From NCBI GenBank assembly GCA_028715055.1, contig JAQTLE010000001.1, positions 186,001-250,000 of the forward strand: a stretch of 64,000 nucleotides of DNA, written 5' to 3'. The stretch comes from Sulfurovaceae bacterium (GTDB taxonomy: Bacteria > Campylobacterota > Campylobacteria > Campylobacterales > Sulfurovaceae). The notes beneath the pieces are model-generated. The model was not told the DNA's origin. It was given only the letters and a program-made list of their open reading frames with translations, and made no database searches. The position numbers and the translations under genes were made by a program. Below, piece after piece: positions 1-64,000 of the stretch; position 1 is the stretch's first letter, and each line of letters starts with the position of its first letter.

Positions 1-1035
1 ATTCACGGCAGAAGCCACCCAGCTAAAAGCTCTTGCCTTTGCATCTTTATTGATAAGTGGTCCCATAAATGTGTCATCATTGTATGGACTGCCGACTTTT
101 AGTTTGCCGCTCTCTATAGCGATAGTATTTGCAAATTCTTCATAAATATCTTCATGAACATATATCCGCTGAAGGGATATGCATACTTGTCCGCTATTGT
201 AAAATGCACCATAGGTACAACGAACTGCTGCTAGAGCTACATCGGCACTTTTGTCTATGTAAGTGGCCGCATTTCCTCCGAGCTCAAGAGCTACTTTTTT
301 GATACCTGCATTATTAGATATGATTCGTCCTACACCTACCGATCCGGTGAAACTAATCACTCTAGGAATGGAGCTGCTAACTAGTGCAGAACCTACTTCT
401 GCATCTCCATAAACTACACTTAGGGCATTTGGTACAGCATATTGTGAATTGATAAAAAGCTCGGCCAGCATAGACGCGCAAGCCGGAGCTTCCGGAGTAG
501 GTTTGAGCACTACGCAGTTTCCGGCACCTAAGGCCGGAGCTAATTTGTGAGCTATAAGATTGAGCGGGAAGTTAAATGGAGTGATACATATCACTACTCC
601 AGATGGTACTCTCTTGAAATATGATAATGTTTTTCGTCCGCTTGGCATGATATCTGTCGGAATAGTTTCTCCTCCAAAATTAGCTAAAGCCATAGCAGTA
701 AGGCGAATAGTCTCGCTGCATCTGCTAGCTTCAATGCGAGCAAAATATATAGGTTTTGCTACTTCATGTGTGATCATTAGTGCAAATTCTTCTCTTTGTT
801 CATCAAGTTTGTCCGCAACATCATTTAACCATGCTATACGTTGATGCAATGGGGTATCTCTGGCAAGTTTAAAAGCATTTTGGGCAATTTGCAGAGCTTT
901 TTTTGTATCATTTTCATCACAAATTGGAGCTTTGGAGACCACCTCTCCATTAAAAGGATTTCTTTGTTCTGTAAAATTATTTTTATACTCTATGTTAGAG
1001 CCTAAAAAAAGTTTAGCTTCTTTTATTGATGCCAC
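1..1035 (-). CDS. NAD(P)-dependent aldehyde dehydrogenase, 3' part outside window
   Basis: Aldehyde dehydrogenase superfamily enzyme that oxidises an aldehyde to its acid with NAD(P)+, presumably cytosolic. 345 codons are visible and the C-terminus lies beyond position 1. Visible marks are the cofactor region TPFNFPLN, the glycine-rich FTGSVGVG, the general-base motif LELGGN and the nucleophile motif NSGQVCIS. The overall pattern resembles lactaldehyde or glycolaldehyde dehydrogenases, but the substrate cannot be fixed. The start is GTG at 1035, seven bases after GGAGG, with no ATG in a suitable place. A perfect 12-base palindrome lies 30 bases upstream and may regulate it. It is divergent from ilvE. 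Confidence 0.88.
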   Translation of the reverse strand, partial: MASIKEAKLFLGSNIEYKNNFTEQRNPFNGEVVSKAPICDENDTKKALQIAQNAFKLARDTPLHQRIAWLNDVADKLDEQREEFALMITHEVAKPIYFARIEASRCSETIRLTAMALANFGGETIPTDIMPSGRKTLSYFKRVPSGVVICITPFNFPLNLIAHKLAPALGAGNCVVLKPTPEAPACASMLAELFINSQYAVPNALSVVYGDAEVGSALVSSSIPRVISFTGSVGVGRIISNNAGIKKVALELGGNAATYIDKSADVALAAVRCTYGAFYNSGQVCISLQRIYVHEDIYEEFANTIAIESGKLKVGSPYNDDTFMGPLINKDAKARAFSWVASAVN

Positions 1036-1064
1036 AATCTAACCTCCGTGTTAATATTTTCAGA

Positions 1065-1076
1065 GCGACTAGTCGC
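1065..1076. promoter_or_regulatory. 12-bp perfect palindrome, candidate operator
   Basis: GCGACTAGTCGC is self-complementary and GC-rich in an AT-rich spacer. It lies 30 bp upstream of the aldehyde dehydrogenase GTG and about 120 bp upstream of the ilvE -10 box. An operator for the dehydrogenase is the simplest reading; a short hairpin in its 5' UTR is the alternative. Confidence 0.4.
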
Positions 1077-1192
1077 GAGAGCCATCACGCTGAAGACCTA
1101 ATTTTTAGCTTTGCCAAAAATTTGAGTATCAATTGAATATTATTATATCCGAGTGTGATTAAAAATAACTCAACCTTTAACTATGTTTAGGG

Positions 1193-1198
1193 TATAAT
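1193..1198 (+). promoter_or_regulatory. -10 box of the ilvE promoter
   Basis: TATAAT lies 37 bp before the ilvE ATG with no good TTGACA at the -35 spacing. A consensus -10 preceded by AT-rich sequence is usual for vegetative promoters in Campylobacterota. Confidence 0.55.
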
Positions 1199-1235
1199 CA
1201 TCACAATTTTTAAAGAAATACTTTGGAGTAAAATT

Positions 1236-2153
1236 ATGAATGAAGCAAAATATATTTGGATGAATGGTGAATTCAAACCTTGGCATGAGGCTACTACCCA
1301 TGTATTGTCTCATACCCTTCATTACGGCAATGCTGTTATAGAAGGAACAAAAGCTTATAAAACTGCCAAAGGTTATGCTATTTTTCGTCTAAATGACCAT
1401 ACAAAAAGATTGCTTGAATCTGCTAAAATGACACATCTTAATATACCATATACGGTACAAGAACTTAATGATGCCCAAGTGGAATTGCTTCGTAAAAATG
1501 ACTTTAAAGGCGATAATGTTTATTTGAGACCATTTGCATTTTTGGGTTATGGTGTAATGGGCGTTTATCATAAAGATGCTCCGGTAGTTACAGCCGTCGC
1601 TGCTTGGGAGTGGGGTGCGTATTTAGGAGAAGAAGGTATGAAAAAAGGCATAAAACTAAAAATATCTTCAATTAATCGTCCTTCTAATACATCTGCCATG
1701 GGAAAAGCAAAAGCAGCAGCGAATTATCTAAATAGTCAAATGGCAAAATATGAAGCTATTGATTGCGGATACGAAGAAGCTTTGCTTCTTGATGATCAAG
1801 GTTATGTAGCAGAAGCTACAGGAGCTGCATTTTTTATGGTAAAAAATGGTGTTCTTATCTCTCCGCCAAATGATAATAGTTTAGAATCCATTACTCAAAA
1901 AACCGTTATTGAAATGGCAAAGAAGATGGGGATCAAAGTAAAACGCAGAAGAATCTCAAGAGAAGAACTATATGTTGCCGATGAAGCGTTTTTAGCAGGA
2001 ACTGCAGCTGAGATAACGCCGATTCGTATTATAGATGCAAGAGAGATCGGTAATGGCGCAAGAGGCGAAATGACAGAGAAACTTCAATCAGCATATTTTG
2101 ATATAGTTTACGGCAGAAATCCGGACTTTGAACACTATCTTACATACATTTAA
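1236..2153 (+). CDS. ilvE: Branched-chain amino acid aminotransferase
   Basis: PLP fold-type IV transaminase that makes leucine, isoleucine and valine from their 2-oxo acids using glutamate. The 305 residues are full length for the family. The PLP-binding lysine is Lys159 in GKAKAAANY, equivalent to the lysine of the AK(A)GGNY motif in E. coli IlvE. HTLHYGNAVIEG near residue 26 and GTAAEITPI near residue 255 are further class marks. The start ATG follows TTTGGAGT and a consensus -10 box. The gene leads a likely operon with the SPFH protein 15 bp downstream and hisIE. Confidence 0.95.
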   Translation: MNEAKYIWMNGEFKPWHEATTHVLSHTLHYGNAVIEGTKAYKTAKGYAIFRLNDHTKRLLESAKMTHLNIPYTVQELNDAQVELLRKNDFKGDNVYLRPFAFLGYGVMGVYHKDAPVVTAVAAWEWGAYLGEEGMKKGIKLKISSINRPSNTSAMGKAKAAANYLNSQMAKYEAIDCGYEEALLLDDQGYVAEATGAAFFMVKNGVLISPPNDNSLESITQKTVIEMAKKMGIKVKRRRISREELYVADEAFLAGTAAEITPIRIIDAREIGNGARGEMTEKLQSAYFDIVYGRNPDFEHYLTYI

Positions 2154-2168
2154 AGGGAAAATTAACTT

Positions 2169-3218
2169 ATGCCAGCTGACATGAATGACTATTTCAAAAA
2201 GAAAAAGTCAGAACCGAGCAATAATACAAATAAAAATAATAATAGCGGTTTTAATCTGCCGCAAAATCCTTTTTGGGATGGCGGGAAGATCCCGTCATGG
2301 GCTATAGCATTAGGTGTTTTGTTGATACTTCTTTTGTTGTTCAGACCTTTTGCAGTCATAAATTCAGGAGAAGTCGGAATCAAAGTGACACTAGGTAAGT
2401 TTAATACTGAACCCTTAGATCCGGGACTACATTTTTATATACCTATATTTGAGCAAATTATTCCGGTCAATACAAAAATAAGACTCATTACTTATAGCGA
2501 TAAAGAGACTTCATCAGTCGGCGAAAATATGAATGCCAAATATGGTTCAAGTGCCGATGGATTTGAAGGCGGAGTAAAAGTCAATCCATCTATCCAAGTG
2601 CTTGACAAAAGAGGATTGACTGTAAATATAGACATAGCCGTACAATATCAATTAAAAGCAGCCACAGCTCCGGAAACAATAGAAAATTGGGGATCTAGCT
2701 GGGAAGAAAAAATTATTAATTCCAAAGTCAGAGAAGTTGTGCGGGATGTAATAGGTCAATATACGGCTGAACAGCTTCCTGAAATGAGAAACGAGATAGC
2801 TAAATCAATACAAACTCAAATTACGGCAAAAATTGATGCTATTAAAGGCGCGCCTGTGGTTATATCATCCGTTGAACTTAGAAATATTGATCTTCCATCC
2901 AAGATTAAAGATCAAATTGAAAGAGTTCAGATAGCCAAACAAGAAGTGACTATAGCCGAACAACAAAAAGAAAAAGCTAAGCAGTTAGCAGATAAGATAA
3001 CTATTGAAGCACAAGCACAAGCTAATGCAAATAAAGTAATATCTAGTTCGTTATCTCCGCAATTGGTACAAATGGAGCAAATTAAAGTTCAAGGCAAGTT
3101 CAATGATGCCCTTAGAGAAAATAAAAATGCTCAAATATTTTTAACTCCCGGTGGGGCAGTGCCAAATATTTGGATAGATATGAAAAGCAACAAACAACAA
3201 ATAAGTACACAAAAATAG
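2169..3218 (+). CDS. SPFH/prohibitin (band 7) membrane protein, HflK-like
   Basis: Membrane-anchored SPFH-domain protein of the prohibitin/HflK type, a family that forms large ring assemblies and often modulates FtsH proteolysis. A basic, Asn-rich cytosolic tail (residues 1-40) precedes one transmembrane segment (about 42-62). The SPFH domain follows (about 65-260), then an Ala/Gln/Glu/Lys-rich coiled coil (about 255-300). The N-terminus is polar, without HflK's usual Gly/Pro-rich head, and no HflC partner is adjacent. It sits between ilvE and hisIE, an arrangement I recall from Campylobacter. A second in-frame Met at residue 5 is possible, but AAGGGA fits the first ATG. Confidence 0.85.
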   Translation: MPADMNDYFKKKKSEPSNNTNKNNNSGFNLPQNPFWDGGKIPSWAIALGVLLILLLLFRPFAVINSGEVGIKVTLGKFNTEPLDPGLHFYIPIFEQIIPVNTKIRLITYSDKETSSVGENMNAKYGSSADGFEGGVKVNPSIQVLDKRGLTVNIDIAVQYQLKAATAPETIENWGSSWEEKIINSKVREVVRDVIGQYTAEQLPEMRNEIAKSIQTQITAKIDAIKGAPVVISSVELRNIDLPSKIKDQIERVQIAKQEVTIAEQQKEKAKQLADKITIEAQAQANANKVISSSLSPQLVQMEQIKVQGKFNDALRENKNAQIFLTPGGAVPNIWIDMKSNKQQISTQK

Positions 3219-3225
3219 AGGTTTT

Positions 3226-3888
3226 ATGAATATTGATTGGAACAAAACACCACTTTTGCCGGTAATTTCACAAGATGCGATTACAAATGAAGTGCTGATG
3301 TTGGCGTATATGAATCAAGAAGCTTATGAGTTAACCAAAACTACAGGGTTTGCGCATTATTTTAGCCGTAGCAAACAACGTATCTGGAAAAAGGGAGAGA
3401 GTTCAAATCATACACAAGAGATTGTTGATATGTTGCTTGATTGTGACAATGATACCCTACTGCTCAAGGTAAAACAAAATGGAGTAGCTTGTCATACCGG
3501 ACGTAAAAGTTGTTTTTTTACATCTGTCACGCAAAATAAGATCATTTCAGAGCCAGAAGTGAATATGAATGCTCTTTATGGGGTGGTCGATACTCTTTAT
3601 CATACTATTTTGGAGAGAAAATCCGGTCAAGAAACCAAATCATGGACTAAAAAATTATTAGATAATCCAATCTTGTTGAATGAAAAGATAATTGAAGAGG
3701 CAAATGAGCTTTGTAAGGCTATAAAAGAAGAGAGCGATGAGCAAGTGATATATGAAGCTGCCGATCTGCTTTATCATTCATTGGTAGGCTTAGGATCTAG
3801 AGAAATCTCGCCAGACAGAGTTAAACAAGAGCTTGCCCGTAGATTTGGAATGAGCGGTATAGAAGAGAAAGAAAATAGAATTAAATAG
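3226..3888 (+). CDS. hisIE: Bifunctional phosphoribosyl-AMP cyclohydrolase / phosphoribosyl-ATP pyrophosphatase
   Basis: Catalyses steps 2 and 3 of histidine synthesis: hydrolysis of PR-ATP to PR-AMP, then opening of the adenine ring. The N-terminal HisI domain (about residues 1-110) shows the metal-site cysteines in DCDNDT and ACHTGRKSCF. The C-terminal HisE domain (about 120-215) shows EEANELCKA and YEAADLLYH. At 220 residues it has the usual length of the fusion. GAGG lies four bases before the ATG, seven bases after the SPFH gene, so they are probably co-transcribed. A strong hairpin ends the unit. Confidence 0.95.
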   Translation: MNIDWNKTPLLPVISQDAITNEVLMLAYMNQEAYELTKTTGFAHYFSRSKQRIWKKGESSNHTQEIVDMLLDCDNDTLLLKVKQNGVACHTGRKSCFFTSVTQNKIISEPEVNMNALYGVVDTLYHTILERKSGQETKSWTKKLLDNPILLNEKIIEEANELCKAIKEESDEQVIYEAADLLYHSLVGLGSREISPDRVKQELARRFGMSGIEEKENRIK

Positions 3889-3898
3889 TATTATTAAT

Positions 3899-3920
3899 TG
3901 GGGCATATGCCCCAGTTTTA
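3899..3920. terminator. Terminator between hisIE and the convergent secreted-protein gene
   Basis: TTGGGGCATATGCCCCAG contains a 16-base perfect palindrome (GGGGC/GCCCC stem with an ATAT loop), followed on the plus strand by a T-rich stretch. It lies ten bases after the hisIE stop and just before the end of the opposing gene, so it may serve both. Confidence 0.75.
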
Positions 3921-3924
3921 TATT

Positions 3925-4317
3925 TTAAAAAGTGCCCTGTGCTTGCAAGCCAACACTTGTACCGTCAGCTGTTTTGCGCACTACGGGAGTTAAAATATAT
4001 TTATTAGTTACATAGGCGCCTATTGCTGAGCCTATGATGTGCGAAGCAGCATCTATGGCTTGATTTGTTCCATTTCCATCGTTAGCATACTCTATTGCTG
4101 ATTCTACTACAATAATAATACTGCTTGTCCAAAAACCTATTTCGGCACGATTTTCACTATATTTTGGATAAAATTTATCTACTCCATATGTAAGTATTCC
4201 AGCCGTCATGATGCCACCTGCAAAATGAGAAAGTTCACTATTGGCATTGATATCTGATGAAGCATTTGAAATATTAAATAACAATAAAAAAGATGCTAAT
4301 ATTTTTAATTTTTTCAT
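3925..4317 (-). CDS. Secreted or membrane protein of unknown function (YfiM-like pattern)
   Basis: A 130-residue protein with an N-terminal signal peptide (hydrophobic residues 5-18, likely cut after NAS). The rest has spaced hydrophobic glycine-containing segments: SHFAGGIMTAG, a segment near residues 65-75 ending in ESAIEY, and AASHIIGSAIGAY. The H-to-E-to-D/H spacing loosely recalls YfiM-type small envelope proteins, but I cannot assign it firmly. ATG follows an AAAGGA-type site, and a minus-strand TATAAT (4351-4356) lies 34 bases upstream. It appears monocistronic and convergent with hisIE. Confidence 0.6.
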   Translation of the reverse strand: MKKLKILASFLLLFNISNASSDINANSELSHFAGGIMTAGILTYGVDKFYPKYSENRAEIGFWTSSIIIVVESAIEYANDGNGTNQAIDAASHIIGSAIGAYVTNKYILTPVVRKTADGTSVGLQAQGTF

Positions 4318-4350
4318 AATATATATCCTTTTTTTGGGTTAAATTATCTT

Positions 4351-4356
4351 ATTATA
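4351..4356 (-). promoter_or_regulatory. -10 box for the 130-residue secreted protein gene
   Basis: ATTATA on the plus strand reads TATAAT on the minus strand, 34 bp before the ATG at 4317. No -35 consensus is visible. Confidence 0.45.
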
Positions 4357-4376
4357 ACCAATATTTTATTTTGTGG

Positions 4377-5333
4377 TTATATTTTCCAGCCAGCTTGACG
4401 TAATGTCTCATTTAGATACGCTACCATGGCATTTTTACTCCATCCGCACCACTTAGGAGCCAGCAGTGTATCATCAGATATACCGGCTGTCGTTCTTTGC
4501 ACAAGGATATTAGAGGGCTTGATCTCTAGAGCTTTGATAAGTGCAGATGCATACTCTTCTTTTGATATAGGGGTAAATTCTCCGGCTTTATATTCATTGG
4601 CTAAAAGAGTGTTTTTGACTACATATAACGGATGATATTTTATGGCATCTACATCCCAACTATAAACCTCTTTAGCAGTTTCAATCATCATATCTTGGGT
4701 TTCATCCGGCAAGCCGAATATCAGATGAGCACAGACTTTTAAACCTCTTTCTTTTGCTTTAAAGATAGCTTCTTTTGCATTGATTGCATTATGCCCTCTA
4801 TTGATTTTTTCCAATGTCTTATCAAATACGGATTGCACGCCAAATTCTATCCATATCTCTTTTGTTTGACTAAGACTTGCCAGATAGTCAAGTACTTCAT
4901 CAGTTATGCTGTCACTTCTAGTACCGATACTCAAACCTACTACATCAGGATAGCTTAGAGCTTTATCATAAAGAATTTTTAGGGTTTCAAATGGGGCGTA
5001 AGTATTTGTAAATGATTGAAAATAGACAATAAATTTTTTCACTCCTCGCATTTTCATCGTTTTTTGTGTAACACGAATTTGCGAATCGAGTTCTTTGAGC
5101 TGCTGATCTAACAATGGATTTGTTTTGCTTTTTAGATTTAGAGTAATTTTTGCATCTTTTGCAAGATTTGGGCTAAATGATTCATTTAGGCAAAACGTGC
5201 AACCGCCTTTTGCTACCGTACCATCAATATTTGGGCATGTAAATCCACTTAGCCCAATTGGGATCTTTGCTACTTTTGTACCAAATTTTGATTTTAAATA
5301 GCGACCAAATGTCGGTAGAGTTTTTAACTTCAC
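4377..5333 (-). CDS. Radical SAM protein, YhcC/TIGR01212 family
   Basis: Radical SAM enzyme of the YhcC type, function not established. The cluster cysteines are in CPNIDGTVAKGGCTFC (residues about 33-48), a CX9CX2C spacing that differs from the classical CX3CX2C and is typical of the Elp3/YhcC-like group. GVQSV and the later HLIFGLPDET follow the family pattern. At 318 residues it is full length. The start is GTG at 5333, three bases after the purF stop, so it is translated from the purF transcript. There is no closer match to Elp3 because the acetyltransferase domain is absent. Confidence 0.85.
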   Translation of the reverse strand: MKLKTLPTFGRYLKSKFGTKVAKIPIGLSGFTCPNIDGTVAKGGCTFCLNESFSPNLAKDAKITLNLKSKTNPLLDQQLKELDSQIRVTQKTMKMRGVKKFIVYFQSFTNTYAPFETLKILYDKALSYPDVVGLSIGTRSDSITDEVLDYLASLSQTKEIWIEFGVQSVFDKTLEKINRGHNAINAKEAIFKAKERGLKVCAHLIFGLPDETQDMMIETAKEVYSWDVDAIKYHPLYVVKNTLLANEYKAGEFTPISKEEYASALIKALEIKPSNILVQRTTAGISDDTLLAPKWCGWSKNAMVAYLNETLRQAGWKI

Positions 5334-5336
5334 TTA

Positions 5337-6713
5337 TTATAGATCCAGATCATTACATCCCGGGCTTTGCGCACTACCACCTGCAAAATAATTGCCATCA
5401 AAACTCACAAGAGAATATTTGCGTTCGCTTCCAAGAGACTCAACAAGTCCTTCTATAGATAAGAATCCTAAAGAATCGGCACCTATAATATCTGCAATTT
5501 CTTCAGACGAATAATTTGCTGAAATTAGTTCGGCTTGCGTAGGAGTATCTATTCCGTATCTGCAAGGGAATTTAATTTCAGGTGCTGCTATGCGCATATG
5601 CACTTCACTGGCTCCTGCATCTTTGAGCATTTTAACAATTTGTCTAGAAGTCGTACCTCTGACCAAAGAATCATCTATAATAGCTATTTTTTTGCCTTTG
5701 ATGAGGCTGGAAATCGGAGATAGTTTGAGTTTGACCTTGAGGTCTCTTATCTCTTGTGTAGGTTCTATGAAAGTTCTGCCTACATAGTGATTTCTCACAA
5801 TTGCCATTTCAAAAGGCACACCAAGTCCTTCAGCAAATCCTCTAGCAGCCGCTACTCCGCTATCAGGAACCGGAATTACCAAATCCACATCAGCTGGTTG
5901 CTCATAAGCCAATCTTTTTCCCATTGTAAGTCTCGACTCATATACGTTTGTTCCGTCAATGATAGAATCAGGTCTTGAAAAATAAATATATTCAAATGCA
6001 CATGGATGAAAATCAGGCTCAAAAACTTGCTCTGAGATAGGTTCTTTATTATTTTTTCCAAATATGAGCATTTCACCAGGGCGAACATCTCTTATAAATT
6101 CTGCACCAAGCAAATCAAAAGCACAGGTTTCGCTAGCTACTACCCATCCACCATCAGGAAGCCTGCCAAGGCTAAGAGGACGTATACCAAATCTGTCACG
6201 GATAACAAACATTTTAGAACGGCTTTGAATTACCAAACAGTATGCACCCTCGATTCTAGTAAGCATATCTTTGATACGATCCACCAGTTTATCTTTTTGA
6301 CTTTTTGCGATCAAATGAACAATATTTTCTGTATCCATACCGGTTTGGAATATTGCGCCTTTAGCGATAAGTTCGCTCCTAACCTCGTTTTTATTGACTA
6401 GATTTCCATTATGTGCTACAGAAATTTCACCCAATTTATATCTGGCAAAAACAGGCTGTGCATCAAATATTGATTCATTTCCGGCCGTTGAATAACGATT
6501 ATGTCCTATAGCACATGTGCCTTTTAATGTTGCAAATGCTTCTTCATCAAAAACTTCTGTAACCAGTCCTCTTTTTTTAACTAAATTTATTTTGTTGCCG
6601 TCCGCACTGCTGATTCCGCTTGATTCTTGCCCGCGATGCTGCATAGCAAAAAGTGCATAATAAGCATTTTTTGCTGCATTTTCCGATCCATAAATTCCTA
6701 CAATGGCACACAT
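5337..6713 (-). CDS. purF: Amidophosphoribosyltransferase
   Basis: First committed enzyme of purine synthesis: transfers glutamine amide nitrogen to PRPP, giving phosphoribosylamine. The N-terminal Ntn glutaminase domain begins MCAIVGIYG, with Cys2 as nucleophile after Met removal and no propeptide. The PRPP-binding motif is IIDDSLVRGTTS (about residue 345). At 458 residues it is the usual length. A good AAAGGA site precedes the ATG. It lies nine bases after dapB, in a minus-strand run trxB-dapB-purF-yhcC. Confidence 0.96.
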   Translation of the reverse strand: MCAIVGIYGSENAAKNAYYALFAMQHRGQESSGISSADGNKINLVKKRGLVTEVFDEEAFATLKGTCAIGHNRYSTAGNESIFDAQPVFARYKLGEISVAHNGNLVNKNEVRSELIAKGAIFQTGMDTENIVHLIAKSQKDKLVDRIKDMLTRIEGAYCLVIQSRSKMFVIRDRFGIRPLSLGRLPDGGWVVASETCAFDLLGAEFIRDVRPGEMLIFGKNNKEPISEQVFEPDFHPCAFEYIYFSRPDSIIDGTNVYESRLTMGKRLAYEQPADVDLVIPVPDSGVAAARGFAEGLGVPFEMAIVRNHYVGRTFIEPTQEIRDLKVKLKLSPISSLIKGKKIAIIDDSLVRGTTSRQIVKMLKDAGASEVHMRIAAPEIKFPCRYGIDTPTQAELISANYSSEEIADIIGADSLGFLSIEGLVESLGSERKYSLVSFDGNYFAGGSAQSPGCNDLDL

Positions 6714-6722
6714 ATTATTCCT

Positions 6723-7490
6723 TTATAACCCTAGAGCATCATTGATGCTGTATAGTCCATTTTGTTGATTTATAACCCATTTGGCAGCTCTTAATGCGCC
6801 TTTTGAGAATGTTTCTCTACTTGTTGCCGTATGATTGAGTTCTAAAAATTCTCCATCATTATAAAAACCGACAGTATGTCTGCCTACAATATCTCCACCT
6901 CGAAGTGCCATTACTCCGATTTCATCTTTTGTTCTGGCACCTATTTGTCCATCCCTACCGCTAATACGTACCTTGTCAAGCTCTAATCCTCTGCCTTTGG
7001 CTGCAAATTCTGCCAAAGTAAGTGCCGTACCACTAGGAGCATCTACTTTATGACGATGATGTTGCTCTACAATTTCGATATCAAAGTCTTTTAGTGTCGC
7101 AGCTACTTTTTTAACAAGCATTTTTAAAAGAGCAATCCCAGCAGACATGTTTGTAGCATAAAGCACCGGCATTTCTTCAGATGCATCATTAAGAAGATTT
7201 TGCTGATGAGGATTAAGTCCTGTTGTTGCAATCACAAGTGGAGTAGGATTTTTGAGAGCCTCTTCACATAATTCTTGTGTAGCAACAGGTGCTGAAAAAT
7301 CAATAACCACATCAGATGCTTCCAAAAGTTCTTTCATGCTGTTTGTTACCAATACGCCTTTTGGAGCATCGTTTTTTAACTCATCAAATACATGCAATGC
7401 GCTAAGGATCAATGCTTCATCTTGAGCTATATTTTCTATCAAAAGAGTACCGACACGTCCTGTGCTTCCAACTATACCTACTTTTATCAT
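6723..7490 (-). CDS. dapB: 4-hydroxy-tetrahydrodipicolinate reductase
   Basis: Reduces hydroxy-tetrahydrodipicolinate with NAD(P)H in the diaminopimelate/lysine pathway, feeding peptidoglycan cross-links. The N-terminal nucleotide-binding motif is GIVGSTGRVG. The catalytic stretch EQHHRHKVDAPSGTA carries the HH pair and the lysine. At 255 residues it is normal. The ATG directly abuts the trxB stop (TAAATG) with AAAGG inside the trxB end, so translation is probably coupled. Confidence 0.96.
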   Translation of the reverse strand: MIKVGIVGSTGRVGTLLIENIAQDEALILSALHVFDELKNDAPKGVLVTNSMKELLEASDVVIDFSAPVATQELCEEALKNPTPLVIATTGLNPHQQNLLNDASEEMPVLYATNMSAGIALLKMLVKKVAATLKDFDIEIVEQHHRHKVDAPSGTALTLAEFAAKGRGLELDKVRISGRDGQIGARTKDEIGVMALRGGDIVGRHTVGFYNDGEFLELNHTATSRETFSKGALRAAKWVINQQNGLYSINDALGL

Positions 7491-8429
7491 TTATGACCTT
7501 TCTTGAATATATGAAATAACTTCCAATGCTGCAGTTGCACCATCACCTGCCGCACATATTACTTGTTTTGGCGCATCCATACGAATATCTCCAGCTGCAA
7601 AAAGCCCTTCTATTGAAGTGTGCATTTTTAGATTTACTATGACTTGACCTTCTTCATTTACATCACATAAAAAACTGTTATCCGATGATTTTAGTACGTT
7701 ATTGTTTACATTATATCCTACAAATACGAATATGCCAGGGACTTCTAGTTTGATAATATTGCCGTTTTTACTTTCTAGTAAAATGCCGCTTACTCCTGTA
7801 TTGTCTCCCGTGATCTCTTTAGCAGTAGCATCTAATATTATTTCGATATTTTCTTTGTTTTGCACTTTTTGTATAGTTGACGGAGCAGCTCTGAACTCGT
7901 TTCGTCTATGTATGATATAAACTTTGGAGCAAATATTGGATAGATAATATGCTTCTTCCAACGCCGTATCTCCACCACCGATCACCGCTATTTCTTTGTT
8001 TTTATAAAAAAATCCATCACAAGTAGCACATGTACTTATTCCTCTGCCAAAGAATTCATCCTCTCCTGGTATCCCGATTTTTTTTGGAGTACTGCCTGTA
8101 CAGACTATCACGCTTTTTGCCGATACGGGATCTTTCCCGGCAATTTGTATAGTGAAGTTTTCGCCATATTTTTGGATTTGTAAAACTTCATCCATGCGAT
8201 GTTCTAACCCAAAATGAAAACATTGTTTTTGCCAGCCGTCCATAAAATCCATACCGCTTTTTGTGTGATCAAAAAAACCGGGATAATTTTCTATTTCACT
8301 ACTTTGTGTAATTTGTCCACCGGGCATGCCTCTTTCAAAAAGAGCAACACTCTTTAAGCCACCTCTTGTTGCATATAGTCCAGCTGCAAGTCCCGCAGGC
8401 CCTCCACCTATAATTGCACAATCTAGCAT
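7491..8429 (-). CDS. trxB: Thioredoxin reductase
   Basis: FAD-dependent NADPH:thioredoxin reductase. The FAD-binding [10 protein letters not shown] is at residues 8-17, the redox pair is in CATCDGFF (about 135), the NADPH-binding [10 protein letters not shown] is near 152, and the C-terminal FAD motif is AAGDIR. The 312 residues are full length. AAGGAAAT precedes the ATG. Its substrate gene trxA lies 142 bp upstream on the same strand, separated by a strong hairpin, so the pair is adjacent but probably uses separate promoters. Confidence 0.96.
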
Positions 8430-8535
8430 TATTTCCTTCTTAAATGGTTGATTTATTGTTTATTGGATATTTTGCATATCTATATCATCTTAATTAATGT
8501 AGCGATTGTATCTAAAAAGAGGTAAAAGAAGTAAG

Positions 8536-8563
8536 ATAAAAGAGGATTACTATCCTCTTTTAT
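8536..8563 (-). terminator. Terminator after trxA
   Basis: A 12-bp perfect inverted repeat (arms ATAAAAGAGGAT and ATCCTCTTTTAT, four-base loop) lies eight bases after the trxA stop. On the minus strand the 3' arm ends in a TTTTAT run, consistent with intrinsic termination. Confidence 0.75.
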
Positions 8564-8570
8564 GCTAGTT

Positions 8571-8888
8571 TTAAAGAAGTGCGTTGAGTTTTTGAGTAAA
8601 CGCATCTTTTGATGCAGCACCAATCATTTGATCTACTAATTCTCCATTTTTAAAGAAAAGAATAGTTGGTATAGATCTGATTCCAAATTTTATAGCAATA
8701 TCTTGTTCATCATCTGTGTTTACTTTGCATATGTTGGCTTTACCTTCAAAATCATTTGCAAGTTCTTCGATTACAGGAGCTATCATGCGGCAAGGCCCAC
8801 ACCAAGGCGCCCAAAAATCTACCAAAGAAACACCTTCTTTGATGGTTGATTCAAAATTACTATTTGTTAGTTCTATATATTTTCCCAT
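8571..8888 (-). CDS. trxA: Thioredoxin
   Basis: Small cytosolic dithiol carrier reduced by the neighbouring TrxB. The active site WCGPCR is at about residues 28-33, and the cis-proline motif SIPTI is at about 72. The 105 residues make a canonical single-domain thioredoxin without signal peptide. ATG follows AAAAGG. A weak minus-strand -10 (TATTAT, 8920-8925) is upstream, and a 12-bp hairpin closes the transcript. Confidence 0.96.
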   Translation of the reverse strand: MGKYIELTNSNFESTIKEGVSLVDFWAPWCGPCRMIAPVIEELANDFEGKANICKVNTDDEQDIAIKFGIRSIPTILFFKNGELVDQMIGAASKDAFTQKLNALL

Positions 8889-8919
8889 TCATTTTCCTTT
8901 TATAAATATCGTATTTTTT

Positions 8920-8925
8920 ATAATA
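8920..8925 (-). promoter_or_regulatory. Possible -10 box for trxA
   Basis: Minus-strand TATTAT, 32 bp before the trxA ATG, preceded by GTG (a possible extended -10). The spacer to the PhyH gene (8889-9050) is otherwise AT-rich with no other clear signal. Confidence 0.35.
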
Positions 8926-9050
8926 CACTAAATTTCGTTTAAAATTTCTTTATTTCAACGATTAATGCAACTTTATCCAATCTTGTTTATTTTGTCAATA
9001 CTTTATATAGAATTACTATAACATTTCATTGTATAATTTTTCATCAAATC

Positions 9051-9830
9051 CTATAATATAATCTCCGGATATTCACTTGATCTAGTATTTGCAAGCGCAG
9101 ATGTTGACATTCCTTTGACAGTATATACAAATGATATTTTTGGTGTATCAGTATCATTTTTATTTGCACGATGAAGCAGAGAACAGTGAAACAGTACCAC
9201 ATCGCCTTTGTGAAGATTGTAACTCATTTTTGTTTTTATAAGTTCTTGGTTTTTTGGCAAGTCATCTTTGAAATACTCTTTTTCATCAAACTGATTTTCA
9301 TCAAATTTCATGCGATGGCTTCCCGGTATGAATTCTAATACACCGTTAGCATTGTACTCTTCGCCCAAAGCTAGCCAGATGCTCACTAGATTATCATTAC
9401 TATAACGCCAATATCGTCTATCTTGATGCCATTTTGTTTGTGTACTTACATAGGGCAATTTGGTCATAATGGAATTATGGTGTGCTAACGTAATTACCAC
9501 CTTGTCATTTAGTACTTGTTCCAATATCGGACGAATTTTCTCATCTTCCATCCATTCTTTGAATACTACGTCTCTGCTATAAACTTGTCTTAAACGACGC
9601 ACAGGAGCGTCTTCTTCTTGCGGCATGCTACAGTAATCAGCTACCTCGGTACGGTATTCTTTGGATTTTGCATCATATCCGATTTCTGTTTCGATAGGCT
9701 CAATGCGGTGTTTTAGATGGGCTTTAGCAATATCTAGTATAGCTTCACATTGTCCATCAGATACAAATTTTGGTAAAATCAAAAAGCCGTTTTCTTTAAA
9801 TTGTGCTAATTGTTCGTCTGTGAGTTTCAT
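9051..9830 (-). CDS. Phytanoyl-CoA dioxygenase (PhyH) family oxygenase
   Basis: Putative Fe(II)/2-oxoglutarate-dependent hydroxylase of the PhyH family. Iron ligands are likely His135 and Asp137 (KWHQDRRYW) with distal His220 (HCSLLHRANKN), and Lys231 in PKISF may bind 2-oxoglutarate where many relatives have arginine. FIPGSHR is a typical family stretch. The length (259) is normal. It stands alone between trxA and yraN, with no ectoine, halogenation or lipid genes nearby, so the substrate is unknown. The ribosome site is weak. Confidence 0.8.
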   Translation of the reverse strand: MKLTDEQLAQFKENGFLILPKFVSDGQCEAILDIAKAHLKHRIEPIETEIGYDAKSKEYRTEVADYCSMPQEEDAPVRRLRQVYSRDVVFKEWMEDEKIRPILEQVLNDKVVITLAHHNSIMTKLPYVSTQTKWHQDRRYWRYSNDNLVSIWLALGEEYNANGVLEFIPGSHRMKFDENQFDEKEYFKDDLPKNQELIKTKMSYNLHKGDVVLFHCSLLHRANKNDTDTPKISFVYTVKGMSTSALANTRSSEYPEIIL

Positions 9831-9874
9831 TTTTCTACTTTAATTAAAATTATCAATATTATAATCCATTTTGT

Positions 9875-10222
9875 TTAAAGTGTAATATTTTCTATCAGCT
9901 CTATATCACCTTTTCGGATTATCAGGGCATCGATACTAAAAGCCATATCAAGTTTACGTTCTTTCATATAGTAATATGCAGAATTTATCACTTTGCGAAG
10001 CTTTGCCGGTGTAACATTGTACACAGGATCAAAGTCCGCTCCGGCACTCTTGACTTCAATGAAGCGAAGTACGCCGTTTTTGGAGGCTATAATGTCGATC
10101 TCGCCAAGTTTGCGTGCGTAATAGTTTCGTGTTATTATTGCAAATCCTTGGCTTTCCAAAAACTCTGTAGCTATTGTTTCGTTAGCATTTCCGATGGAAG
10201 TAGTAGTATTATTTGACATCAT
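9875..10222 (-). CDS. yraN: YraN/UPF0102 family endonuclease-fold protein
   Basis: Small UPF0102 protein with a Holliday-junction-resolvase-like nuclease fold; its cellular role is not settled. The core motifs are ARKLGEIDIIA (about residues 38-48) and LRFIEVKS (about 53-60), supplying the E, D and ExK acidic and basic residues. At 115 residues it is typical. Its start lies 14 bases inside the 3' end of the formate dehydrogenase gene, with two consecutive ATG codons available, so it is translationally linked to that gene. Confidence 0.85.
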   Translation of the reverse strand: MMSNNTTTSIGNANETIATEFLESQGFAIITRNYYARKLGEIDIIASKNGVLRFIEVKSAGADFDPVYNVTPAKLRKVINSAYYYMKERKLDMAFSIDALIIRKGDIELIENITL

Positions 10223-12302
10223 TTTGTGGAATTACTTCTACTCTAAGTGATTTGAATTTTGCTGTCATTACAAGCTCATCATGCTCATCTCCAAAGAGCA
10301 TATTTATATTAGAATTCGCATGATGGAATGTACAAAATAGTGTTTTAGCTCTCACTTTGTCGGTGCATCTTACTGTCAAAGGCTTAGTTGTCCCATGCTC
10401 AGTTTTTAATATTACCAAATTGCTCCCAAAGATATTTTCAGCTTCAATTGGAGCTAAAAGTACATCTTCGCTGTATTGATCATTCAGTCTAGGGCTCTCT
10501 TTGGTTTGGGCTGCGTTGTTGTAATGCACCAAAGTCCTGCCGGTAGTGAGATAATATCCATCCAAACTATCATCATAAAATTTTTTCTCTAATATCTCTT
10601 GTACCATACCGCGAATTTTGTAAGTATGATAATGAAATTCTCCAAGTCCATCTGGAGTGCGGAAATCCAGCAAATGAAGCACTGGTGTATCTTCATGATG
10701 GATAGGCCATTGCATACCCCTTTTTCTATGCCGTTCAAGACGGTAATATGCTGCTCCTGAAAATCTGCGATGAGCGACTTTGGTTACTTCATCCCATACT
10801 TCTTCGCTAGAATTATAATCAAAATCACCGCCCATTTTCTGATCTATCATCGTAAGTACTTCCCAGTCATCCGGCAATGGCGACTCTACGAGAGGTTGTG
10901 ATAGATGCAGTCTTCTCATAGCATTGACATACACCCCGGTTTTTTCATAAGCACTTCTTACGCCTATGACAATGTCGGCAGCTTTTGCAATTTCGGTCAT
11001 AAATAGCTCTTGCACCATAAGAAATTCCAAATTTTGCAGTGCTTTTGTAGTTTTATTTACATTTGGATGAACATGTAATATATCTTCACCGACATTTAGC
11101 ACAGCTTTTATGCGGCCTTCTATCATCTCGTTTATGAGTTGAGGGGTCATCAAGCCTTCTTTGGCTGGCTGTTGATAATCAGGTGCAAAATAAGGCAGAC
11201 ACCCCATATCGCAAGCTCCTTGTACATTGTTCTGTCCTCTAAGCGGCATCAGCCCGGCTCCACTCTTGCCTATATTACCCGTCATCATAGCCAGATGGGT
11301 TATTGCCATTACTGCATAGGAGCCGTCCAAATGTTCAGTGATACCAAGACCCCAAAATATCATGGATTTTTTGACCGCATATTCACGTGCGATATTAGGT
11401 ATCATTTTTGCTAAATATTCATAACCTTCTATATTTTTGCAAAATGCTGGATTGGCATAAGGGTCATTCAAGATCTTATTTTTAAATTCTTCAAATCCTT
11501 TCGTGCGGTGAGCAAGAAAACTCTCATCATACAACTCTTCATCGATGATAACATATGCCATCATATTTAGTATGAGCAGATTGGCTTCATATGGTATGAT
11601 GCAGTGATGTTTAGCATATTTGGATAGTTTGGTGTGACGCACATCGATGAGAGCTAGATTGTTGTGTGTCTTTGCCATATCGACTATACGATTTGCTATG
11701 ATCGGGTGAGCGTCTATTGTATTAGAGCCTATGACTACCATAAATTCACACTCATAAATGTCATTATATGGATTAGTAGCTGCGCCTTCGCCTATAGTGG
11801 TTCTCATACCTTTTAGGCTTGGAGAGTGACATATCCTGGCACAGTTGTCTATATGAGGAGAATCCATACTTTGCCTACAAAATTTTTGCAGCAGATAAGC
11901 ACTCTCGCAGTTTGTTCTAGCCCCGCCTATCGCACAAAAGCTCTCTCCACCATAAGTAGCTTTGATCTCATTTAGTTTGAGAGCGGCAATATTGGTTGCC
12001 GTATCTAAATCACATTTATAATAAACGTCATCATATTCTTCCAGCTTAGAAGAAACAACCTCATAAATAGTGGGATTTTTGGCTAGAAAAGATTTTTTTA
12101 CCAAGGGTGCAGTTATACGATTCGGCGAACTCACAAAGTCGTATCCACTCTTACCTTTTATGCAAAGTTTTCCTTGGGAAACTACTCCTTCTTTGTGAGC
12201 AAATATCCTTTTTATTTCATTATTTTCAACTACGCCTATTATGTCGCATCCTACTCCGCAGTAAGTGCAAACGCTTTCAATTTCCTTAGTATTGTGTATC
12301 AT
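10209..12302 (-). CDS. Molybdopterin oxidoreductase, Cys-type formate dehydrogenase catalytic subunit-like
   Basis: Member of the DMSO-reductase superfamily, most like formate dehydrogenase alpha subunits: formate to CO2 at a bis-MGD Mo/W centre. The N-terminal [4Fe-4S] ligands are Cys12, Cys15, Cys19 and Cys47. The metal ligand is Cys158 followed by His159 in CARICHSPS. The Cys-His pair is the formate dehydrogenase pattern, whereas nitrate reductases have Cys-Met. At 697 residues it resembles short FdhF-type proteins. There is no Tat motif, no electron-transfer subunit and no accessory gene nearby, so the partner is unknown. It lies 19 bases after the restriction-modification gene and overlaps yraN. 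Confidence 0.8.
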   Translation of the reverse strand: MIHNTKEIESVCTYCGVGCDIIGVVENNEIKRIFAHKEGVVSQGKLCIKGKSGYDFVSSPNRITAPLVKKSFLAKNPTIYEVVSSKLEEYDDVYYKCDLDTATNIAALKLNEIKATYGGESFCAIGGARTNCESAYLLQKFCRQSMDSPHIDNCARICHSPSLKGMRTTIGEGAATNPYNDIYECEFMVVIGSNTIDAHPIIANRIVDMAKTHNNLALIDVRHTKLSKYAKHHCIIPYEANLLILNMMAYVIIDEELYDESFLAHRTKGFEEFKNKILNDPYANPAFCKNIEGYEYLAKMIPNIAREYAVKKSMIFWGLGITEHLDGSYAVMAITHLAMMTGNIGKSGAGLMPLRGQNNVQGACDMGCLPYFAPDYQQPAKEGLMTPQLINEMIEGRIKAVLNVGEDILHVHPNVNKTTKALQNLEFLMVQELFMTEIAKAADIVIGVRSAYEKTGVYVNAMRRLHLSQPLVESPLPDDWEVLTMIDQKMGGDFDYNSSEEVWDEVTKVAHRRFSGAAYYRLERHRKRGMQWPIHHEDTPVLHLLDFRTPDGLGEFHYHTYKIRGMVQEILEKKFYDDSLDGYYLTTGRTLVHYNNAAQTKESPRLNDQYSEDVLLAPIEAENIFGSNLVILKTEHGTTKPLTVRCTDKVRAKTLFCTFHHANSNINMLFGDEHDELVMTAKFKSLRVEVIPQNDVK

Positions 12303-12321
12303 TTTATATGTCTTCTCTCAT

Positions 12322-15300
12322 TTATAAATACTTTTTCAAAATCGCTTCTTTTTGCTTTGGTATTTCGGCAATTTCTTTTTCTAAAATAGTTATTTTTTCT
12401 TCAATTTTTTCTATTTCAGAAACAATCTTTTGCTGTTCTGTAAGTGGAGGAAGAAAAATTTCAAAATTTTTAATTTTTTCTTGAGATAAATTATCTCTAG
12501 CAACCCCTGTTCTAGCATTCAATAAATCTTCATATTGTAGTTTTAGATGGTAATATAAAAATTCAGGCAAATATTTCTCATTAGGCAAAACTCCACAAAT
12601 TGCCTGATTCGTAGAAGATTCAAATCTAAGAATACCAACTTGTCCACCTGTTGCTCCATACATTGCTATCAAAACCGTATTTATAGGAAATAATTTTGCA
12701 CTAGATTTTTTTAGTCCAATCTCAGAAATATAATTTTCTGTTTTATAAATATTGCCTTGACGAACCTCACCACTATTAAGCCATGGTATTGTAGGGTTTT
12801 CATAATATTCCGATTTTGTTCTTAATGGAGTTCCGCCAGAAGAAGTTTCTGCTAATTGTCCAATTTTAATTTTAGGAAATTTATTGAAAACTGAATCTTT
12901 AAAGGTTTTTTCTAAAGATTTATTTAAATTCTCCATATCCACTTTCACTTTCTTCTCTTTAGCCTCTAAAACTTCAATTTCATCTACGATTTTTTGCTGA
13001 ATGTCGAGCGGTGGGAGAGAGATTTTCAAAGAGTTAAAAGTTTCAATTTCAAGATTTTTTTGTGCAACACCTTGACCACACAAATAAACTCTCTCTTGAT
13101 TTAAGAATAAATATTGATTTAAGTAATCTTGATTTAGAACAGACGAATCAGATGTATTTAGTGTTAATCCTGAATCATTTAGGAAAAACTTTCCAGATAC
13201 ATACCTGACACATTTTGGTGACATTCCAAATCTTGAAATTATAAAAACATCTTCTCTATTATAATCGTTTGATTTGAAAGTTTCTCCTCCGCCTCCATAG
13301 ACAGGGTAAACACTGCCTTGCGCAGTTTTTTTTACTATACGAGTTCCATAGTCAATCATTGAAACTTCACCAAGTTTTTTCAGTTGCCACTTACTTTCGA
13401 TTTTTATTTTTTTTTTAATCGAAAGTGAGATGTTTTTCTCAAATTCTACTCTATCAAACGTGAGCATATCTACCAAATGATGACGACTTACATTGTTTCG
13501 CATCGCTTCATCTATTGGAGTTTCAAAATCGCCTTCAAATGCTTTGTAGATGTATGTGCTTGCCTTGGTCGGATTGTCAAAAACATTAGGATCAAATAGC
13601 ATTGTGCAGTCTTCTATATTTTTACCTCTTTGTATTGGATGAATCCCTTCGCTTCCTCTACGGTTAGAAAATTCATAACCTAAAAAGCGTTTTTCTGCAT
13701 CTTTTTCACCGCTTTTTATCAGTACTACTTTTTGTGGATAGGCAAGAATGAAATAGTAGAGTTTTTCAGCCTCTCGTTCTAATAATAGATTCCAAAACTC
13801 TTTGTCATTTTTGGCTTTTAGCTTTTTACGATATTCAGTATAAATTTCATGTTTTGCTATATTTTCATTTGGCTCTTTTTTGAGCATAGATATATAGTCA
13901 TTAAGCGAAATATTTTCCCAAACATAGTTTATGTATTTGCTTACAGGTTTTTCAATTCCGTTCAAAGTTACATCTTGTAAATTATTAAAGAATTTTTCTA
14001 CTGAAATTTTGAGATTTATGCTTTCGTAATTGTTTCTTCTTCTCAAAAACAATGTAACCGTATTGGTTCCTGTCGCCATAAAGGTATTGGAGCCTAGTTC
14101 TGCAATACCTACAATTTCAAAATATTGCAAGATTATTTCTCTAGTTTTGGCATATATGCCAGTGTTGCTGAGTATGGAACTAGGAAGTATAATACCAGCT
14201 ACACCACCATCTTTTAAGAGTTGTTTGGTTCGCTCAACAAATAAGCACTCAATCTCTGAGCTATTGTCGGTAAGTTTGTCATATAATTCAAAATCATTCT
14301 CTTTGTAGTATTCGCGTGATGCATTTTTAAATGCTGATACCGAATATGGTGGATTAGATACTATGATATCGAATTGTTTGTTTTCTTGCGGGAAATCTTT
14401 GTCTTTAATAAGTAGCTTGCCTTTGTAGTCAGGATGACCAAAATGAGCTAAGCCATCAGAATGAATTACATTTGCAAGTCCATCGCCATGTAAATAACAA
14501 CCAACTTTGCCGACCTTAACAAGTCTATAATCTTTTTCTATGCCGTATATATAGTCGATGGCCCAAGCAAAATGTTCATTTTGCCAGTTTCTTATCTTTG
14601 TAGCTATGCTCGGATGATATTTTGTATCGTCTTTGTTATTGATAAGTCTTTGTATCTCATGCATTGTTTCTGTAAGAAAATGACCGCTGCCTGCAGCATA
14701 ATCCATAACATACGGCAATAAGGTATCGTTTGCTATTTTTGCAGATACTAATTTATTTTCTAAAATTTTATCTATCGGTAAGCTCTTTATCACAAATTGT
14801 GCAACGGGTACGGGTGTAAAGAATTGACCTGATTCTTGTTTTAGACCAGTGGTTAGCAGAAGCTCAAAAAAATCTGATAAATATTGTTGTTTTTTTGTAT
14901 ATCTGAGTTTGTAACCTTGCAAAAGCTCTACTATCTCTTTTACAACAATTGCATTTTGATTAAATGATTCTTCATCATATACATCTTTTATAGCAAATTC
15001 ATTGTTTTTTTCAAGTCTTATTTTTTTAAATTCTTCTAATATAGGATCTCTTTGTTCGTCCGTTAGATAAGGGAATTTATTTCTAAATTCTGTTTCACTA
15101 AAATCTGTGACGACTTTTTCCAAAAATTCATACATACCATTTTTGTATAAATCCGTTAATCGTAACTGAAAGCTTCTATGATTATCATGTTCTAACCATT
15201 GAAAGCCAAGTTCATTATGCGTACCGTTATTGATGTATTCATCGTATATCTTACATAAAAAAAGTGTAAATATGCGGTTAAACGCATTGCCTTTATCTGA

Positions 15301-16014
15301 TACTACATTGTGTCTTAGAATTTCTAAAAATCTATTAAAAATAAAACTACTATCTTCTTGTTTTATTTCTTCAAGATCATTGATGGTTAATGCTTTGCTT
15401 TCAAAATCATAGGGTTTTGCCCAACTATCAAAAACCCCATTGTCTTTTGTGAGCTTATTCCATTTGTCATAAAAATCTCTGACATCACCATTTCTATAAT
15501 CTTCTTCAATTCTCACAATCTCATTTTTGTAGATTATTTGATTATTTTTAAATTCTGAAGCATAGAGCATAATAATATCTGGTTTATTGCTAAATTTAAA
15601 ATATGTGAAGAGCTGTCCGCCATCTTTTTTCATGCGGTTAAATTCTTTATCAAACTCTTTGCCATATGTTTTGCATTCGATTAATAAATATTCAGTTCCA
15701 TCATCATGGGTGACACAAATATCCAGTCTTCCTGAAAATCCATGTCCAGCAGGATATACTTTCTCTAATTGAATGTTTTCAGGTTTGTATCCTGTTTCAA
15801 GCAAGCGATTTGCACATTCTAAAACAACCCAATCCTCTGGTTTTACAATGTTTTGAGTAAATTTATCATATACTTTAATCTTGCCACCATAATTGATAAT
15901 GTTATTTTCTGTATCTATTTCTATAAAATAATTATTTTGATATGATTTTATATATTTGTCTGCAGTATTTTCTTTTGGTTGAAAACCAAGAGCGAACAAT
16001 AATTTTTTATTCAT
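12322..16014 (-). CDS. Single-chain restriction-modification-specificity protein (Type IIB/IIG or fused Type I)
   Basis: A 1230-residue protein combining nuclease, adenine methyltransferase and DNA specificity. The N-terminal HsdR-like nuclease has Asp98 in GRLDI, Glu113 and Lys115 in LIECK, and GGQLFTYF (a QxxxY motif). The HsdM-like part has SGQFFTP (about 395), DYAAGSGHF (motif I, about 440) and SNPPYS (motif IV, about 555). Two HsdS-type target-recognition domains (about 870-1060 and 1065-1230) end in the ISLPPL / IFLPPL coiled-coil segments. No helicase domain or partner gene is present, as in AloI-type enzymes. I choose the ATG at 16014 (GGAGG six bases upstream); an ATG at 16032 is in frame but lacks a site. 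An A10 tract lies at the M-S junction. Confidence 0.88.
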   Translation of the reverse strand: MNKKLLFALGFQPKENTADKYIKSYQNNYFIEIDTENNIINYGGKIKVYDKFTQNIVKPEDWVVLECANRLLETGYKPENIQLEKVYPAGHGFSGRLDICVTHDDGTEYLLIECKTYGKEFDKEFNRMKKDGGQLFTYFKFSNKPDIIMLYASEFKNNQIIYKNEIVRIEEDYRNGDVRDFYDKWNKLTKDNGVFDSWAKPYDFESKALTINDLEEIKQEDSSFIFNRFLEILRHNVVSDKGNAFNRIFTLFLCKIYDEYINNGTHNELGFQWLEHDNHRSFQLRLTDLYKNGMYEFLEKVVTDFSETEFRNKFPYLTDEQRDPILEEFKKIRLEKNNEFAIKDVYDEESFNQNAIVVKEIVELLQGYKLRYTKKQQYLSDFFELLLTTGLKQESGQFFTPVPVAQFVIKSLPIDKILENKLVSAKIANDTLLPYVMDYAAGSGHFLTETMHEIQRLINNKDDTKYHPSIATKIRNWQNEHFAWAIDYIYGIEKDYRLVKVGKVGCYLHGDGLANVIHSDGLAHFGHPDYKGKLLIKDKDFPQENKQFDIIVSNPPYSVSAFKNASREYYKENDFELYDKLTDNSSEIECLFVERTKQLLKDGGVAGIILPSSILSNTGIYAKTREIILQYFEIVGIAELGSNTFMATGTNTVTLFLRRRNNYESINLKISVEKFFNNLQDVTLNGIEKPVSKYINYVWENISLNDYISMLKKEPNENIAKHEIYTEYRKKLKAKNDKEFWNLLLEREAEKLYYFILAYPQKVVLIKSGEKDAEKRFLGYEFSNRRGSEGIHPIQRGKNIEDCTMLFDPNVFDNPTKASTYIYKAFEGDFETPIDEAMRNNVSRHHLVDMLTFDRVEFEKNISLSIKKKIKIESKWQLKKLGEVSMIDYGTRIVKKTAQGSVYPVYGGGGETFKSNDYNREDVFIISRFGMSPKCVRYVSGKFFLNDSGLTLNTSDSSVLNQDYLNQYLFLNQERVYLCGQGVAQKNLEIETFNSLKISLPPLDIQQKIVDEIEVLEAKEKKVKVDMENLNKSLEKTFKDSVFNKFPKIKIGQLAETSSGGTPLRTKSEYYENPTIPWLNSGEVRQGNIYKTENYISEIGLKKSSAKLFPINTVLIAMYGATGGQVGILRFESSTNQAICGVLPNEKYLPEFLYYHLKLQYEDLLNARTGVARDNLSQEKIKNFEIFLPPLTEQQKIVSEIEKIEEKITILEKEIAEIPKQKEAILKKYL
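13393..13426. repeat. Inverted repeat around a poly-A/T10 tract inside the R-M-S gene
   Basis: ACTTTCGATT (13393-13402) and AATCGAAAGT (13417-13426) are perfect 10-bp inverted arms, and the 14-base spacer ends in ten T (13407-13416), ten A on the coding strand. On the coding strand the tract encodes the lysines of SIKKKIKIES at about residue 866, where the methylase part ends and the specificity part begins. Confidence 0.85.
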
Positions 16015-16086
16015 CCCGATCCTCCATACCAAATTTTATTTATGATATCAAAAATCAACTAAAAAATGGGTCAAATTGTCATATTT

Positions 16087-16584
16087 TTACTTAAAATTAC
16101 CAAACACGAGGGGAGCATTTAATTCTAATGTTTTAACTTCTGCAATTACCTTTTGCAGATCATCTATCTTAGCTCCACTTACTCGTACTTCATCGCCTTG
16201 GATGGATGGTGTAACTTTGAGTTTGAGGTCTTTGATAGCCTTAACTATCTTTTTGGCTTCATCTTGTTCTATGCTGTCTACAATGCGGTATATAAATTTA
16301 ACATTGCCGCCGCTCATGCCTTCATTTTTGACTTCTTGGAGAGCTTTCCCAGCAATATTCCTCTTAATTAGTTTGGCTATCAGTATATCTTTTAGAGCGT
16401 CTATTTTTTGTTCGCTAGAGCTACTGAGCGTTACTGTTTTTGCCTTTTCATTCAGTTCAATGTCAGCTACCAATCCTTTGAAATCAAATCTGGTATCTAC
16501 CTCTTTTTTTGCCTGAATAATAGCATTTTTCATCTCCATCATATCTAACTTAGCCGATATATCAAAATAGTGATCTTTTGCCAT
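16087..16584 (-). CDS. yajQ: YajQ family nucleotide-binding protein
   Basis: UPF0234/YajQ protein, a two-domain fold that binds nucleotides (c-di-GMP in some relatives); the role here is inferred only from family. The N-terminal signature is DISAKLDMMEMKNAI, then the RFDFKG motif near residue 33, and the C-terminal PSIQGDEVRVSGAKIDDLQ. The 165 residues are full length. AAAGGC precedes the ATG. It is divergent from amrS across a 151-bp spacer and lies upstream of the restriction gene on the same strand with a 72-bp gap. Confidence 0.93.
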   Translation of the reverse strand: MAKDHYFDISAKLDMMEMKNAIIQAKKEVDTRFDFKGLVADIELNEKAKTVTLSSSSEQKIDALKDILIAKLIKRNIAGKALQEVKNEGMSGGNVKFIYRIVDSIEQDEAKKIVKAIKDLKLKVTPSIQGDEVRVSGAKIDDLQKVIAEVKTLELNAPLVFGNFK

Positions 16585-16735
16585 TATGTGCCTTTTTTAT
16601 CTCTTTAATTTTAGATTATTATACCCTTGTAAACTTTGAAATTAGATAAATTTGACATTTCCAAAATTATGTGTTATTATACAAGAAAGTTGAGCCAAGT
16701 GTTATAAAACAAACTCGTAAAAAAGAGGTGTTCAT

Positions 16736-17722
16736 ATGGTTTATTCTAGAAAAGAAAAAGATAAAATTGTTTGTCTTTTGTGCCGTCATTATTGTCATCT
16801 AAAAGAAGGACAAGTAGGAATATGCGGTATCAATAAAAACGAAAACGGCGAACATAAAAACTTAGTTTATGGCCATCCTGTCGCTCTCCATGTAGATCCA
16901 GTCGAAAAAAAACCTTTATATCATTTTTTACCAGGAACCAAAGTACTTTCTTTTGGTACTATAGGGTGCAATTTTAAATGCCCGTTTTGTCAGAACTGGG
17001 ATATTTCACAAGAACAAGAAGTAAACAAAAATATCAAAGTCACTCCCGAACAAATGGTATCTTTGGCCTTAGAACAAGGCGCCAAATCCATAGCATATAC
17101 CTATAACGAACCCACTACCTTCTATCCGTATGCAAAAGATATCGGGGTGATCGCCAAAGCAAAAGGCTTGAAGAATATTTTTGTAAGTAATGGGTATGAA
17201 TCCCCGGAAGTCATAGAAGATATGGCAAGCTGGGTAGATGCTGCCAATATTGATCTTAAAAGCTGGAAAGATGAGTATTACAAAAAATCGCTCAAAGGCG
17301 GGCTAGAAGAAGTAAAAGATACTCTTAAAAGAATGGTTTCCAAAGGAATATGGGTGGAAGTTACTACATTGATCATTGAAGGTGAGAATGATAGCGACGA
17401 AGACTTAAAGGGAATGGCATCGTTTATTGCCAATGAATTGGGCAAGCATGTTCCTTGGCATCTGAGTGCCTTTTTCCCAAACTACAAAATGCTTGATCAC
17501 GAAAGTACAAAACTAGAAACACTTCTGCGTGCAGAAAAAATAGGCAAAGAAGCCGGATTGAAATACGTTTATTTAGGCAATGTTCCTTTGCGCAGCGATA
17601 CACATTGTCCTAATTGTAATGAATTGCTCATAGATCGTACAGGCTATAAAATCGATTTAAATAAACTACAGAATGGACATTGTCCAAAATGCAATACACT
17701 AATCGAAGGAGTGTGGAAATGA
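16736..17722 (+). CDS. amrS: AmmeMemoRadiSam system radical SAM enzyme
   Basis: Radical SAM protein of the AmmeMemoRadiSam set, resembling pyruvate-formate-lyase activases; the reaction is unknown. The [4Fe-4S]-binding CNFKCPFC is at about residues 79-86. Extra cysteine pairs occur at both ends: CLLCRHYC near the N-terminus, and CPNC and CPKC at the C-terminus, likely metal sites. At 328 residues it is typical. GAGGTG lies before the ATG. The stop overlaps the amrB start by ATGA, so the two are coupled. The third member, an AMMECR1 protein, is not in this window. Confidence 0.92.
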   Translation: MVYSRKEKDKIVCLLCRHYCHLKEGQVGICGINKNENGEHKNLVYGHPVALHVDPVEKKPLYHFLPGTKVLSFGTIGCNFKCPFCQNWDISQEQEVNKNIKVTPEQMVSLALEQGAKSIAYTYNEPTTFYPYAKDIGVIAKAKGLKNIFVSNGYESPEVIEDMASWVDAANIDLKSWKDEYYKKSLKGGLEEVKDTLKRMVSKGIWVEVTTLIIEGENDSDEDLKGMASFIANELGKHVPWHLSAFFPNYKMLDHESTKLETLLRAEKIGKEAGLKYVYLGNVPLRSDTHCPNCNELLIDRTGYKIDLNKLQNGHCPKCNTLIEGVWK

Positions 17723-18516
17723 GTATTAGAAAAAGTGCAGTTGCCGGACAATTCTATCCAGCAGACCCCAAAGAAATAAGCTCAATGTTCGAACATTATA
17801 ATCAAATATTGGATACTCATTTACTAGATAAAACAATATTGGAAAAAAAACCAAGAGCGATCATAGTGCCACACGCAGGATATGTTTATTCTGCATTTAC
17901 AGCCAATATCGCTTTTAGATTATTACAAAATACAGACGCAAAACGAATAGTTGTCATAGGCCCAAGTCATCGTGTTTATCTTAGAGGTACTAGTATATCG
18001 GATTTTGATGAGTATGAAACTCCTTTTGGTATGATTCATATTGATAAAAATTTGGTTCATGAACTTAGAGAGAAATTTGAATTAGATTTTGCACCAGATG
18101 CTCATCATGAGCATAGCACAGAAGTGCAGATGCCTTTTGTCAAAAAATATGATAAAGAAGCTTTAGCTGTTGAATTGGTTTATGGCGATGAAAATCCGGC
18201 CAAATTGGCAAAAGTAATAGAATATCTGTTAGATGACCCTCAAACTGTAATAGTAATTAGTACAGACTTAAGTCACTATTATGATATAAATAAAGCAAAT
18301 AAACTCGACCACATATGCCTGGAAGCTGTAGAAAATTTGGATATTGATATGCTGAACCAAGGATGCGAAGCATGCGGAAAGATAGGTATTGAGGCTATGC
18401 TGATAGCTGCCAAAGCAAAATTATTGAAACCGGTTTTGCTTGATTATCGTACGAGCGCAGATGCAAGTAAAGATAAGTCGCAAGTTGTCGGTTATATGAG
18501 CGCTGCTTTTATATAG
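17719..18516 (+). CDS. amrB: AmmeMemoRadiSam system protein B (Memo family)
   Basis: Memo-family protein, related in fold to class III extradiol dioxygenases; its biochemical function in bacteria is unproven. Visible metal-site-like residues are in IVPHAGYVYS (about residue 50), GPSHRVY (about 80), HSTEVQMPF (about 128) and STDLSHYY (about 182). The 265-residue length is usual. I place the start at 17719, overlapping the amrS stop, with AGGAG upstream; an earlier in-frame Met at 17680 would lie deep in amrS and lacks a site. Confidence 0.92.
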   Translation: MSIRKSAVAGQFYPADPKEISSMFEHYNQILDTHLLDKTILEKKPRAIIVPHAGYVYSAFTANIAFRLLQNTDAKRIVVIGPSHRVYLRGTSISDFDEYETPFGMIHIDKNLVHELREKFELDFAPDAHHEHSTEVQMPFVKKYDKEALAVELVYGDENPAKLAKVIEYLLDDPQTVIVISTDLSHYYDINKANKLDHICLEAVENLDIDMLNQGCEACGKIGIEAMLIAAKAKLLKPVLLDYRTSADASKDKSQVVGYMSAAFI

Positions 18517-18525
18517 GATGAAAAA

Positions 18526-19140
18526 ATGAACACTATGCAAGATTTAGTAGACTACATGATTTTAAGAGGCGTTTTACATACACCGCGTATCATAAATGCA
18601 TTTTGGGATATAGATAGAAAATATTTTGTATCCCAACCATTTTCGGAGCATATTTACATTGACGCTCCATTGCCTATCGGTAAAAATCAGACGATTTCCC
18701 AGCCATCTACTGTGGCTTTTATGCTTGAACAATTAGCGCCTAAAGAGGGCGATAATATTCTAGATATAGGTTCTGGATCCGGATGGACTACTTCTTTGCT
18801 TTGTCATATTGTTGGAGAAAAGGGAAGCGTTACGGGTTTAGAAAGAGTAGATGAGCTTGTAAAACAGGGCAAGAAAAATCTTGCGCAATTTAATTTTGGC
18901 AGCCGTTGTCATATAGAAAAAGCCGGCCTTGAACTTGGGATACCAAATCATCAATTTGATAGAATATTAGTTTCAGCCAGTGCAGATGAGATACCGACCG
19001 TGCTATTTGACCAATTAAAAATCGGTGGTATATTAGTTGTGCCTGTACAAAATTCTATATTTAGATTTGAAAAAATTTCAAATGATGATATTAAAAAAGA
19101 AGAGTTCAAAGGATTTGCTTTCGTGCCTCTGATTGTTTGA
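18526..19140 (+). CDS. pcm: Protein-L-isoaspartate O-methyltransferase
   Basis: SAM-dependent repair enzyme that methylates L-isoaspartyl residues in ageing proteins. The SAM-binding motif is LDIGSGSGWTT (about residues 81-91). The family's SQPSTVAFMLEQL precedes it, and the post-motif II stretch is FDRILVSAS. The C-terminus, GILVVPV onward, is slightly short but complete at 204 residues. It is the third gene of the amrS-amrB-pcm unit, starting nine bases after amrB. A weak hairpin follows. Confidence 0.92.
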   Translation: MNTMQDLVDYMILRGVLHTPRIINAFWDIDRKYFVSQPFSEHIYIDAPLPIGKNQTISQPSTVAFMLEQLAPKEGDNILDIGSGSGWTTSLLCHIVGEKGSVTGLERVDELVKQGKKNLAQFNFGSRCHIEKAGLELGIPNHQFDRILVSASADEIPTVLFDQLKIGGILVVPVQNSIFRFEKISNDDIKKEEFKGFAFVPLIV

Positions 19141-19150
19141 TTTTTTTATT

Positions 19151-19182
19151 TTGCTTGTTCTTGCAAAAAGCCGTGCAAGCAA
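19151..19182. terminator. Hairpin between pcm and the convergent pagL-like gene
   Basis: TTGCTTG (19151-19157) pairs with CAAGCAA (19176-19182), or alternatively CTTGCA (19160-19165) with TGCAAG (19174-19179). There is no clear T-run on either side, so termination is only suggested by its convergent position. Confidence 0.4.
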
Positions 19183-19210
19183 GAAAGATAAGTTATTTCT
19201 CGCTTATTAG

Positions 19211-19744
19211 TTAACTGGCAGGAAAAATATAAGATATGGTAAACATGAAGATATCAATGCCATCATTTGGTTGCACGATGCTGGCATTTGAGTAATGTAG
19301 ATATCTGGCATTAAGGTCAAACGATCCGGTTCTGATGCCGATTCCGGCGCGATCTTCAAAGTTGAGGTTTGATGACATATCACGATTTTTGATCTTAGTA
19401 TCAGAGAGACAGGCTCCACCGATGCCCGCTTCTATATAGGGATGAATAGAATTTGACTTATCGCCTATATAGTAGACAAAAACAGGAGAGAAAGCGATAC
19501 CGTATATCCGGTCGCCATCTTTTTCCCAGTAATTTGTGGAGGCTTCATAATATCCGCTAAGCCAGCCATAATCACTATCAAGAAATGTTCGATCAAAATT
19601 TTTTCTGAGACCAAGACGATATATCCCTATATCATCTTTACTATTTCCGGCACCAAGAGTAACTTCATCGATAAATCGTTCATTTTCGGCAAAACTAGTA
19701 GTCGTAAAAAAACATAAACTCAAAATCAAAAACCACTTCTTCAT
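19211..19744 (-). CDS. pagL: Lipid A 3-O-deacylase, PagL-like outer-membrane protein
   Basis: Predicted outer-membrane beta-barrel that removes the 3-O acyl chain from lipid A. A signal peptide (residues 1-19, cut after SFA) leads a chain of alternating-residue strands. The catalytic His150 and Ser152 lie in ARYLHYSNASI, matching the His-Ser pair of PagL, followed by the family's PNDGID. At 177 residues it fits the small eight-strand barrel. AAGGTG precedes the ATG. It lies 54 bp after the cation ATPase gene on the same strand. An acyloxyacyl hydrolase label would mean the same family. Confidence 0.85.
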   Translation of the reverse strand: MKKWFLILSLCFFTTTSFAENERFIDEVTLGAGNSKDDIGIYRLGLRKNFDRTFLDSDYGWLSGYYEASTNYWEKDGDRIYGIAFSPVFVYYIGDKSNSIHPYIEAGIGGACLSDTKIKNRDMSSNLNFEDRAGIGIRTGSFDLNARYLHYSNASIVQPNDGIDIFMFTISYIFPAS

Positions 19745-19798
19745 ACATGCACCTTTACTTTGTTCGAGATTGAAAATTTATGAATTTTTTCTAAGATA

Positions 19799-22240
19799 TT
19801 ATACTCCATTATTTAATATTTTCCACAAATATTCGCCCCATTTGCGTATCTCTATCAGACTGAAGATCCACACGGCAAATAAGCCAATTATCATAAGTGT
19901 ATCACTATTCAACGGAAGCGTATGAAATACCTCTGAAAGTGCATAAATGGCAAACAATTGAAGTGACATCCCTATGCCTATGCCATAAAATATATAGGGG
20001 TTGATATGAAGTGATCTTTTGATATTCTTTAAAAAAGGTTCACTTTCTTTGAGTGACTGTAAACCGTTGATCCATGTAGCGATTACAAAAACTGTAAAAA
20101 GTGTGTAAAGTACACGAAAAATCTGCACTTTATCTAAAAACTGTTCATGTAGTTTGGTTGGCGGTCTCTTCATGACATCTTCTTCATCTTTTAGAAATGG
20201 AAAGGTTTTATCCAAAGCACTGTCTGAAACCAGATTTATCCATAATATCTGCACCGGATAAAGCGGCAGAGGAAGTGCCATCAAGATCGAAGCAGTGATA
20301 AGAATGACTTCATCCAAACTTGTTGAGACAAGAAAATAGACTGCTTTGCGTATATTACCCGCGATCGTGCGACCTTGTTTGATCGCATCAACAATGACAG
20401 AGAGATTATTATTGGCAAGTATCATTTTAGCGGTGGATTTAGCTGCATCGCTGCCTGTACCCATACTTATGCCTAGATCAGCGGCTTTGAGTGCTGGTAC
20501 ATCATTGACACCATCTCCGGTAACTACTACGATCTCTCCTTGTTTTTGCAAAGTCTTAACTATACGATATTTGTGTTCAGGAAGCACTCTCGCCCACACA
20601 GTAACTCTGGGCAATAGTGTTTCAAGCTCCTCATCGTTCATGTGCTCCAGCTCTTTGCCTGAAATAACCAGATCATCATTTTTATAGATGCCGACTGATC
20701 TGGCAATGGCTGCAGCAGTGAGAGGATCATCGCCCGTGATCATCATTACTTTAACGCCGGCTTTTTGTGCTATTTGTATAGCTTCAAGAACCCCTTCTTT
20801 GGGAGGATCTATGAAGCCAACGAGTCCCACGATTTCGATCTTCCAAGTGTCTACATTATCTGAGGTATATTTTCCTGTCCCCAATGCGATGACCCTTAAG
20901 CCCTCTAAAGCCATCTTGTCATGTTCTTCTTGTAGAATATTGAAATCTTTTGTATTGAGTGCAAATTCTTTTAGTGATTCAAAAGCACCTTTTACAAAAA
21001 TTCTATGATTTTCTTGGATTATGTTAGAGCTTGCCATTAGTCTGTATTTGGCATCAAAAGGATAAAGATTAACGCGAGGATATTTTTCCCTTATATTTTT
21101 GTATTCTTTTCCGACCCAAAGTGCTAAAGCAGTATCCACTGGGTCACCTTTGCCTTCGACGGATTCATTAGCTAGTGCTGAGACTGTTTGGGTAAATGTA
21201 TCATGCAAGGAGAAAAACTCTTGTACTTTGAGTTTGCCTTCAGTTATGGTACCAGTCTTGTCTGAAGCGATGATAGTAGCACTGCCTAAGGTTTCAACCG
21301 AGGGCAGGTGACGAACATAAACCTTTTTTACACTCAGTGTCATTGCACCTATAGTAAGCACCAGAGTCACTACTATAGGCAATCCTTCTGGCACAGCAGA
21401 GACAAGCTCGGCAATAACCAGATAGATGACCTCAAAGATCTCTCTTCCTTGCCATAATGCTAGAAAAGCCGTTAAGGTAATTATTATGAGCAAGATCATC
21501 ATATGCTTTTTGCTAAAAACCTCTAATGCTTTGCTTAGCGGTGAATCTGCAGATTCTTCTTCAGCTCTGCTTGCAATAGATGCAAGATAGGTTTTTTGGG
21601 CTGTAAATACAACAAATCCTTCCGCTTTGCCTTTGGTTACTGTGGTGCCGGAGAGGGCCATATTACTAAGTTCATATGGTAATGCTTCTTTGGAAAGCAC
21701 AAGTTTTGCATTTTTTTCTACAGGTATGGATTCTCCTGTGAGTATAGACTCATCAATAACTAGTCCATGTGTCTCAAAAAGACGTACATCAGCAGGTATG
21801 ATATCTCCCTCGCTCAGAATGACAACATCTCCTGGTACAAGTTCTGCTGACGGGATGGCAAAGATTTTATTTTCACGTTTGACCTGCGTGTTGCTTTGGG
21901 TAAGTTTTTTTAGTGCCTTGATGGACACCAAGGCTTTGCTCTCCTGCCAAAACCCTATGAATGCATTTATTGAGACTATGATCAGTATTAACAATCCCTC
22001 ATTTATATTTCTCAAAAAAAGAGAAAGTAGAGCAGCAGCTACGAGCACATAAACTAATGGGCTTTTAAATTGTGAAAGAAAGAGAATGAAATAATTAGGT
22101 TTTTTTTCTTCAATTTCATTTCGTCCATATAGCAAAAGATTTGCTTTTGCTTTACTATGTTTTAGTCCTTCTTTTGAAGTTTCTAGGGCTTTGGTTAAAG
22201 ATTTAATCGTTTCACTATGAGGATGGCTAGGAATATTCAT
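19799..22240 (-). CDS. P2-type cation-transporting ATPase (Ca2+/Mn2+-like)
   Basis: Inner-membrane P-type ATPase, 813 residues. An N-terminal cation-ATPase domain leads to the actuator loop (LTGES) and the phosphorylation site DKTGTITEGK. Next are the nucleotide-binding domain (KGAFESL), TGDDPLTA and GDGVNDVPA. PEGLP in TM4 and NLVSD in TM6 keep the Glu, Asn and Asp used by Ca2+ pumps, so divalent cation (Ca2+ or Mn2+) export is the best guess. I prefer the ATG at 22240 (AGGA nine bases upstream) over an in-frame ATG at 22297 that has no site. It probably forms a unit with the pagL-like gene. Confidence 0.85.
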   Translation of the reverse strand: MNIPSHPHSETIKSLTKALETSKEGLKHSKAKANLLLYGRNEIEEKKPNYFILFLSQFKSPLVYVLVAAALLSLFLRNINEGLLILIIVSINAFIGFWQESKALVSIKALKKLTQSNTQVKRENKIFAIPSAELVPGDVVILSEGDIIPADVRLFETHGLVIDESILTGESIPVEKNAKLVLSKEALPYELSNMALSGTTVTKGKAEGFVVFTAQKTYLASIASRAEEESADSPLSKALEVFSKKHMMILLIIITLTAFLALWQGREIFEVIYLVIAELVSAVPEGLPIVVTLVLTIGAMTLSVKKVYVRHLPSVETLGSATIIASDKTGTITEGKLKVQEFFSLHDTFTQTVSALANESVEGKGDPVDTALALWVGKEYKNIREKYPRVNLYPFDAKYRLMASSNIIQENHRIFVKGAFESLKEFALNTKDFNILQEEHDKMALEGLRVIALGTGKYTSDNVDTWKIEIVGLVGFIDPPKEGVLEAIQIAQKAGVKVMMITGDDPLTAAAIARSVGIYKNDDLVISGKELEHMNDEELETLLPRVTVWARVLPEHKYRIVKTLQKQGEIVVVTGDGVNDVPALKAADLGISMGTGSDAAKSTAKMILANNNLSVIVDAIKQGRTIAGNIRKAVYFLVSTSLDEVILITASILMALPLPLYPVQILWINLVSDSALDKTFPFLKDEEDVMKRPPTKLHEQFLDKVQIFRVLYTLFTVFVIATWINGLQSLKESEPFLKNIKRSLHINPYIFYGIGIGMSLQLFAIYALSEVFHTLPLNSDTLMIIGLFAVWIFSLIEIRKWGEYLWKILNNGV

Positions 22241-22395
22241 ATGCGTTTTTCCTATATTGACTGAATGTTTATAAGGTGTGTATTTTTGACTAATCATATT
22301 TTAGCATAACCGCAGAAATATTTATAACAAGTAAAGCATGCCAGTCGGATTTACATCAAAAAATTTGGTTCAACTATTTTTTAAGCCTTTTTGGA

Positions 22396-22401
22396 TATAA
22401 T
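22396..22401 (+). promoter_or_regulatory. -10 box of the rpsB-tsf promoter
   Basis: Consensus TATAAT preceded by AT-rich sequence and no -35 box. It places the transcript start near 22408, leaving a leader of about 135 bases before the rpsB ATG. The rest of the spacer back to the ATPase gene (22241-22395) holds no other clear signal. Confidence 0.6.
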
Positions 22402-22439
22402 CTGCGTCCATTTTACTGATAAGTGGATGGAAATACTCA

Positions 22440-22514
22440 TGTAGTTATTCCTTGTATGGTTGCACAATTGTGTTAAGGACTACAGAGGGTCAAACCAAAT
22501 AAGCGAGAAATCGC
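22440..22514 (+). promoter_or_regulatory. Structured 5' leader of rpsB, candidate S2 autoregulatory element
   Basis: TGTAGT (22440-22445) pairs with ACTACA (22479-22484), and CCTT (22450-22453) with AAGG (22475-22478), leaving TATT bulged. A perfect palindrome CACAATTGTG (22463-22472) sits in the apical region. Downstream, GCGA-GAAA-TCGC (22503-22514) forms a GNRA-capped hairpin just before the ribosome site. The pairings are seen; the regulatory role is inferred. Confidence 0.5.
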
Positions 22515-22543
22515 AAAAAAATTAATAATACCAAGGAGAAAAA

Positions 22544-23335
22544 ATGGTAACAATGAAAGATTTGCTAGAGTGTGGTGTACACTTCGGGCATCAAACAAGA
22601 AGATGGAATCCAAAGATGAAAAAATTCATCTATGGTGAGAGAAAAAATATATATATTATTGACTTGCAAAAAACTTTGCGTTATTTTAAATATACTTACA
22701 ATATCGTAAGAGACGCAGCAGCTGAAGGCAAAACAGTACTTTTCGTAGGTACAAAAAAACAAGCTAGAGTAGCTATAGAAGAGGCTGCAAAATCATGCGG
22801 TATGCCTTATGTTTCAAACAGATGGTTGGGTGGTATGCTTACAAACTACCCTACAATCAAAAAATCTATCCGCAAACTTGAGATCATTGAGCAAATGGAA
22901 GAGAATGGTCAAATCAAACTTTTGACTAAAAAAGAAGCTTTGATGCTAACTCGTAAAAAAGAGAAGCTAAATGACTATCTTGCAGGTTTTAGAAACATGC
23001 AAAAATTGCCTGATATGATGTTCGTAGTTGACGCAGTTAAAGAACATATCGCTGTTTTAGAGGCTAGAAGACTTGGTATGAAAGTTGTAGCTCCACTTGA
23101 TACAAACTGTGATCCGGATTTGATCGATTATCCAATCCCGGGAAATGATGATGCTATTCGTTCAATCGAACTTTTCTGTAAAGAAATGGCAGAAGCTATT
23201 AATGAAGGTAAAGCAATTTATGCTGAAAACAAAGGCGAAGCAGTTGAAAATGCTGCAGCTAGCACTGAGGAGATAGCCGAGCTTATCGAAGAATCTGCTG
23301 GTGAAGTTGAAGCAGAAGCTACAGAGGAGGCATAA
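22544..23335 (+). CDS. rpsB: 30S ribosomal protein S2
   Basis: Small-subunit ribosomal protein S2. The N-terminus has the family stretch [19 protein letters not shown], and the centre has [11 protein letters not shown]. The last 30 or so residues form an acidic, Ala/Glu-rich tail, an extension seen in this phylum. At 263 residues it is slightly long. AAGGAG precedes the ATG. It is followed four bases later by tsf, the standard rpsB-tsf operon, behind a structured leader. Confidence 0.97.
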
Positions 23336-23338
23336 TTT

Positions 23339-24400
23339 ATGGCAAGTTTTGGACCAAGTGATATCAAAAACCTAAGAGAAATGACCAATGCTGGGATGAT
23401 GGACTGCAAAAAAGCTTTAACAGAAGCCAATGGAGACATGGATAAAGCTATCGAATGGTTAAGAGACCAAGGTCTTGGCGCTGCTGCTAAAAAAGCTAGC
23501 AAAGTAGCTGCCGAGGGTCTTGTGAGTATGAAGGTGGAAGGCAAAAAGGCTGTAATAGTTGAAGTTAATTCACAAACAGACTTTGTTGCACAAAATGAGA
23601 AATTCAAAGCTTTTGTAAAAGATACGATTGATCATGCTTTTGAAAATGATCTATTTGATGCTGATGCTATCAATGCTTCAACTATCAATGGACAAGCATT
23701 TGGCGAATATCTTTCAATGCAGATCGCTACAATAGGCGAAAATATAGTTGTTAGAAGAGCAGGTATGTTTGTTGGTGATGAAAATACAGCCGTAAACGGT
23801 TATATCCATGCAAATGGTCAAGTCGGTGTTATAATCGCTGCTAAATGCGACAGTGCAAAAACAGCTGAAGCTATGACTCCTGCATTGAAAGATATAGCAA
23901 TGCACGCAGCTGCAATGAAACCAAGAACACTTAGCTATAAAGATTTTGATGCTTCTTATGTTGCCGATGAGACACAAGGAAGAATTATAAAAATTGAAAA
24001 AGAAAATGAAGAGAGAGCAAGACTTGGTAAGCCTTTGCTTAATATTCCTCAATACATTTCAATGGCTCAATTAACTCCTGATATTTTGGCAAAAGCTGAA
24101 GCAGATATCAAAGAGAAATTGAAAGCCGAAGGCAAACCGGAGCAAATCTGGGACAAAATAGTTCCAGGCCAACTTGCTAGATTTATATCAGATAACACAA
24201 CATTGGATCAAGAACAATGTTTACTTGATCAAAAATTTGTTATGGATGACAGCATAACTGTCGCCCAGTATGTAGAAAACAAAGCTGCAGCAGCAGGCGG
24301 AACTGCAGAGATCACATCATTTATTCGTTTAGAAGTAGGTGAAGGTATCGAAGTAGCCCAAGAAGATTTTGCTGCTGAAGTTGCTAAACAAATGGCATAA
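23339..24400 (+). CDS. tsf: Elongation factor Ts
   Basis: Guanine-nucleotide exchange factor for EF-Tu. The N-terminal UBA-like domain (LREMTNAGMMDCKKAL, residues about 11-26) is followed by the core motif VNSQTDFVAQNE (about 79-90) that contacts EF-Tu. The C-terminal half carries the dimerisation and coiled-coil region. The 353 residues match the longer EF-Ts of Campylobacterota. The ribosome site GAGG lies in the rpsB end. A short hairpin follows the stop. Confidence 0.97.
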   Translation: MASFGPSDIKNLREMTNAGMMDCKKALTEANGDMDKAIEWLRDQGLGAAAKKASKVAAEGLVSMKVEGKKAVIVEVNSQTDFVAQNEKFKAFVKDTIDHAFENDLFDADAINASTINGQAFGEYLSMQIATIGENIVVRRAGMFVGDENTAVNGYIHANGQVGVIIAAKCDSAKTAEAMTPALKDIAMHAAAMKPRTLSYKDFDASYVADETQGRIIKIEKENEERARLGKPLLNIPQYISMAQLTPDILAKAEADIKEKLKAEGKPEQIWDKIVPGQLARFISDNTTLDQEQCLLDQKFVMDDSITVAQYVENKAAAAGGTAEITSFIRLEVGEGIEVAQEDFAAEVAKQMA

Positions 24401-24405
24401 AAACA

Positions 24406-24422
24406 CACCCCTTTCGTGGGTG
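24406..24422 (+). terminator. Weak hairpin after tsf
   Basis: CACCC (24406-24410) and GGGTG (24418-24422) enclose a seven-base loop five bases after the tsf stop. There is no downstream T-run, so termination efficiency is uncertain. Confidence 0.35.
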
Positions 24423-24493
24423 ATGTTGCACTTCTTTAAACTCTTAAAATATCAAAATTAGATAAAATATATGATCTTTATTTAGGATTGTGT

Positions 24494-27400
24494 ATGAATT
24501 CATCGCTTTTAAAAATCAAATCTTTTTTACCGTACATAATTATTACTTTTATCAATGTTGTAGTTGATATTGCACATAAGATAACTATACAAAATACCGT
24601 CATTAAAATGTATGACGGCGGAACGCTTATAGTTTTGAGCGCAATAATAAATTCTCTTATGCTAATACCGTTTGTAATGTTTTTTTCACCTTCGGGTTTT
24701 ATAAGTGATAAATATTCAAAAGCAATAGTAATTCGATACGCCTCATTTGCTGCAATAATTATAACAGCTCTTATAACGGTAAGCTACATTATGGGCTTAT
24801 GGTATCTGGCATTTGGTTTAACAGTAATGTTGGCTATTCAAGCAGCGATCTATTCGCCTGCAAAATATGGAATAATAAAAGAAATAGTAGGGGAAGAAAA
24901 CCTAGGAGAGGCAAATGGATTTATTCAAGCAATTACAATAACAGCCATTCTCTTAAGCGGACTTTGTTTTTCTATAATATTTGAAATGTTTTATTCTCCT
25001 GATTTTAATTCACCAAATATGATCATAGCACATATGGTTCCTATAGGAATAATAATGGTGGTATTGAGCTTTATAGAATTTATTTTATCTTTTAGGTTGC
25101 CAATAAAAGCAGGAAACCAATCTAATTTTTCTTTTTCTAAATATATAAATTTTGTCTATCTTAAACAAAATATAAAAACTATCTATGACGATAAAAGCAT
25201 CTTTAGAAGCATAATGGGATTGGCATTTTTTTGGGGAATAGGTCAGTTGCTTATATCTACAATTCCTGCTCATTATAAGGCTATCACAAACGATTCAAAT
25301 GCCGTTACAATTCAAATAATTATGGCTCTTAGCGCTGTAGGCATAATGCTAGGATCTTTTATTGCCGGAAAATTATCCAAAAAAAGGATTGAACTCGGCA
25401 TCGTTCCGATAGGTGCAATAGGAATATTTTTATCGCTCTTGATCCTGAGTATATCGCATTCGAAATTTTCTATCTCAATGGCTAGTTTATTATTCGGGTT
25501 TTTTGGCGGTTTTTTTATCGTTCCGCTTAATGCACTTATACAGTTTTTGTCACCGCAAAAACAACTAGGCGTTATACTGGCCGGAAATAACTTTATACAA
25601 AATATATTTATGATTTTGTTTTTGTTTTTTTCTATCATTGTGGTAGAAATCGGTTTTTCAAGCAGTTTGTTGTTTTTTATCGCTTCGATTTTATCGTTTT
25701 TTGTTAGTTTGTTCGTTATCAAGCAAGTTCCACATCTATTTGCCAGGATCATGCTGCTGCCAATTCTCAAGACAAGATACAAGTTTACATTGCATGGTTT
25801 GGAAAACCTCCCTTCTAGAGGGGGCGTTTTGATGTTGGGCAATCATATAAGCTGGATTGATTGGCTTATATTGCAATCTGCTACCCCAAGGCCCATAAAA
25901 TTTGTCATGCATAAACATTTTTATGAAAAGTGGTATATTAAATGGATTCTGGATTTTTTTCATGTTATACCTATCTCGTCAACCGGAAGCAAAAAAGCTC
26001 TTGAAGCAATCAAAGAAAGATTAGATAACGGAGAAGTAGTTGCTTTGTTTCCAGAAGGTAGAATAAGCTTTAACGGACAGATGAATGAATTTAAAAAAGG
26101 ATTTGAAATTAGCATAGCCGACACTGATCACCCAATATTGCCTTTTTATATTCATGGGTTATGGGGATCTGCTTTTTCAAAGGCAAATAGATTTTTCAAA
26201 TCAATGATTCGTAAAGGCGACAATAGAGATGTAATAGTAGTATTTGGCCCACAGCTTTCGTCATCGACTCAGGCACATGAAGTTAAGCAGAAAGTCGTGG
26301 AGCTTTCTCATTATGCATGGGAAGCTTCTGCGAACGGACTTGCCCCATTAACCCACTCGTGGCTTAGACGGGCAAAAGCTAAACCCTTTAAGCGTTCTAT
26401 TGTTGATACACAAAACGACTTGAATAATCTCCAGGTAATGATACAGGTATTTTTGTCTGCCAAAAAATTAAAGCTCATAGACGGAGAAAATATCGGTATT
26501 TTATTGCCTACTTCATCCAGCGCTGCCATTATAAATATGGCAATATTAGCTATAGGCAAGAAAGCCGTAAATCTTAATTATGCATTGGGTTCACATTGTA
26601 TAGAAAATGCTGTTACCCAGGCAGAAGTAGAGAAAATTATTACATCTAAAAAGTTCATGCGCCAATTAAGCTCTGAAGGTTTTGATTTTAATTTCATTGG
26701 TGAAGAAAATATGATCAAGATAGAGGATATGAGTAAACCTGTCAATAAAAAAGAAAAAGTATCTGTTACGTTCGAAGCACTTTGTATGCCAAAAGTATGG
26801 CTAAAATGGCGCTATTTTATGCCGATTTCTATGGAAGATACAGCAATAATACATTTTAGCAGCAAAAATGATGGAGCATCAAATGGGGTAGAGCTTACTC
26901 ATAAAAATATAATGACAAACATAAAACAAGTCTCAGCCCTTTTACAATTCCAAGAAAACGATGTTATACTTAATTCATTGCCTATTTTCCATTTGTTTGG
27001 TTTAAATGTTATGACTCTTTTGCCATTGTGTGAGGGGATTGGCATGATCAGTATATCGGATCCTTCAGATTGTGCTGCTTTTGGAAAATTGGCAGCTAGA
27101 TTTGAGGCTACTATAATGTTTGGGGCGTCTGAATTTTTTAGATTATATACATTAAATGATAAATTGCATCCTCTAATGCTTAAAAATATTCGTATGATAG
27201 CAACAGCTGCTGAAAAATTAGAGCCAGAGCTTAAAAGAGGTTTCAAAGAAAAGTTCGGACTTGACATCTATGAAGGATATGGAACCATTGAGACATCACC
27301 GGTAATTGCAGTAAATATGGCAAATGCACTTGATCTAGAAACAATGAAAATCATAATTGGCAATAAAGACGGAAGCGTCGGTCAGGCAATACCGGGTACG

Positions 27401-27628
27401 ATCATAAAAATTGTAGATCCTATTACCTATGAAGAAGTGTTGATAGGTAAAGACGGTTTGATTTTGGTAGGCGGTGCTCAAGTCATGAAAGGCTATTTAA
27501 ATGATCCAGTCAAAACCAAAGATGCCATTATAGAGCTTGACGGCGTGAGATATTATAAAACAGGCGACAAGGGACATATCGACAAAGACGGATTTATCAC
27601 GTTAGCAGATTTAAACCATTTTCCATAA
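24494..27628 (+). CDS. aas: LplT-Aas-like fusion: MFS lysophospholipid flippase, PlsC acyltransferase, degenerate acyl-ACP synthetase
   Basis: Inner-membrane protein for lysophospholipid uptake and re-acylation. Residues 1-410 form an MFS transporter of about 12 segments. Residues 430-620 are a PlsC acyltransferase with NHISWID and LFPEGR. Residues 640-1044 are an AMP-forming synthetase-like domain. The first two parts look intact. The synthetase part is not: its P-loop reads FSSKNDGASNGVEL instead of the usual S/T-G-S/T-x-G-x-P-K-G-V, and the chain stops just after YKTGDKG...DGFITL, lacking the mobile C-terminal subdomain with its catalytic lysine. The start is ATG 24494 after AGGA; TTG 24488 is less likely. 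Confidence 0.85.
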   Translation: MNSSLLKIKSFLPYIIITFINVVVDIAHKITIQNTVIKMYDGGTLIVLSAIINSLMLIPFVMFFSPSGFISDKYSKAIVIRYASFAAIIITALITVSYIMGLWYLAFGLTVMLAIQAAIYSPAKYGIIKEIVGEENLGEANGFIQAITITAILLSGLCFSIIFEMFYSPDFNSPNMIIAHMVPIGIIMVVLSFIEFILSFRLPIKAGNQSNFSFSKYINFVYLKQNIKTIYDDKSIFRSIMGLAFFWGIGQLLISTIPAHYKAITNDSNAVTIQIIMALSAVGIMLGSFIAGKLSKKRIELGIVPIGAIGIFLSLLILSISHSKFSISMASLLFGFFGGFFIVPLNALIQFLSPQKQLGVILAGNNFIQNIFMILFLFFSIIVVEIGFSSSLLFFIASILSFFVSLFVIKQVPHLFARIMLLPILKTRYKFTLHGLENLPSRGGVLMLGNHISWIDWLILQSATPRPIKFVMHKHFYEKWYIKWILDFFHVIPISSTGSKKALEAIKERLDNGEVVALFPEGRISFNGQMNEFKKGFEISIADTDHPILPFYIHGLWGSAFSKANRFFKSMIRKGDNRDVIVVFGPQLSSSTQAHEVKQKVVELSHYAWEASANGLAPLTHSWLRRAKAKPFKRSIVDTQNDLNNLQVMIQVFLSAKKLKLIDGENIGILLPTSSSAAIINMAILAIGKKAVNLNYALGSHCIENAVTQAEVEKIITSKKFMRQLSSEGFDFNFIGEENMIKIEDMSKPVNKKEKVSVTFEALCMPKVWLKWRYFMPISMEDTAIIHFSSKNDGASNGVELTHKNIMTNIKQVSALLQFQENDVILNSLPIFHLFGLNVMTLLPLCEGIGMISISDPSDCAAFGKLAARFEATIMFGASEFFRLYTLNDKLHPLMLKNIRMIATAAEKLEPELKRGFKEKFGLDIYEGYGTIETSPVIAVNMANALDLETMKIIIGNKDGSVGQAIPGTIIKIVDPITYEEVLIGKDGLILVGGAQVMKGYLNDPVKTKDAIIELDGVRYYKTGDKGHIDKDGFITLADLNHFP

Positions 27629-27668
27629 AATTAGGCGATTATGTAAAGTGTCTAGATTAAGCAATAAA

Positions 27669-28532
27669 TCATTCTTCTTTTTGTTCACTTTCTTTAATAG
27701 TTTTATAAAAATAGGCAAGACCTATGAACATCAGCGTAGTGCCCAATAGTAGCCAAAAAGCAGAGAGCATTTGAGTATAATCGCTTATAGCAATTTTGAA
27801 GACCACCATTAATGTTTCTATAGACAAAGCAATAATTATGGAAACTAAAAATCTGCCTAAAATTTTATATTGTCTATCTTCTTCATGATGAAATGCGCGA
27901 AATAATACTTCATGTTCAAAGATTTGACTCGAGAGATCATAGATAGCAATACCAAGTGTAATGGCTATGATGGATTGAAAAATATTATGCAACAAATTCA
28001 TATCTCCCTTGGCAAAAAGTATCATTGCAAATATATATCCTCCATATACAATTAGAGCAATAGCAACTACACCGAGGAAAAACGCGCCTAAAAAATATAC
28101 ACTCCGTTTTATTTTGTCATACAGATCATTATATTCAATAAGTTTTAATTCTTCCAGGAGTTCTATTAGATTAATGTCAAAAACATAATATATCTCGCCC
28201 ACTTTATGTACCGCAGATAGGCTTGCTCTGCCCGTACGATGATGAATATACGGATTTGAGATATAAAATCCTCTTTCATCTACAGCAACCTTAGAAAAAT
28301 AATGACTTTTTTGGCTGCCTTTGCTTTCTAACTCTTGTCTTTTTTTGCAAACAGTCGGAGAGATTTGAATATAATTATTATCTACTGCATATAATAATTG
28401 GATCATTTTGTTTTCTTTTAGAATTTTATCTGCATTTTGAATGTAGTCTTGAGGCAAGCTTTTAATAAGAGTAACAACAAATTCATCAACTGTATTTTTA
28501 TGTTTTTTGTAAATTGCAATAACTTCTTTCAT
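27669..28532 (-). CDS. Membrane protein with N-terminal Cache/PDC-like sensor domain
   Basis: A 287-residue protein. The N-terminal half (about 1-125) looks like a PDC/Cache sensor fold: ISPTVC, FSKVAVDERGFYISNPYI, then TGRASLSAV. No signal peptide or first membrane segment precedes it, so it would be cytosolic, which is unusual for Cache domains. The C-terminal half (about 145-280) has four hydrophobic segments and a charged tail. No kinase, HAMP or methyl-accepting domain follows, so the output is unknown. GGAGG gives a strong ribosome site. It is monocistronic, convergent with the aas-like gene and downstream of glnA. Confidence 0.6.
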   Translation of the reverse strand: MKEVIAIYKKHKNTVDEFVVTLIKSLPQDYIQNADKILKENKMIQLLYAVDNNYIQISPTVCKKRQELESKGSQKSHYFSKVAVDERGFYISNPYIHHRTGRASLSAVHKVGEIYYVFDINLIELLEELKLIEYNDLYDKIKRSVYFLGAFFLGVVAIALIVYGGYIFAMILFAKGDMNLLHNIFQSIIAITLGIAIYDLSSQIFEHEVLFRAFHHEEDRQYKILGRFLVSIIIALSIETLMVVFKIAISDYTQMLSAFWLLLGTTLMFIGLAYFYKTIKESEQKEE

Positions 28533-28610
28533 AATTTTACCTCCGTAAAATTTAATTGATGAATTATTATAGCGTAAAAAATATAGGAAAATTTATTGTT
28601 TGATTGTGGT

Positions 28611-28636
28611 TTTGCACCATCGAAAAATGGTGCAAA
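28611..28636 (-). terminator. Hairpin after glnA
   Basis: TTTGCACCAT (28611-28620) and ATGGTGCAAA (28627-28636) form a perfect 10-bp stem with a six-base loop, five bases beyond the glnA stop. The T-run lies in the loop rather than downstream. Confidence 0.55.
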
Positions 28637-28641
28637 GAGAT

Positions 28642-30069
28642 TTAGCAAGAGTAAGTAGATCTGATCTCGAATGGAGTTGGTCTAGCTTCATCTGGCCATA
28701 CTTGTCTTTCAAATTGATAGTGTTGATATGTATCTATGAATTCTTTTGTCATTACAGGCATCAAGAAACCATGATCAGCAATCAATCCTTCTACCGCCTC
28801 TCTAAGAGTATGAGGCATTTGAGGGATATGTTTTTCTCTGATTTCATCTAGGCTGAGTTCGAACAAATCTTCATCCATCGGCCCAACAGGTACATTTTTA
28901 TTTTTGATACCATCAAGTCCGGCTAGCATTAATACCGCAAAACAAAGGTATGGACAAGATGTAGAATCCGGGAATCTAGTTTCAATTCTAGTAGCCCCTT
29001 CACCTGCGCCATATGGAATACGGCATGATGCTGATCTGTTTTGGCTAGAATATGTAAGGATACTAGGTGCCTCAAAACCAGGGATCAATCTTTTATAAGA
29101 ATTTGTACTAGGATTTGTAAATGCTGCTACTGCTGCTGAATGTTTGAAAATACCACCTAGATAATGCAATGCCATTTCGCTTAGATTACCGTATTCGCCT
29201 TGTTTATAGAAAAGATTTTTGCCATCTTTCCAGATAGATTGGTGTACATGCATGCCGTTTCCGTTATCGCCATAAAGCGGTTTTGGCATAAATGTAGCAC
29301 TTTTACCATTTAAGTGAGCTACCATTTTGATGACATATTTAAGTTTTTGAACATTATCCGCTGCTTCAACAAGTGTACCGAATTTTACACCGATCTCATG
29401 TTGGCCTTGTGCAACTTCATGGTGGCCCAGTACTACTTCTAGACCTACATCTTCAAGCACTTGCATCATTTCAGCTCTCAAGTCAACGCCTGAGTCTATA
29501 GGCATAACAGGAAAATATCCGCCTTTTGTTCTTGCGCGATGACCCATATTTCCAAATTCCATATCTTTGTCATCATTCCATTCACCGTCAACTGTATCAA
29601 CTCTATAATATGATTCATTGACGGCAAGTTTGATTTTTACATCTTCAAATATGAAAAATTCATTTTCCGGTCCAAAATATGCTGCATCCCCAATGCCGGC
29701 ATTTTCTAAATGTTGTAGTGCTTTTTTGGCAATACTTCTAGGACATTTTTCATAAAGATCGTTTTTATAAATATCATATACGTCGCATATAACTATGATA
29801 GTACTATCGGCAGTGAAAGGATCTAAAAATGCAGTTGGTACATCAGGCTTGAGAAGCATATCTGATCTATTGATAGGCTGCCATGCTTCGATAGAAGATC
29901 CATCAAATGGAAGACCATTTTCCAACATGCTAGCACTAACAGCGCTCATACGATAACTAACATGATGCCACATGCCTTTTAGATCCGTGAAACGAAAATC
30001 TACAAATTGCACCTCGTTTTCTTCACAAAATTTGTAAAATTCGTCTATGTTTTTGACAAATTTGCCCAT
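28642..30069 (-). CDS. glnA: Type I glutamine synthetase
   Basis: Condenses ammonia and glutamate at the cost of ATP; the main ammonium-assimilating enzyme. The N-terminal beta-grasp has [19 protein letters not shown] is the family loop, and catalytic stretches include [18 protein letters not shown] and [10 protein letters not shown]. At 475 residues it is full length. The adenylylation loop NLYDLP is replaced by DLFELS with Phe at about residue 403, so GlnE-type control cannot act; the same loss is known in Helicobacter. AAGGAG precedes the ATG, a minus-strand TATAAT lies upstream and a hairpin follows. It is monocistronic. Confidence 0.97.
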
Positions 30070-30100
30070 AAATACTCCTTGATAATTTTTAATACCTTAT

Positions 30101-30106
30101 ATTATA
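30101..30106 (-). promoter_or_regulatory. -10 box of the glnA promoter
   Basis: Plus-strand ATTATA reads TATAAT on the minus strand, 32 bp before the glnA ATG. The 72-bp spacer to hisJ holds nothing else clear. Confidence 0.5.
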
Positions 30107-30141
30107 CCTATAACTTCTCTTATTGCAACTTGATTTTGTGC

Positions 30142-30921
30142 CTAAAAATTAAGCAATTGCTTATCTCTATCACGAAATGTCATGACTTTAGTGTATCCAA
30201 TTTCTTTAGCCAGAGCCATCGCTTCATTATATCCGTGTCCTATATGTTCTATTTTGTGTGCGTCAGAACCAAATGTAATAGGAATTTCAAGTTCATACAT
30301 CTCTTCAATAAGTGCTTTGGATGGATAAATTTCTTCAATCGGTTTACGAAGTCCTGCAGTGTTTATTTCTATGGTCATATCTGATTTCTTTATAGCTTTT
30401 AGTGCATTTTTAGCTAATATTCTCACATCTTTTGTCGGCAAAAACTTAAAAACTTTAAGGAGATCAAGATGCCCTGCTATATCAAGCAGTCCACTTTTTG
30501 CCATGGATTCTACCGCATCAAAATAGTTTTGCCAAATCTCGTTTATATCTTTGCCTTCATAGCCGCCTATGAATTCCGGATTATCAAAACCCCACTCATT
30601 TATGAAATGCACGGAACCGATTAGATAATCTACCTTGGCTTTTAGAACTCTTTCATCCATATATCTGGGCAAAAAATCAATCTCATAACCCAGTAATATT
30701 TCTATTTTATCTTGATATCTTATGCGTGCATCTAAAATATCTTTTTCATATAATTTCATTTCATCAAAAGATAAACGATAATTTTTATCAAATTCCATAG
30801 GAGCATGTTCGGAAAAGCCATAAATATCTATACCTAAAGTGATGGCCTTTTGAATATATTCATCAACTGTACCATCAGCATGGTTGCATAAAGTTGTGTG
30901 ATTATGGAGATCGATTCTCAT
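30142..30921 (-). CDS. hisJ: Histidinol-phosphatase, PHP family (HisJ)
   Basis: Metal-dependent PHP-domain phosphatase for the penultimate step of histidine synthesis. Metal-binding motifs are DLHNHTTLCNHADG (residues about 4-17), GFSEHAP (about 37), GSVHF (about 99), GHLDLLK (about 142) and GSDAHK (about 219). The natural start is the ATG at 30921, six bases after AAGG; a longer in-frame extension would run into the divergent U32 gene. The length, 259, fits HisJ. It is divergent from the U32 gene across 98 bp. Confidence 0.88.
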   Translation of the reverse strand: MRIDLHNHTTLCNHADGTVDEYIQKAITLGIDIYGFSEHAPMEFDKNYRLSFDEMKLYEKDILDARIRYQDKIEILLGYEIDFLPRYMDERVLKAKVDYLIGSVHFINEWGFDNPEFIGGYEGKDINEIWQNYFDAVESMAKSGLLDIAGHLDLLKVFKFLPTKDVRILAKNALKAIKKSDMTIEINTAGLRKPIEEIYPSKALIEEMYELEIPITFGSDAHKIEHIGHGYNEAMALAKEIGYTKVMTFRDRDKQLLNF

Positions 30922-31019
30922 CATGTACCTTGTTGGTTTTTGTATCATTGTACCATGTTTGTGTCTGTTTTTTACTCTCAATTGGATACAATATACAAAA
31001 AATATTAAAGTAAAATACA

Positions 31020-32336
31020 ATGCAACAAAAGATTGAACTTTTATCACCGGCAGGAAATTTAGAAAAATTACAAATTGCACTAGGATATGGGGCAGATGCC
31101 GTATACGGCGGTGTAAGCAGCTTTTCTCTTCGTATACGTTCGGGGAAAGAGTTTGATATGGAGTCGTTTTCCAAAGGCATTGAATATGCACATTCACTAG
31201 GTAAAAAAGTTTATGTGACGATCAATAGTTTTCCATTTAATTCCCAGATCAAACTATATGAAAAACATATATCTCAAATGAGCGAACTTAGTCCTGATGC
31301 TCTTATAGTAGCAAGTCCTGGGATAGTCAAAATGGCAAATAAAATCGCCCCGCATATTCCTATACATTTGTCTACCCAAGCAAATGTCATGAATGCCCTT
31401 GATGCCCAAGTATATTATGACATGGGTGTTAAACGAATTATTGCAGCTAGAGAGATAAGTCTAAAGGATTGCGAGGCTATAAAAAGAGCTATTCCTGAGC
31501 TTGAGATTGAAGTTTTTGTGCATGGCTCTATGTGTTTTGCATATAGTGGAAGATGTCTTATATCTGCTCTTCAGATGGGTAGAGTTCCAAACAGGGGAAG
31601 CTGCGCAAATGATTGCAGATTCCCGTATGAAGTCTATGCGCACAATCCGGAGACAAATACCACTTTTAGGCTAGATGAAGAAGGGGGCATAGGCACTTAT
31701 ATCATGAATGCCAAAGATATGAACATGGCATCCCATGTTGATGAGATAATAGCTTCCGGGGTTATAGACAGTTTGAAAATCGAAGGGCGCACCAAATCAC
31801 CTTATTATGTTGGTATAGTAACAAAAGCTTATAGACATGCAATAGATGATTATTATGCCGGTAAATTCAATGCTGATATTTACCAACAGGAGCTTAATAC
31901 TACTCAAAATAGAGGATTTACGGATGCCTATCTCATTAGCCGTCCTTTTGAGAGACATGATACCCAGTCACATGACTTTACTATTCAATATGGCACTCAT
32001 CAAGTAGCTGCACTTGTAAGCAGAGATGGTAAAACATGGAGATGCAAGGATAAAACTTGCGTTGGAGATAAATTGGAAATTATCCTTCCTGCAGGCAAAA
32101 GTATAGAGCTTGTTGATAACGAGTATGGTGTTATCGCAGAGGAAGACGGAAAATATTGGTTAACTATCAAGAAAATCATCTCTACTGAAGGAAGAGAGTT
32201 TGAGTGTATCCACAGTGGAGATGAGCGAGATATAATATTGCCCACTACTTTGCCTAGATATACTATTTTAAGAAGGGGCATAACCGAAGCATTAGAGAAA
32301 AAAGGTTTACATGAAAGTGGTGGATGTGGGGATTAA
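31020..32336 (+). CDS. U32 family protein, TrhP/YegQ-like
   Basis: U32-family protein. Relatives TrhP/YegQ work with prephenate in making 5-hydroxyuridine at tRNA wobble position 34, so an RNA-modification role is more likely than proteolysis. The N-terminal TIM-barrel signature is LLSPAGNLEKLQIAL. The U32 signature is EVFVHGSMCFAYSGRC near residue 164, followed by GRVPNRGSCANDC with the cysteines thought to hold a cluster. SLKIEGRTKS comes later. At 438 residues it is typical. A TACAAT -10 lies upstream, but no strong ribosome site is seen. Confidence 0.85.
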   Translation: MQQKIELLSPAGNLEKLQIALGYGADAVYGGVSSFSLRIRSGKEFDMESFSKGIEYAHSLGKKVYVTINSFPFNSQIKLYEKHISQMSELSPDALIVASPGIVKMANKIAPHIPIHLSTQANVMNALDAQVYYDMGVKRIIAAREISLKDCEAIKRAIPELEIEVFVHGSMCFAYSGRCLISALQMGRVPNRGSCANDCRFPYEVYAHNPETNTTFRLDEEGGIGTYIMNAKDMNMASHVDEIIASGVIDSLKIEGRTKSPYYVGIVTKAYRHAIDDYYAGKFNADIYQQELNTTQNRGFTDAYLISRPFERHDTQSHDFTIQYGTHQVAALVSRDGKTWRCKDKTCVGDKLEIILPAGKSIELVDNEYGVIAEEDGKYWLTIKKIISTEGREFECIHSGDERDIILPTTLPRYTILRRGITEALEKKGLHESGGCGD

Positions 32337-32356
32337 CCATATTTTTGGTAGAATGC

Positions 32357-32434
32357 TATAAGTTTACAAAATGAGACTTTGGTCTTAAATACATTTCTCA
32401 TTTTAGAGCAAGCGGGACTAGGGTTCCACTTCCC
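32357..32434 (+). promoter_or_regulatory. purE promoter (extended -10) and structured leader
   Basis: TATAAG at 32357-32362 is preceded by TG, an extended -10. The transcript would begin near the 9-bp inverted repeat AAAATGAGA (32368-32376) / TCTCATTTT (32396-32404). GGGA (32414-32417) / TCCC (32431-32434) then encloses CTAGGGTTCC. The pairing is seen; any ligand or protein control is unknown. Confidence 0.4.
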
Positions 32435-32462
32435 AAAAAGATTAAATTTTCAAAGGAAAAAT

Positions 32463-32957
32463 ATGAAATTTGTATCTATAATCATTGGCAGCAAAAGTGA
32501 TTATGAAGTCATGCAAGAGTGTAGTGCTACGTTAGAAAAATTCGGCGTACCATATGAGCTTATAATATCATCTGCTCACAGAAGTCCGGAGAGAACCAAA
32601 GATTATGTTAAAGCTGCTGAAGCCAAAGGAGCCCAAGTCTTCATAGCTGCTGCCGGTATGGCGGCCCATTTAGCCGGAGCATTAGCTGCAAGTACTACCA
32701 AGCCGGTTCTTGGTGTGCCTATGGTAAGCGGAGAGCTCAGAGGTCAAGATGCCTTGCTTAGTACTGTGATGATGCCCGCTGGCATGCCTGTGGGGACTGT
32801 AGCTATAGGTAAAGCAGGAGCTACAAATGCAGCGTATCTAGCTATACAGATCATGGCACTTCAAGATGATGAACTCAAAGTTAAACTCCAAGAAGACCGC
32901 ATAGCAAAAGCCAAAAAAGTAGAACTTGACTCTAGTGAAATAGAAGTTATTATTTAA
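32463..32957 (+). CDS. purE: N5-carboxyaminoimidazole ribonucleotide mutase
   Basis: Converts N5-CAIR to CAIR in purine synthesis. The class I PurE motif is GSKSDYEVM (residues 9-17), followed by SAHRSPERT (about 40) and the AAGMAAHLAG loop (about 68). At 164 residues it is the exact family size when started at the ATG at 32463, eight bases after AAAGGA. An upstream in-frame extension from 32379 would run through the leader hairpin and is rejected. Its purK partner is not adjacent. It leads a run purE-glutaredoxin-glyQ-Nif3. Confidence 0.95.
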   Translation: MKFVSIIIGSKSDYEVMQECSATLEKFGVPYELIISSAHRSPERTKDYVKAAEAKGAQVFIAAAGMAAHLAGALAASTTKPVLGVPMVSGELRGQDALLSTVMMPAGMPVGTVAIGKAGATNAAYLAIQIMALQDDELKVKLQEDRIAKAKKVELDSSEIEVII

Positions 32958-32968
32958 GGTGCTTGTAT

Positions 32969-33223
32969 ATGGAGCCAAAAAAGAAACCTGCCAAATCGGT
33001 CACTATATTTACATCACCATCATGTGTATGGTGTAATAGAGCCAAAAGTTATTTCACGAGCAAAGGCATACGATTTAAAACAATAGATGTGACTAGAGAT
33101 AAGTTTGCTGCAGAAGATTGCAGAAAACACGGATGCCGCGGCGTACCGGTCATTCTAATCGGCGGCACCTTTTGGATATGTGGATTTGATGAAAAAAAAA
33201 TTGAAAATGCGTTAGGAAAATAG
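32969..33223 (+). CDS. Glutaredoxin-family thiol protein
   Basis: Small dithiol oxidoreductase of the glutaredoxin/NrdH type. The redox site is CVWC in FTSPSCVWCNRAKSYF (residues about 12-27), and the cis-Pro loop is RGVPVILIGG. At 84 residues it is typical. ATG at 32969 has AAGG nine bases upstream; TTG at 32963 would be too close. It lies between purE and glyQ, with the glyQ ATG touching its stop. An A9 run near the C-terminus is within a lysine stretch. Confidence 0.88.
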   Translation: MEPKKKPAKSVTIFTSPSCVWCNRAKSYFTSKGIRFKTIDVTRDKFAAEDCRKHGCRGVPVILIGGTFWICGFDEKKIENALGK

Positions 33224-34120
33224 ATGAATAATAACAGTATAACATTTAGCCAATTGCTACTTAAACTTCAAGAGTTTTGGAGTGAGCAAGGTTGTACAAT
33301 AGTCCAGCCGTATGACATGCCAGCCGGTGCGGGCACATTCCATCCGGCGACATTGCTTAGAAGTTTAGACAGTACACCGTGGAGTACGGCATATGTGGCA
33401 CCAAGCCGTCGTCCTACAGATGGCAGATATGGAGAAAATCCAAATCGTTTAGGGGCATATTATCAGTTCCAAGTACTCATCAAACCAAGTCCGGATAATA
33501 TCCAAGAGCTTTATCTAAAAAGTTTGGAGTTTTTGGGACTTAATCTAAAAGAGCACGATATCCGTTTTGTAGAAGATAACTGGGAATCTCCGACTCTTGG
33601 AGCTTGGGGACTTGGTTGGGAAGTATGGCTTGATGGTATGGAAGTAACGCAATTTACTTATTTTCAACAAGTAGGGGGCATAGCTTGCGATCCTGTAGCT
33701 GTAGAGATCACTTATGGTACAGAAAGACTTGCTATGTACTTACAAGGAGTTGAGAGCGTATTTGATATAGTTTGGAATCGCAACAAAGATGAGGTAATAA
33801 CTTATGCCGACGTACATAAAGAAGGCGAATACGAATTTAGCAAATATCACTTTGAAGTTGCAAATATAGATAAACTGTTTGCAAGATTTGAAGATGCCAG
33901 CAATGAGTGTAATGTATGCTTGGAAGCAGGGCTTCCGTTGCCGGCATATGATGAATGCATGAGAGCAGCCCATGCTTTTAATGTACTTGATGCTAGAAAA
34001 GCAATTTCTCAAGCCCAAAGACAAAATTATATTCTTAAAATTCGTGAGTTAAGTAAAGGATGTGCTGAACTTTATAAAGCACAAGAGAGCCAGAGAAATG
34101 AAAGAGTAAAAGCTAGATAA
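33224..34120 (+). CDS. glyQ: Glycyl-tRNA synthetase alpha subunit
   Basis: Catalytic alpha chain of the bacterial alpha2-beta2 glycyl-tRNA synthetase. Family stretches include [20 protein letters not shown] (residues 17-36), [20 protein letters not shown] and [18 protein letters not shown]. At 298 residues it is full length. The beta subunit gene glyS is not adjacent, as is common in Campylobacterota. It sits upstream of the Nif3-like gene, as I recall from Helicobacter and Campylobacter. Confidence 0.97.
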
Positions 34121-34132
34121 CTTAGGACATAT

Positions 34133-34858
34133 ATGAAAATTTCAGAAATTTATACATTTCTTGATGCAATGAGTCCTTTTTCTTTGCAGGAAAAATGGGA
34201 CAATAGCGGACTTGTTATCGGTTCCATGGATAGAGAGATAGAGCAGATTTATATCGCATTGGATGTAGATAATCATATGCTAGACAGTATTAAACCAAAT
34301 AGCCTAATCATTACACATCACCCTCTTATTTTTGGAGGATTGACTTTCCTCGATCTTTCTAAATATCCAGCCAATCTAATTGAGACTATGATCAAAAAAG
34401 ATATAAGTCTTATCGCAATGCACACTAATTTTGATAAAACTCATTTAAACAGATATGTATTTGAGCATGTTTTAGGATTTAAACTCGAAAAGCAAAGTGA
34501 TTTTATCTGTAAAACAAATGGTATTTGGACCAAAGAAGAGCTAATAGAACTTTTAAAAAATAAATTTAAGCTCGAAACACTAAAAGTAGTTGCTCCAAAA
34601 GACAAGATAACTTCTATAGCAATGATTACCGGCTCTGGAGCATCACTCATGGATGAAATTGATGCCGATTGTTTTTTGACCGGAGACATAAAGTATCACG
34701 ATGCTATAAAGGCTATAAGTCAAAACCTCATGATGGTAGATATCGGGCATTATGAGAGTGAACGATATTTTGTAGATATTTTAGCAGAGCATTTGCAAGT
34801 TTTACCTATTTTGGCTATAATTTCAAATTCAAAAAATCCATTTTCTTTTCTAAAATGA
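34133..34858 (+). CDS. Nif3-like dinuclear metal protein
   Basis: NIF3/YbgI (DUF34) family protein forming hexameric toroids with a dinuclear metal centre; function unsettled. The metal-binding residues appear in LIITHHPLIFGG (about residues 59-70), the AMHTNFDK segment and, near the C-terminus, DIGHYESE. The start has the family's KWDNSGLVIG. At 241 residues it is the short single-core form. AGGA precedes the ATG 12 bases after glyQ. It belongs to the conserved block with the zinc-ribbon protein downstream. Confidence 0.9.
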   Translation: MKISEIYTFLDAMSPFSLQEKWDNSGLVIGSMDREIEQIYIALDVDNHMLDSIKPNSLIITHHPLIFGGLTFLDLSKYPANLIETMIKKDISLIAMHTNFDKTHLNRYVFEHVLGFKLEKQSDFICKTNGIWTKEELIELLKNKFKLETLKVVAPKDKITSIAMITGSGASLMDEIDADCFLTGDIKYHDAIKAISQNLMMVDIGHYESERYFVDILAEHLQVLPILAIISNSKNPFSFLK

Positions 34859-34911
34859 AAATCACCCACACAGGCATTATAATTATGCTTATACACTAAG
34901 AAGGACAACGC

Positions 34912-35631
34912 GTGAACAGAAATCTACTAGAGCTGATAGAACTTTCGAAAATCGATAAAGAGATTGATGGTTATAATCCTCAAATTGAAGCTATCGATAA
35001 AAAACTATTAAAGTCTCAACAAAAGCTTGACGTGCTTCAAGATGAGATAAATAATATAAACACTTCTATTGAAGATAATCATAAAAAAATCAAAACATAC
35101 GAAGAGCAAATCTCTAATTTGAGCGAGCTGCTTAATAAAAATGCAAAAAAAGCCAAAGATGTTTCTACAGAAAAAGAGATGAAGGCACTTTCTCTAGAAG
35201 AAGATATAGCAAAAGAAAAGATGTCATTTGCAAATGAAGAAATAGAAAGAATAGGCAAGATCAATGAGAAAAAAAGCGCTACTTTAGAAGAATTAAACGC
35301 TGGTCTTGAATCTTTAAAAGTATCTTTGGATGAGTCAAATAAAGAAGCTCTTGAGAAAAAAGAAGTGATAGAAAATAGCAAATCAAGTTTATTTGCTAAA
35401 AGAGAAGAGATAGCTGGTGATTTGGAGCAAAAGATTTTAGCATTTTATGAAAAAATAAGACTTTGGGCAGGAAATAGTGCTGTTGTTCCTGTAAGAAAAC
35501 AAGCATGTTATGGTTGTTATATGAAGATCAGCGATAAGTCTTATGCTGATGTTATCAAATCCGAGGAGATTACTACTTGTCCACATTGCGGTAGAATTCT
35601 TTATATCGAGAGTTCAAAGAACGAGGATTAA
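34912..35631 (+). CDS. Coiled-coil zinc-ribbon protein, HP0958/FlgZ-like
   Basis: Homologue of the C4-type zinc-ribbon protein known in Helicobacter as HP0958, which stabilises sigma-54 (RpoN) and affects flagellin mRNA. Residues about 10-180 form a long helical hairpin of coiled coil. Residues about 198-230 hold the zinc ribbon CYGC...CPHC. At 239 residues it fits. The start is GTG at 34912 after AAGGAC. TATAAT (34877-34882) lies 30 bases upstream. The waaA TTG overlaps just beyond the stop. The flagellar role may not apply here, because flagellar genes are absent from their usual places. Confidence 0.88.
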   Translation: MNRNLLELIELSKIDKEIDGYNPQIEAIDKKLLKSQQKLDVLQDEINNINTSIEDNHKKIKTYEEQISNLSELLNKNAKKAKDVSTEKEMKALSLEEDIAKEKMSFANEEIERIGKINEKKSATLEELNAGLESLKVSLDESNKEALEKKEVIENSKSSLFAKREEIAGDLEQKILAFYEKIRLWAGNSAVVPVRKQACYGCYMKISDKSYADVIKSEEITTCPHCGRILYIESSKNED

Positions 35632-36813
35632 TTGCATCGTTTTTTCTTTTTTATATATGTGGTTGTCACTTCTATAGTATGGATTTTGGCCTTACCATTC
35701 TTATGGATACTATCAAAAATAAAATCTAAGCACAAAGAGTCGCTACCTGCAAGATTTTGGCTCAAAAACAATAAACCGTTTTCGCCTGATGGTATTTGGA
35801 TACATTTATGTTCTTTGGGTGAAGCCAAAAGCATAGCTCCGTTAATCAAGCAAATACCAAAAGATCTATTGCGTCTTAGTGCTACGACGAAGACGGGTTT
35901 TGATGAGATTTCCAAATATACAGAACAAAGCAGATATTTACCGTTTGAGCCTTTGTTGTTAAGATGGATCAAACCGCAAAAAATGCTTATAGTCATGGAG
36001 GCGGAACTTTGGTATCTATTATTTGCCGTAGCACGTAAAAAAGGTGCAAAGACATTGCTTGTAAATGCTAGAATAAGTGAAAAATCCTATGATAAGTATT
36101 TGCGTTTTAAGTGGCTATATAGACGTATTTTTGAACAGATAGATGCTGTTTATGCACAAACCGATGAAGACGCACAAAGATTGATTACTTTGGGAGCAAG
36201 CAATGTAGAAGTTATGGGCAACATAAAATTTGCAAGCATCACGAAATCAACCAAAAAACTTCCAAAACCAGATGGCATTTTTGTATGTGCAGCAAGCACT
36301 CATGATAAAGAAGAGTCTTTGATACTTGATGCTTTTAGAACTCTCAAGTCAAAAAAACCTGAAGCCAAGATTTGTATAGCACCTCGCCATCCGGAAAGAT
36401 TTGACAAGGTGGAGCGCATCATGGAATCCTTGGCAAAGATCCAAGGTTGGAGTTATCATCGTTGGAGCCAAAAAGCTGATTTTGAAAGTGATTTAATTCT
36501 CTATGATACCATAGGCGGGCTTGTCAATATATATGCCATCAGTGATGTTGTAGTGCTTGGCGGAGCGTTTGAGCCGATAGGCGGGCATAATGCAGCTGAA
36601 GCTGCCCAATTTGGATGTAAGATAATTTCCGGTAAAAATTATTTCAATCAAAAAGAGATTTTCGGAGGCATAGAAGGTATTTATGCAGTAGAAAATCATG
36701 AGTTAAAAGAGACACTGTCTTACCCAAATCTCTTGTCAAAAACTTCTTTGGTAAGCAGTTGTAATCTAAAGCCGATATCAAAGAGAATAAAAGATGTTCT
36801 ACGAGATCAATAA
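35632..36813 (+). CDS. waaA: 3-deoxy-D-manno-octulosonic acid (Kdo) transferase
   Basis: Inner-membrane GT30 glycosyltransferase that adds Kdo from CMP-Kdo to lipid A precursor. An N-terminal membrane anchor (residues about 2-22) is followed by the acceptor domain with WIHLCSLGEAKS and the donor domain with ASTHDKEE and GGAFEPIGGHNAAEAA. The start is TTG at 35632, directly after the zinc-ribbon stop, with GAGGA five bases upstream. The length, 393, is normal. The 3' end overlaps the YggU gene by 20 bases. Confidence 0.94.
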   Translation: MHRFFFFIYVVVTSIVWILALPFLWILSKIKSKHKESLPARFWLKNNKPFSPDGIWIHLCSLGEAKSIAPLIKQIPKDLLRLSATTKTGFDEISKYTEQSRYLPFEPLLLRWIKPQKMLIVMEAELWYLLFAVARKKGAKTLLVNARISEKSYDKYLRFKWLYRRIFEQIDAVYAQTDEDAQRLITLGASNVEVMGNIKFASITKSTKKLPKPDGIFVCAASTHDKEESLILDAFRTLKSKKPEAKICIAPRHPERFDKVERIMESLAKIQGWSYHRWSQKADFESDLILYDTIGGLVNIYAISDVVVLGGAFEPIGGHNAAEAAQFGCKIISGKNYFNQKEIFGGIEGIYAVENHELKETLSYPNLLSKTSLVSSCNLKPISKRIKDVLRDQ

Positions 36814-37084
36814 CGAAATAGTCAGTTTTCGCATAAAAGCACAGCCTAAAGCTAGTAAGAGTGAATTTTGTGAACCTTATGGCGATGATGCTATTAAGAT
36901 ACGTATTAAGGCTCCAGCCGTTGAAGGTGCGGCGAATGAAGAACTGTTTAAGTTCTTGTCAAAATCATTTAAAGTACCAAAAAGTAGTATAATGCTTAAA
37001 AGCGGAGATACAAGTAAAATCAAAGTGATATTATTTCCTTTGAGTGAAAAATTTAAAGAATGGATAGCACAAAATGGCTACTGA
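36794..37084 (+). CDS. YggU/DUF167 family protein
   Basis: Small UPF0235/DUF167 protein of unknown function. The signature is the basic-to-acidic core RIKAQPKASKSEF and IKIRIKAPAVEGAANEEL (about residues 35-52). The 96 residues are typical. It overlaps waaA upstream by 20 bases and rluA downstream by 11 bases, so the three are translationally coupled. Confidence 0.88.
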   Translation: MFYEINNEIVSFRIKAQPKASKSEFCEPYGDDAIKIRIKAPAVEGAANEELFKFLSKSFKVPKSSIMLKSGDTSKIKVILFPLSEKFKEWIAQNGY

Positions 37085-37814
37085 AAAAGCATATAAACTA
37101 TTGGCATTTCAAAAAGAAATATCAAACAATAAAGCAAAAGAACTGATCGATAAAGGTCTTGTATACGTGGGTGACCAAAAGGTCAAGATAGCAAGAGCAG
37201 AGATAGCTGACGATACTAAATTTCGTGTAGAAAAACTGGAAGACATAAAAGTCATATTCGAAGATGATAATATATTGGCTGTAAATAAACCTGCATTTAT
37301 GGACAGTTATGATGTCCAAGATAATATATTTGGAGCTACATTATTACATCGTTTAGATAGAGAAACCAGTGGTATACTGCTTTTTGGTAAAAATGAAGAA
37401 TGGACAGCCAAAGCCATAGAAGCATTTCGTCAGCGACAAGTGGAAAAAGAGTATGTGGCATGGGTCGAGGGGATGGTGTATGAAGAAACGGACATAGATA
37501 TACCTATCTCCACTCATAAGCATAATGGGAAAGCTTTCTCAAAAGTAGATGAACAAAAAGGTAAGCCGGCTCGCACACGGATCAAACCTCTTGAGATCCA
37601 AGGTAAAAAAAGCAAGATAGATATAGAAATCGGCACAGGGCGAACACATCAGATACGCGTACACCTATCACATATCAACCATCCAGTTGTCGGGGATGAA
37701 TTCTATGGGAGTAAGACAAAAGCCAAGAGAATCCTGCTCCATGCTAAGCGTATTGCCCTGCTTGGCTATGATATCACAGCTCCAGAGCCAGCTGATATTC
37801 AGAAGTATAAATAA
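37074..37814 (+). CDS. RluA-family RNA pseudouridine synthase
   Basis: Isomerises uridine to pseudouridine in rRNA or tRNA. An S4-like N-terminal segment (residues about 10-60) precedes the catalytic domain, with the active-site aspartate in LLHRLDRETSG (about residue 98). ARTRIKPL and GRTHQIRVHLSHI follow, then GDEFYG. At 246 residues it is a short RluA-type enzyme, and the exact target is unknown. It ends the waaA-yggU-rluA set. Confidence 0.92.
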   Translation: MATEKAYKLLAFQKEISNNKAKELIDKGLVYVGDQKVKIARAEIADDTKFRVEKLEDIKVIFEDDNILAVNKPAFMDSYDVQDNIFGATLLHRLDRETSGILLFGKNEEWTAKAIEAFRQRQVEKEYVAWVEGMVYEETDIDIPISTHKHNGKAFSKVDEQKGKPARTRIKPLEIQGKKSKIDIEIGTGRTHQIRVHLSHINHPVVGDEFYGSKTKAKRILLHAKRIALLGYDITAPEPADIQKYK

Positions 37815-37860
37815 GACAATCTATCTTTAAATTTGCTCAAAGGCTTTCTTGCCCAAGAGC

Positions 37861-38130
37861 CTAGCTACCCATCTTTTCATCTTCTAAAATTTTTGACATT
37901 TTGATATTTAATGCTTTTGATATTTTGTATATATGCTCTAGGTTAAAATGTTTACCATATCTCAAATTTTCACAATTACTATAAAATGCTACGGATTTGA
38001 TACCTAACTTTAATGCTAAATCCATTTGAGACATACCAGCAGATATTCTCGCTTTTTTTACATTAGAAGAAACCATTTTATAAAATTGTTGCAATTCTTC
38101 TTGACTTACATCGCTTAAATTATTTTTCAA
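37861..38130 (-). CDS. XRE-family transcriptional regulator
   Basis: An 89-residue helix-turn-helix protein. The HTH covers about residues 18-75: VKKARISAGMSQMDLALKLG, then KSVAFYSNCENLRYGK and LEHIYKISKALNI. No ligand or dimerisation domain follows. The start is TTG at 38130, with AGG seven bases upstream lying inside an 18-bp operator-like palindrome. A matching copy lies 55 bp away toward the divergent gene. This layout suggests that it represses itself and the divergent genes. It marks the start of an accessory island between rluA and ffh. Confidence 0.85.
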   Translation of the reverse strand: MKNNLSDVSQEELQQFYKMVSSNVKKARISAGMSQMDLALKLGIKSVAFYSNCENLRYGKHFNLEHIYKISKALNIKMSKILEDEKMGS

Positions 38131-38133
38131 TAT

Positions 38134-38151
38134 ATAACCTATAGGATTAAT
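38134..38151. promoter_or_regulatory. Operator-like site 1 at the XRE gene
   Basis: ATAACCTATAGGATTAAT, with a CCTATAGG palindromic core, overlaps the ribosome site of the XRE regulator. It matches site 2 (38189-38206) at 15 of 18 positions. Start-to-start distance is 55 bp, close to five helical turns. Confidence 0.6.
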
Positions 38152-38188
38152 CTAAGGCAAAGTTTATAAGAGTTACAATTTTTAATCT

Positions 38189-38206
38189 ATATCCTATGGG
38201 ATAAAT
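38189..38206. promoter_or_regulatory. Operator-like site 2 upstream of the Cys-patterned small protein
   Basis: ATATCCTATGGGATAAAT is a near-palindrome (ATCC/GGAT half-sites) ending 21 bp before the ATG at 38228, and it is a 15/18 match to site 1. Confidence 0.6.
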
Positions 38207-38227
38207 TAAGATGAGAAATGAGCCTAT

Positions 38228-38548
38228 ATGAAAGTTAAGATTTTAATAACCTTAGTAATAGCAATAATAAGTATTCCTTTTTTGCATCGCCTTACATCTA
38301 GTGAAAATTATCCTAAATCTAATGCAACTGAAATTAATATTACCGAGTACCCCGAAGCTGCTGCTGAATCAGACATAGGTAGTGCAACTGATTCTGAGTA
38401 TGATTGTAATGATTTGGTGACAAAATATACAAACTGTTTTTTAAAAGCCTATTCAAATCAACAGTGCTTGCCTGGAACAGATATAATATTACCTCCTGAA
38501 TGCAACAATCCAGAGAACCTTAAAGCTGAGCTTCAAAAACAAAGCTAG
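38228..38548 (+). CDS. Small exported protein with CX9CX9CX11C pattern
   Basis: A 106-residue protein that I do not recognise. Residues 1-20 form one hydrophobic signal or anchor segment. The middle is acidic and Ser/Thr/Glu-rich. The C-terminal half has four cysteines spaced CX9CX9CX11C, suggesting two disulfides in the periplasm. The first two pairs share the CX9C helical spacing. The ribosome site is weak. It is divergent from the XRE gene, with operator site 2 just upstream, so it is the likely regulated gene. Confidence 0.6.
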   Translation: MKVKILITLVIAIISIPFLHRLTSSENYPKSNATEINITEYPEAAAESDIGSATDSEYDCNDLVTKYTNCFLKAYSNQQCLPGTDIILPPECNNPENLKAELQKQS

Positions 38549-38594
38549 CAAATGGGCATTGAATTAAATTAAAACAAGGGTTGAAGCCATGCAA

Positions 38595-38695
38595 TTAGAT
38601 AGGTTTTGAATTAGAAAAGGATAAGAATGAAAAAAAGTATTATGGGTTTATTGATGATAACATTATTTTTGATGGCGGATGAAACAAATAAATCT
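38595..38695 (+). repeat. 101-bp direct repeat, copy 1
   Basis: Covers the spacer, ribosome site and first 23 codons of the 158-residue secreted protein. It is ungapped against copy 2 with six differences. Confidence 0.85.
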
Positions 38696-39103
38696 GTTTG
38701 GCCATTGGCTTGTGAGTTATTCGAGGCAGTAAAATTTTCTGAGCATAAATTTGTCAATGTTGCTTCTACTCCTTATGGGGAGTGGTACTTCGAGGAAAAA
38801 ACAATAAAGATAGATAGAAAAAATAAGAAGATTGAGGTTTGGACGTTTAATCTCCCAACGATAGAGGCCCGCAAACATATGATTGAAGCGTTAGGAGAAT
38901 ATGATGACTTTGCAAATTATGGATACTTTACTCAGCTATATATAATTGATTATGCAAATATGAAATTAAAAAGTAACACTATTATTCGTGATTGCGAAGG
39001 AAACATAATTCTTCAGCATGATATGCCAGACAAATTTAGTTATCCAAACTCAATGCAACAGAGCTTAGCAGAAATAATCATAAAAAAATATAAACTTAGA
39101 TAA
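38627..39103 (+). CDS. Secreted protein, tandem paralogue A (adhesin-E-like pattern)
   Basis: A 158-residue protein with a signal peptide (residues 1-17, cut after LMA). The mature part has WYFEEKTIKIDRKNKKIEVW, IIDYANMK and a Cys-containing strand, and ends LAEIIIKKYKL. The beta-rich W/Y-x-x-T-I-x-I-D-R ... VW pattern recalls the surface-adhesin E family, but only weakly. The downstream gene is its paralogue with an added SH3 domain. Both share a 101-bp upstream and leader repeat. AAGGAT precedes the ATG. Confidence 0.65.
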   Translation: MKKSIMGLLMITLFLMADETNKSVWPLACELFEAVKFSEHKFVNVASTPYGEWYFEEKTIKIDRKNKKIEVWTFNLPTIEARKHMIEALGEYDDFANYGYFTQLYIIDYANMKLKSNTIIRDCEGNIILQHDMPDKFSYPNSMQQSLAEIIIKKYKLR

Positions 39104-39196
39104 GTTTTGAATTAGAAAAGGATAAGAATGAAAAAAGTTATTATGGGTTTATTAATGGTAACATTATTTTTGATGGCGGATGAAACAAACAAATCT
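39096..39196 (+). repeat. 101-bp direct repeat, copy 2
   Basis: About 94% identical to copy 1 (38595-38695), beginning in the last codons of paralogue A and ending at codon 23 of paralogue B. Confidence 0.85.
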
Positions 39197-39844
39197 ATTG
39201 AGCCATTTGCTTGTACACCATTAGAGTTACTAGATTATGGTGATAGTGATAGATATGTTTATACTGGTTCTATCTCTTACGGGTTTTTTTACTATGATAA
39301 AAAAACTATTCAGATAGACAGAGTAAATAAGAGAGTTAAAGTATGGATGGTTATGCTATCTACATTAGATGGTCGTCAATACATGATTGAATCGCTTGGA
39401 AAATTTGGTGACCTTTCAAATTTTGGTTACAATACTCAATTGCTGATAATTGATTATGCCAATATGAAATCAAAAATTACTACTGCTATTATGAGTAATT
39501 GTAATGGAAGCATAATTGCCAAAGTTAATCTTCCAAGCCAATTTAGTTATATGTATTCAAATTCAATTGAACGCGAATTAGCAGAAATAATTATAAAAAA
39601 ATATAAACTTAATTTAAATAAAACTTCATTAACATCAATCGTTTATGGTTTAGACCCAAACAGAGATGGATTTTTATCAATTAGAAATGTTATTCCTAAG
39701 AATGGAAATTCTCGTGAAATAGGTAGATTGTATAATGGTGATGCAGTTAAAATAGTAGAAAAACAAGGACATTGGTATAAAATAAAATTAAAAGACAGCG
39801 ATGGATACGGCTGGTGCCATGAAAATTGGATTAAATTGAAGTAG
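39128..39844 (+). CDS. Secreted protein, tandem paralogue B with C-terminal bacterial SH3 domain
   Basis: A 238-residue protein. Residues 1-17 are a signal peptide nearly identical to that of paralogue A, and about 18-158 match paralogue A over its length, including LAEIIIKKYKL. Residues about 170-238 form an SH3b-type domain (DGFLSIRNVIPKNG, IGRLYNGDAVKIVEKQGHWYKIK, GYGWCHENWIKL) that usually binds peptidoglycan or protein. The domain is appended just where paralogue A stops, so it marks gain or loss of a module. The function is unknown and probably envelope-related. Confidence 0.7.
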   Translation: MKKVIMGLLMVTLFLMADETNKSIEPFACTPLELLDYGDSDRYVYTGSISYGFFYYDKKTIQIDRVNKRVKVWMVMLSTLDGRQYMIESLGKFGDLSNFGYNTQLLIIDYANMKSKITTAIMSNCNGSIIAKVNLPSQFSYMYSNSIERELAEIIIKKYKLNLNKTSLTSIVYGLDPNRDGFLSIRNVIPKNGNSREIGRLYNGDAVKIVEKQGHWYKIKLKDSDGYGWCHENWIKLK

Positions 39845-40241
39845 CAACCAAGATGATTCTTTTGAAATGACATATTTAGGAGAGAATATATTGACTATTG
39901 ACGGCGAGAGTAAAGCGTATAATTCTAGTCGGCTTCAAACAAATATGTTTTTAGATGATTTATATAATAATAGACCATTGAGATAACTGATAATTTTATG
40001 AGAGCTTTAACTTATTCTTGAGTCGCTCCCATGTCTTTCCGTGGGAATGCATACTAAAACCAGTCAATTTGTGACCAGTTCATCATTTGTGGAGATTTAT
40101 TTTTTATTTCAGCTGTTTACAAATATTATATAAAAAATCATGACAGTTTGTAATATTTTTGGGCTTGGTATGGTATTTAGACATTTAAGCCCCTCTTGGG
40201 TACAATTGCTTAGATATTTATAGATAATTAAGGCATGATAT
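39845..40241. other. 397-bp spacer before ffh with a gene remnant and a palindrome
   Basis: The first 140 bases hold an open stretch of 39 codons, from an ATG in GAAATGACA (near 39866) to a TAA, reading MTYLGENILTIDGES... It looks like the C-terminal remnant of a lost gene, since no ribosome site or promoter precedes it. A REP-like hairpin follows at 40027-40046. The last 130 bases are AT-rich, with a TACAAT -10-like box near 40200 for ffh. Confidence 0.5.
40027..40046. repeat. REP-like palindrome, single copy
   Basis: TCCCATG and CGTGGGA form a 7-bp stem (one G-T pair) around TCTTTC, followed by ATGCATAC. The block resembles the dispersed CCCACG...CGTGGGAATGCATAC repeats found in several proteobacterial genomes. 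Confidence 0.45.
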
Positions 40242-41597
40242 ATGTTCGATACCCTCACCGATAGTTTCAAAAATGCGATAAGTAAAATTCGTTTTCATGA
40301 TGATGAAAAAGCGCTTGCAAAAGCAACTGATGAACTCAAAAAATCACTTCTCAAAGCCGATGTACACCACAAGGTAGTAAAAGGGCTTATTGCCAATGTA
40401 GAGGCAAAGACAAAACAGTTGGGCATTGGCAAGGATAATTTCCTAAGAGCTCTAAGCGGCGAACTTAATGCTATCCTTACAGCACCTGGCAATCAAGGTT
40501 TTGTATTTGCTTCTAAGCCGCCTACGGTAGTGCTCATGACGGGATTGCAAGGTTCTGGTAAGACAACTACGACAGGAAAACTCGCATATTTTTTAAAAGA
40601 GCAAAAAAAGAAAAAAGTAATGATAGTAGCTGCAGACTTACAGCGTCTAGCAGCTGTTGAGCAGCTCAGACAAATTGCAGCACAAATAGATGTTACACTA
40701 GTAGCGGATGAAAAAGCCACTCCGCAAAATATCGTCAAAGAAGCATTGAGTAGAGCAGAAAAAGAACTTTACGATGTAGTGCTCATAGATACTGCAGGAC
40801 GACTTGCTATTGATGAAGAGTTGATGAAAGAACTTGCAGAAGTCAAACGTGTGGCCGACCCAGATGAGATATTTTATGTAGCTGACGCGATGACTGGTCA
40901 GGATGCCATCAAAACTGCTATCACGTTCAAGGAAAAGATCGGCATAAGCGGAGTAGTTCTAAGTAAATTTGACGGGGACAGTAAAGGCGGAGTTGCCCTT
41001 GGCCTTGCAGAACAAGTCGGTGTGCCATTAAGATTTATAGGTATCGGCGAAAAAATGCCTGATTTGGAACAATTTATTCCGGACAGAATAGTAAGCCGTC
41101 TTATGGGAGCAGGGGATATAGAGTCTCTCGCAGAAAAAACTGCAGCAGCGATAGATCCAAAACAAGCCAAGAAGTTTACTCAAAAAATAAAAAAAGGCAA
41201 ATTCAGTTTCAATGATTTTTTGGAGCAAGTTGAATCTGTAAAAAAACTAGGTTCCATGAAATCTATCATGGGTATGATCCCTGGAATGAGTGGTATGGCA
41301 AAACAGCTGGAGAATGTAGATCTGGATAACTCTAGCGAAATGAAAATAATTAAAGCGATGATCTCCTCTATGACACCAAAAGAGAGAGAAGACCCAGAAC
41401 TACTCACAAATAGTCGAAAAAGAAGAATTGCTCTTGGAGCAGGTTTAGATCAAGTGCAGGTCAATCGTGTATTAAAACAATTTGCAAGTGCTGCTAAGAT
41501 GGCAAAACAACTCTCTGGCAAGGGTGGCATGAAACAGATGCAAGACATGCTGAAACAGATGCAAGGCGGCGGAGGCTTCCCAGGTATGCGTAGATAG
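40242..41597 (+). CDS. ffh: Signal recognition particle protein Ffh
   Basis: GTPase that binds 4.5S RNA and signal sequences and delivers nascent membrane proteins to FtsY. The NG domain has GLQGSGKTTTTGKLA (about residue 105), DTAGRLAIDEELM (about 188) and SKFDGDSKGG (about 246). The M domain (about 300-451) is Met-rich with SRKRRIALGAG and the C-terminal GGGGFPGMRR. The 451 residues are full length. AAGG precedes the ATG. It leads ffh-rpsP-khpA-rimM-trmD-rplS, with an extra structured leader before rpsP. Confidence 0.97.
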   Translation: MFDTLTDSFKNAISKIRFHDDEKALAKATDELKKSLLKADVHHKVVKGLIANVEAKTKQLGIGKDNFLRALSGELNAILTAPGNQGFVFASKPPTVVLMTGLQGSGKTTTTGKLAYFLKEQKKKKVMIVAADLQRLAAVEQLRQIAAQIDVTLVADEKATPQNIVKEALSRAEKELYDVVLIDTAGRLAIDEELMKELAEVKRVADPDEIFYVADAMTGQDAIKTAITFKEKIGISGVVLSKFDGDSKGGVALGLAEQVGVPLRFIGIGEKMPDLEQFIPDRIVSRLMGAGDIESLAEKTAAAIDPKQAKKFTQKIKKGKFSFNDFLEQVESVKKLGSMKSIMGMIPGMSGMAKQLENVDLDNSSEMKIIKAMISSMTPKEREDPELLTNSRKRRIALGAGLDQVQVNRVLKQFASAAKMAKQLSGKGGMKQMQDMLKQMQGGGGFPGMRR

Positions 41598-41676
41598 ATA
41601 TAAAAATAATAGAATTTAATATATTTTTTATAAATTTTATGGTATATTTCCATTCCTATTACCTAGGCAGCAACAA

Positions 41677-41722
41677 AAGTGCTTATGAGTCTTTTGTCTT
41701 TTCAAAAGAGTTGTCAGCACTT
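41677..41722 (+). promoter_or_regulatory. Structured leader of rpsP, candidate S16 autoregulatory hairpin
   Basis: Outer stem AAGTGCT/AGCACTT (41677-41683, 41716-41722), symmetric 6x6 internal loop, inner stem TCTTTTG/CAAAAGA (41690-41696, 41703-41709) and a TCTTTT loop. It ends 28 bases before the rpsP ATG. Both stems are perfect. Confidence 0.55.
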
Positions 41723-41749
41723 AAAAAGTTATATATTTGAAGGAAAAAC

Positions 41750-41980
41750 ATGACAGTAATTAGAATGACCCGCATGGGCAGAAAGAAAAAACCTTTTTAT
41801 CGTATCGTAGTAACAGATAGCAGAAAAAGAAGAGATGGCGGTTGGATAGAGTCTATCGGACATTATAATCCGGTATCAACTGAAAAAACTTTGGTTGTTG
41901 ATCAAGAAAGACTTAACTACTGGGTAAGCGTTGGAGCTCAAATGAGTCCAACAGTGAAAAAACTTACGACTGCAAAATAA
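41750..41980 (+). CDS. rpsP: 30S ribosomal protein S16
   Basis: Small-subunit protein S16. It begins with [19 protein letters not shown] and continues with the conserved [19 protein letters not shown]. At 76 residues it is the usual compact form. GAAGGA lies before the ATG. It follows ffh by 152 bp, with a strong hairpin between them, and precedes khpA by six bases. S16 operon order rpsP-khpA-rimM-trmD-rplS is the classical arrangement. Confidence 0.97.
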
Positions 41981-41986
41981 TAAAAA

Positions 41987-42241
41987 ATGGTTAAAGATTT
42001 TATAGAATCTTATACCAAACTACTAGCAACTCATCCTGAATCAGTTCAGGTTGTGTTAACTGCTTCTACACAAGAATGTGATGAGATACAAATTTTGGTT
42101 CACCCTCAAGATATCGGTAAGGTTATAGGCAAAGACGGCAAGATGATCAATGCCATAAAAACTGTAATTTCCGGATGCAAAGCAAAAGGCGGTAAAAATT
42201 ATCGTGTAAGTGTTCAAGCATCTGAGTCAACAAATGCCTAA
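41987..42241 (+). CDS. khpA: KH-domain RNA-binding protein KhpA
   Basis: Small single-KH-domain RNA-binding protein. The GxxG loop is in VIGKDGKMINAIKTV (about residues 46-60). The 84 residues are typical of KhpA, which in other bacteria pairs with KhpB and affects cell division or binds small RNAs. Its stop overlaps the start of rimM by eight bases, so they are coupled. Confidence 0.93.
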   Translation: MVKDFIESYTKLLATHPESVQVVLTASTQECDEIQILVHPQDIGKVIGKDGKMINAIKTVISGCKAKGGKNYRVSVQASESTNA

Positions 42242-42755
42242 ATTTTTTATCGCTCAAATCGGCCGTACCGTAGGTCTTATGGGTGATCTAAAACTTCATT
42301 TGCATACTGATTTTCCTGAACAATTCAAAGCAGGATCGAAATTTGAAAGTGATCGCGGAGAATTGGAAGTCATATCATATAATCAATCTAGAGAAATTAT
42401 TAGATTTCGTGGATATGAAAGCATGGAGAGTGCCAAAAAACTAACAAATGCAAAGATTTATGCCAGCGAAGAACAAACAAAAGAAATATGTAGCCTAAAA
42501 GACGGAGAATATTTTTGGTTTGATATTATAGAATGCAAGGTGATAGAAAACGGCGAAGTTTTAGGCATAGTCAAAGATATTGAGAGACTAGCTGTAAATG
42601 ATTTTCTTGAGATAGATACCACGCCTGAGCTAATAAAAGCCGGTATGCCGAAAAACTTTTTAGTCCCATATATCCCTCGTTATATTATCAACGTTGATGT
42701 GAACAATAAAGAGATTCAAGTTTTTGATGCCAAGAGTATTCTAGAGACCAGTTGA
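42234..42755 (+). CDS. rimM: Ribosome maturation factor RimM
   Basis: Assists 30S head assembly by binding S19. The N-terminal beta-barrel begins FFIAQIGRTVGLMGDLKL and the C-terminal PRC-barrel has VPYIPRYIINVDVNNKEI. I take the ATG at 42234 (MPKFFIAQIG), overlapping the khpA stop; an earlier Met at 42210 would add residues unlike the family. The length is 173. Its stop overlaps the trmD start (TGATG). Confidence 0.94.
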   Translation: MPKFFIAQIGRTVGLMGDLKLHLHTDFPEQFKAGSKFESDRGELEVISYNQSREIIRFRGYESMESAKKLTNAKIYASEEQTKEICSLKDGEYFWFDIIECKVIENGEVLGIVKDIERLAVNDFLEIDTTPELIKAGMPKNFLVPYIPRYIINVDVNNKEIQVFDAKSILETS

Positions 42756-43462
42756 TGCGTTTTTCTTTTGTGACACTTTTTCCCGAGCTAATATCTGGAT
42801 ATTTCTCTTCATCAATATTGGGGCGAGCAAAAGAACAAGATATTATACAAATCGACTTTGTAAACCCAAGGGATTTTACAAATGATAAACATCGTAAAGT
42901 AGATGCGCCTATGATCGGCGGAGGTGCAGGCATGCTTATGACCCCACAGCCTCTAAACGATGCCATTCGTTCTATTCGCAATAATGATAAAAATGCTCAC
43001 GTTGTATTACTTTCTCCGGTAGCCAAAAAATTTTGCCAAAATGATGCCATTAGACTTGCTAGAAAGCCGCATTTGGTTTTTGTTAGTGGTAGATACGAAG
43101 GTATTGATGAAAGAGTGATAGAATCAGAAATTGATGAAATTTTTTCAATCGGTGATTTTGTACTGACCGGTGGAGAATTGGCAAGTTTAGTTGTATGCGA
43201 TGCAGTAAGCAGACATCTAGGTGGTGTGCTTGGCAATGAAGAGTCTTTAAGCGGAGAAAGTTTCGAATCTGATCTGCTTGAAGCGCCAGCTTTTACAAAA
43301 CCGGATATTTTTGAAAAAAATGATATAATTTCAGAGTATTTAAAGGGTAATCATAGTAAAATCACAGCCTTAAAAAGAGCATTATCGCTCTATAAAACAC
43401 AATATTTTAGACCTGATTTGTATAGAAGGGTCGCACAAAAGGCATTGCATAATGAGAAATAG
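42755..43462 (+). CDS. trmD: tRNA (guanine-N1)-methyltransferase
   Basis: SPOUT methyltransferase that makes m1G37 in tRNA, preventing frameshifts. It starts [16 protein letters not shown] at the ATG sharing one base with the rimM stop. The knot region is [14 protein letters not shown] and [14 protein letters not shown] (about residues 110-150), which bind SAM. At 235 residues it is full length. The 3' end overlaps the rplS start by 11 bases. Confidence 0.96.
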
Positions 43463-43811
43463 ATACATTGAGAGATTTGAACAAGCACAAATCGAAGGCA
43501 AAGAGATACCACAATTTAGAGCAGGTGATACTCTTAAAGTAGCTGTAAAAATTACAGAAGGTAATAAAGAAAGAATACAAAGCTATGAAGGTCTTTGTAT
43601 CGCTATCAGAGGCGAAGGCACTGGTAAAACATTTATGGTTCGCAAAATGGGCGCAAACAATATCGGTGTAGAGAGAATTTTTCCACTTTATTCTGATAGT
43701 ATTGAGAAAATCGAAGTTCTTAGACGCGGACGTGTTAGAAGAGCTAAATTATTCTTCCTTCGTGACCTTAAAGGTAAAGCAGCTCGTATTAAAGAGCTTA
43801 GAAGAAAATAA
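43452..43811 (+). CDS. rplS: 50S ribosomal protein L19
   Basis: Large-subunit protein at the subunit interface. Key stretches are [49 protein letters not shown] and [25 protein letters not shown]. At 119 residues it is normal. It overlaps trmD by 11 bases and ends the S16 operon before a strong hairpin. Confidence 0.97.
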
Positions 43812-43812
43812 T

Positions 43813-43843
43813 TTTATAGAGGCATTTTTTTAGCCTCTATAAA
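43813..43843 (+). terminator. Hairpin after rplS, just upstream of a membrane-protein gene
   Basis: TTTATAGAGGC (43813-43823) and GCCTCTATAAA (43833-43843) form a perfect 11-bp stem. The T7 run lies in the loop rather than after it, and the next ATG is seven bases beyond the stem, so it may attenuate or mask translation as well as terminate. Confidence 0.6.
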
Positions 43844-43850
43844 TCTCCTA

Positions 43851-44429
43851 ATGCGATTCTTATCTAAAGTACTTCATCGTACAATCTTACTTTTCCAATT
43901 TTTATTAGTATTATTTTATTTGTTTTTTGAAGAACTTATTTGGAATGGGATTGCTGTTCCTATCTATAATTTTTTAGAATCATTAAGATTATTGCAAACT
44001 ATAGAAAAACATTTAAAACACATCAATGGGCGTATAGTTGTTTTATTGTTTTTGGTTCTTTTTGGTTTTGCAGAGGGGCTTGGAATTGTTGCCGGAATTG
44101 TTGCAGTAAGCGGTAAATTGTTTTTGGGTATTGTTCTATATGCCGCCAAAATTCCGATCGCAGCATTTGCTTTTTGGTTGTTTAGGGTAACAAAAAAGAA
44201 ACTGATGGCATTTGAATGGTTCGCATTTCTTTATAATGCTCTAGAAATTGGATTAAGCCGGCTTAAAAGCCTTGATATTTATATATCTACAATGGATCTT
44301 TTGCATGAAACAAAAACATGGATAAAAACAAAAGCAATAATCATAAAAACAAAATTGTTTAAACATAAAGGTAATCTGCTTAAAAAATTTAAAAAGCTTT
44401 ATGATTTGGCAAAACGAAAAAATTTATAA
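43851..44429 (+). CDS. Conserved membrane protein of unknown function
   Basis: A 192-residue protein with about three hydrophobic segments (about 10-32, 58-82 and 85-110) and a strongly basic C-terminal tail (about 150-192, Lys-rich). I recognise no domain. No ribosome site is visible before the ATG, which lies seven bases after an 11-bp hairpin; translation may depend on readthrough or on unfolding of the hairpin. It follows the S16 operon. Confidence 0.6.
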   Translation: MRFLSKVLHRTILLFQFLLVLFYLFFEELIWNGIAVPIYNFLESLRLLQTIEKHLKHINGRIVVLLFLVLFGFAEGLGIVAGIVAVSGKLFLGIVLYAAKIPIAAFAFWLFRVTKKKLMAFEWFAFLYNALEIGLSRLKSLDIYISTMDLLHETKTWIKTKAIIIKTKLFKHKGNLLKKFKKLYDLAKRKNL

Positions 44430-44445
44430 AAACAAGCAAATATGT

Positions 44446-44451
44446 TATAAT
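44446..44451 (+). promoter_or_regulatory. Extended -10 box before the Sel1-repeat gene
   Basis: TG-T-TATAAT gives an extended -10 ending 50 bp before the GTG start. A hairpin ATTACC/GGTAAT (44470-44475, 44482-44487) lies in the leader. Confidence 0.5.
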
Positions 44452-44501
44452 CAACAAAATTTATAAATTATTACCAAGCGCGGTAATGAAAGAATTATTT
44501 T

Positions 44502-45407
44502 GTGAATAATATTAAGCTAGCAATAATATTTTTATTCAGCTTCAGTTTTTTAAGTAGCGAAAGCATCTTAAATGATTGGAGCGGCGCTGAAGTAGATGAA
44601 GTATATACAGAGCCGTTTCAAATTTATGAAAAAGCCTGCAGATATAATAATATGGAAGCATGCTATAAGCTTGGTGCATTATATATAATGGATTATGTAA
44701 ATAATACTTCGGATAATAAAACTTTAAAGCAAGGAATGTCCTATCTTGATAAATCTTGTACAGTAGGTTATGCAGAAGGCTGCACCAGTCTTGCTATGAT
44801 ATACGCATCTAAGGATTTTAAACAACAAGATAATAATAAAGTTGTAGAGTATTTAGATAAAGCATGCAGTGCCAATAGCATTTTTGGATGTGTCTTTCTT
44901 GGAAAAATATATGAGGATGCAAAAAAGCAAGATTTTGCTAAAGCATTAACATATTATGAAAAAGCATGCAACATCGGATCAGACGAAGCATGCGCTTATG
45001 CCGGTATCATGTATCACGATGGTAAAAAAGTTAAACAAGATTTTATAAAAGCTGAACAAATGTATAGAAAATCCATATCAATTAATCCCAAAGAGCCATC
45101 TAGCTATATGAATATTTTTGAATTACAACTTGTACAAAATATAATATTTGACAAAATGCTGGAATCAAAATATGTAAAATATTTTAAAAATGACAAACAA
45201 TCCATGATGTATTATGATATGCTAAAAATACTTCAATTAATTTCAAAAAACAGAAAAGTAAGTTTGCAAAAATGGCATATCAAATATAAGGGCATAAATA
45301 CAAAGAACTGGGATTTTAATACTTTGGACGCATGGGCCAATAAAACACATGATATTAAAATCAAAACAAATCTTTTAAGTGCGATCGATCAATTTAAAAA
45401 ACATTAG
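44502..45407 (+). CDS. Secreted Sel1-like repeat protein, Hcp-like (cysteine-rich)
   Basis: A 301-residue periplasmic protein. The signal peptide is residues 1-19 (cut near SSES). Sel1-like repeats span about 40-185: EACYKLGALYIMDYV, EGCTSLAMIYASKDF, FGCVFLGKIYEDA and EACAYAGIMYHDG. Each repeat carries a paired cysteine (KACRYNNMEAC type), the pattern of Helicobacter cysteine-rich proteins (HcpA and others), which form disulfide-locked helical pairs. The C-terminal 100 residues have no repeats. The start is GTG at 44502 with a weak site. It is probably monocistronic. Confidence 0.75.
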   Translation: MNNIKLAIIFLFSFSFLSSESILNDWSGAEVDEVYTEPFQIYEKACRYNNMEACYKLGALYIMDYVNNTSDNKTLKQGMSYLDKSCTVGYAEGCTSLAMIYASKDFKQQDNNKVVEYLDKACSANSIFGCVFLGKIYEDAKKQDFAKALTYYEKACNIGSDEACAYAGIMYHDGKKVKQDFIKAEQMYRKSISINPKEPSSYMNIFELQLVQNIIFDKMLESKYVKYFKNDKQSMMYYDMLKILQLISKNRKVSLQKWHIKYKGINTKNWDFNTLDAWANKTHDIKIKTNLLSAIDQFKKH

Positions 45408-45483
45408 TACGTAATACGCCAAAATATCTTATGGGCAAAATATTCTATTTTGTTCTTTATTTGGTCTTTTATTGCTAGTATGT

Positions 45484-45489
45484 TATAAT
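45484..45489 (+). promoter_or_regulatory. Extended -10 box before the ABC ATPase gene
   Basis: TATAAT preceded by TG at 45481-45482, 22 bp before the TTG start. It is identical in form to the -10 before the Sel1 gene. Confidence 0.5.
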
Positions 45490-45510
45490 CTTGCAAAAAG
45501 GTTATAACTA

Positions 45511-46167
45511 TTGCAATTAATTAAAGCTAAAAATCTTTACCACTCTTTTGATTATCCTCTTTTTGAAGATGTTAATTTTGAACTCAATTCATCAGAAAGT
45601 ATAGCAATCGTAGGCAAAAGCGGAAGCGGGAAATCTACATTACTAAATATATTATCTTCTTTTCTTGTGCCTATAAAAGGAGAGGTAACTCTTTTTAATC
45701 ATAGGTTAGATAAGCTCAATGAATTGGATATAGATAAAATGCGCCGTTTTGATCTGGGTATGATCTTTCAATTTCATCATCTTTTCAAAGGAATGAAAGC
45801 TATCGAGAATATAGAAATAGCTACCATACTTTCTAATTCCACCATAGATATGACCTTGTTTGATAGACTTGAAATAGCATCGCTGATAAATCAAAAGACA
45901 TCAGAACTATCGGGCGGTCAGCAGCAACGAGTTTCTATCGCTAGAGTACTTAGCAAAAAACCGAAAATCATATTTGCCGATGAGCCTACGGGTAACTTAG
46001 ATAAAGAGACGGCAAATTTGGTTATGAATGTATTAAAAGATTATGTAAAAAAAGAAAACGCTGGACTTATTGTAGTAACTCACGATAAAGATGTCGCAAA
46101 GATGTGCGACAAGATATTCGAATTGGAAAATAAAAGTTTAAAAGAGGTTACTTCGCTTGAGCGATAA
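45511..46167 (+). CDS. ABC transporter ATP-binding protein, LolD-like
   Basis: A 218-residue ATPase of the LolD/MacB/FtsE group. Walker A is [10 protein letters not shown] (about residue 36), the signature is [15 protein letters not shown] (about 133) and Walker B is [12 protein letters not shown]. The [11 protein letters not shown]-loop is typical of lipoprotein-release ATPases. The start is TTG at 45511 with AAAAGG nine bases upstream. No LolC/E or FtsX permease is adjacent, so the partner must be elsewhere. The last 20 bases overlap the convergent prfB. Confidence 0.85.
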
Positions 46168-47242
46168 GTACCCCTTCTAGCAGAGCGTCTATATCACCAT
46201 CTAAAATAGCATCTACATTCGAGAATGCCTGGTTGCTTCTGGAATCCTTTACTTGTTGATAAGGAGCAAGCACGTATGAGCGGATCTGATGTCCCCATCC
46301 GATCTCGCTTTTTTCTATACCGTCAATTTCAGCCTGTTTTTTTGCCATTTCATATTCATAAAGACGTGATTTTAACATTTTCATAGCTGATGCTTTATTT
46401 TTGTGTTGGCTTCTATCGTTTTGACATTGAACAACGATATTTGTAGGTATATGAGTGATCCTGATAGCCGATTCTGTTTTATTGACATGCTGGCCGCCTG
46501 CGCCGCTTGCACGGTAGGTATCGATTCTTATATCCTTATCTTCTATGACGATATCTACGTCGTCTTCGATTTCAGGACTCACCATAACCGATGTGAACGA
46601 TGTATGTCTTTTGGCATTACTGTCAAACGGACTAATGCGTACAAGTCTATGAATGCCGTTTTCTACTTTTAGATAACCATAGGCATTTTCGCCTTTGATT
46701 ATAAAGGTAGCATCTTTAATACCTGCTTCATCTCCTGCCTGGTAATCTAATTCTTCTACTTTGAAATCATGACGTTCGGCCCATCTAAGATACATTCTAT
46801 AAAGCATACTTGCCCAGTCTTGAGATTCTGTGCCGCCAGCGCCCGGGTGAATGGTTACTATGGCATTGGCACTATCGTGAGGCCCACTTAGCATCATTTC
46901 AATTTCAAGCGCGTGTATAATATTTTCAAGATTAGGCGCGTCTTCATATAGCATTTCTAGCGTGTCTTCATCTTTTTCTGCTTTCGCAAGTTCAAAATAC
47001 TCCACGCCGTCTTTAAGCGCATTATTGGCTTTGTTATATTTTTCTAACATTCTCTCAGTCCTGGTTTTTTCCTGAGCTACTTTGGCTGCATTATCGCTGT
47101 CATTCCAAAAATCAGCATCTTGCTGCATGTTTTCTATTTCGTTTAATCTATCTTGTAATATCTGTGGTTTTACAATGTGTGTAATGTTATCCATCTTGGT
47201 AGAAAGTGATTTTAGCATTTCACTATATTCGTACGCATCCAT
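46148..47242 (-). CDS. prfB: Peptide chain release factor 2
   Basis: Terminates translation at UGA and UAA. It has the RF2 tripeptide SPF (in [15 protein letters not shown]) and the catalytic GGQ (in [13 protein letters not shown]). The 364-residue frame is continuous from [10 protein letters not shown]; there is no early in-frame stop and no shift site, so the programmed +1 frameshift of many RF2 genes is missing. AGGAA lies ten bases before the ATG. It is convergent and overlapping with the ABC ATPase gene. Confidence 0.96.
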
Positions 47243-47314
47243 AAGTTATATTTCCTAGTCTTGATAATAATTTGGTATTATTTTACCAAAAGATACTACA
47301 AGCCGAGGTTATAT

Positions 47315-48139
47315 ATGGTTATTGTTCGTACAATAGACGAATTTATGCAATCAAGAAAAAAGTTAAATGGAAGCGTGGGATTCGTACCCACAATGGGAGC
47401 CCTACACAAAGGCCATCTATCGCTTATTACTAGGGCCAAAGAAGAAAATGAGTCTGTTATAGTCTCGATTTTTGTTAATCCTACACAGTTTTTGGAAGGC
47501 GAAGATCTAGATAAATATCCGCGAAAAGAAGAAGCGGATATAGAAATTTGCCGATTGGCCGGAGTCGATATATTATTTATGCCTGCTATAGATCAAATGT
47601 ATCATAAAGATGAATTAATGCTGGCAGCTCCAAAAGTAAGAGGATATATTTTAGAAGGAGAAAAAAGACCGGGACATTTTGACGGTATGCTGCAGATCGT
47701 CATGAAATTGCTCAATCTGACCAATCCTCAAAAAGCCTATTTTGGTAAAAAAGATGCTCAGCAATTGATGCTCATCGATCAAATGGCAAAAGATTATTTT
47801 ATGTCATGTGATATCATGCCATGCGAGATAGTGCGAGATCATGACGGATTGGCACTTAGCAGCCGCAATGTATATTTGAGCAATGAAGATAGACAAAAAG
47901 CGCTTTCTTTGTCTCGTTCATTGCAAAAAGCTACACAATTTGTGATGGCAGGTGAAAAAAATGCGGCCAAAATAATAGATGCTATGCGCGAAGTTTTGTC
48001 GGCTACAGACAAAATAGAGTATATCGCTATTTTAAATAGATCATTTGAACCTTTGGAAGAAATTGTTCTGCAAAATAGTATTATTTTGGTAGCTGCTTGG
48101 ATAGGACAAACAAGATTGATCGATAATGTATGGATCTAG
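47315..48139 (+). CDS. panC: Pantothenate synthetase
   Basis: Condenses pantoate with beta-alanine using ATP. Motifs are FVPTMGALHKGHLSL (about residues 23-37, the HIGH-like site), SIFVNPTQF, and later PGHFDGM, YFGKKDAQQL and GLALSSRNVYL. At 274 residues it is typical. The start is ATG 47315 after GAGG; an in-frame extension upstream would overlap the prfB promoter region. The panB and panD genes are not in the window. Confidence 0.95.
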   Translation: MVIVRTIDEFMQSRKKLNGSVGFVPTMGALHKGHLSLITRAKEENESVIVSIFVNPTQFLEGEDLDKYPRKEEADIEICRLAGVDILFMPAIDQMYHKDELMLAAPKVRGYILEGEKRPGHFDGMLQIVMKLLNLTNPQKAYFGKKDAQQLMLIDQMAKDYFMSCDIMPCEIVRDHDGLALSSRNVYLSNEDRQKALSLSRSLQKATQFVMAGEKNAAKIIDAMREVLSATDKIEYIAILNRSFEPLEEIVLQNSIILVAAWIGQTRLIDNVWI

Positions 48140-48156
48140 GATATAAATAACTATAT

Positions 48157-50118
48157 CTATTGATTTTCTTCAAGTTGCGGTGTTTCATATTTGGTTTCCA
48201 ATGGTTGTCCAGACGGTATTTTGTTGGATGGCGATTCATCAATAATAGATTGAGGAATATTTTCTTCTATCACAGAAGGATGAGTTTGTTTAAAAAGAAG
48301 TACTTGCTGTTTGTTTGGTTCTAAATATTTAAGAACAATTAACATATCTACAATTTTTTTTGCAACAGGTACGGCCGTCATAGCAGCATAATAGTATGGG
48401 AAAGGACGATTTGGATTAATAACAAGAACGCCGATTGTATATCTATGACCTTTGTCATCATTGGCAAAACCAAAAAAGCTAGTTTGATACTTATTGTCTA
48501 CATATTTTCCCGATGTCGTCATCTTTGCTGTGCCGGTTTTGCCTCCTACTGTAATCCCTGGGGTTATTGCTGCTTCTCCCGTGCCATTAATAACAGTTTG
48601 TATCAGAATTTGATTCATTTGATTTGCAGTGGCAGAACTAATTACTTGTGTTTTATTAGATACGGACGGCAATTTATATTTATTACCGTCCGTATCTTCA
48701 AAATAATCTATCAAATGTGGAGTAGGCATAATTCCATTATTATTGAAAGAAGCATATGCTTTAAGAAGCTGCATAAATGAAACCATTAGACCATAGCCAT
48801 AAGCGCTATTTGCACGGTATAATTTGCGATTCAATAAATAAACAGGTTTTATGGTACCGGCTAGATCTCTTGATAGATCAATGCCGGTTGGTCTTGATAA
48901 TCCAAATTTTAATAATCCGTCTCTGAATTCATCTCCTGTCAAAAGCCAAGATATTAATGAGATTCCGACATTTGATGAATGGACTATAATATCGCTAGCG
49001 CTTAAATCACTGAATCGATGCTCGCCATCAGTGATTTTCCTTTTTCCGCCAATGTCTAGTTCTCCGTTAAATAGGTTGAAAACAGTTTGCGGAGTAACTC
49101 TTTTATAATCAAGCGCTATAGCTAATGTAAAAGGTTTTAGTACCGATCCCGGCTCATAAAGATATTCACTAAATTTTGGATTTAATGATGATATATCTTG
49201 TTTTTTTATTGAATTTGGATCAAAACGATTTGAGCTGGACATAGTTATGATCTGTCCGGTTTTGCTGTCCATTACAGTTGCAATGATCTCTTCAGCGTTT
49301 GTCTCTTTTTTCATATCATCAAGCATATATTCTACATTTCTTTGTAATTTCAAAGGAATTGTCAAATGCAGATCAAGCCCATTTATGCATGGTTTGATAT
49401 CTGTGTATTGGTTATGTATGACATCTCCTATTACATCACGTTTGCCTTCTATGTAGCCATTGTTTTTGTATCCTATATATTTATCATATCTCCGTTCTAG
49501 CCCTTGTTTGCCAATCGGCCGTATATAATCCTTTTCGGAACGTTTTCCTACAAATCCCAAAACAGGAGAAATAGTATTTCCGAATGGAAATAATCTTGTC
49601 TCTCCACTTTCTATAATGTCCAGGCCGTAAACGATTTCAACACCTTTTGGTTTTTTTGTAGGTCGTAAAATATTTAATTTTCTAAGTTTATGAGCCAAAG
49701 ATTTGAGCTGTGCGGCGTGTCTTGCATCTATGTTTTTTGAAAGTATGATATTGCCTTGTTTTATTTCATATCCATATCCATTCTTAAATTTTTTTTTGAC
49801 TTCTTGTTTTGGTATATCGCTATATAGGCTAAAAAGTGTAACAAAAAGCTCTTTATTCTCCGGGTTTATACTTTCAGCCCTTATATTGGCTTGATAATTT
49901 TTTTGACTCTGTGCTATAGTGAATCCATCTTGTGAAATTATAGCCCCGCGAAGCGATCTATCGTGAATAATTGCAGTTTGGCTTGGCAAATCTCTATCTG
50001 AAAAAATAGTTCTTAAAATAGAAAATGTAAATATGATAAAAGTAATTAAAAATAATAAAAACAAAAAGAGTATCTTGTTGCTTTTTTGAGAATCGTAATA
50101 ATTTTTATCGTTGTGCAT
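48157..50118 (-). CDS. ftsI: Penicillin-binding protein, FtsI-type septal transpeptidase
   Basis: Class B penicillin-binding protein that cross-links septal peptidoglycan. A cytosolic tail and one membrane anchor (about residues 16-38) precede the N-terminal pedestal domain. The transpeptidase motifs are SVLK in EPGSVLKPF, SSN in VHSSNVGIS and KTG in GGKTGTAKM. The 653 residues are normal. I place the start at ATG 50118 after GGGA; a TTG at 50130 is the alternative. It is divergent from ftsW at only 177 bp; the flgB-flgC-fliE genes often found here are missing. Confidence 0.92.
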   Translation of the reverse strand: MHNDKNYYDSQKSNKILFLFLLFLITFIIFTFSILRTIFSDRDLPSQTAIIHDRSLRGAIISQDGFTIAQSQKNYQANIRAESINPENKELFVTLFSLYSDIPKQEVKKKFKNGYGYEIKQGNIILSKNIDARHAAQLKSLAHKLRKLNILRPTKKPKGVEIVYGLDIIESGETRLFPFGNTISPVLGFVGKRSEKDYIRPIGKQGLERRYDKYIGYKNNGYIEGKRDVIGDVIHNQYTDIKPCINGLDLHLTIPLKLQRNVEYMLDDMKKETNAEEIIATVMDSKTGQIITMSSSNRFDPNSIKKQDISSLNPKFSEYLYEPGSVLKPFTLAIALDYKRVTPQTVFNLFNGELDIGGKRKITDGEHRFSDLSASDIIVHSSNVGISLISWLLTGDEFRDGLLKFGLSRPTGIDLSRDLAGTIKPVYLLNRKLYRANSAYGYGLMVSFMQLLKAYASFNNNGIMPTPHLIDYFEDTDGNKYKLPSVSNKTQVISSATANQMNQILIQTVINGTGEAAITPGITVGGKTGTAKMTTSGKYVDNKYQTSFFGFANDDKGHRYTIGVLVINPNRPFPYYYAAMTAVPVAKKIVDMLIVLKYLEPNKQQVLLFKQTHPSVIEENIPQSIIDESPSNKIPSGQPLETKYETPQLEENQ

Positions 50119-50295
50119 CTGTTTTCCCAAGTATAATTGTTAATATTGTTTGTCAAATTATTATTTAAAAGTTCATTTCTTTAGTTTACCATTTTATTTA
50201 AATATCTCTTTGATTTTCACTATCTAAGAATAAGTTTTTCACTAAAATTTCGATAAAATATGTAAAATATAGATTTAATTGAGTATAAATAAATT

Positions 50296-51477
50296 ATGAT
50301 TGATAAACCACTTTTTGTTTCTGTAATTGTTTTGATGGCACTCTCCTTAATTATGAGTTATTCACTTTCTGTTTATACAGTATTGTATTTTTCTTCGGGT
50401 GAATTTTCTTTTTTGATGCGTCAATTTGTGTCTATAATTTTTGGCATTGCTTTGATGGTTATTTTAAGCAAACTCGATCCCAATAAATGGTTCAATAAGA
50501 TCGGATTGAGTGTTTTTATTTTATTTTTTTTAGTAATGATCGCTATGCCTTTTTTGCCTGCTTCCATCGCCAATGATACGGGTGGTGCAAAAAGATGGAT
50601 TAATTTGGGATTATTTAAAATTTCTCCTGTAGAGTTTTTTAAAGTAGGATTTGTATTTTTTTTGGCTTGGAGTTTTTCTAGAAAATTACTTCATCGTAAA
50701 AATATGAGCTTCACAGAAGAGATCAAGGCATATCTTCCTTACCTTGTTGTTTTTACGATCGTAGTTCTGCTTATAGCTGTTTTGCAAAAAGATTTGGGTC
50801 AGACAATGGTTTTGGCTATAACACTAATGATCATGTTCTTTTTTGCGGGTAGCAGTTTTAAATTTTTTCTTTCGCTTGTCAGTACCGGGCTTGCCAGTTT
50901 ATTTATACTTATTAAAATAGCCCCCCATCGTATTCAGAGAGTTATTGAGTGGTGGGCCGGAGTTCAGGATCCAGTACTTTCTATGATGCCTTTTAATTGG
51001 ACCGAGTCGCTTAGAGTGGATATGATAGCCAAAGAACCTTATCAAGTTTCAAATTCACTCAATGCCATTAAAAATGGAGGACTTTTTGGTACCGGTTTGG
51101 GCAATGGACAATTTAAATTGGGGTATCTAAGCGATGTACATACGGATTTTGTGTTAGCCGGCATAGCTGAAGAACTTGGTTTTATAGGTTTGATGTTAGT
51201 TGTAATCTTGATGTTAACTATTATTTTTCGTTTGTTTAAAATAGCATCTAGATTAAATAATCCGGTTTATTCCTTGTTTACGATAGGCGTAGCATTGTTG
51301 ATCGGGTTTGCTTTTATAATCAATAGTTTTGGAATAGCAGGTATTATCCCGATCAAAGGGATAGCGGTTCCATTTTTGAGTTATGGCGGATCACAAATTT
51401 TAGCACTGTCTTTGGCAATCGGAATGGTATTGATGGTATCAAAAAAAATCAATTTAAAAATTGAGCATATTAATTAA
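50296..51477 (+). CDS. ftsW: Cell-division lipid II polymerase FtsW
   Basis: SEDS-family glycosyltransferase with about ten membrane segments, polymerising glycan strands at the septum with FtsI. Family stretches are GGAKRWINLGLFKISPVEFFK (residues about 96-116), the loop around QKDLGQT, and the C-terminal PIKGIAVPFLSYGGSQ. The 393 residues are full length. I call FtsW rather than RodA because it adjoins murG (14 bp) and faces ftsI. Confidence 0.92.
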   Translation: MIDKPLFVSVIVLMALSLIMSYSLSVYTVLYFSSGEFSFLMRQFVSIIFGIALMVILSKLDPNKWFNKIGLSVFILFFLVMIAMPFLPASIANDTGGAKRWINLGLFKISPVEFFKVGFVFFLAWSFSRKLLHRKNMSFTEEIKAYLPYLVVFTIVVLLIAVLQKDLGQTMVLAITLMIMFFFAGSSFKFFLSLVSTGLASLFILIKIAPHRIQRVIEWWAGVQDPVLSMMPFNWTESLRVDMIAKEPYQVSNSLNAIKNGGLFGTGLGNGQFKLGYLSDVHTDFVLAGIAEELGFIGLMLVVILMLTIIFRLFKIASRLNNPVYSLFTIGVALLIGFAFIINSFGIAGIIPIKGIAVPFLSYGGSQILALSLAIGMVLMVSKKINLKIEHIN

Positions 51478-51491
51478 AGAGAGAGGTATTT

Positions 51492-52517
51492 ATGTCAATA
51501 ATTATGACAGGTGGAGGCACCGGCGGGCATTTGGCTATTATCAAAGCCGTTAAAGAGAAATTAACAAATGAATCTTTAATATATGTAGGATCTACACAAG
51601 GTCAAGATAGATCATGGTTTGGCGAAGATAAACAATTTAAAAAAACATATTTCTTGCCAACAAGAGGGGTAGTCAATCAAGGGGTTTTGGGCAAAATTAA
51701 GTCTTTATGGATGTTAGCTAAAGCGACTGTGAGTGCGTATTATATTTTAAAACAACAAGATGCAAAAGTAGTGTTTTGCGTAGGTGGATTTTCTGCTGCA
51801 CCTACTTCTATTGCAGCAGTATTGGCAGGGGTTCCTCTTGTGATACACGAACAAAATGCAGTAATGGGGTCGCTTAATCTCCGTTTGCGCAAGTATGCCA
51901 ATGCTCTTATTTCTTCATATGATGACAATAGTCCTATCAAGAGTTACCCTATAAAAGAAGAATTTTTTGCAAAAGCTAGAGTTAGAAATAAACTAGAAAA
52001 TATTATTTTCTTGGGCGGTTCCCAAGGAGCTAAGGCTATTAATGAATTAGCTATTTCGCTTGCTCCATGGCTGCATTCTCAAAATATCAAAATCATACAT
52101 CAAGCAGGTGAAAAAAATATCCAATCAGTGTCAGCAGCATATGATAAGCTAGGCATAAAAGCAGAAGTTTTTGGATTTACCAATAAAATGCCCGATATGA
52201 TGGCATCAGCTGATTTCGCAATTGCTAGAAGCGGTGCTTCGACATTGTGGGAACTTAGTGCTAATGGATTGCCGACCATATTCATACCATATCCTTATGC
52301 AGCAGGAGATCATCAATATCATAATGCAAAGTTTTTAGTAGAACAGAATTTAGCTTGGGTAATGCGAGAAAAAGATATCGATGTAGAAGAGGTTAAAAAT
52401 ATCATCTTAAATACCAAAGATATTAATTCAAAAAGCAAAAGACTTCTTAAAAGTATTGATAGAGACGGAAGTCAAAAAATAGCTTCTTTGCTAACACAAA
52501 TAGAAGCACAAGGCTAA
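51492..52517 (+). CDS. murG: UDP-N-acetylglucosamine--lipid I transferase MurG
   Basis: Peripheral inner-membrane GT28 enzyme making lipid II from lipid I. The N-terminal glycine loop is TGGGTGGHLA (residues 6-15) and FCVGGFSAAP is the second G-loop. HEQNAVMG and the C-terminal ARSGASTLWELSANGLPTIFIPYPYAAGDHQ bind the UDP-sugar. At 341 residues it is normal. AGAGG lies before the ATG, in an operon with ftsW. Confidence 0.97.
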   Translation: MSIIMTGGGTGGHLAIIKAVKEKLTNESLIYVGSTQGQDRSWFGEDKQFKKTYFLPTRGVVNQGVLGKIKSLWMLAKATVSAYYILKQQDAKVVFCVGGFSAAPTSIAAVLAGVPLVIHEQNAVMGSLNLRLRKYANALISSYDDNSPIKSYPIKEEFFAKARVRNKLENIIFLGGSQGAKAINELAISLAPWLHSQNIKIIHQAGEKNIQSVSAAYDKLGIKAEVFGFTNKMPDMMASADFAIARSGASTLWELSANGLPTIFIPYPYAAGDHQYHNAKFLVEQNLAWVMREKDIDVEEVKNIILNTKDINSKSKRLLKSIDRDGSQKIASLLTQIEAQG

Positions 52518-52570
52518 ATTCACTTTCTTTTTGGTAAAATAATCACCATTTTATAGTGGGGATTAATTCC

Positions 52571-55117
52571 ATGGATATACGACAATCATTTTTAGATTAT
52601 TTTCAAAGCAAAGGACATAAGTTGGTTGCCAGCTCTCCGCTGGTACCTGATGATCCGACATTGCTTTTTACTAACGCCGGTATGGTGCAGTTTAAAGATA
52701 TATTTACAGGACAAGCTCCGATACCAAATCCGCCAAGAGCCACATCTGCACAAACTTGCATAAGAGCAGGCGGCAAACACAATGACCTTGATAATGTTGG
52801 TTATACTGCCAGACATCATACATTTTTTGAAATGCTAGGTAATTTTTCTTTTGGAGATTATTTCAAAGAAGATGCCATTGCTTACGCATGGGAGTTTGTT
52901 ACAAGCAGCAACTATTTGGCATTGCCGATTGATAAGATTTGGGTCACGGTGCACAATAATGATGACGAAGCATTCGAAATTTGGAGTAAGCATATAGATC
53001 CTAGCCGAATAATACGTTTCGGAGACAAAGATAATTTTTGGCAAATGGGCGACACTGGACCATGCGGACCGTGCAGTGAAATATTTTATGATCAAGGTGA
53101 AGAGAATTTTAATTCATCGGAAGACAGAATGGGTGGAGAAGGAGATAGATTTTTAGAAATTTGGAATCTGGTCTTTATGCAGTATGAAAGAGATGAAAGC
53201 GGTACGCTCCATTCTTTGCCTAAGCCTAGTATCGATACAGGCATGGGATTAGAGCGGGTTGTGGCCATTAAAGAAGGCAAATTCAATAATTATCATTCAT
53301 CTTTGTTTATGCCTTATATAGAGGCTATTGAAAAACTTGTTGGGAAAAAATATGATTATAATGATAAACAAAGTGCTAGTTATAGAGTAATTGCAGACCA
53401 TTTGCGTTCAGTTTCGTTTCTTTTGGCACAAGGTGTAAATTTTGATAAAGAAGGACGCGGATATGTGCTTAGACGCATCATGCGACGTGCTATTCGTCAT
53501 GGATATTTGCTTGGTCTTAGAGAACCGTTTATGTACAAGCTCGTAGATAGTCTTGTAGCTAATATGGGAGAGCATTATACATATTTAGCAACAGCATCTG
53601 ATTCCATCAAGAGTGCTATGAAGTTAGAAGAAGAGAGATTTTTTGATACTATAGATGCAGGTATTACGCTATTCAATAAAGAGCTTGAAAATACAGGAGA
53701 TGTCTTTAGCGGCGAAGTAGCATTTAAGCTTTATGACACATATGGCTTCCCACTTGATTTGACAGAAGATATGCTTAGAGAACTTGGAAAAAGCTTAGAT
53801 CATGATGCATTTGAACAGCACATGAAAGCGCAAAGAGAGCAGTCAAAAGCAGCATGGAAAGGTTCTGGGGACGCAGTAGCAATAGGTGACTTTAAAGAAC
53901 TTAAAGAACAATTTGGTGTCAATAATTTCGTAGGTTATACAAGTACAGCCCATAATAGCAAAGTGTTAGCTCTGCTTGATGAAAACTTCAAGATGGTAGA
54001 TAAATTGAACGGCAACGGATGGGTAATGTTGGATAACACTCCATTTTATGCAGAATCTGGCGGACAATGCGGCGATAAAGGTACTTTAAATGAAAACATT
54101 AAAGTGCTAAATACAAAGAAATTTTTAGATTTAAATCTAAGTCAGATAGAGGGCAAGATATCAACAGGGGATATTGTTGAGGCAAAAGTCGATGACAGCA
54201 GAATGCAGATAGCAAAACATCACTCGGCTACACACTTGCTTCATGCAGCACTTCGTGAAATTTTAGGAACTCATATTTCGCAGGCAGGTTCGCTTGTAGA
54301 AGCTGACAGACTCAGATTTGACTTCTCGCATCCTAAAGCTATGAGCAAAGAAGAAATTGATGCTGTTGAAGCATGGGTTAATGAGAAGATTGATCTTTCA
54401 ATTCCGGGCACAACTGAAATAATGGATGTAGAGAGAGCAAAAGCCAAAGGTGCTATGGCATTATTTGGAGAAAAATATGGAAGTGAAGTTAGAGTTGTGA
54501 GTCTCGGCAATGCATCTATCGAGCTTTGTGGCGGTGTTCATGTAGAAAATAGTGCTCAAATAGGACTTTTCGTTATTATCAAAGAGAGCGGTGTAAGTGC
54601 AGGCGTAAGACGTATTGAGGCAATATGTGGAAAAGAAGCCGTGCGTTATGCCAAAAATATTCGTAATGAACTTGAAGAAATACAAACAGAGGTTAAAAAC
54701 CAAGATCCATTGATAGGTATAGCTAAACTAAAAGAGCAGATAAAAGCACTTAAAAATGAACTTTCTAATTCTTTGAGCAGTCAAAAAAACGAGCTTGAAG
54801 CCATAGATATAAACGGTATCCAAACGATTGTCTGTGAAGTTACAGGCGGTGATATTAAAACAATGATCGATGATGCTAAGAATCGTTATGAGAAAATAGC
54901 TATTATGCTTATTCAACCAAAAGATGACAAAGTTATGATAGCGTGTGGTGTAAAAGGCATAAGTCTTAAAGCCGGAGAATGGATAAAAGAAATAGCACCG
55001 ATTCTTGGCGGTGGCGGTGGCGGTCGAGATGATTTTGCTACTGCAGGAGGTAAAGATGCCTCCAAAATAACCGAGGCACTTAAAGTTTCTAGAGATTACT
55101 TATCTAACATGTTATAA
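52571..55117 (+). CDS. alaS: Alanyl-tRNA synthetase
   Basis: Charges tRNA-Ala and edits misactivated Ser/Gly. The class II core has [14 protein letters not shown] and [12 protein letters not shown]. The editing domain has HHSATHLLH (zinc/HxxxH) and CGGVH. The C-terminal C-Ala has a glycine-rich [11 protein letters not shown] start at ATG 52571 after GGGGA; a GTG at 52556 would add five residues and is less likely. At 848 residues it is full length. Confidence 0.97.
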
Positions 55118-55127
55118 GAGGTAAAAA

Positions 55128-55586
55128 ATGAGCCAAATACATACACTAGTAACTCTTCATGTTCTTTCAGCTATTATATGGATCGGCGGTATGATCACTA
55201 TTCGTTTTGTGGTTCATCCTTTAAGGCTCGCATGGGAAGATGAGCAGATAAGAATTGACCGCAATCTCGCAGCTACAAAAGGTCTTTTGATACTTGTATT
55301 GCCTTTTGTTTTTATCTCTATCGGTACAGGATTTGTACTTGCCGCACACCCGAAAGCTGTTTCATCTGCTTCTTTGATATTAATCAAAGAGATTATTTGG
55401 CTTGTTATGGCACTCAATTATTTTTGGATTTTTTTGCGTCGAAATATTGCTCAAAGAGCATTTAATAATTTTGATCTGTTTGGAGCCAAAAGAGTCATGA
55501 TGCCTCTTGCAAATTTCTTTTTGCCGCTAAATATCATACTTGGATTGATAGAATTATGGCTTGGCGTAAGCCTTAGAGGGGTATAA
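55128..55586 (+). CDS. Integral membrane protein, CopD-like pattern
   Basis: A 152-residue protein with four hydrophobic segments (about 6-28, 50-72, 82-100 and 125-148). The first helix carries HVLSAIIWIGGM, a His-Trp pattern seen in CopD-like and related haem or copper membrane proteins. A basic loop follows (HPLRLAWEDEQ...). I cannot name a function. AGAGG precedes the ATG, ten bases after alaS, so it may be co-transcribed with alaS. Confidence 0.55.
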   Translation: MSQIHTLVTLHVLSAIIWIGGMITIRFVVHPLRLAWEDEQIRIDRNLAATKGLLILVLPFVFISIGTGFVLAAHPKAVSSASLILIKEIIWLVMALNYFWIFLRRNIAQRAFNNFDLFGAKRVMMPLANFFLPLNIILGLIELWLGVSLRGV

Positions 55587-55610
55587 AATTTTAAAACATA
55601 GATCATTGGT

Positions 55611-56711
55611 ATGTATAAAAAAGAACTAAATGCTTTAAAAAAAGCCGGTCGTTTCAGGGAGCGAAAGATTTATGACGACAGCTTAATAGATCTTGCCAGC
55701 AATGATTATTTAGGATTAGCCGATAATCAAATTCAGTTAAATAAAGCTATTGAGTTATTGAGCAATTATAATACTTTTGCTCCCAAATCCAGCATGCTAG
55801 TCGGCGGCTATCATCCTCTTCATGAGATATTTGAGCATGAAATAGCAAATCTTAACGGTTTCGAAGATGGAATTATGGTCGGTAGCGGCTTTTTGGCAAA
55901 TTTATCATTATTTGAAGCCTTGGTACGCAAGAACGATCATTTGCTTGTAGACGAAGAATATCATGCAAGCGGTATGATGGCTGTAGGATTGCTCGGTGAA
56001 AGAGTAACGATATTCAGGCATAATGATCCGCAAGATCTGCGCTCTAAGATCTCAAAGATAAAAGCTAAGAGGATTATTGTTGCTGTTGAAGGCATCTATT
56101 CTATGGGCGGAGATATTTGTGCCAAAGAAATTTTTGACATCGTTGACGAGAATGGAGCATTGCTTATCGTGGATGAAGCTCATAGTAGCGGTGTGATAGG
56201 TAAAAAATTATTAGGTGTGTTTGAGTATTATGGTATTACACCAAAAGCAAATCATATCAAGATGGGAACACTTGGAAAAGCATACGGAAGCTATGGAGCA
56301 TATATTTTAGCTTCCAAAGCAATTATTTCATTTTTGGAAAACAGAGCCAAGCCTATTATTTATTCTACGGCCCCGTCTGTTATAGATACGGCTTTGGCGA
56401 TTGTTAATATGCGTCATATCCAAAATAATTTTGAAACATTAAACAATGAGATCAAACAAAGACAACAAATATGCAAAGAGAGCTTAGGAATCGAGTTAAA
56501 ATCGCTTATTGTCCCGCTTGTCCAGCCGGATAACAAAACGACGCTGGATACTCAAGCTGCATTAATGAAAAAAGGCTTTTTGGTGGGCGCAATAAGACAG
56601 CCGACTGTTAAAAAACCGATATTGCGCATCATTCCTAGACTAGGCGTAACGCAAGAACATTTGCAGCTATTTTTTGATGAGCTAAAAGATATTTCTATTA
56701 AAATTTTCTAA
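55611..56711 (+). CDS. bioF: 8-amino-7-oxononanoate synthase
   Basis: PLP-dependent alpha-oxoamine synthase that joins pimeloyl-thioester and L-alanine in biotin synthesis. Motifs are DLASNDYLGLA (about residues 27-37), VDEAHSSGVIG and the PLP lysine in MGTLGKAYGSYGAYI (about residue 223). At 366 residues it is slightly short but complete. No clear ribosome site is seen before the ATG. Its place before the PBP1A gene matches the order I recall in Helicobacter. Confidence 0.88.
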   Translation: MYKKELNALKKAGRFRERKIYDDSLIDLASNDYLGLADNQIQLNKAIELLSNYNTFAPKSSMLVGGYHPLHEIFEHEIANLNGFEDGIMVGSGFLANLSLFEALVRKNDHLLVDEEYHASGMMAVGLLGERVTIFRHNDPQDLRSKISKIKAKRIIVAVEGIYSMGGDICAKEIFDIVDENGALLIVDEAHSSGVIGKKLLGVFEYYGITPKANHIKMGTLGKAYGSYGAYILASKAIISFLENRAKPIIYSTAPSVIDTALAIVNMRHIQNNFETLNNEIKQRQQICKESLGIELKSLIVPLVQPDNKTTLDTQAALMKKGFLVGAIRQPTVKKPILRIIPRLGVTQEHLQLFFDELKDISIKIF

Positions 56712-56753
56712 AATCTGCTACAATTGTATTAATATTTACAGGAGTTTTTTATC

Positions 56754-58769
56754 GTGTCTAACATATTTCAGAGATTTACTAAATTTATAATTATTATTAG
56801 TATAGGAATTATAGGCGCAATGATTTTTGCATATACACAAATTTCATTGGATGCCAATAAATTAATTGATTACAAACCGGAAACATCGAGCGTTGTGCTG
56901 GATAGAAATGGAAATCAAGTTGCTTATATTTTCAAAGATAAACATCGTCTTTATGCAAAATATGATGAAATACCGGAAAAAGTTGTATATTCTTTGATCG
57001 CTATTGAAGACAGTGGATTTTTTGAGCATAAAGGAATCAGTCCAGAAGCGATTTTAAGAGCTATTTTCAAAGATATACAAGCCGGTAGTTTTGTAGAAGG
57101 CGGAAGTACTCTAACTCAACAGCTTATAAAAAATATGTATCTATCTAATGAAAAAACAATAGGTCGCAAAATAAAAGAGGCAATATTAGCTTTAAAGATA
57201 GAAAAATCTCTTACAAAACAACAGATACTTGAGCGTTATTTAAATGAAATATTTTTTGGAAACGGTTATTATGGTGTCAAAACTGCTGCTAACGGATATT
57301 TTCATAAAAATCTAAATCAACTTACACTTAAAGAGAGTGCAATGTTAGCAGGACTTCCAAATGCCCCTAGCACGCTAAACCCTATTAAATATTATGATAG
57401 AGCATTAAATCGTGCCGATGCAGTCTTATTTCGTCTTAAGAGTTTAGGCTGGATTGATGAAGCCCAATACGAAGAAGCTTTAAATGAAAGACCGAAAGTA
57501 TATGCATCCAGTTTAACCCAAAATTTGGCACCATATGTTGTTGATGAAATAATAAAAGAGTATGAGCCGCTATTTGATGATCTTAGAACGGGCGGATATA
57601 CTATCTATACTACTATTGATATCAAACAACAAGAAATTGCTCAAGAAACAGTCCAAAATGCATATAATAATGCCATGCGCTATTCACATAATGCTTCACT
57701 AAATGCTGCTCTTATATCCATGGAAAGCAGCACCGGTGATATATTAGCAATGGTTGGTGGAGTTGATTATAGAAAAAGTGCTTTTAACCGCGCCATACAA
57801 GCGCAAAGACAGCCGGGATCATCATTTAAACCTTTTATTTATCAAATCGCTTTAGATGCGGGGAATAATCCGGCAACATATGTGCATGATGTTGAAAAAA
57901 CATTTGAATACACAGATAATAACGGCAATAGAAAAGTATGGGCGCCAAAAAACTATGATAGTACTTTCAAGGGTTATATTACATTAAGACAAGCATTGAT
58001 GGAATCTAGAAATTTAGCTACAGTAAATTTGGCTAGCGATTTGGGAATGTCTAATGTTCTGGATAAATTAGAAGCTCTTGAGATCCCGAATATGCCTAGA
58101 GATATGTCAATTGTTTTGGGCAATCTATCAGTAAGCCCCCTTAAGATGGCACAGATATATTCCGTTTTTGGTAATTACGGGAAAATGGTGGAGCCGCGTT
58201 TGGTTATTAAAATAGTGTCAAGAGATGGCAATGTTGTTTTGGAAACAAAACCGGAAGTCGTATCTGAATTTACAAGACCTGAGCAGGCATACTTGATGAC
58301 AAATATTTTACAAGATGTCATTAGACATGGGACAGGTTTTGGTGCTTCGGTTGACGGTATAGAACTTGCAGGAAAAACCGGCACAACCAACAACAATGTT
58401 GATGCATGGTTTTGTGGATATTCTCCTACTATAGAAACCATGATATGGGTAGGTAGAGATGATAATAGACCTATGAATAGCGGAGTAACAGGAGGTGTTG
58501 CAGTGGCACCTGCTTTCGCTTATTATTATAGAAAATTAATTTCTATTTATCCGAAAATAAAACGTACATTTGATGTCCCAGCAGGCGTACAGTACGGTGA
58601 GATAAATGGTGTAAATGAAGTCTATACCGATATATCTCCTTTACCTGTCGGACAGCCTAGCTTATCAGATTTAAATGCTACTGATGCAAATAATACGGAT
58701 AAAAACAATACATTATTGCCAAATAATCAAGGCAATACAGGTCTAGGTATAGATTTTTCTTCGTTTTGA
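56754..58769 (+). CDS. mrcA: Bifunctional penicillin-binding protein 1A
   Basis: Class A penicillin-binding protein with glycosyltransferase and transpeptidase activity. A membrane anchor (about 10-28) leads to the GT51 domain with AIEDSGFFEHKGIS and EGGSTLTQQLIKN. The transpeptidase has SSFK in QPGSSFKPF, SRN in ESRNLATV and KTG in AGKTGTTNN. A low-complexity Asn/Asp-rich tail (about 640-665) follows. The start is GTG at 56754 with AGGAG nine bases upstream. Its length is 671. Confidence 0.94.
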   Translation: MSNIFQRFTKFIIIISIGIIGAMIFAYTQISLDANKLIDYKPETSSVVLDRNGNQVAYIFKDKHRLYAKYDEIPEKVVYSLIAIEDSGFFEHKGISPEAILRAIFKDIQAGSFVEGGSTLTQQLIKNMYLSNEKTIGRKIKEAILALKIEKSLTKQQILERYLNEIFFGNGYYGVKTAANGYFHKNLNQLTLKESAMLAGLPNAPSTLNPIKYYDRALNRADAVLFRLKSLGWIDEAQYEEALNERPKVYASSLTQNLAPYVVDEIIKEYEPLFDDLRTGGYTIYTTIDIKQQEIAQETVQNAYNNAMRYSHNASLNAALISMESSTGDILAMVGGVDYRKSAFNRAIQAQRQPGSSFKPFIYQIALDAGNNPATYVHDVEKTFEYTDNNGNRKVWAPKNYDSTFKGYITLRQALMESRNLATVNLASDLGMSNVLDKLEALEIPNMPRDMSIVLGNLSVSPLKMAQIYSVFGNYGKMVEPRLVIKIVSRDGNVVLETKPEVVSEFTRPEQAYLMTNILQDVIRHGTGFGASVDGIELAGKTGTTNNNVDAWFCGYSPTIETMIWVGRDDNRPMNSGVTGGVAVAPAFAYYYRKLISIYPKIKRTFDVPAGVQYGEINGVNEVYTDISPLPVGQPSLSDLNATDANNTDKNNTLLPNNQGNTGLGIDFSSF

Positions 58770-58774
58770 TTAAT

Positions 58775-59236
58775 TTAACGATCGCGTTGCTTGATGGCTT
58801 GTTTTGCCTCAAGGTCAAGAGTTTTTGCCTTTAGGTCAGCTCTTTTATCGTGAAGTTTTTTACCTTTAGCAAGAGCTATAGATATTTTGACTTTGTTTTT
58901 TTCATTAAAATACAGCATCAATGGTACAATAGTTAAGCTTTCTTGAGTTGATTGGGCATATAGTTTTGTAAGTTCTTTGCGATGAAGCAGCAGCTTTCTT
59001 GGTGTCCTGGTATCCGGAGTAAAACTGCGATAAGCAGTTTCTAGATGAGTAATGTGAGCATTCATTAGAAATAATTCGTCTTTTATAAAGCGGCAATAAG
59101 AGTCTTTTAAATTGGCTCTTTTTGCTCTTAAAGCTTTTACTTCGCTGCCTTGTAAAATTATGCCGGCTTCAAATGTTTGTAATATCTCGTAGTCATGGCG
59201 AGCTTTTTTATTTTGAGCTATTAGATTCATTGCCAC
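58775..59236 (-). CDS. smpB: SsrA-binding protein SmpB
   Basis: tmRNA partner in rescue of stalled ribosomes. The core has NKKARHDYEILQTFEAGIILQGSEVKALR and HITHLETAYRSFTPDTRTPRKLLLH, and the C-terminal tail is basic (QAIKQRDR). At 153 residues it is normal. GTG at 59236, one base after the ispE stop, has AAGGGG seven bases upstream; ATG at 59230 is the alternative. It is last in uvrD-truB-ispE-smpB and convergent with mrcA. Confidence 0.95.
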   Translation of the reverse strand: MAMNLIAQNKKARHDYEILQTFEAGIILQGSEVKALRAKRANLKDSYCRFIKDELFLMNAHITHLETAYRSFTPDTRTPRKLLLHRKELTKLYAQSTQESLTIVPLMLYFNEKNKVKISIALAKGKKLHDKRADLKAKTLDLEAKQAIKQRDR

Positions 59237-59237
59237 G

Positions 59238-60038
59238 CTAAAGCCCCTTTTTTGATGAAATTATATCATATGGCTTAAAAAAAGTACTTCCGCTCCCGCT
59301 AAATAGCCAGCCTTTAGGTGCTTCTTTTGAAAGATCTGGATATGCCAAAAGAGCCGCACCAAATAAGTCATTTAATATTTCAGGATTATTGCAGGCTTCT
59401 GCTATTATGTCTTTAGAGTTCAAATTTGCCCAATGCATATATTTTTCCGGTGTAATATTACATAACAGATCGGATTTAAAAGTGTTATATACTTTGGTTG
59501 TATTGCATCCGATTGCTGGAAAGAAAAGCTCAACTTCAAATGGCTCTTCGTAAAACGGTTCTATAATTTCTCCAAACCCTCTTACATTTGCCATAGGATA
59601 ATCATACACAAAGAATGGTACATCAGCTCCTACATTGCTTCCTATATCTGCTAGTGTGGGTATATCAATTTGTAAATTACATATTTTATTGGCCAGCCTC
59701 AAGAATGCTCCAGCATCACTGCTTCCTCCTCCTAGTCCGGCAAGGCTTGGAATATTTTTTTCGACTACAACTTTATGATGCTGAAAAAAGTCTAGTAGAT
59801 CTAAATTGCCGGTATGATCATTTAATGCAACAAAAGCTTTATAAATAGTGTTGCTATTAGTATCTATCTCGTCCATGCCTTCTATTGTAAATGAATCGCA
59901 TTTACAAGGCACAAAAGATATAGTATCATATAAATTACTTAGTCTCATAAATCTTGATAATAGTGTATGGTATCCGTTTTCGTGTCCGGTTATTTTGAGA
60001 AAAATATTTATTTTAGCATGAGCTTTAATACTATACAT
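59238..60038 (-). CDS. ispE: 4-diphosphocytidyl-2-C-methyl-D-erythritol kinase
   Basis: GHMP kinase of the MEP isoprenoid pathway. Start MYSIKAHAKINIFLKITG; the ATP-binding loop is SLAGLGGGSSDAGAFLRL (about residues 94-111). DVPFFVYD and the C-terminal FSGSGSTFF are the family stretches. At 266 residues it is normal. It overlaps the truB 3' end by eight bases and is followed by smpB after one base. In many Campylobacterota csrA lies between truB and ispE; it is missing here. Confidence 0.95.
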   Translation of the reverse strand: MYSIKAHAKINIFLKITGHENGYHTLLSRFMRLSNLYDTISFVPCKCDSFTIEGMDEIDTNSNTIYKAFVALNDHTGNLDLLDFFQHHKVVVEKNIPSLAGLGGGSSDAGAFLRLANKICNLQIDIPTLADIGSNVGADVPFFVYDYPMANVRGFGEIIEPFYEEPFEVELFFPAIGCNTTKVYNTFKSDLLCNITPEKYMHWANLNSKDIIAEACNNPEILNDLFGAALLAYPDLSKEAPKGWLFSGSGSTFFKPYDIISSKKGL

Positions 60039-60873
60039 TTGTTTTATCCTTAAATAGAGGCATACGATTTATTTTATAGTTTATTTCTTTATCGAATATT
60101 TCAATGATCGAGAAAAAATTAGGTGTCAGCACCAAATATGTTCCATCATTTTTGTTTGTAAAATTATCTACAGAAAGTTTTTCCCCAAGCTCGACATCTT
60201 CTATGCCACCAAGATATTCATTTCGAGGAAGAGATATGAAATCAAGTGGGTCTAATGCTTTTTCATATTCAAATATAAATCGTCCTTCTTTTAATCTCTC
60301 AAGGCTTGAAAGTGCCCCATCCACACCTAATTTATGAGCTATAAGCTCACCAAGAGATCTGATATAAGTACCTTCGCTTACAGTGGCTTCAAAATGTACA
60401 AAAGGATGATTATAGTTAAGTAGCGATATATTATAAATTGACGATGCGATAGGCTTTAACGCAGTACTTTTGCCATCCCTTGCATTTTTATACGATGCTA
60501 TACCGTCTACTTTTTTGGCACAAAATTGCGGTGGATAATATGTCAGTTCTCCTATAAATGATGCTAGAGTTTGCTCTATCTGTTCTTTTGGGAATGGTTT
60601 TATTTCTTTGATTTGTGTTATTTGTTCTATATCAAGCGTTGGTGAGCTTGCCCCGAGCCAAATAGTAGCATGATAAGTTTTTGGAGTTTTATCGAGATAA
60701 TTAAAGAGTTTTGTATATTGACCTGTAGCAACTATCAAACAACCCGTCGCAAAAGGATCTAATGTGCCTGAAAATCCTATCTTTTTGGTATTATATTTCC
60801 ACTTAAGGTGATTCATATAACCGTTGGACGAACGAAATATTGGCTTACGCACTACAAATAAACGATTCATCAT
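60031..60873 (-). CDS. truB: tRNA pseudouridine-55 synthase
   Basis: Makes pseudouridine 55 in the T-loop of tRNAs. The catalytic aspartate is in GFSGTLDPFATGCL (about residue 39). KKVDGIASY and TVSEGTYIRSLGELI are further motifs. The 280 residues are the short form without a long PUA extension. Two ATG codons (60873 and 60870) are possible. It begins seven bases after uvrD and overlaps ispE. Confidence 0.93.
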   Translation of the reverse strand: MMNRLFVVRKPIFRSSNGYMNHLKWKYNTKKIGFSGTLDPFATGCLIVATGQYTKLFNYLDKTPKTYHATIWLGASSPTLDIEQITQIKEIKPFPKEQIEQTLASFIGELTYYPPQFCAKKVDGIASYKNARDGKSTALKPIASSIYNISLLNYNHPFVHFEATVSEGTYIRSLGELIAHKLGVDGALSSLERLKEGRFIFEYEKALDPLDFISLPRNEYLGGIEDVELGEKLSVDNFTNKNDGTYLVLTPNFFSIIEIFDKEINYKINRMPLFKDKTNV

Positions 60874-60879
60874 ATGTTC

Positions 60880-62949
60880 TTATATAGCCTGTACAAATGA
60901 ACTTAATATTTCTTTTTTATTGCCGCCGAAATTTATTAGAAGCTTATATTCTTTGCCTGCACTGGTTAGACTTTGAATGCGTCCAATTCCAAAAATTTTA
61001 TGTTTTACCAGATCACCTTTTTTAAAGGCTGTACTTTTTGTAATTTTTAAACTGCTATTTTGGATAAGTGCAGCTTCGCCTAAAAAACGGCTTTTTTCCA
61101 TGATCTTACGTTTACCTTTGTAAAATCTGCTATCGGCATAACAAAGTGTCAAATGTGACTTTGCTCTTGTAATTGCAACATACCCGAGTCTTCGCTCTTC
61201 TTCAAGGTTGCAATCATCTCCCAAAAGAGGAAAAAATTCTTCTTCAAGCCCGATGACATAAAGATACTCGAATTCCAATCCTTTGGCAGCATGAATACTC
61301 ATGATAGCAATAGTATCTTCTTCTAGTTGATCTTGTTCGCTTTGCAAAGAAATATCATTGAGAAACTCTTCTAGAAGCAAATCAGGATTCAATAATACAT
61401 TTTCTCTAAAATAACCGTAGAATTCATCGATGTTCAATATTCGCTCGTACCCGTCTGGCAAGCTTTGATAATACTCTTTGAGTTTGATTTTCTCTTCAAA
61501 AATATTAATCAAAGAAGATAGATGTCCGGTTTTTGATTCTTCTTGTAAAGTCTCTATATCTTGTATCAATTGTACAAATGATGCATATGCTTTTTTACCT
61601 ATTGATTCTTGTATGGTTTTTGGTTCAATTTTATTGCCTAGATCAAATATCGATGAATGAGCACCAAAGGCCATTTTTTGTAGTTTTTCTACAGATGATT
61701 TTCCCATGCCTCTTTTTGGTTTATTTATAATTCTAAGTAAAGAAAAATCATCATGAGGGTTTGCAATAACTCTTAGATACGAAATAATATCTTTAATTTC
61801 TGATCGTTCATAAAATCGCATTCCGCCAATAAGTTTAAATCCCAGTTTTTCTTTGGTAAAGCCTTCTTCTAGAGATCTTGAAAGCGCATTTATACGATAA
61901 AGCACAGCTATCTCTTTCGGATTTATTCCTTTTGCAAGTAGCGATTTTATTTCTATGGCAATTGTTTTGGCTTCATGGGTCTCATCTATAGAATGAAGTA
62001 CTTTTATTTCGCCGCCTTCACCTTTATGACTGATCAATTTTTTGCCCAAACGTGAAGAGTTGTGCTCAATTAGGGTATTGGCAGCATTTAATATAGGTTT
62101 TGTTGATCGGTAGTTGGTGTCCAATATAATAGTTTTGGTTTTTGGAAAAATTTGTGCAAAATCCAGAATATTACGAATATTTGCTCCCCTCCATCCATAT
62201 ATACTTTGATCATCATCACCGACTACGCATAGATTATTATGTTCACTGGCTAAATGATTAAGAAGTTTAAATTGCAACTCATTAGTATCTTGATATTCAT
62301 CAACCATAATATAAGTATATCTTTGGCTAATTTCTTTTCTTAAAACAGGATCTTGGTCTAGTATTTCATAAGACAACATAAGCAGGTCATCAAAATCTAC
62401 TAAATTATTTTCAACTATATTTTTTTGGTAAGCTTCATAAATCCGAGCAACTTTTTGATAGTCCGGAAGTTGAGCTTTTTCTATTATGATTTCAGGAGAA
62501 AGTAAAGAGTTTTTATATTTTGAAATTTCACTGGCCACAAAGGATGTACTAAGATCTATTTTGAGTTCTTTGGCAATAGTGCGAATTAGTCGCTTTTTAT
62601 CATCTGTATCTATAATGACAAAATTATTTTTTCTACCCAATTTTTCTATATGAAATTTTAAAAATAAAAGTCCGAATTTATGAAAAGTACAAAGCAAAGG
62701 AGGATATGCAGTCTGGTTGTCTATAAGCTTTAAAGCCCTTTCCCGCATTTCCATAGCCGCTTTATTTGTAAAAGTCAGTGTAAGTGTATTTGCCGGGTCA
62801 ATTCCTACCTCTCCAATGAGGTATGCAAGACGAGATGTAAGAGTTTTAGTTTTTCCGCTACCCGCACCTGCCAATATAAGCAAAGGACCGTCAATGTGTT
62901 TTACTGCTTCTTGTTGTGTCTCATTTAAATTGTGAAACAGTTCGTTCAT
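60880..62949 (-). CDS. uvrD: UvrD/PcrA-type DNA helicase
   Basis: SF1A 3'-5' helicase for DNA repair or replication. Motif I is LAGAGSGKTKTL (about residue 28), motif II is VDEYQDTNELQ, QSIYGWRGA is motif III, and the late motif has SIHAAKGLEFEYLYVIGLEE. The C-terminal KKGDLVKHKIFGIGRIQSL is a PcrA-like Tudor segment. At 689 residues it is typical. AGGAG precedes the ATG. It leads the minus-strand unit uvrD-truB-ispE-smpB. Confidence 0.93.
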   Translation of the reverse strand: MNELFHNLNETQQEAVKHIDGPLLILAGAGSGKTKTLTSRLAYLIGEVGIDPANTLTLTFTNKAAMEMRERALKLIDNQTAYPPLLCTFHKFGLLFLKFHIEKLGRKNNFVIIDTDDKKRLIRTIAKELKIDLSTSFVASEISKYKNSLLSPEIIIEKAQLPDYQKVARIYEAYQKNIVENNLVDFDDLLMLSYEILDQDPVLRKEISQRYTYIMVDEYQDTNELQFKLLNHLASEHNNLCVVGDDDQSIYGWRGANIRNILDFAQIFPKTKTIILDTNYRSTKPILNAANTLIEHNSSRLGKKLISHKGEGGEIKVLHSIDETHEAKTIAIEIKSLLAKGINPKEIAVLYRINALSRSLEEGFTKEKLGFKLIGGMRFYERSEIKDIISYLRVIANPHDDFSLLRIINKPKRGMGKSSVEKLQKMAFGAHSSIFDLGNKIEPKTIQESIGKKAYASFVQLIQDIETLQEESKTGHLSSLINIFEEKIKLKEYYQSLPDGYERILNIDEFYGYFRENVLLNPDLLLEEFLNDISLQSEQDQLEEDTIAIMSIHAAKGLEFEYLYVIGLEEEFFPLLGDDCNLEEERRLGYVAITRAKSHLTLCYADSRFYKGKRKIMEKSRFLGEAALIQNSSLKITKSTAFKKGDLVKHKIFGIGRIQSLTSAGKEYKLLINFGGNKKEILSSFVQAI

Positions 62950-63047
62950 AATCTTTTCTCCTAATATATAGATATTATATCGTTAAAATAATTAAAAATA
63001 GAGAGACGACTAAAATCAAATTCAGTATCTAACAAAATAAGAATTAT

Positions 63048-63066
63048 TTGATTAAAAAATAATCAA
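63048..63066. promoter_or_regulatory. Palindromic LysR-type operator candidate
   Basis: TTGATTA-AAAAA-TAATCAA is a perfect 7-bp inverted repeat with a five-base spacer and fits the T-N11-A rule for LysR regulators. It lies between divergent uvrD and the LysR gene, about 30 bp upstream of the LysR -10 box. Confidence 0.6.
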
Positions 63067-63084
63067 CTATTAATTTTTTTATAG

Positions 63085-63090
63085 TATAAT
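63085..63090 (+). promoter_or_regulatory. -10 box of the LysR gene
   Basis: TATAAT located 61 bp before the ATG, downstream of the palindrome. The rest of the 201-bp spacer (62950-63150) is AT-rich with no other clear element. Confidence 0.5.
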
Positions 63091-63150
63091 AATTCTAAAT
63101 AAATTTTTTATATCATAGAAAACGGTTCTACTACCTAAAGGAGAGTGTAT

Positions 63151-64000
63151 ATGCTCAAAGATTTTGTGAAATTAGAGACATTTTTGACGACTGTTCGTGA
63201 AAGGAGTTTTTCAAGAGCCTCGGCCAAACTCGGCATTTCTCAACCAGCAGTTACCCAACAAATAAAATATATAGAAAGTCATCTTGGTGTTCCGATCATT
63301 GAGCGTAAAAAAAACGGTATTAAGCTTACAGCGGCAGGAGAAGAACTTTATAAAATTGTCGTAAGACTTGAAAAAGCCATTCAAAGTGCTGAACTTGAAG
63401 TACTTAAGATTATTAATAAAAAAATGACCTTCCGTTTGGGAGCATCTTTTACCATAGGTACATATGTCATACCGGGTGAATGTTTAACCAATCTAAGTAA
63501 AGCTATAAACAATGATGTAACTTTAACTGTTGATCTAAGCCAAGAGATTATCAATCAGATTAAAGATAAAAAGATAGACGTCGGGCTTATTGAATCCCCG
63601 ATTATGGATAATGATATCATATATAGAGAATGGCTCGAAGACGAACTTGTTGTTGTTAGTAATGTGCCGATTCCAAAAATATTGCAAACTGAAGATTTGT
63701 ATAATTTTGAATGGATTTGTAGAGAAGAGAGCAGTCATACCAGAAAAATGGTATCAGAAGTTTTTGAAGAGTTAGGTGTTTTTTGTGAAGATTTCAAAAT
63801 GAGAAGCGAAGTTGGCAATACAACTGCTGTTTTGCAAGGTATTAAACGAAGCAAAAAAGATCCGGCCAACCCTGTAGTTTCTATTATTTCAAAACATGCA
63901 GTTACCGATGAGGTGCAAAACGGTCAATTTTTTGAAGCCCGCATCAGGGGTTACAATATGACAAGAAAATTCTATGTTATTTATTCCAAAGAAAACAAAA
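63151..64000 (+). CDS. LysR-family transcriptional regulator, 3' part outside window
   Basis: 283 codons are visible, almost the full length of a LysR regulator. The N-terminal winged HTH (residues 1-60) has FLTTVRERSFSRASAKLGISQPAVTQQIKYIE, followed by the linker helix and a periplasmic-binding-protein-like effector domain (LGASFTIGTYVIP onward). AAAGGAG lies before the ATG. A likely autoregulatory palindrome lies about 85 bp upstream. The target and effector are unknown. Confidence 0.92.
   Translation, partial: MLKDFVKLETFLTTVRERSFSRASAKLGISQPAVTQQIKYIESHLGVPIIERKKNGIKLTAAGEELYKIVVRLEKAIQSAELEVLKIINKKMTFRLGASFTIGTYVIPGECLTNLSKAINNDVTLTVDLSQEIINQIKDKKIDVGLIESPIMDNDIIYREWLEDELVVVSNVPIPKILQTEDLYNFEWICREESSHTRKMVSEVFEELGVFCEDFKMRSEVGNTTAVLQGIKRSKKDPANPVVSIISKHAVTDEVQNGQFFEARIRGYNMTRKFYVIYSKENK

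What the first reader, a model, noticed from the sequence alone, without database searches (positions are those of the whole stretch)
13393..13426. Slip-prone A10 tract in a 10-bp inverted repeat exactly at the methylase-specificity junction of the R-M-S protein
On the coding strand ten A follow ATT and are flanked by perfect 10-bp inverted arms. Read by hand, ten A keep frame into the specificity part. Nine A give an immediate TAA, and eleven A give TAA within six more codons. Either slip would yield a clean nuclease-methylase of about 870 residues without specificity domains. This suggests phase variation, or transcriptional slippage that makes two products, or a scar from fusing hsdM and hsdS. 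Phase-variable restriction systems are well known in Campylobacter and Helicobacter, but a switch at the M-S seam of a single-chain enzyme is, to my knowledge, unusual.
Basis: partly seen in the sequence, partly recalled or inferred. Interest (0 to 1): 0.68.

Follow-up and report, generated by a model that had tools for sequence, protein, structure and literature searches.

The report
Slippage site splitting a restriction enzyme
A run of ten A's where this single-gene restriction-modification enzyme joins its DNA-recognition half looks like a conserved, built-in copying stutter that lets one gene make two proteins, the full enzyme and a short form lacking the recognition half, which could explain how such enzymes obtain the second catalytic unit they seem to lack.

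Summary
Minus-strand A10 (window 13407-13416) sits in frame at codons 867-869 of a 1230-aa Type IIG/IIB-like nuclease-methylase-specificity (RMS) protein; loss or gain of one A stops translation at 869 or 874 aa. It is the only A10/T10 run in the 1.76-Mb genome. The 10-bp arms are real but not conserved.

The tract is conserved. Among 54 homologues from several phyla (RM part at least 42% identical), 46 keep A9-A10. It is the strongest four-codon peak of synonymous constraint in the gene (top of 960 windows). The next codon is chosen to give an immediate stop after loss of one A (37 of 47; 18 expected, P=7e-10). Tract homologues are in frame, whereas relatives with true phase variation use poly-G. 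One-TRD members lack the tract.

Best explanation: programmed slippage, probably transcriptional as in Thermus dnaX, makes RMS plus free RM that assemble as (RM)2S. That would answer, for this clade, the published puzzle of single-chain enzymes having one RM for two TRDs. Products and stoichiometry are inferred, not shown.

The parts
12322..16014 (-). Single-chain restriction-modification-specificity (RMS) gene, 1230 aa from ATG
   Evidence: PADLOC REase_MTase_IIG PDLC03624, 776 bits, residues 3-1230; Pfam N6_Mtase, Eco57I, Methylase_S (2 stretches)
13407..13416 (-). A10 slippery tract (codons 867-869 AAA AAA AAA plus first base of ATA 870)
   Evidence: unique A10 in genome; conserved A9-A10 in 46 of 54 homologues
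13404..13406 (-). TAA used after loss of one A: product ...ISLSIKKK*, 869 aa
   Evidence: the codon after the tract gives an immediate stop in this frame in 37 of 47 homologues, 18.3 expected, P=7e-10
13391..13393 (-). TAA used after gain of one A (or -1 ribosomal shift): product of 874 aa
   Evidence: this frame stops within 4-11 codons in all tract homologues; usually at ATT-GA, here at AGT-AAG
13417..16014 (-). RM part, residues 1-866: nuclease domain (weak HSDR_N_2 match, residues 59-125) and N6-adenine methylase (residues 376-697)
   Evidence: sequence and fold match to BsaXI RM subunit
12985..13389 (-). First target-recognition domain, from about residue 876 (end approximate)
   Evidence: second Methylase_S / Specificity stretch; model: coil 552-578 of the fragment, then TRD fold
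12358..12873 (-). Second target-recognition domain, residues 1048-1219
   Evidence: Methylase_S 1e-37; fold match to HsdS structures
13393..13402 (.). Inverted-repeat arm ACTTTCGATT (with 13417-13426)
   Evidence: present only in the window; homologues have 3-6 bp; judged incidental
13417..13426 (.). Inverted-repeat arm AATCGAAAGT
   Evidence: not conserved

Best explanation
The A9-A10 tract is a programmed slippage site kept by selection. RNA polymerase adds or drops A residues on a share of transcripts. Unslipped mRNA gives the full RMS chain (1230 aa, two TRDs). Slipped mRNA of either kind meets a stop within 0-8 codons and gives free RM (869 or 874 aa) lacking the specificity region. One RMS plus one free RM then assemble as (RM)2S, the stoichiometry of BcgI and BsaXI, so that each of the two TRDs has a nuclease-methylase partner. 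Shown by sequence: tract, reading frames, conservation, selected stops, association with two TRDs. Inferred: that slippage happens, that it occurs at transcription rather than translation, its rate, and the (RM)2S assembly.
For: (1) 46 of 54 homologues with RM identity of at least 42%, from Campylobacterota, Bacteroidota, Gastranaerophilales and other groups, keep A9 (37) or A10 (9) at this point. KKK is AAA AAA AAA in 44 of 50 against 30.4 expected from each gene's own Lys codons, P=1.5e-5; other KKK in the same genes are AAAx3 in 2 of 13. (2) What is kept is run length: two members with AAG as third Lys codon (L052, L128) have a preceding codon ending in A, so A9 is retained. (3) The codon after the tract gives an immediate stop on loss of one A in 37 of 47, 18.3 expected, P=7e-10; P stays 2e-4 to 4e-6 after thinning to <75% identity and 2e-3 to 6e-3 at <65%; context-matched codon control, V 26/29 against 0.48, P=3e-6. 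(4) Both shifted frames stop sooner than in any of 500 synonymous reshufflings. (5) Gene-wide synonymous scan of 964 codon columns: top 4-codon window of 960 is exactly the tract; constraint also at +3 and +6, the stop-making codons, but not at the Lys between them. (6) One-TRD members: 0 of 3 have the tract, two-TRD 45 of 49; L005 and L047 lie at separate places inside the tract clade and both lack it. (7) Two homologues found later, L163 and L164, both have A10 and GTA/GTG next. (8) The genome has no second copy of the RM gene. (9) In the model the tract is in a coil of pLDDT <50 just before TRD1; folds match BsaXI RM and HsdS. (10) An artificial EcoKI M-S fusion was active in vitro only when free M was added (PMC3510504); BsaXI is (RM)2S (PMC11997821); Thermus dnaX A9 slips to about 50% with stops in the shifted frames (PMC1088944).
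Against: Four two-TRD members lack A9: L104 (A5), L117 (A6), L116 (A7), L105 (A8). More distant two-TRD enzymes (35-41% RM identity, mostly Campylobacterota) have no such tract near the junction, and the two-TRD enzyme TstI is reported as an active homotetramer of one chain (PMC4027205), so slippage is not a universal need of the architecture. AAA-codon enrichment alone weakens to P 0.01-0.2 after strict thinning. The one-TRD association rests on two independent events in the clade; the pair test cannot reach significance. The tree is a quick one. No RNA, proteomic or biochemical data were available.
Confidence: 0.68

Rival explanations
1. Programmed -1 ribosomal frameshifting on A_AAA_AAA, as in E. 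coli dnaX, rather than RNA polymerase slippage; same two products.
For: The tract contains A_AAA_AAA; a -1 shift stops within 4-11 codons in all tract homologues. Three members have A_AAA_AAG (L052, L105, L128).
Against: No Shine-Dalgarno-like stimulator upstream in 46 of 46 and no consistent downstream structure (mean z -0.73). Seven A would suffice, yet nine are kept. The most strongly selected stop is in the other frame (loss of one A), which a -1 shift does not enter.
Confidence: 0.18
2. Replicative phase variation: the tract length changes in DNA and switches the enzyme between RMS and RM-only states.
For: Mononucleotide runs are a common phase-variation device; distant relatives here carry G13 and G15, and two L. 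gasseri plasmid copies differ by G8/G9.
Against: All tract-bearing homologues with a complete specificity region are in frame; length is pinned at 9-10. Selected immediate stops in both frames fit a constant supply of a short product better. Within-strain reads were not available.
Confidence: 0.08
3. No function: the A run is a by-product of a conserved KKK linker in AT-rich genes.
For: KKK is conserved as protein sequence and Lys is AAA about 85% of the time in these genes.
Against: Does not predict the stop-making codon choice (P=7e-10), the top synonymous-constraint peak, or run-length compensation. A/T runs this long are otherwise avoided in the genome.
Confidence: 0.06
4. Slippage is real but the short RM is a regulator or decoy, or sets the restriction/methylation balance, rather than the second RM of an (RM)2S complex.
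For: The sequence data show only that a short product is selected, not its partner.
Against: Absence of the tract in one-TRD members and the (RM)2S precedent of BsaXI/BcgI fit the stoichiometry model.
Confidence: 0.15

Closest known systems
Thermus thermophilus dnaX transcriptional slippage (tau/gamma)
   Same: In-frame A9, stops close by in the shifted frames, long and short products from one gene that join one complex (PMC1088944)
   Different: Different gene, in a defence enzyme; the short form would supply a missing catalytic subunit; slippage here not yet measured
Single-chain Type IIG/IIB enzymes AloI, CjeI, PpiI, TstI
   Same: About 1250 aa, nuclease-methylase-TRD1-TRD2 order (PMC3874165)
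   Different: TstI is described as a homotetramer of one chain; no slippage site is described for them in the papers read; distant relatives held here lack the tract
Two-gene Type IIB enzymes BcgI and BsaXI
   Same: RM and two-TRD S modules; BsaXI assembles as (RM)2S (PMC11997821); RM sequence match 8e-43
   Different: Separate RM and S genes; here one gene with a proposed slip at the seam
EcoKI HsdM-HsdS artificial fusion
   Same: M fused to two-TRD S; needs extra free M in vitro (PMC3510504)
   Different: Artificial; free M source left open as proteolysis or stalling; no slippery tract proposed
Phase-variable Type IIG enzymes
   Same: Homopolymer within the same class of gene
   Different: Poly-G, variable in the DNA, out-of-frame copies found
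CR.NsoJ138I controller-endonuclease fusion
   Same: Frameshifting at a fusion seam of an R-M protein was suspected (PMC3850674)
   Different: Tested there in E. coli and not seen; different fusion

Membership tests
Single-chain Type IIG/IIB RMS enzyme (AloI/CjeI-like) | One chain of about 1250 aa matching a IIG restriction-methylase model end to end | tested here: met
   1230 aa; PDLC03624 residues 3-1230
Single-chain Type IIG/IIB RMS enzyme (AloI/CjeI-like) | N6-adenine (gamma) methylase | tested here: met
   N6_Mtase 2.8e-25, NPPY present
Single-chain Type IIG/IIB RMS enzyme (AloI/CjeI-like) | N-terminal PD-(D/E)xK nuclease | tested here: inconclusive
   HSDR_N_2 23.6 bits, just under the 25-bit cut-off; BsaXI RM match from residue 26
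[quoted passage not shown]
   Two Methylase_S stretches; HsdS fold match over about 400 columns
Single-chain Type IIG/IIB RMS enzyme (AloI/CjeI-like) | Cuts on both sides of a bipartite site | not testable with these tools
   needs biochemistry
Programmed transcriptional slippage (T. thermophilus dnaX type) | A run of at least nine in the coding strand | tested here: met
   A10 here; A9-A10 in 46 of 54
Programmed transcriptional slippage (T. thermophilus dnaX type) | Nearby stops in both shifted frames, beyond chance | tested here: met
Programmed transcriptional slippage (T. thermophilus dnaX type) | Conservation of the tract at synonymous sites | tested here: met
   top of 960 windows
Programmed transcriptional slippage (T. 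thermophilus dnaX type) | mRNAs of several tract lengths and two proteins | not testable with these tools
   no RNA or protein data
-1 ribosomal frameshift site (E. coli dnaX type) | Slippery A_AAA_AAR heptamer in frame | tested here: met
   A_AAA_AAA within the tract
-1 ribosomal frameshift site (E. coli dnaX type) | Upstream SD-like stimulator | tested here: not met
   0 of 46
-1 ribosomal frameshift site (E. coli dnaX type) | Downstream stem-loop stimulator | tested here: not met
   mean z -0.73, 13% below -2
Phase-variable simple-sequence contingency locus | Tract length varies, with out-of-frame alleles | tested here: not met
   between species, all tract homologues with a complete specificity region are in frame; within-strain variation not tested

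The most novel reading that the evidence does not exclude
A widespread clade of single-gene restriction-modification enzymes uses programmed transcriptional slippage at the RM/S seam to make its own second RM subunit, so that one gene encodes an (RM)2S machine; this resolves the one-RM-for-two-TRDs puzzle for this clade.
Probability: 0.58. Interest if true: 0.85.

Novelty: new variant of a known kind. Interest (0 to 1): 0.77.

Why it matters
A 2014 review states that how single-chain enzymes with one RM and two TRDs act is a mystery (PMC3874165). A conserved slip site that makes free RM from the same gene gives a simple, testable answer for this clade. It also adds a chromosomal case to the dnaX class of slippage that shortens a protein, a class that an earlier genome screen said is difficult to predict by comparative analysis (PMC1088944). 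For annotation, the gene should be listed with two products; for enzyme work, codon optimisation of the tract could lose the short subunit.

Tried and rejected
Inverted arms as a functional hairpin: rejected, arms only 3-6 bp in homologues. Ribosomal stimulators: none found. Phase variation: see rivals. General codon-context bias explaining NTA after AAA: tested and insufficient. A separate RM gene elsewhere in the genome: none, one match in G000. Viral and phage relatives: none; plasmids gave only distant L. gasseri and Mycoplasmopsis hits. Literature for slippage in R-M genes: none found in the open-access library with the terms used. Searching from a locus id as centre failed and was replaced by genome handles.

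Full report
WHAT IS THERE. On the minus strand the gene 12322-16014 encodes a 1230-aa protein that matches a Type IIG restriction-methylase model from end to end (PADLOC PDLC03624, 776 bits, residues 3-1230): a probable N-terminal nuclease (HSDR_N_2 just under its cut-off), an N6-adenine methylase at 376-697, and two specificity (TRD) regions. By sequence and fold it resembles the BsaXI RM subunit for the first part and Type I HsdS subunits for the last part. The A10 tract is at 13407-13416, covering Lys867-869 (AAA AAA AAA) and the first base of ATA870. One A fewer gives KKK-stop (869 aa); one more gives a stop at 874 aa. The 10-bp arms are present but are found only in the window.

IS IT UNUSUAL HERE. 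A10/T10 occurs once in the 1.76-Mb genome, at this place; A9 occurs at about 37 other places. Run counts in the window fall steeply above seven, in line with general avoidance of such runs (PMC1088944).

IS IT CONSERVED. Homologues came from genome contigs and searches of nearly 2000 genomes. Of 54 distinct homologues with RM identity of at least 42%, 37 have A9, nine A10 and one A8; seven have A4-A7. They span Campylobacterota, Bacteroidota, Gastranaerophilales, metagenome genomes labelled Alphaproteobacteria and Riflebacteria, and others. All three Lys are AAA in 44 of 50 KKK members, 30.4 expected. When the third Lys is AAG, two of three cases keep nine A's because the codon before ends in A, so run length, not the codon, is what is kept.

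ARE THE STOPS SELECTED. The codon after the tract is GTA, GTG, ATA or CTA in most members, which places a stop directly after KKK when one A is lost: 37 of 47 against 18.3 expected from each gene's own codon use (P=7e-10). Thinning to less than 75% or 65% identity leaves P at 2e-4 to 4e-6 and 2e-3 to 6e-3. Codons matched for context (after AAA, before A) do not explain it. In the other frame, stops come within 4-11 codons in every tract homologue. None of 500 synonymous reshufflings stopped as early in both frames. A gene-wide scan of synonymous constraint (964 codon columns, pairs under 75% identity) puts the tract first among 960 four-codon windows; the codon before the tract and the stop-making codons at +3 and +6 are also constrained, while the Lys codon between those two is not. 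The scan covered the whole gene, not the tract alone. Two homologues found after the hypothesis was set, L163 and L164, both have A10 followed by GTA or GTG.

LINK WITH TWO TRDs. In the clade, 45 of 49 two-TRD members have A9-A10 and none of three one-TRD members does (Fisher about 0.002 by hand, not phylogenetically corrected). On the RM tree two one-TRD members (L005, next to tract-bearing L003; and L047) arose separately inside the tract clade, and both lack the tract; both end at the normal C terminus, so they are not truncations. This is the pattern expected if the tract is needed only when one RM must serve two TRDs. It rests on two events and remains suggestive.

MECHANISM. RNA polymerase slippage is preferred over ribosomal frameshifting: nine A's are held although seven suffice for a ribosomal shift; stops are selected in both shifted frames, above all the one a -1 ribosomal shift does not enter; and the usual stimulators are absent. 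Thermus dnaX is the direct parallel: A9, about half the product short, stops in the shifted frames (PMC1088944). In E. coli reporter tests, an A9 cassette gave about 40% frameshifted product (PMC3711429). The short product would be nuclease plus methylase, ending in a flexible linker just before TRD1. BsaXI is (RM)2S (PMC11997821), and an EcoKI M-S fusion needed added M in vitro (PMC3510504). The genome holds no second RM copy. I therefore infer RMS + RM = (RM)2S. A 2014 review calls the action of one-RM two-TRD enzymes a mystery (PMC3874165).

AGAINST. Four two-TRD clade members have A5-A8. More distant two-TRD enzymes lack a tract, and TstI is reported as a working homotetramer (PMC4027205). 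So slippage would be one solution, not the only one. No transcript or protein was examined.

PHASE VARIATION. In distant relatives the homopolymers are poly-G (G13 and G15 in L066 and L071; G8 in frame against G9 out of frame in two L. gasseri plasmids). The A tract behaves differently: pinned at 9-10 and in frame wherever the specificity region is complete.

VERDICT. Observation confirmed; hairpin incidental; phase variation disfavoured; conserved programmed slippage well supported; (RM)2S assembly inferred.

Noticed in passing
L094 and L095 (L. gasseri plasmids NZ_CP072179.1, NZ_CP118066.1), codon ~288 of the RMS gene: Two plasmid copies of a distant RMS relative differ by G9 (out of frame, split ORF) and G8 (in frame): likely poly-G phase variation of a Type IIG-like enzyme.
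   Followed up: partly
L066 and L071, about 118-121 nt upstream of the RM/S junction: G13 and G15 tracts in distant Campylobacterota relatives, likely replicative phase variation close to the same seam.
   Followed up: no
window 13326-13333 (T8 on +): A second, A8, run in TRD1 of the same gene (GTG AAA AAA AC region, residues KKT); TRDs differ between homologues, so no general conservation is expected.
   Followed up: no
L104, L105, L116, L117: Two-TRD clade members with A5-A8 instead of A9; how they would obtain a second RM is open.
   Followed up: partly
homologue junctions, codon just before the tract: The codon before the A tract ends in T in 42 of 47 members, the strongest single-codon synonymous excess near the site (0.35); reason unknown, perhaps fixing the run at exactly nine.
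   Followed up: partly
L005 and L047: One-TRD enzymes nested within the two-TRD clade, apparently made by loss of one TRD.
   Followed up: partly
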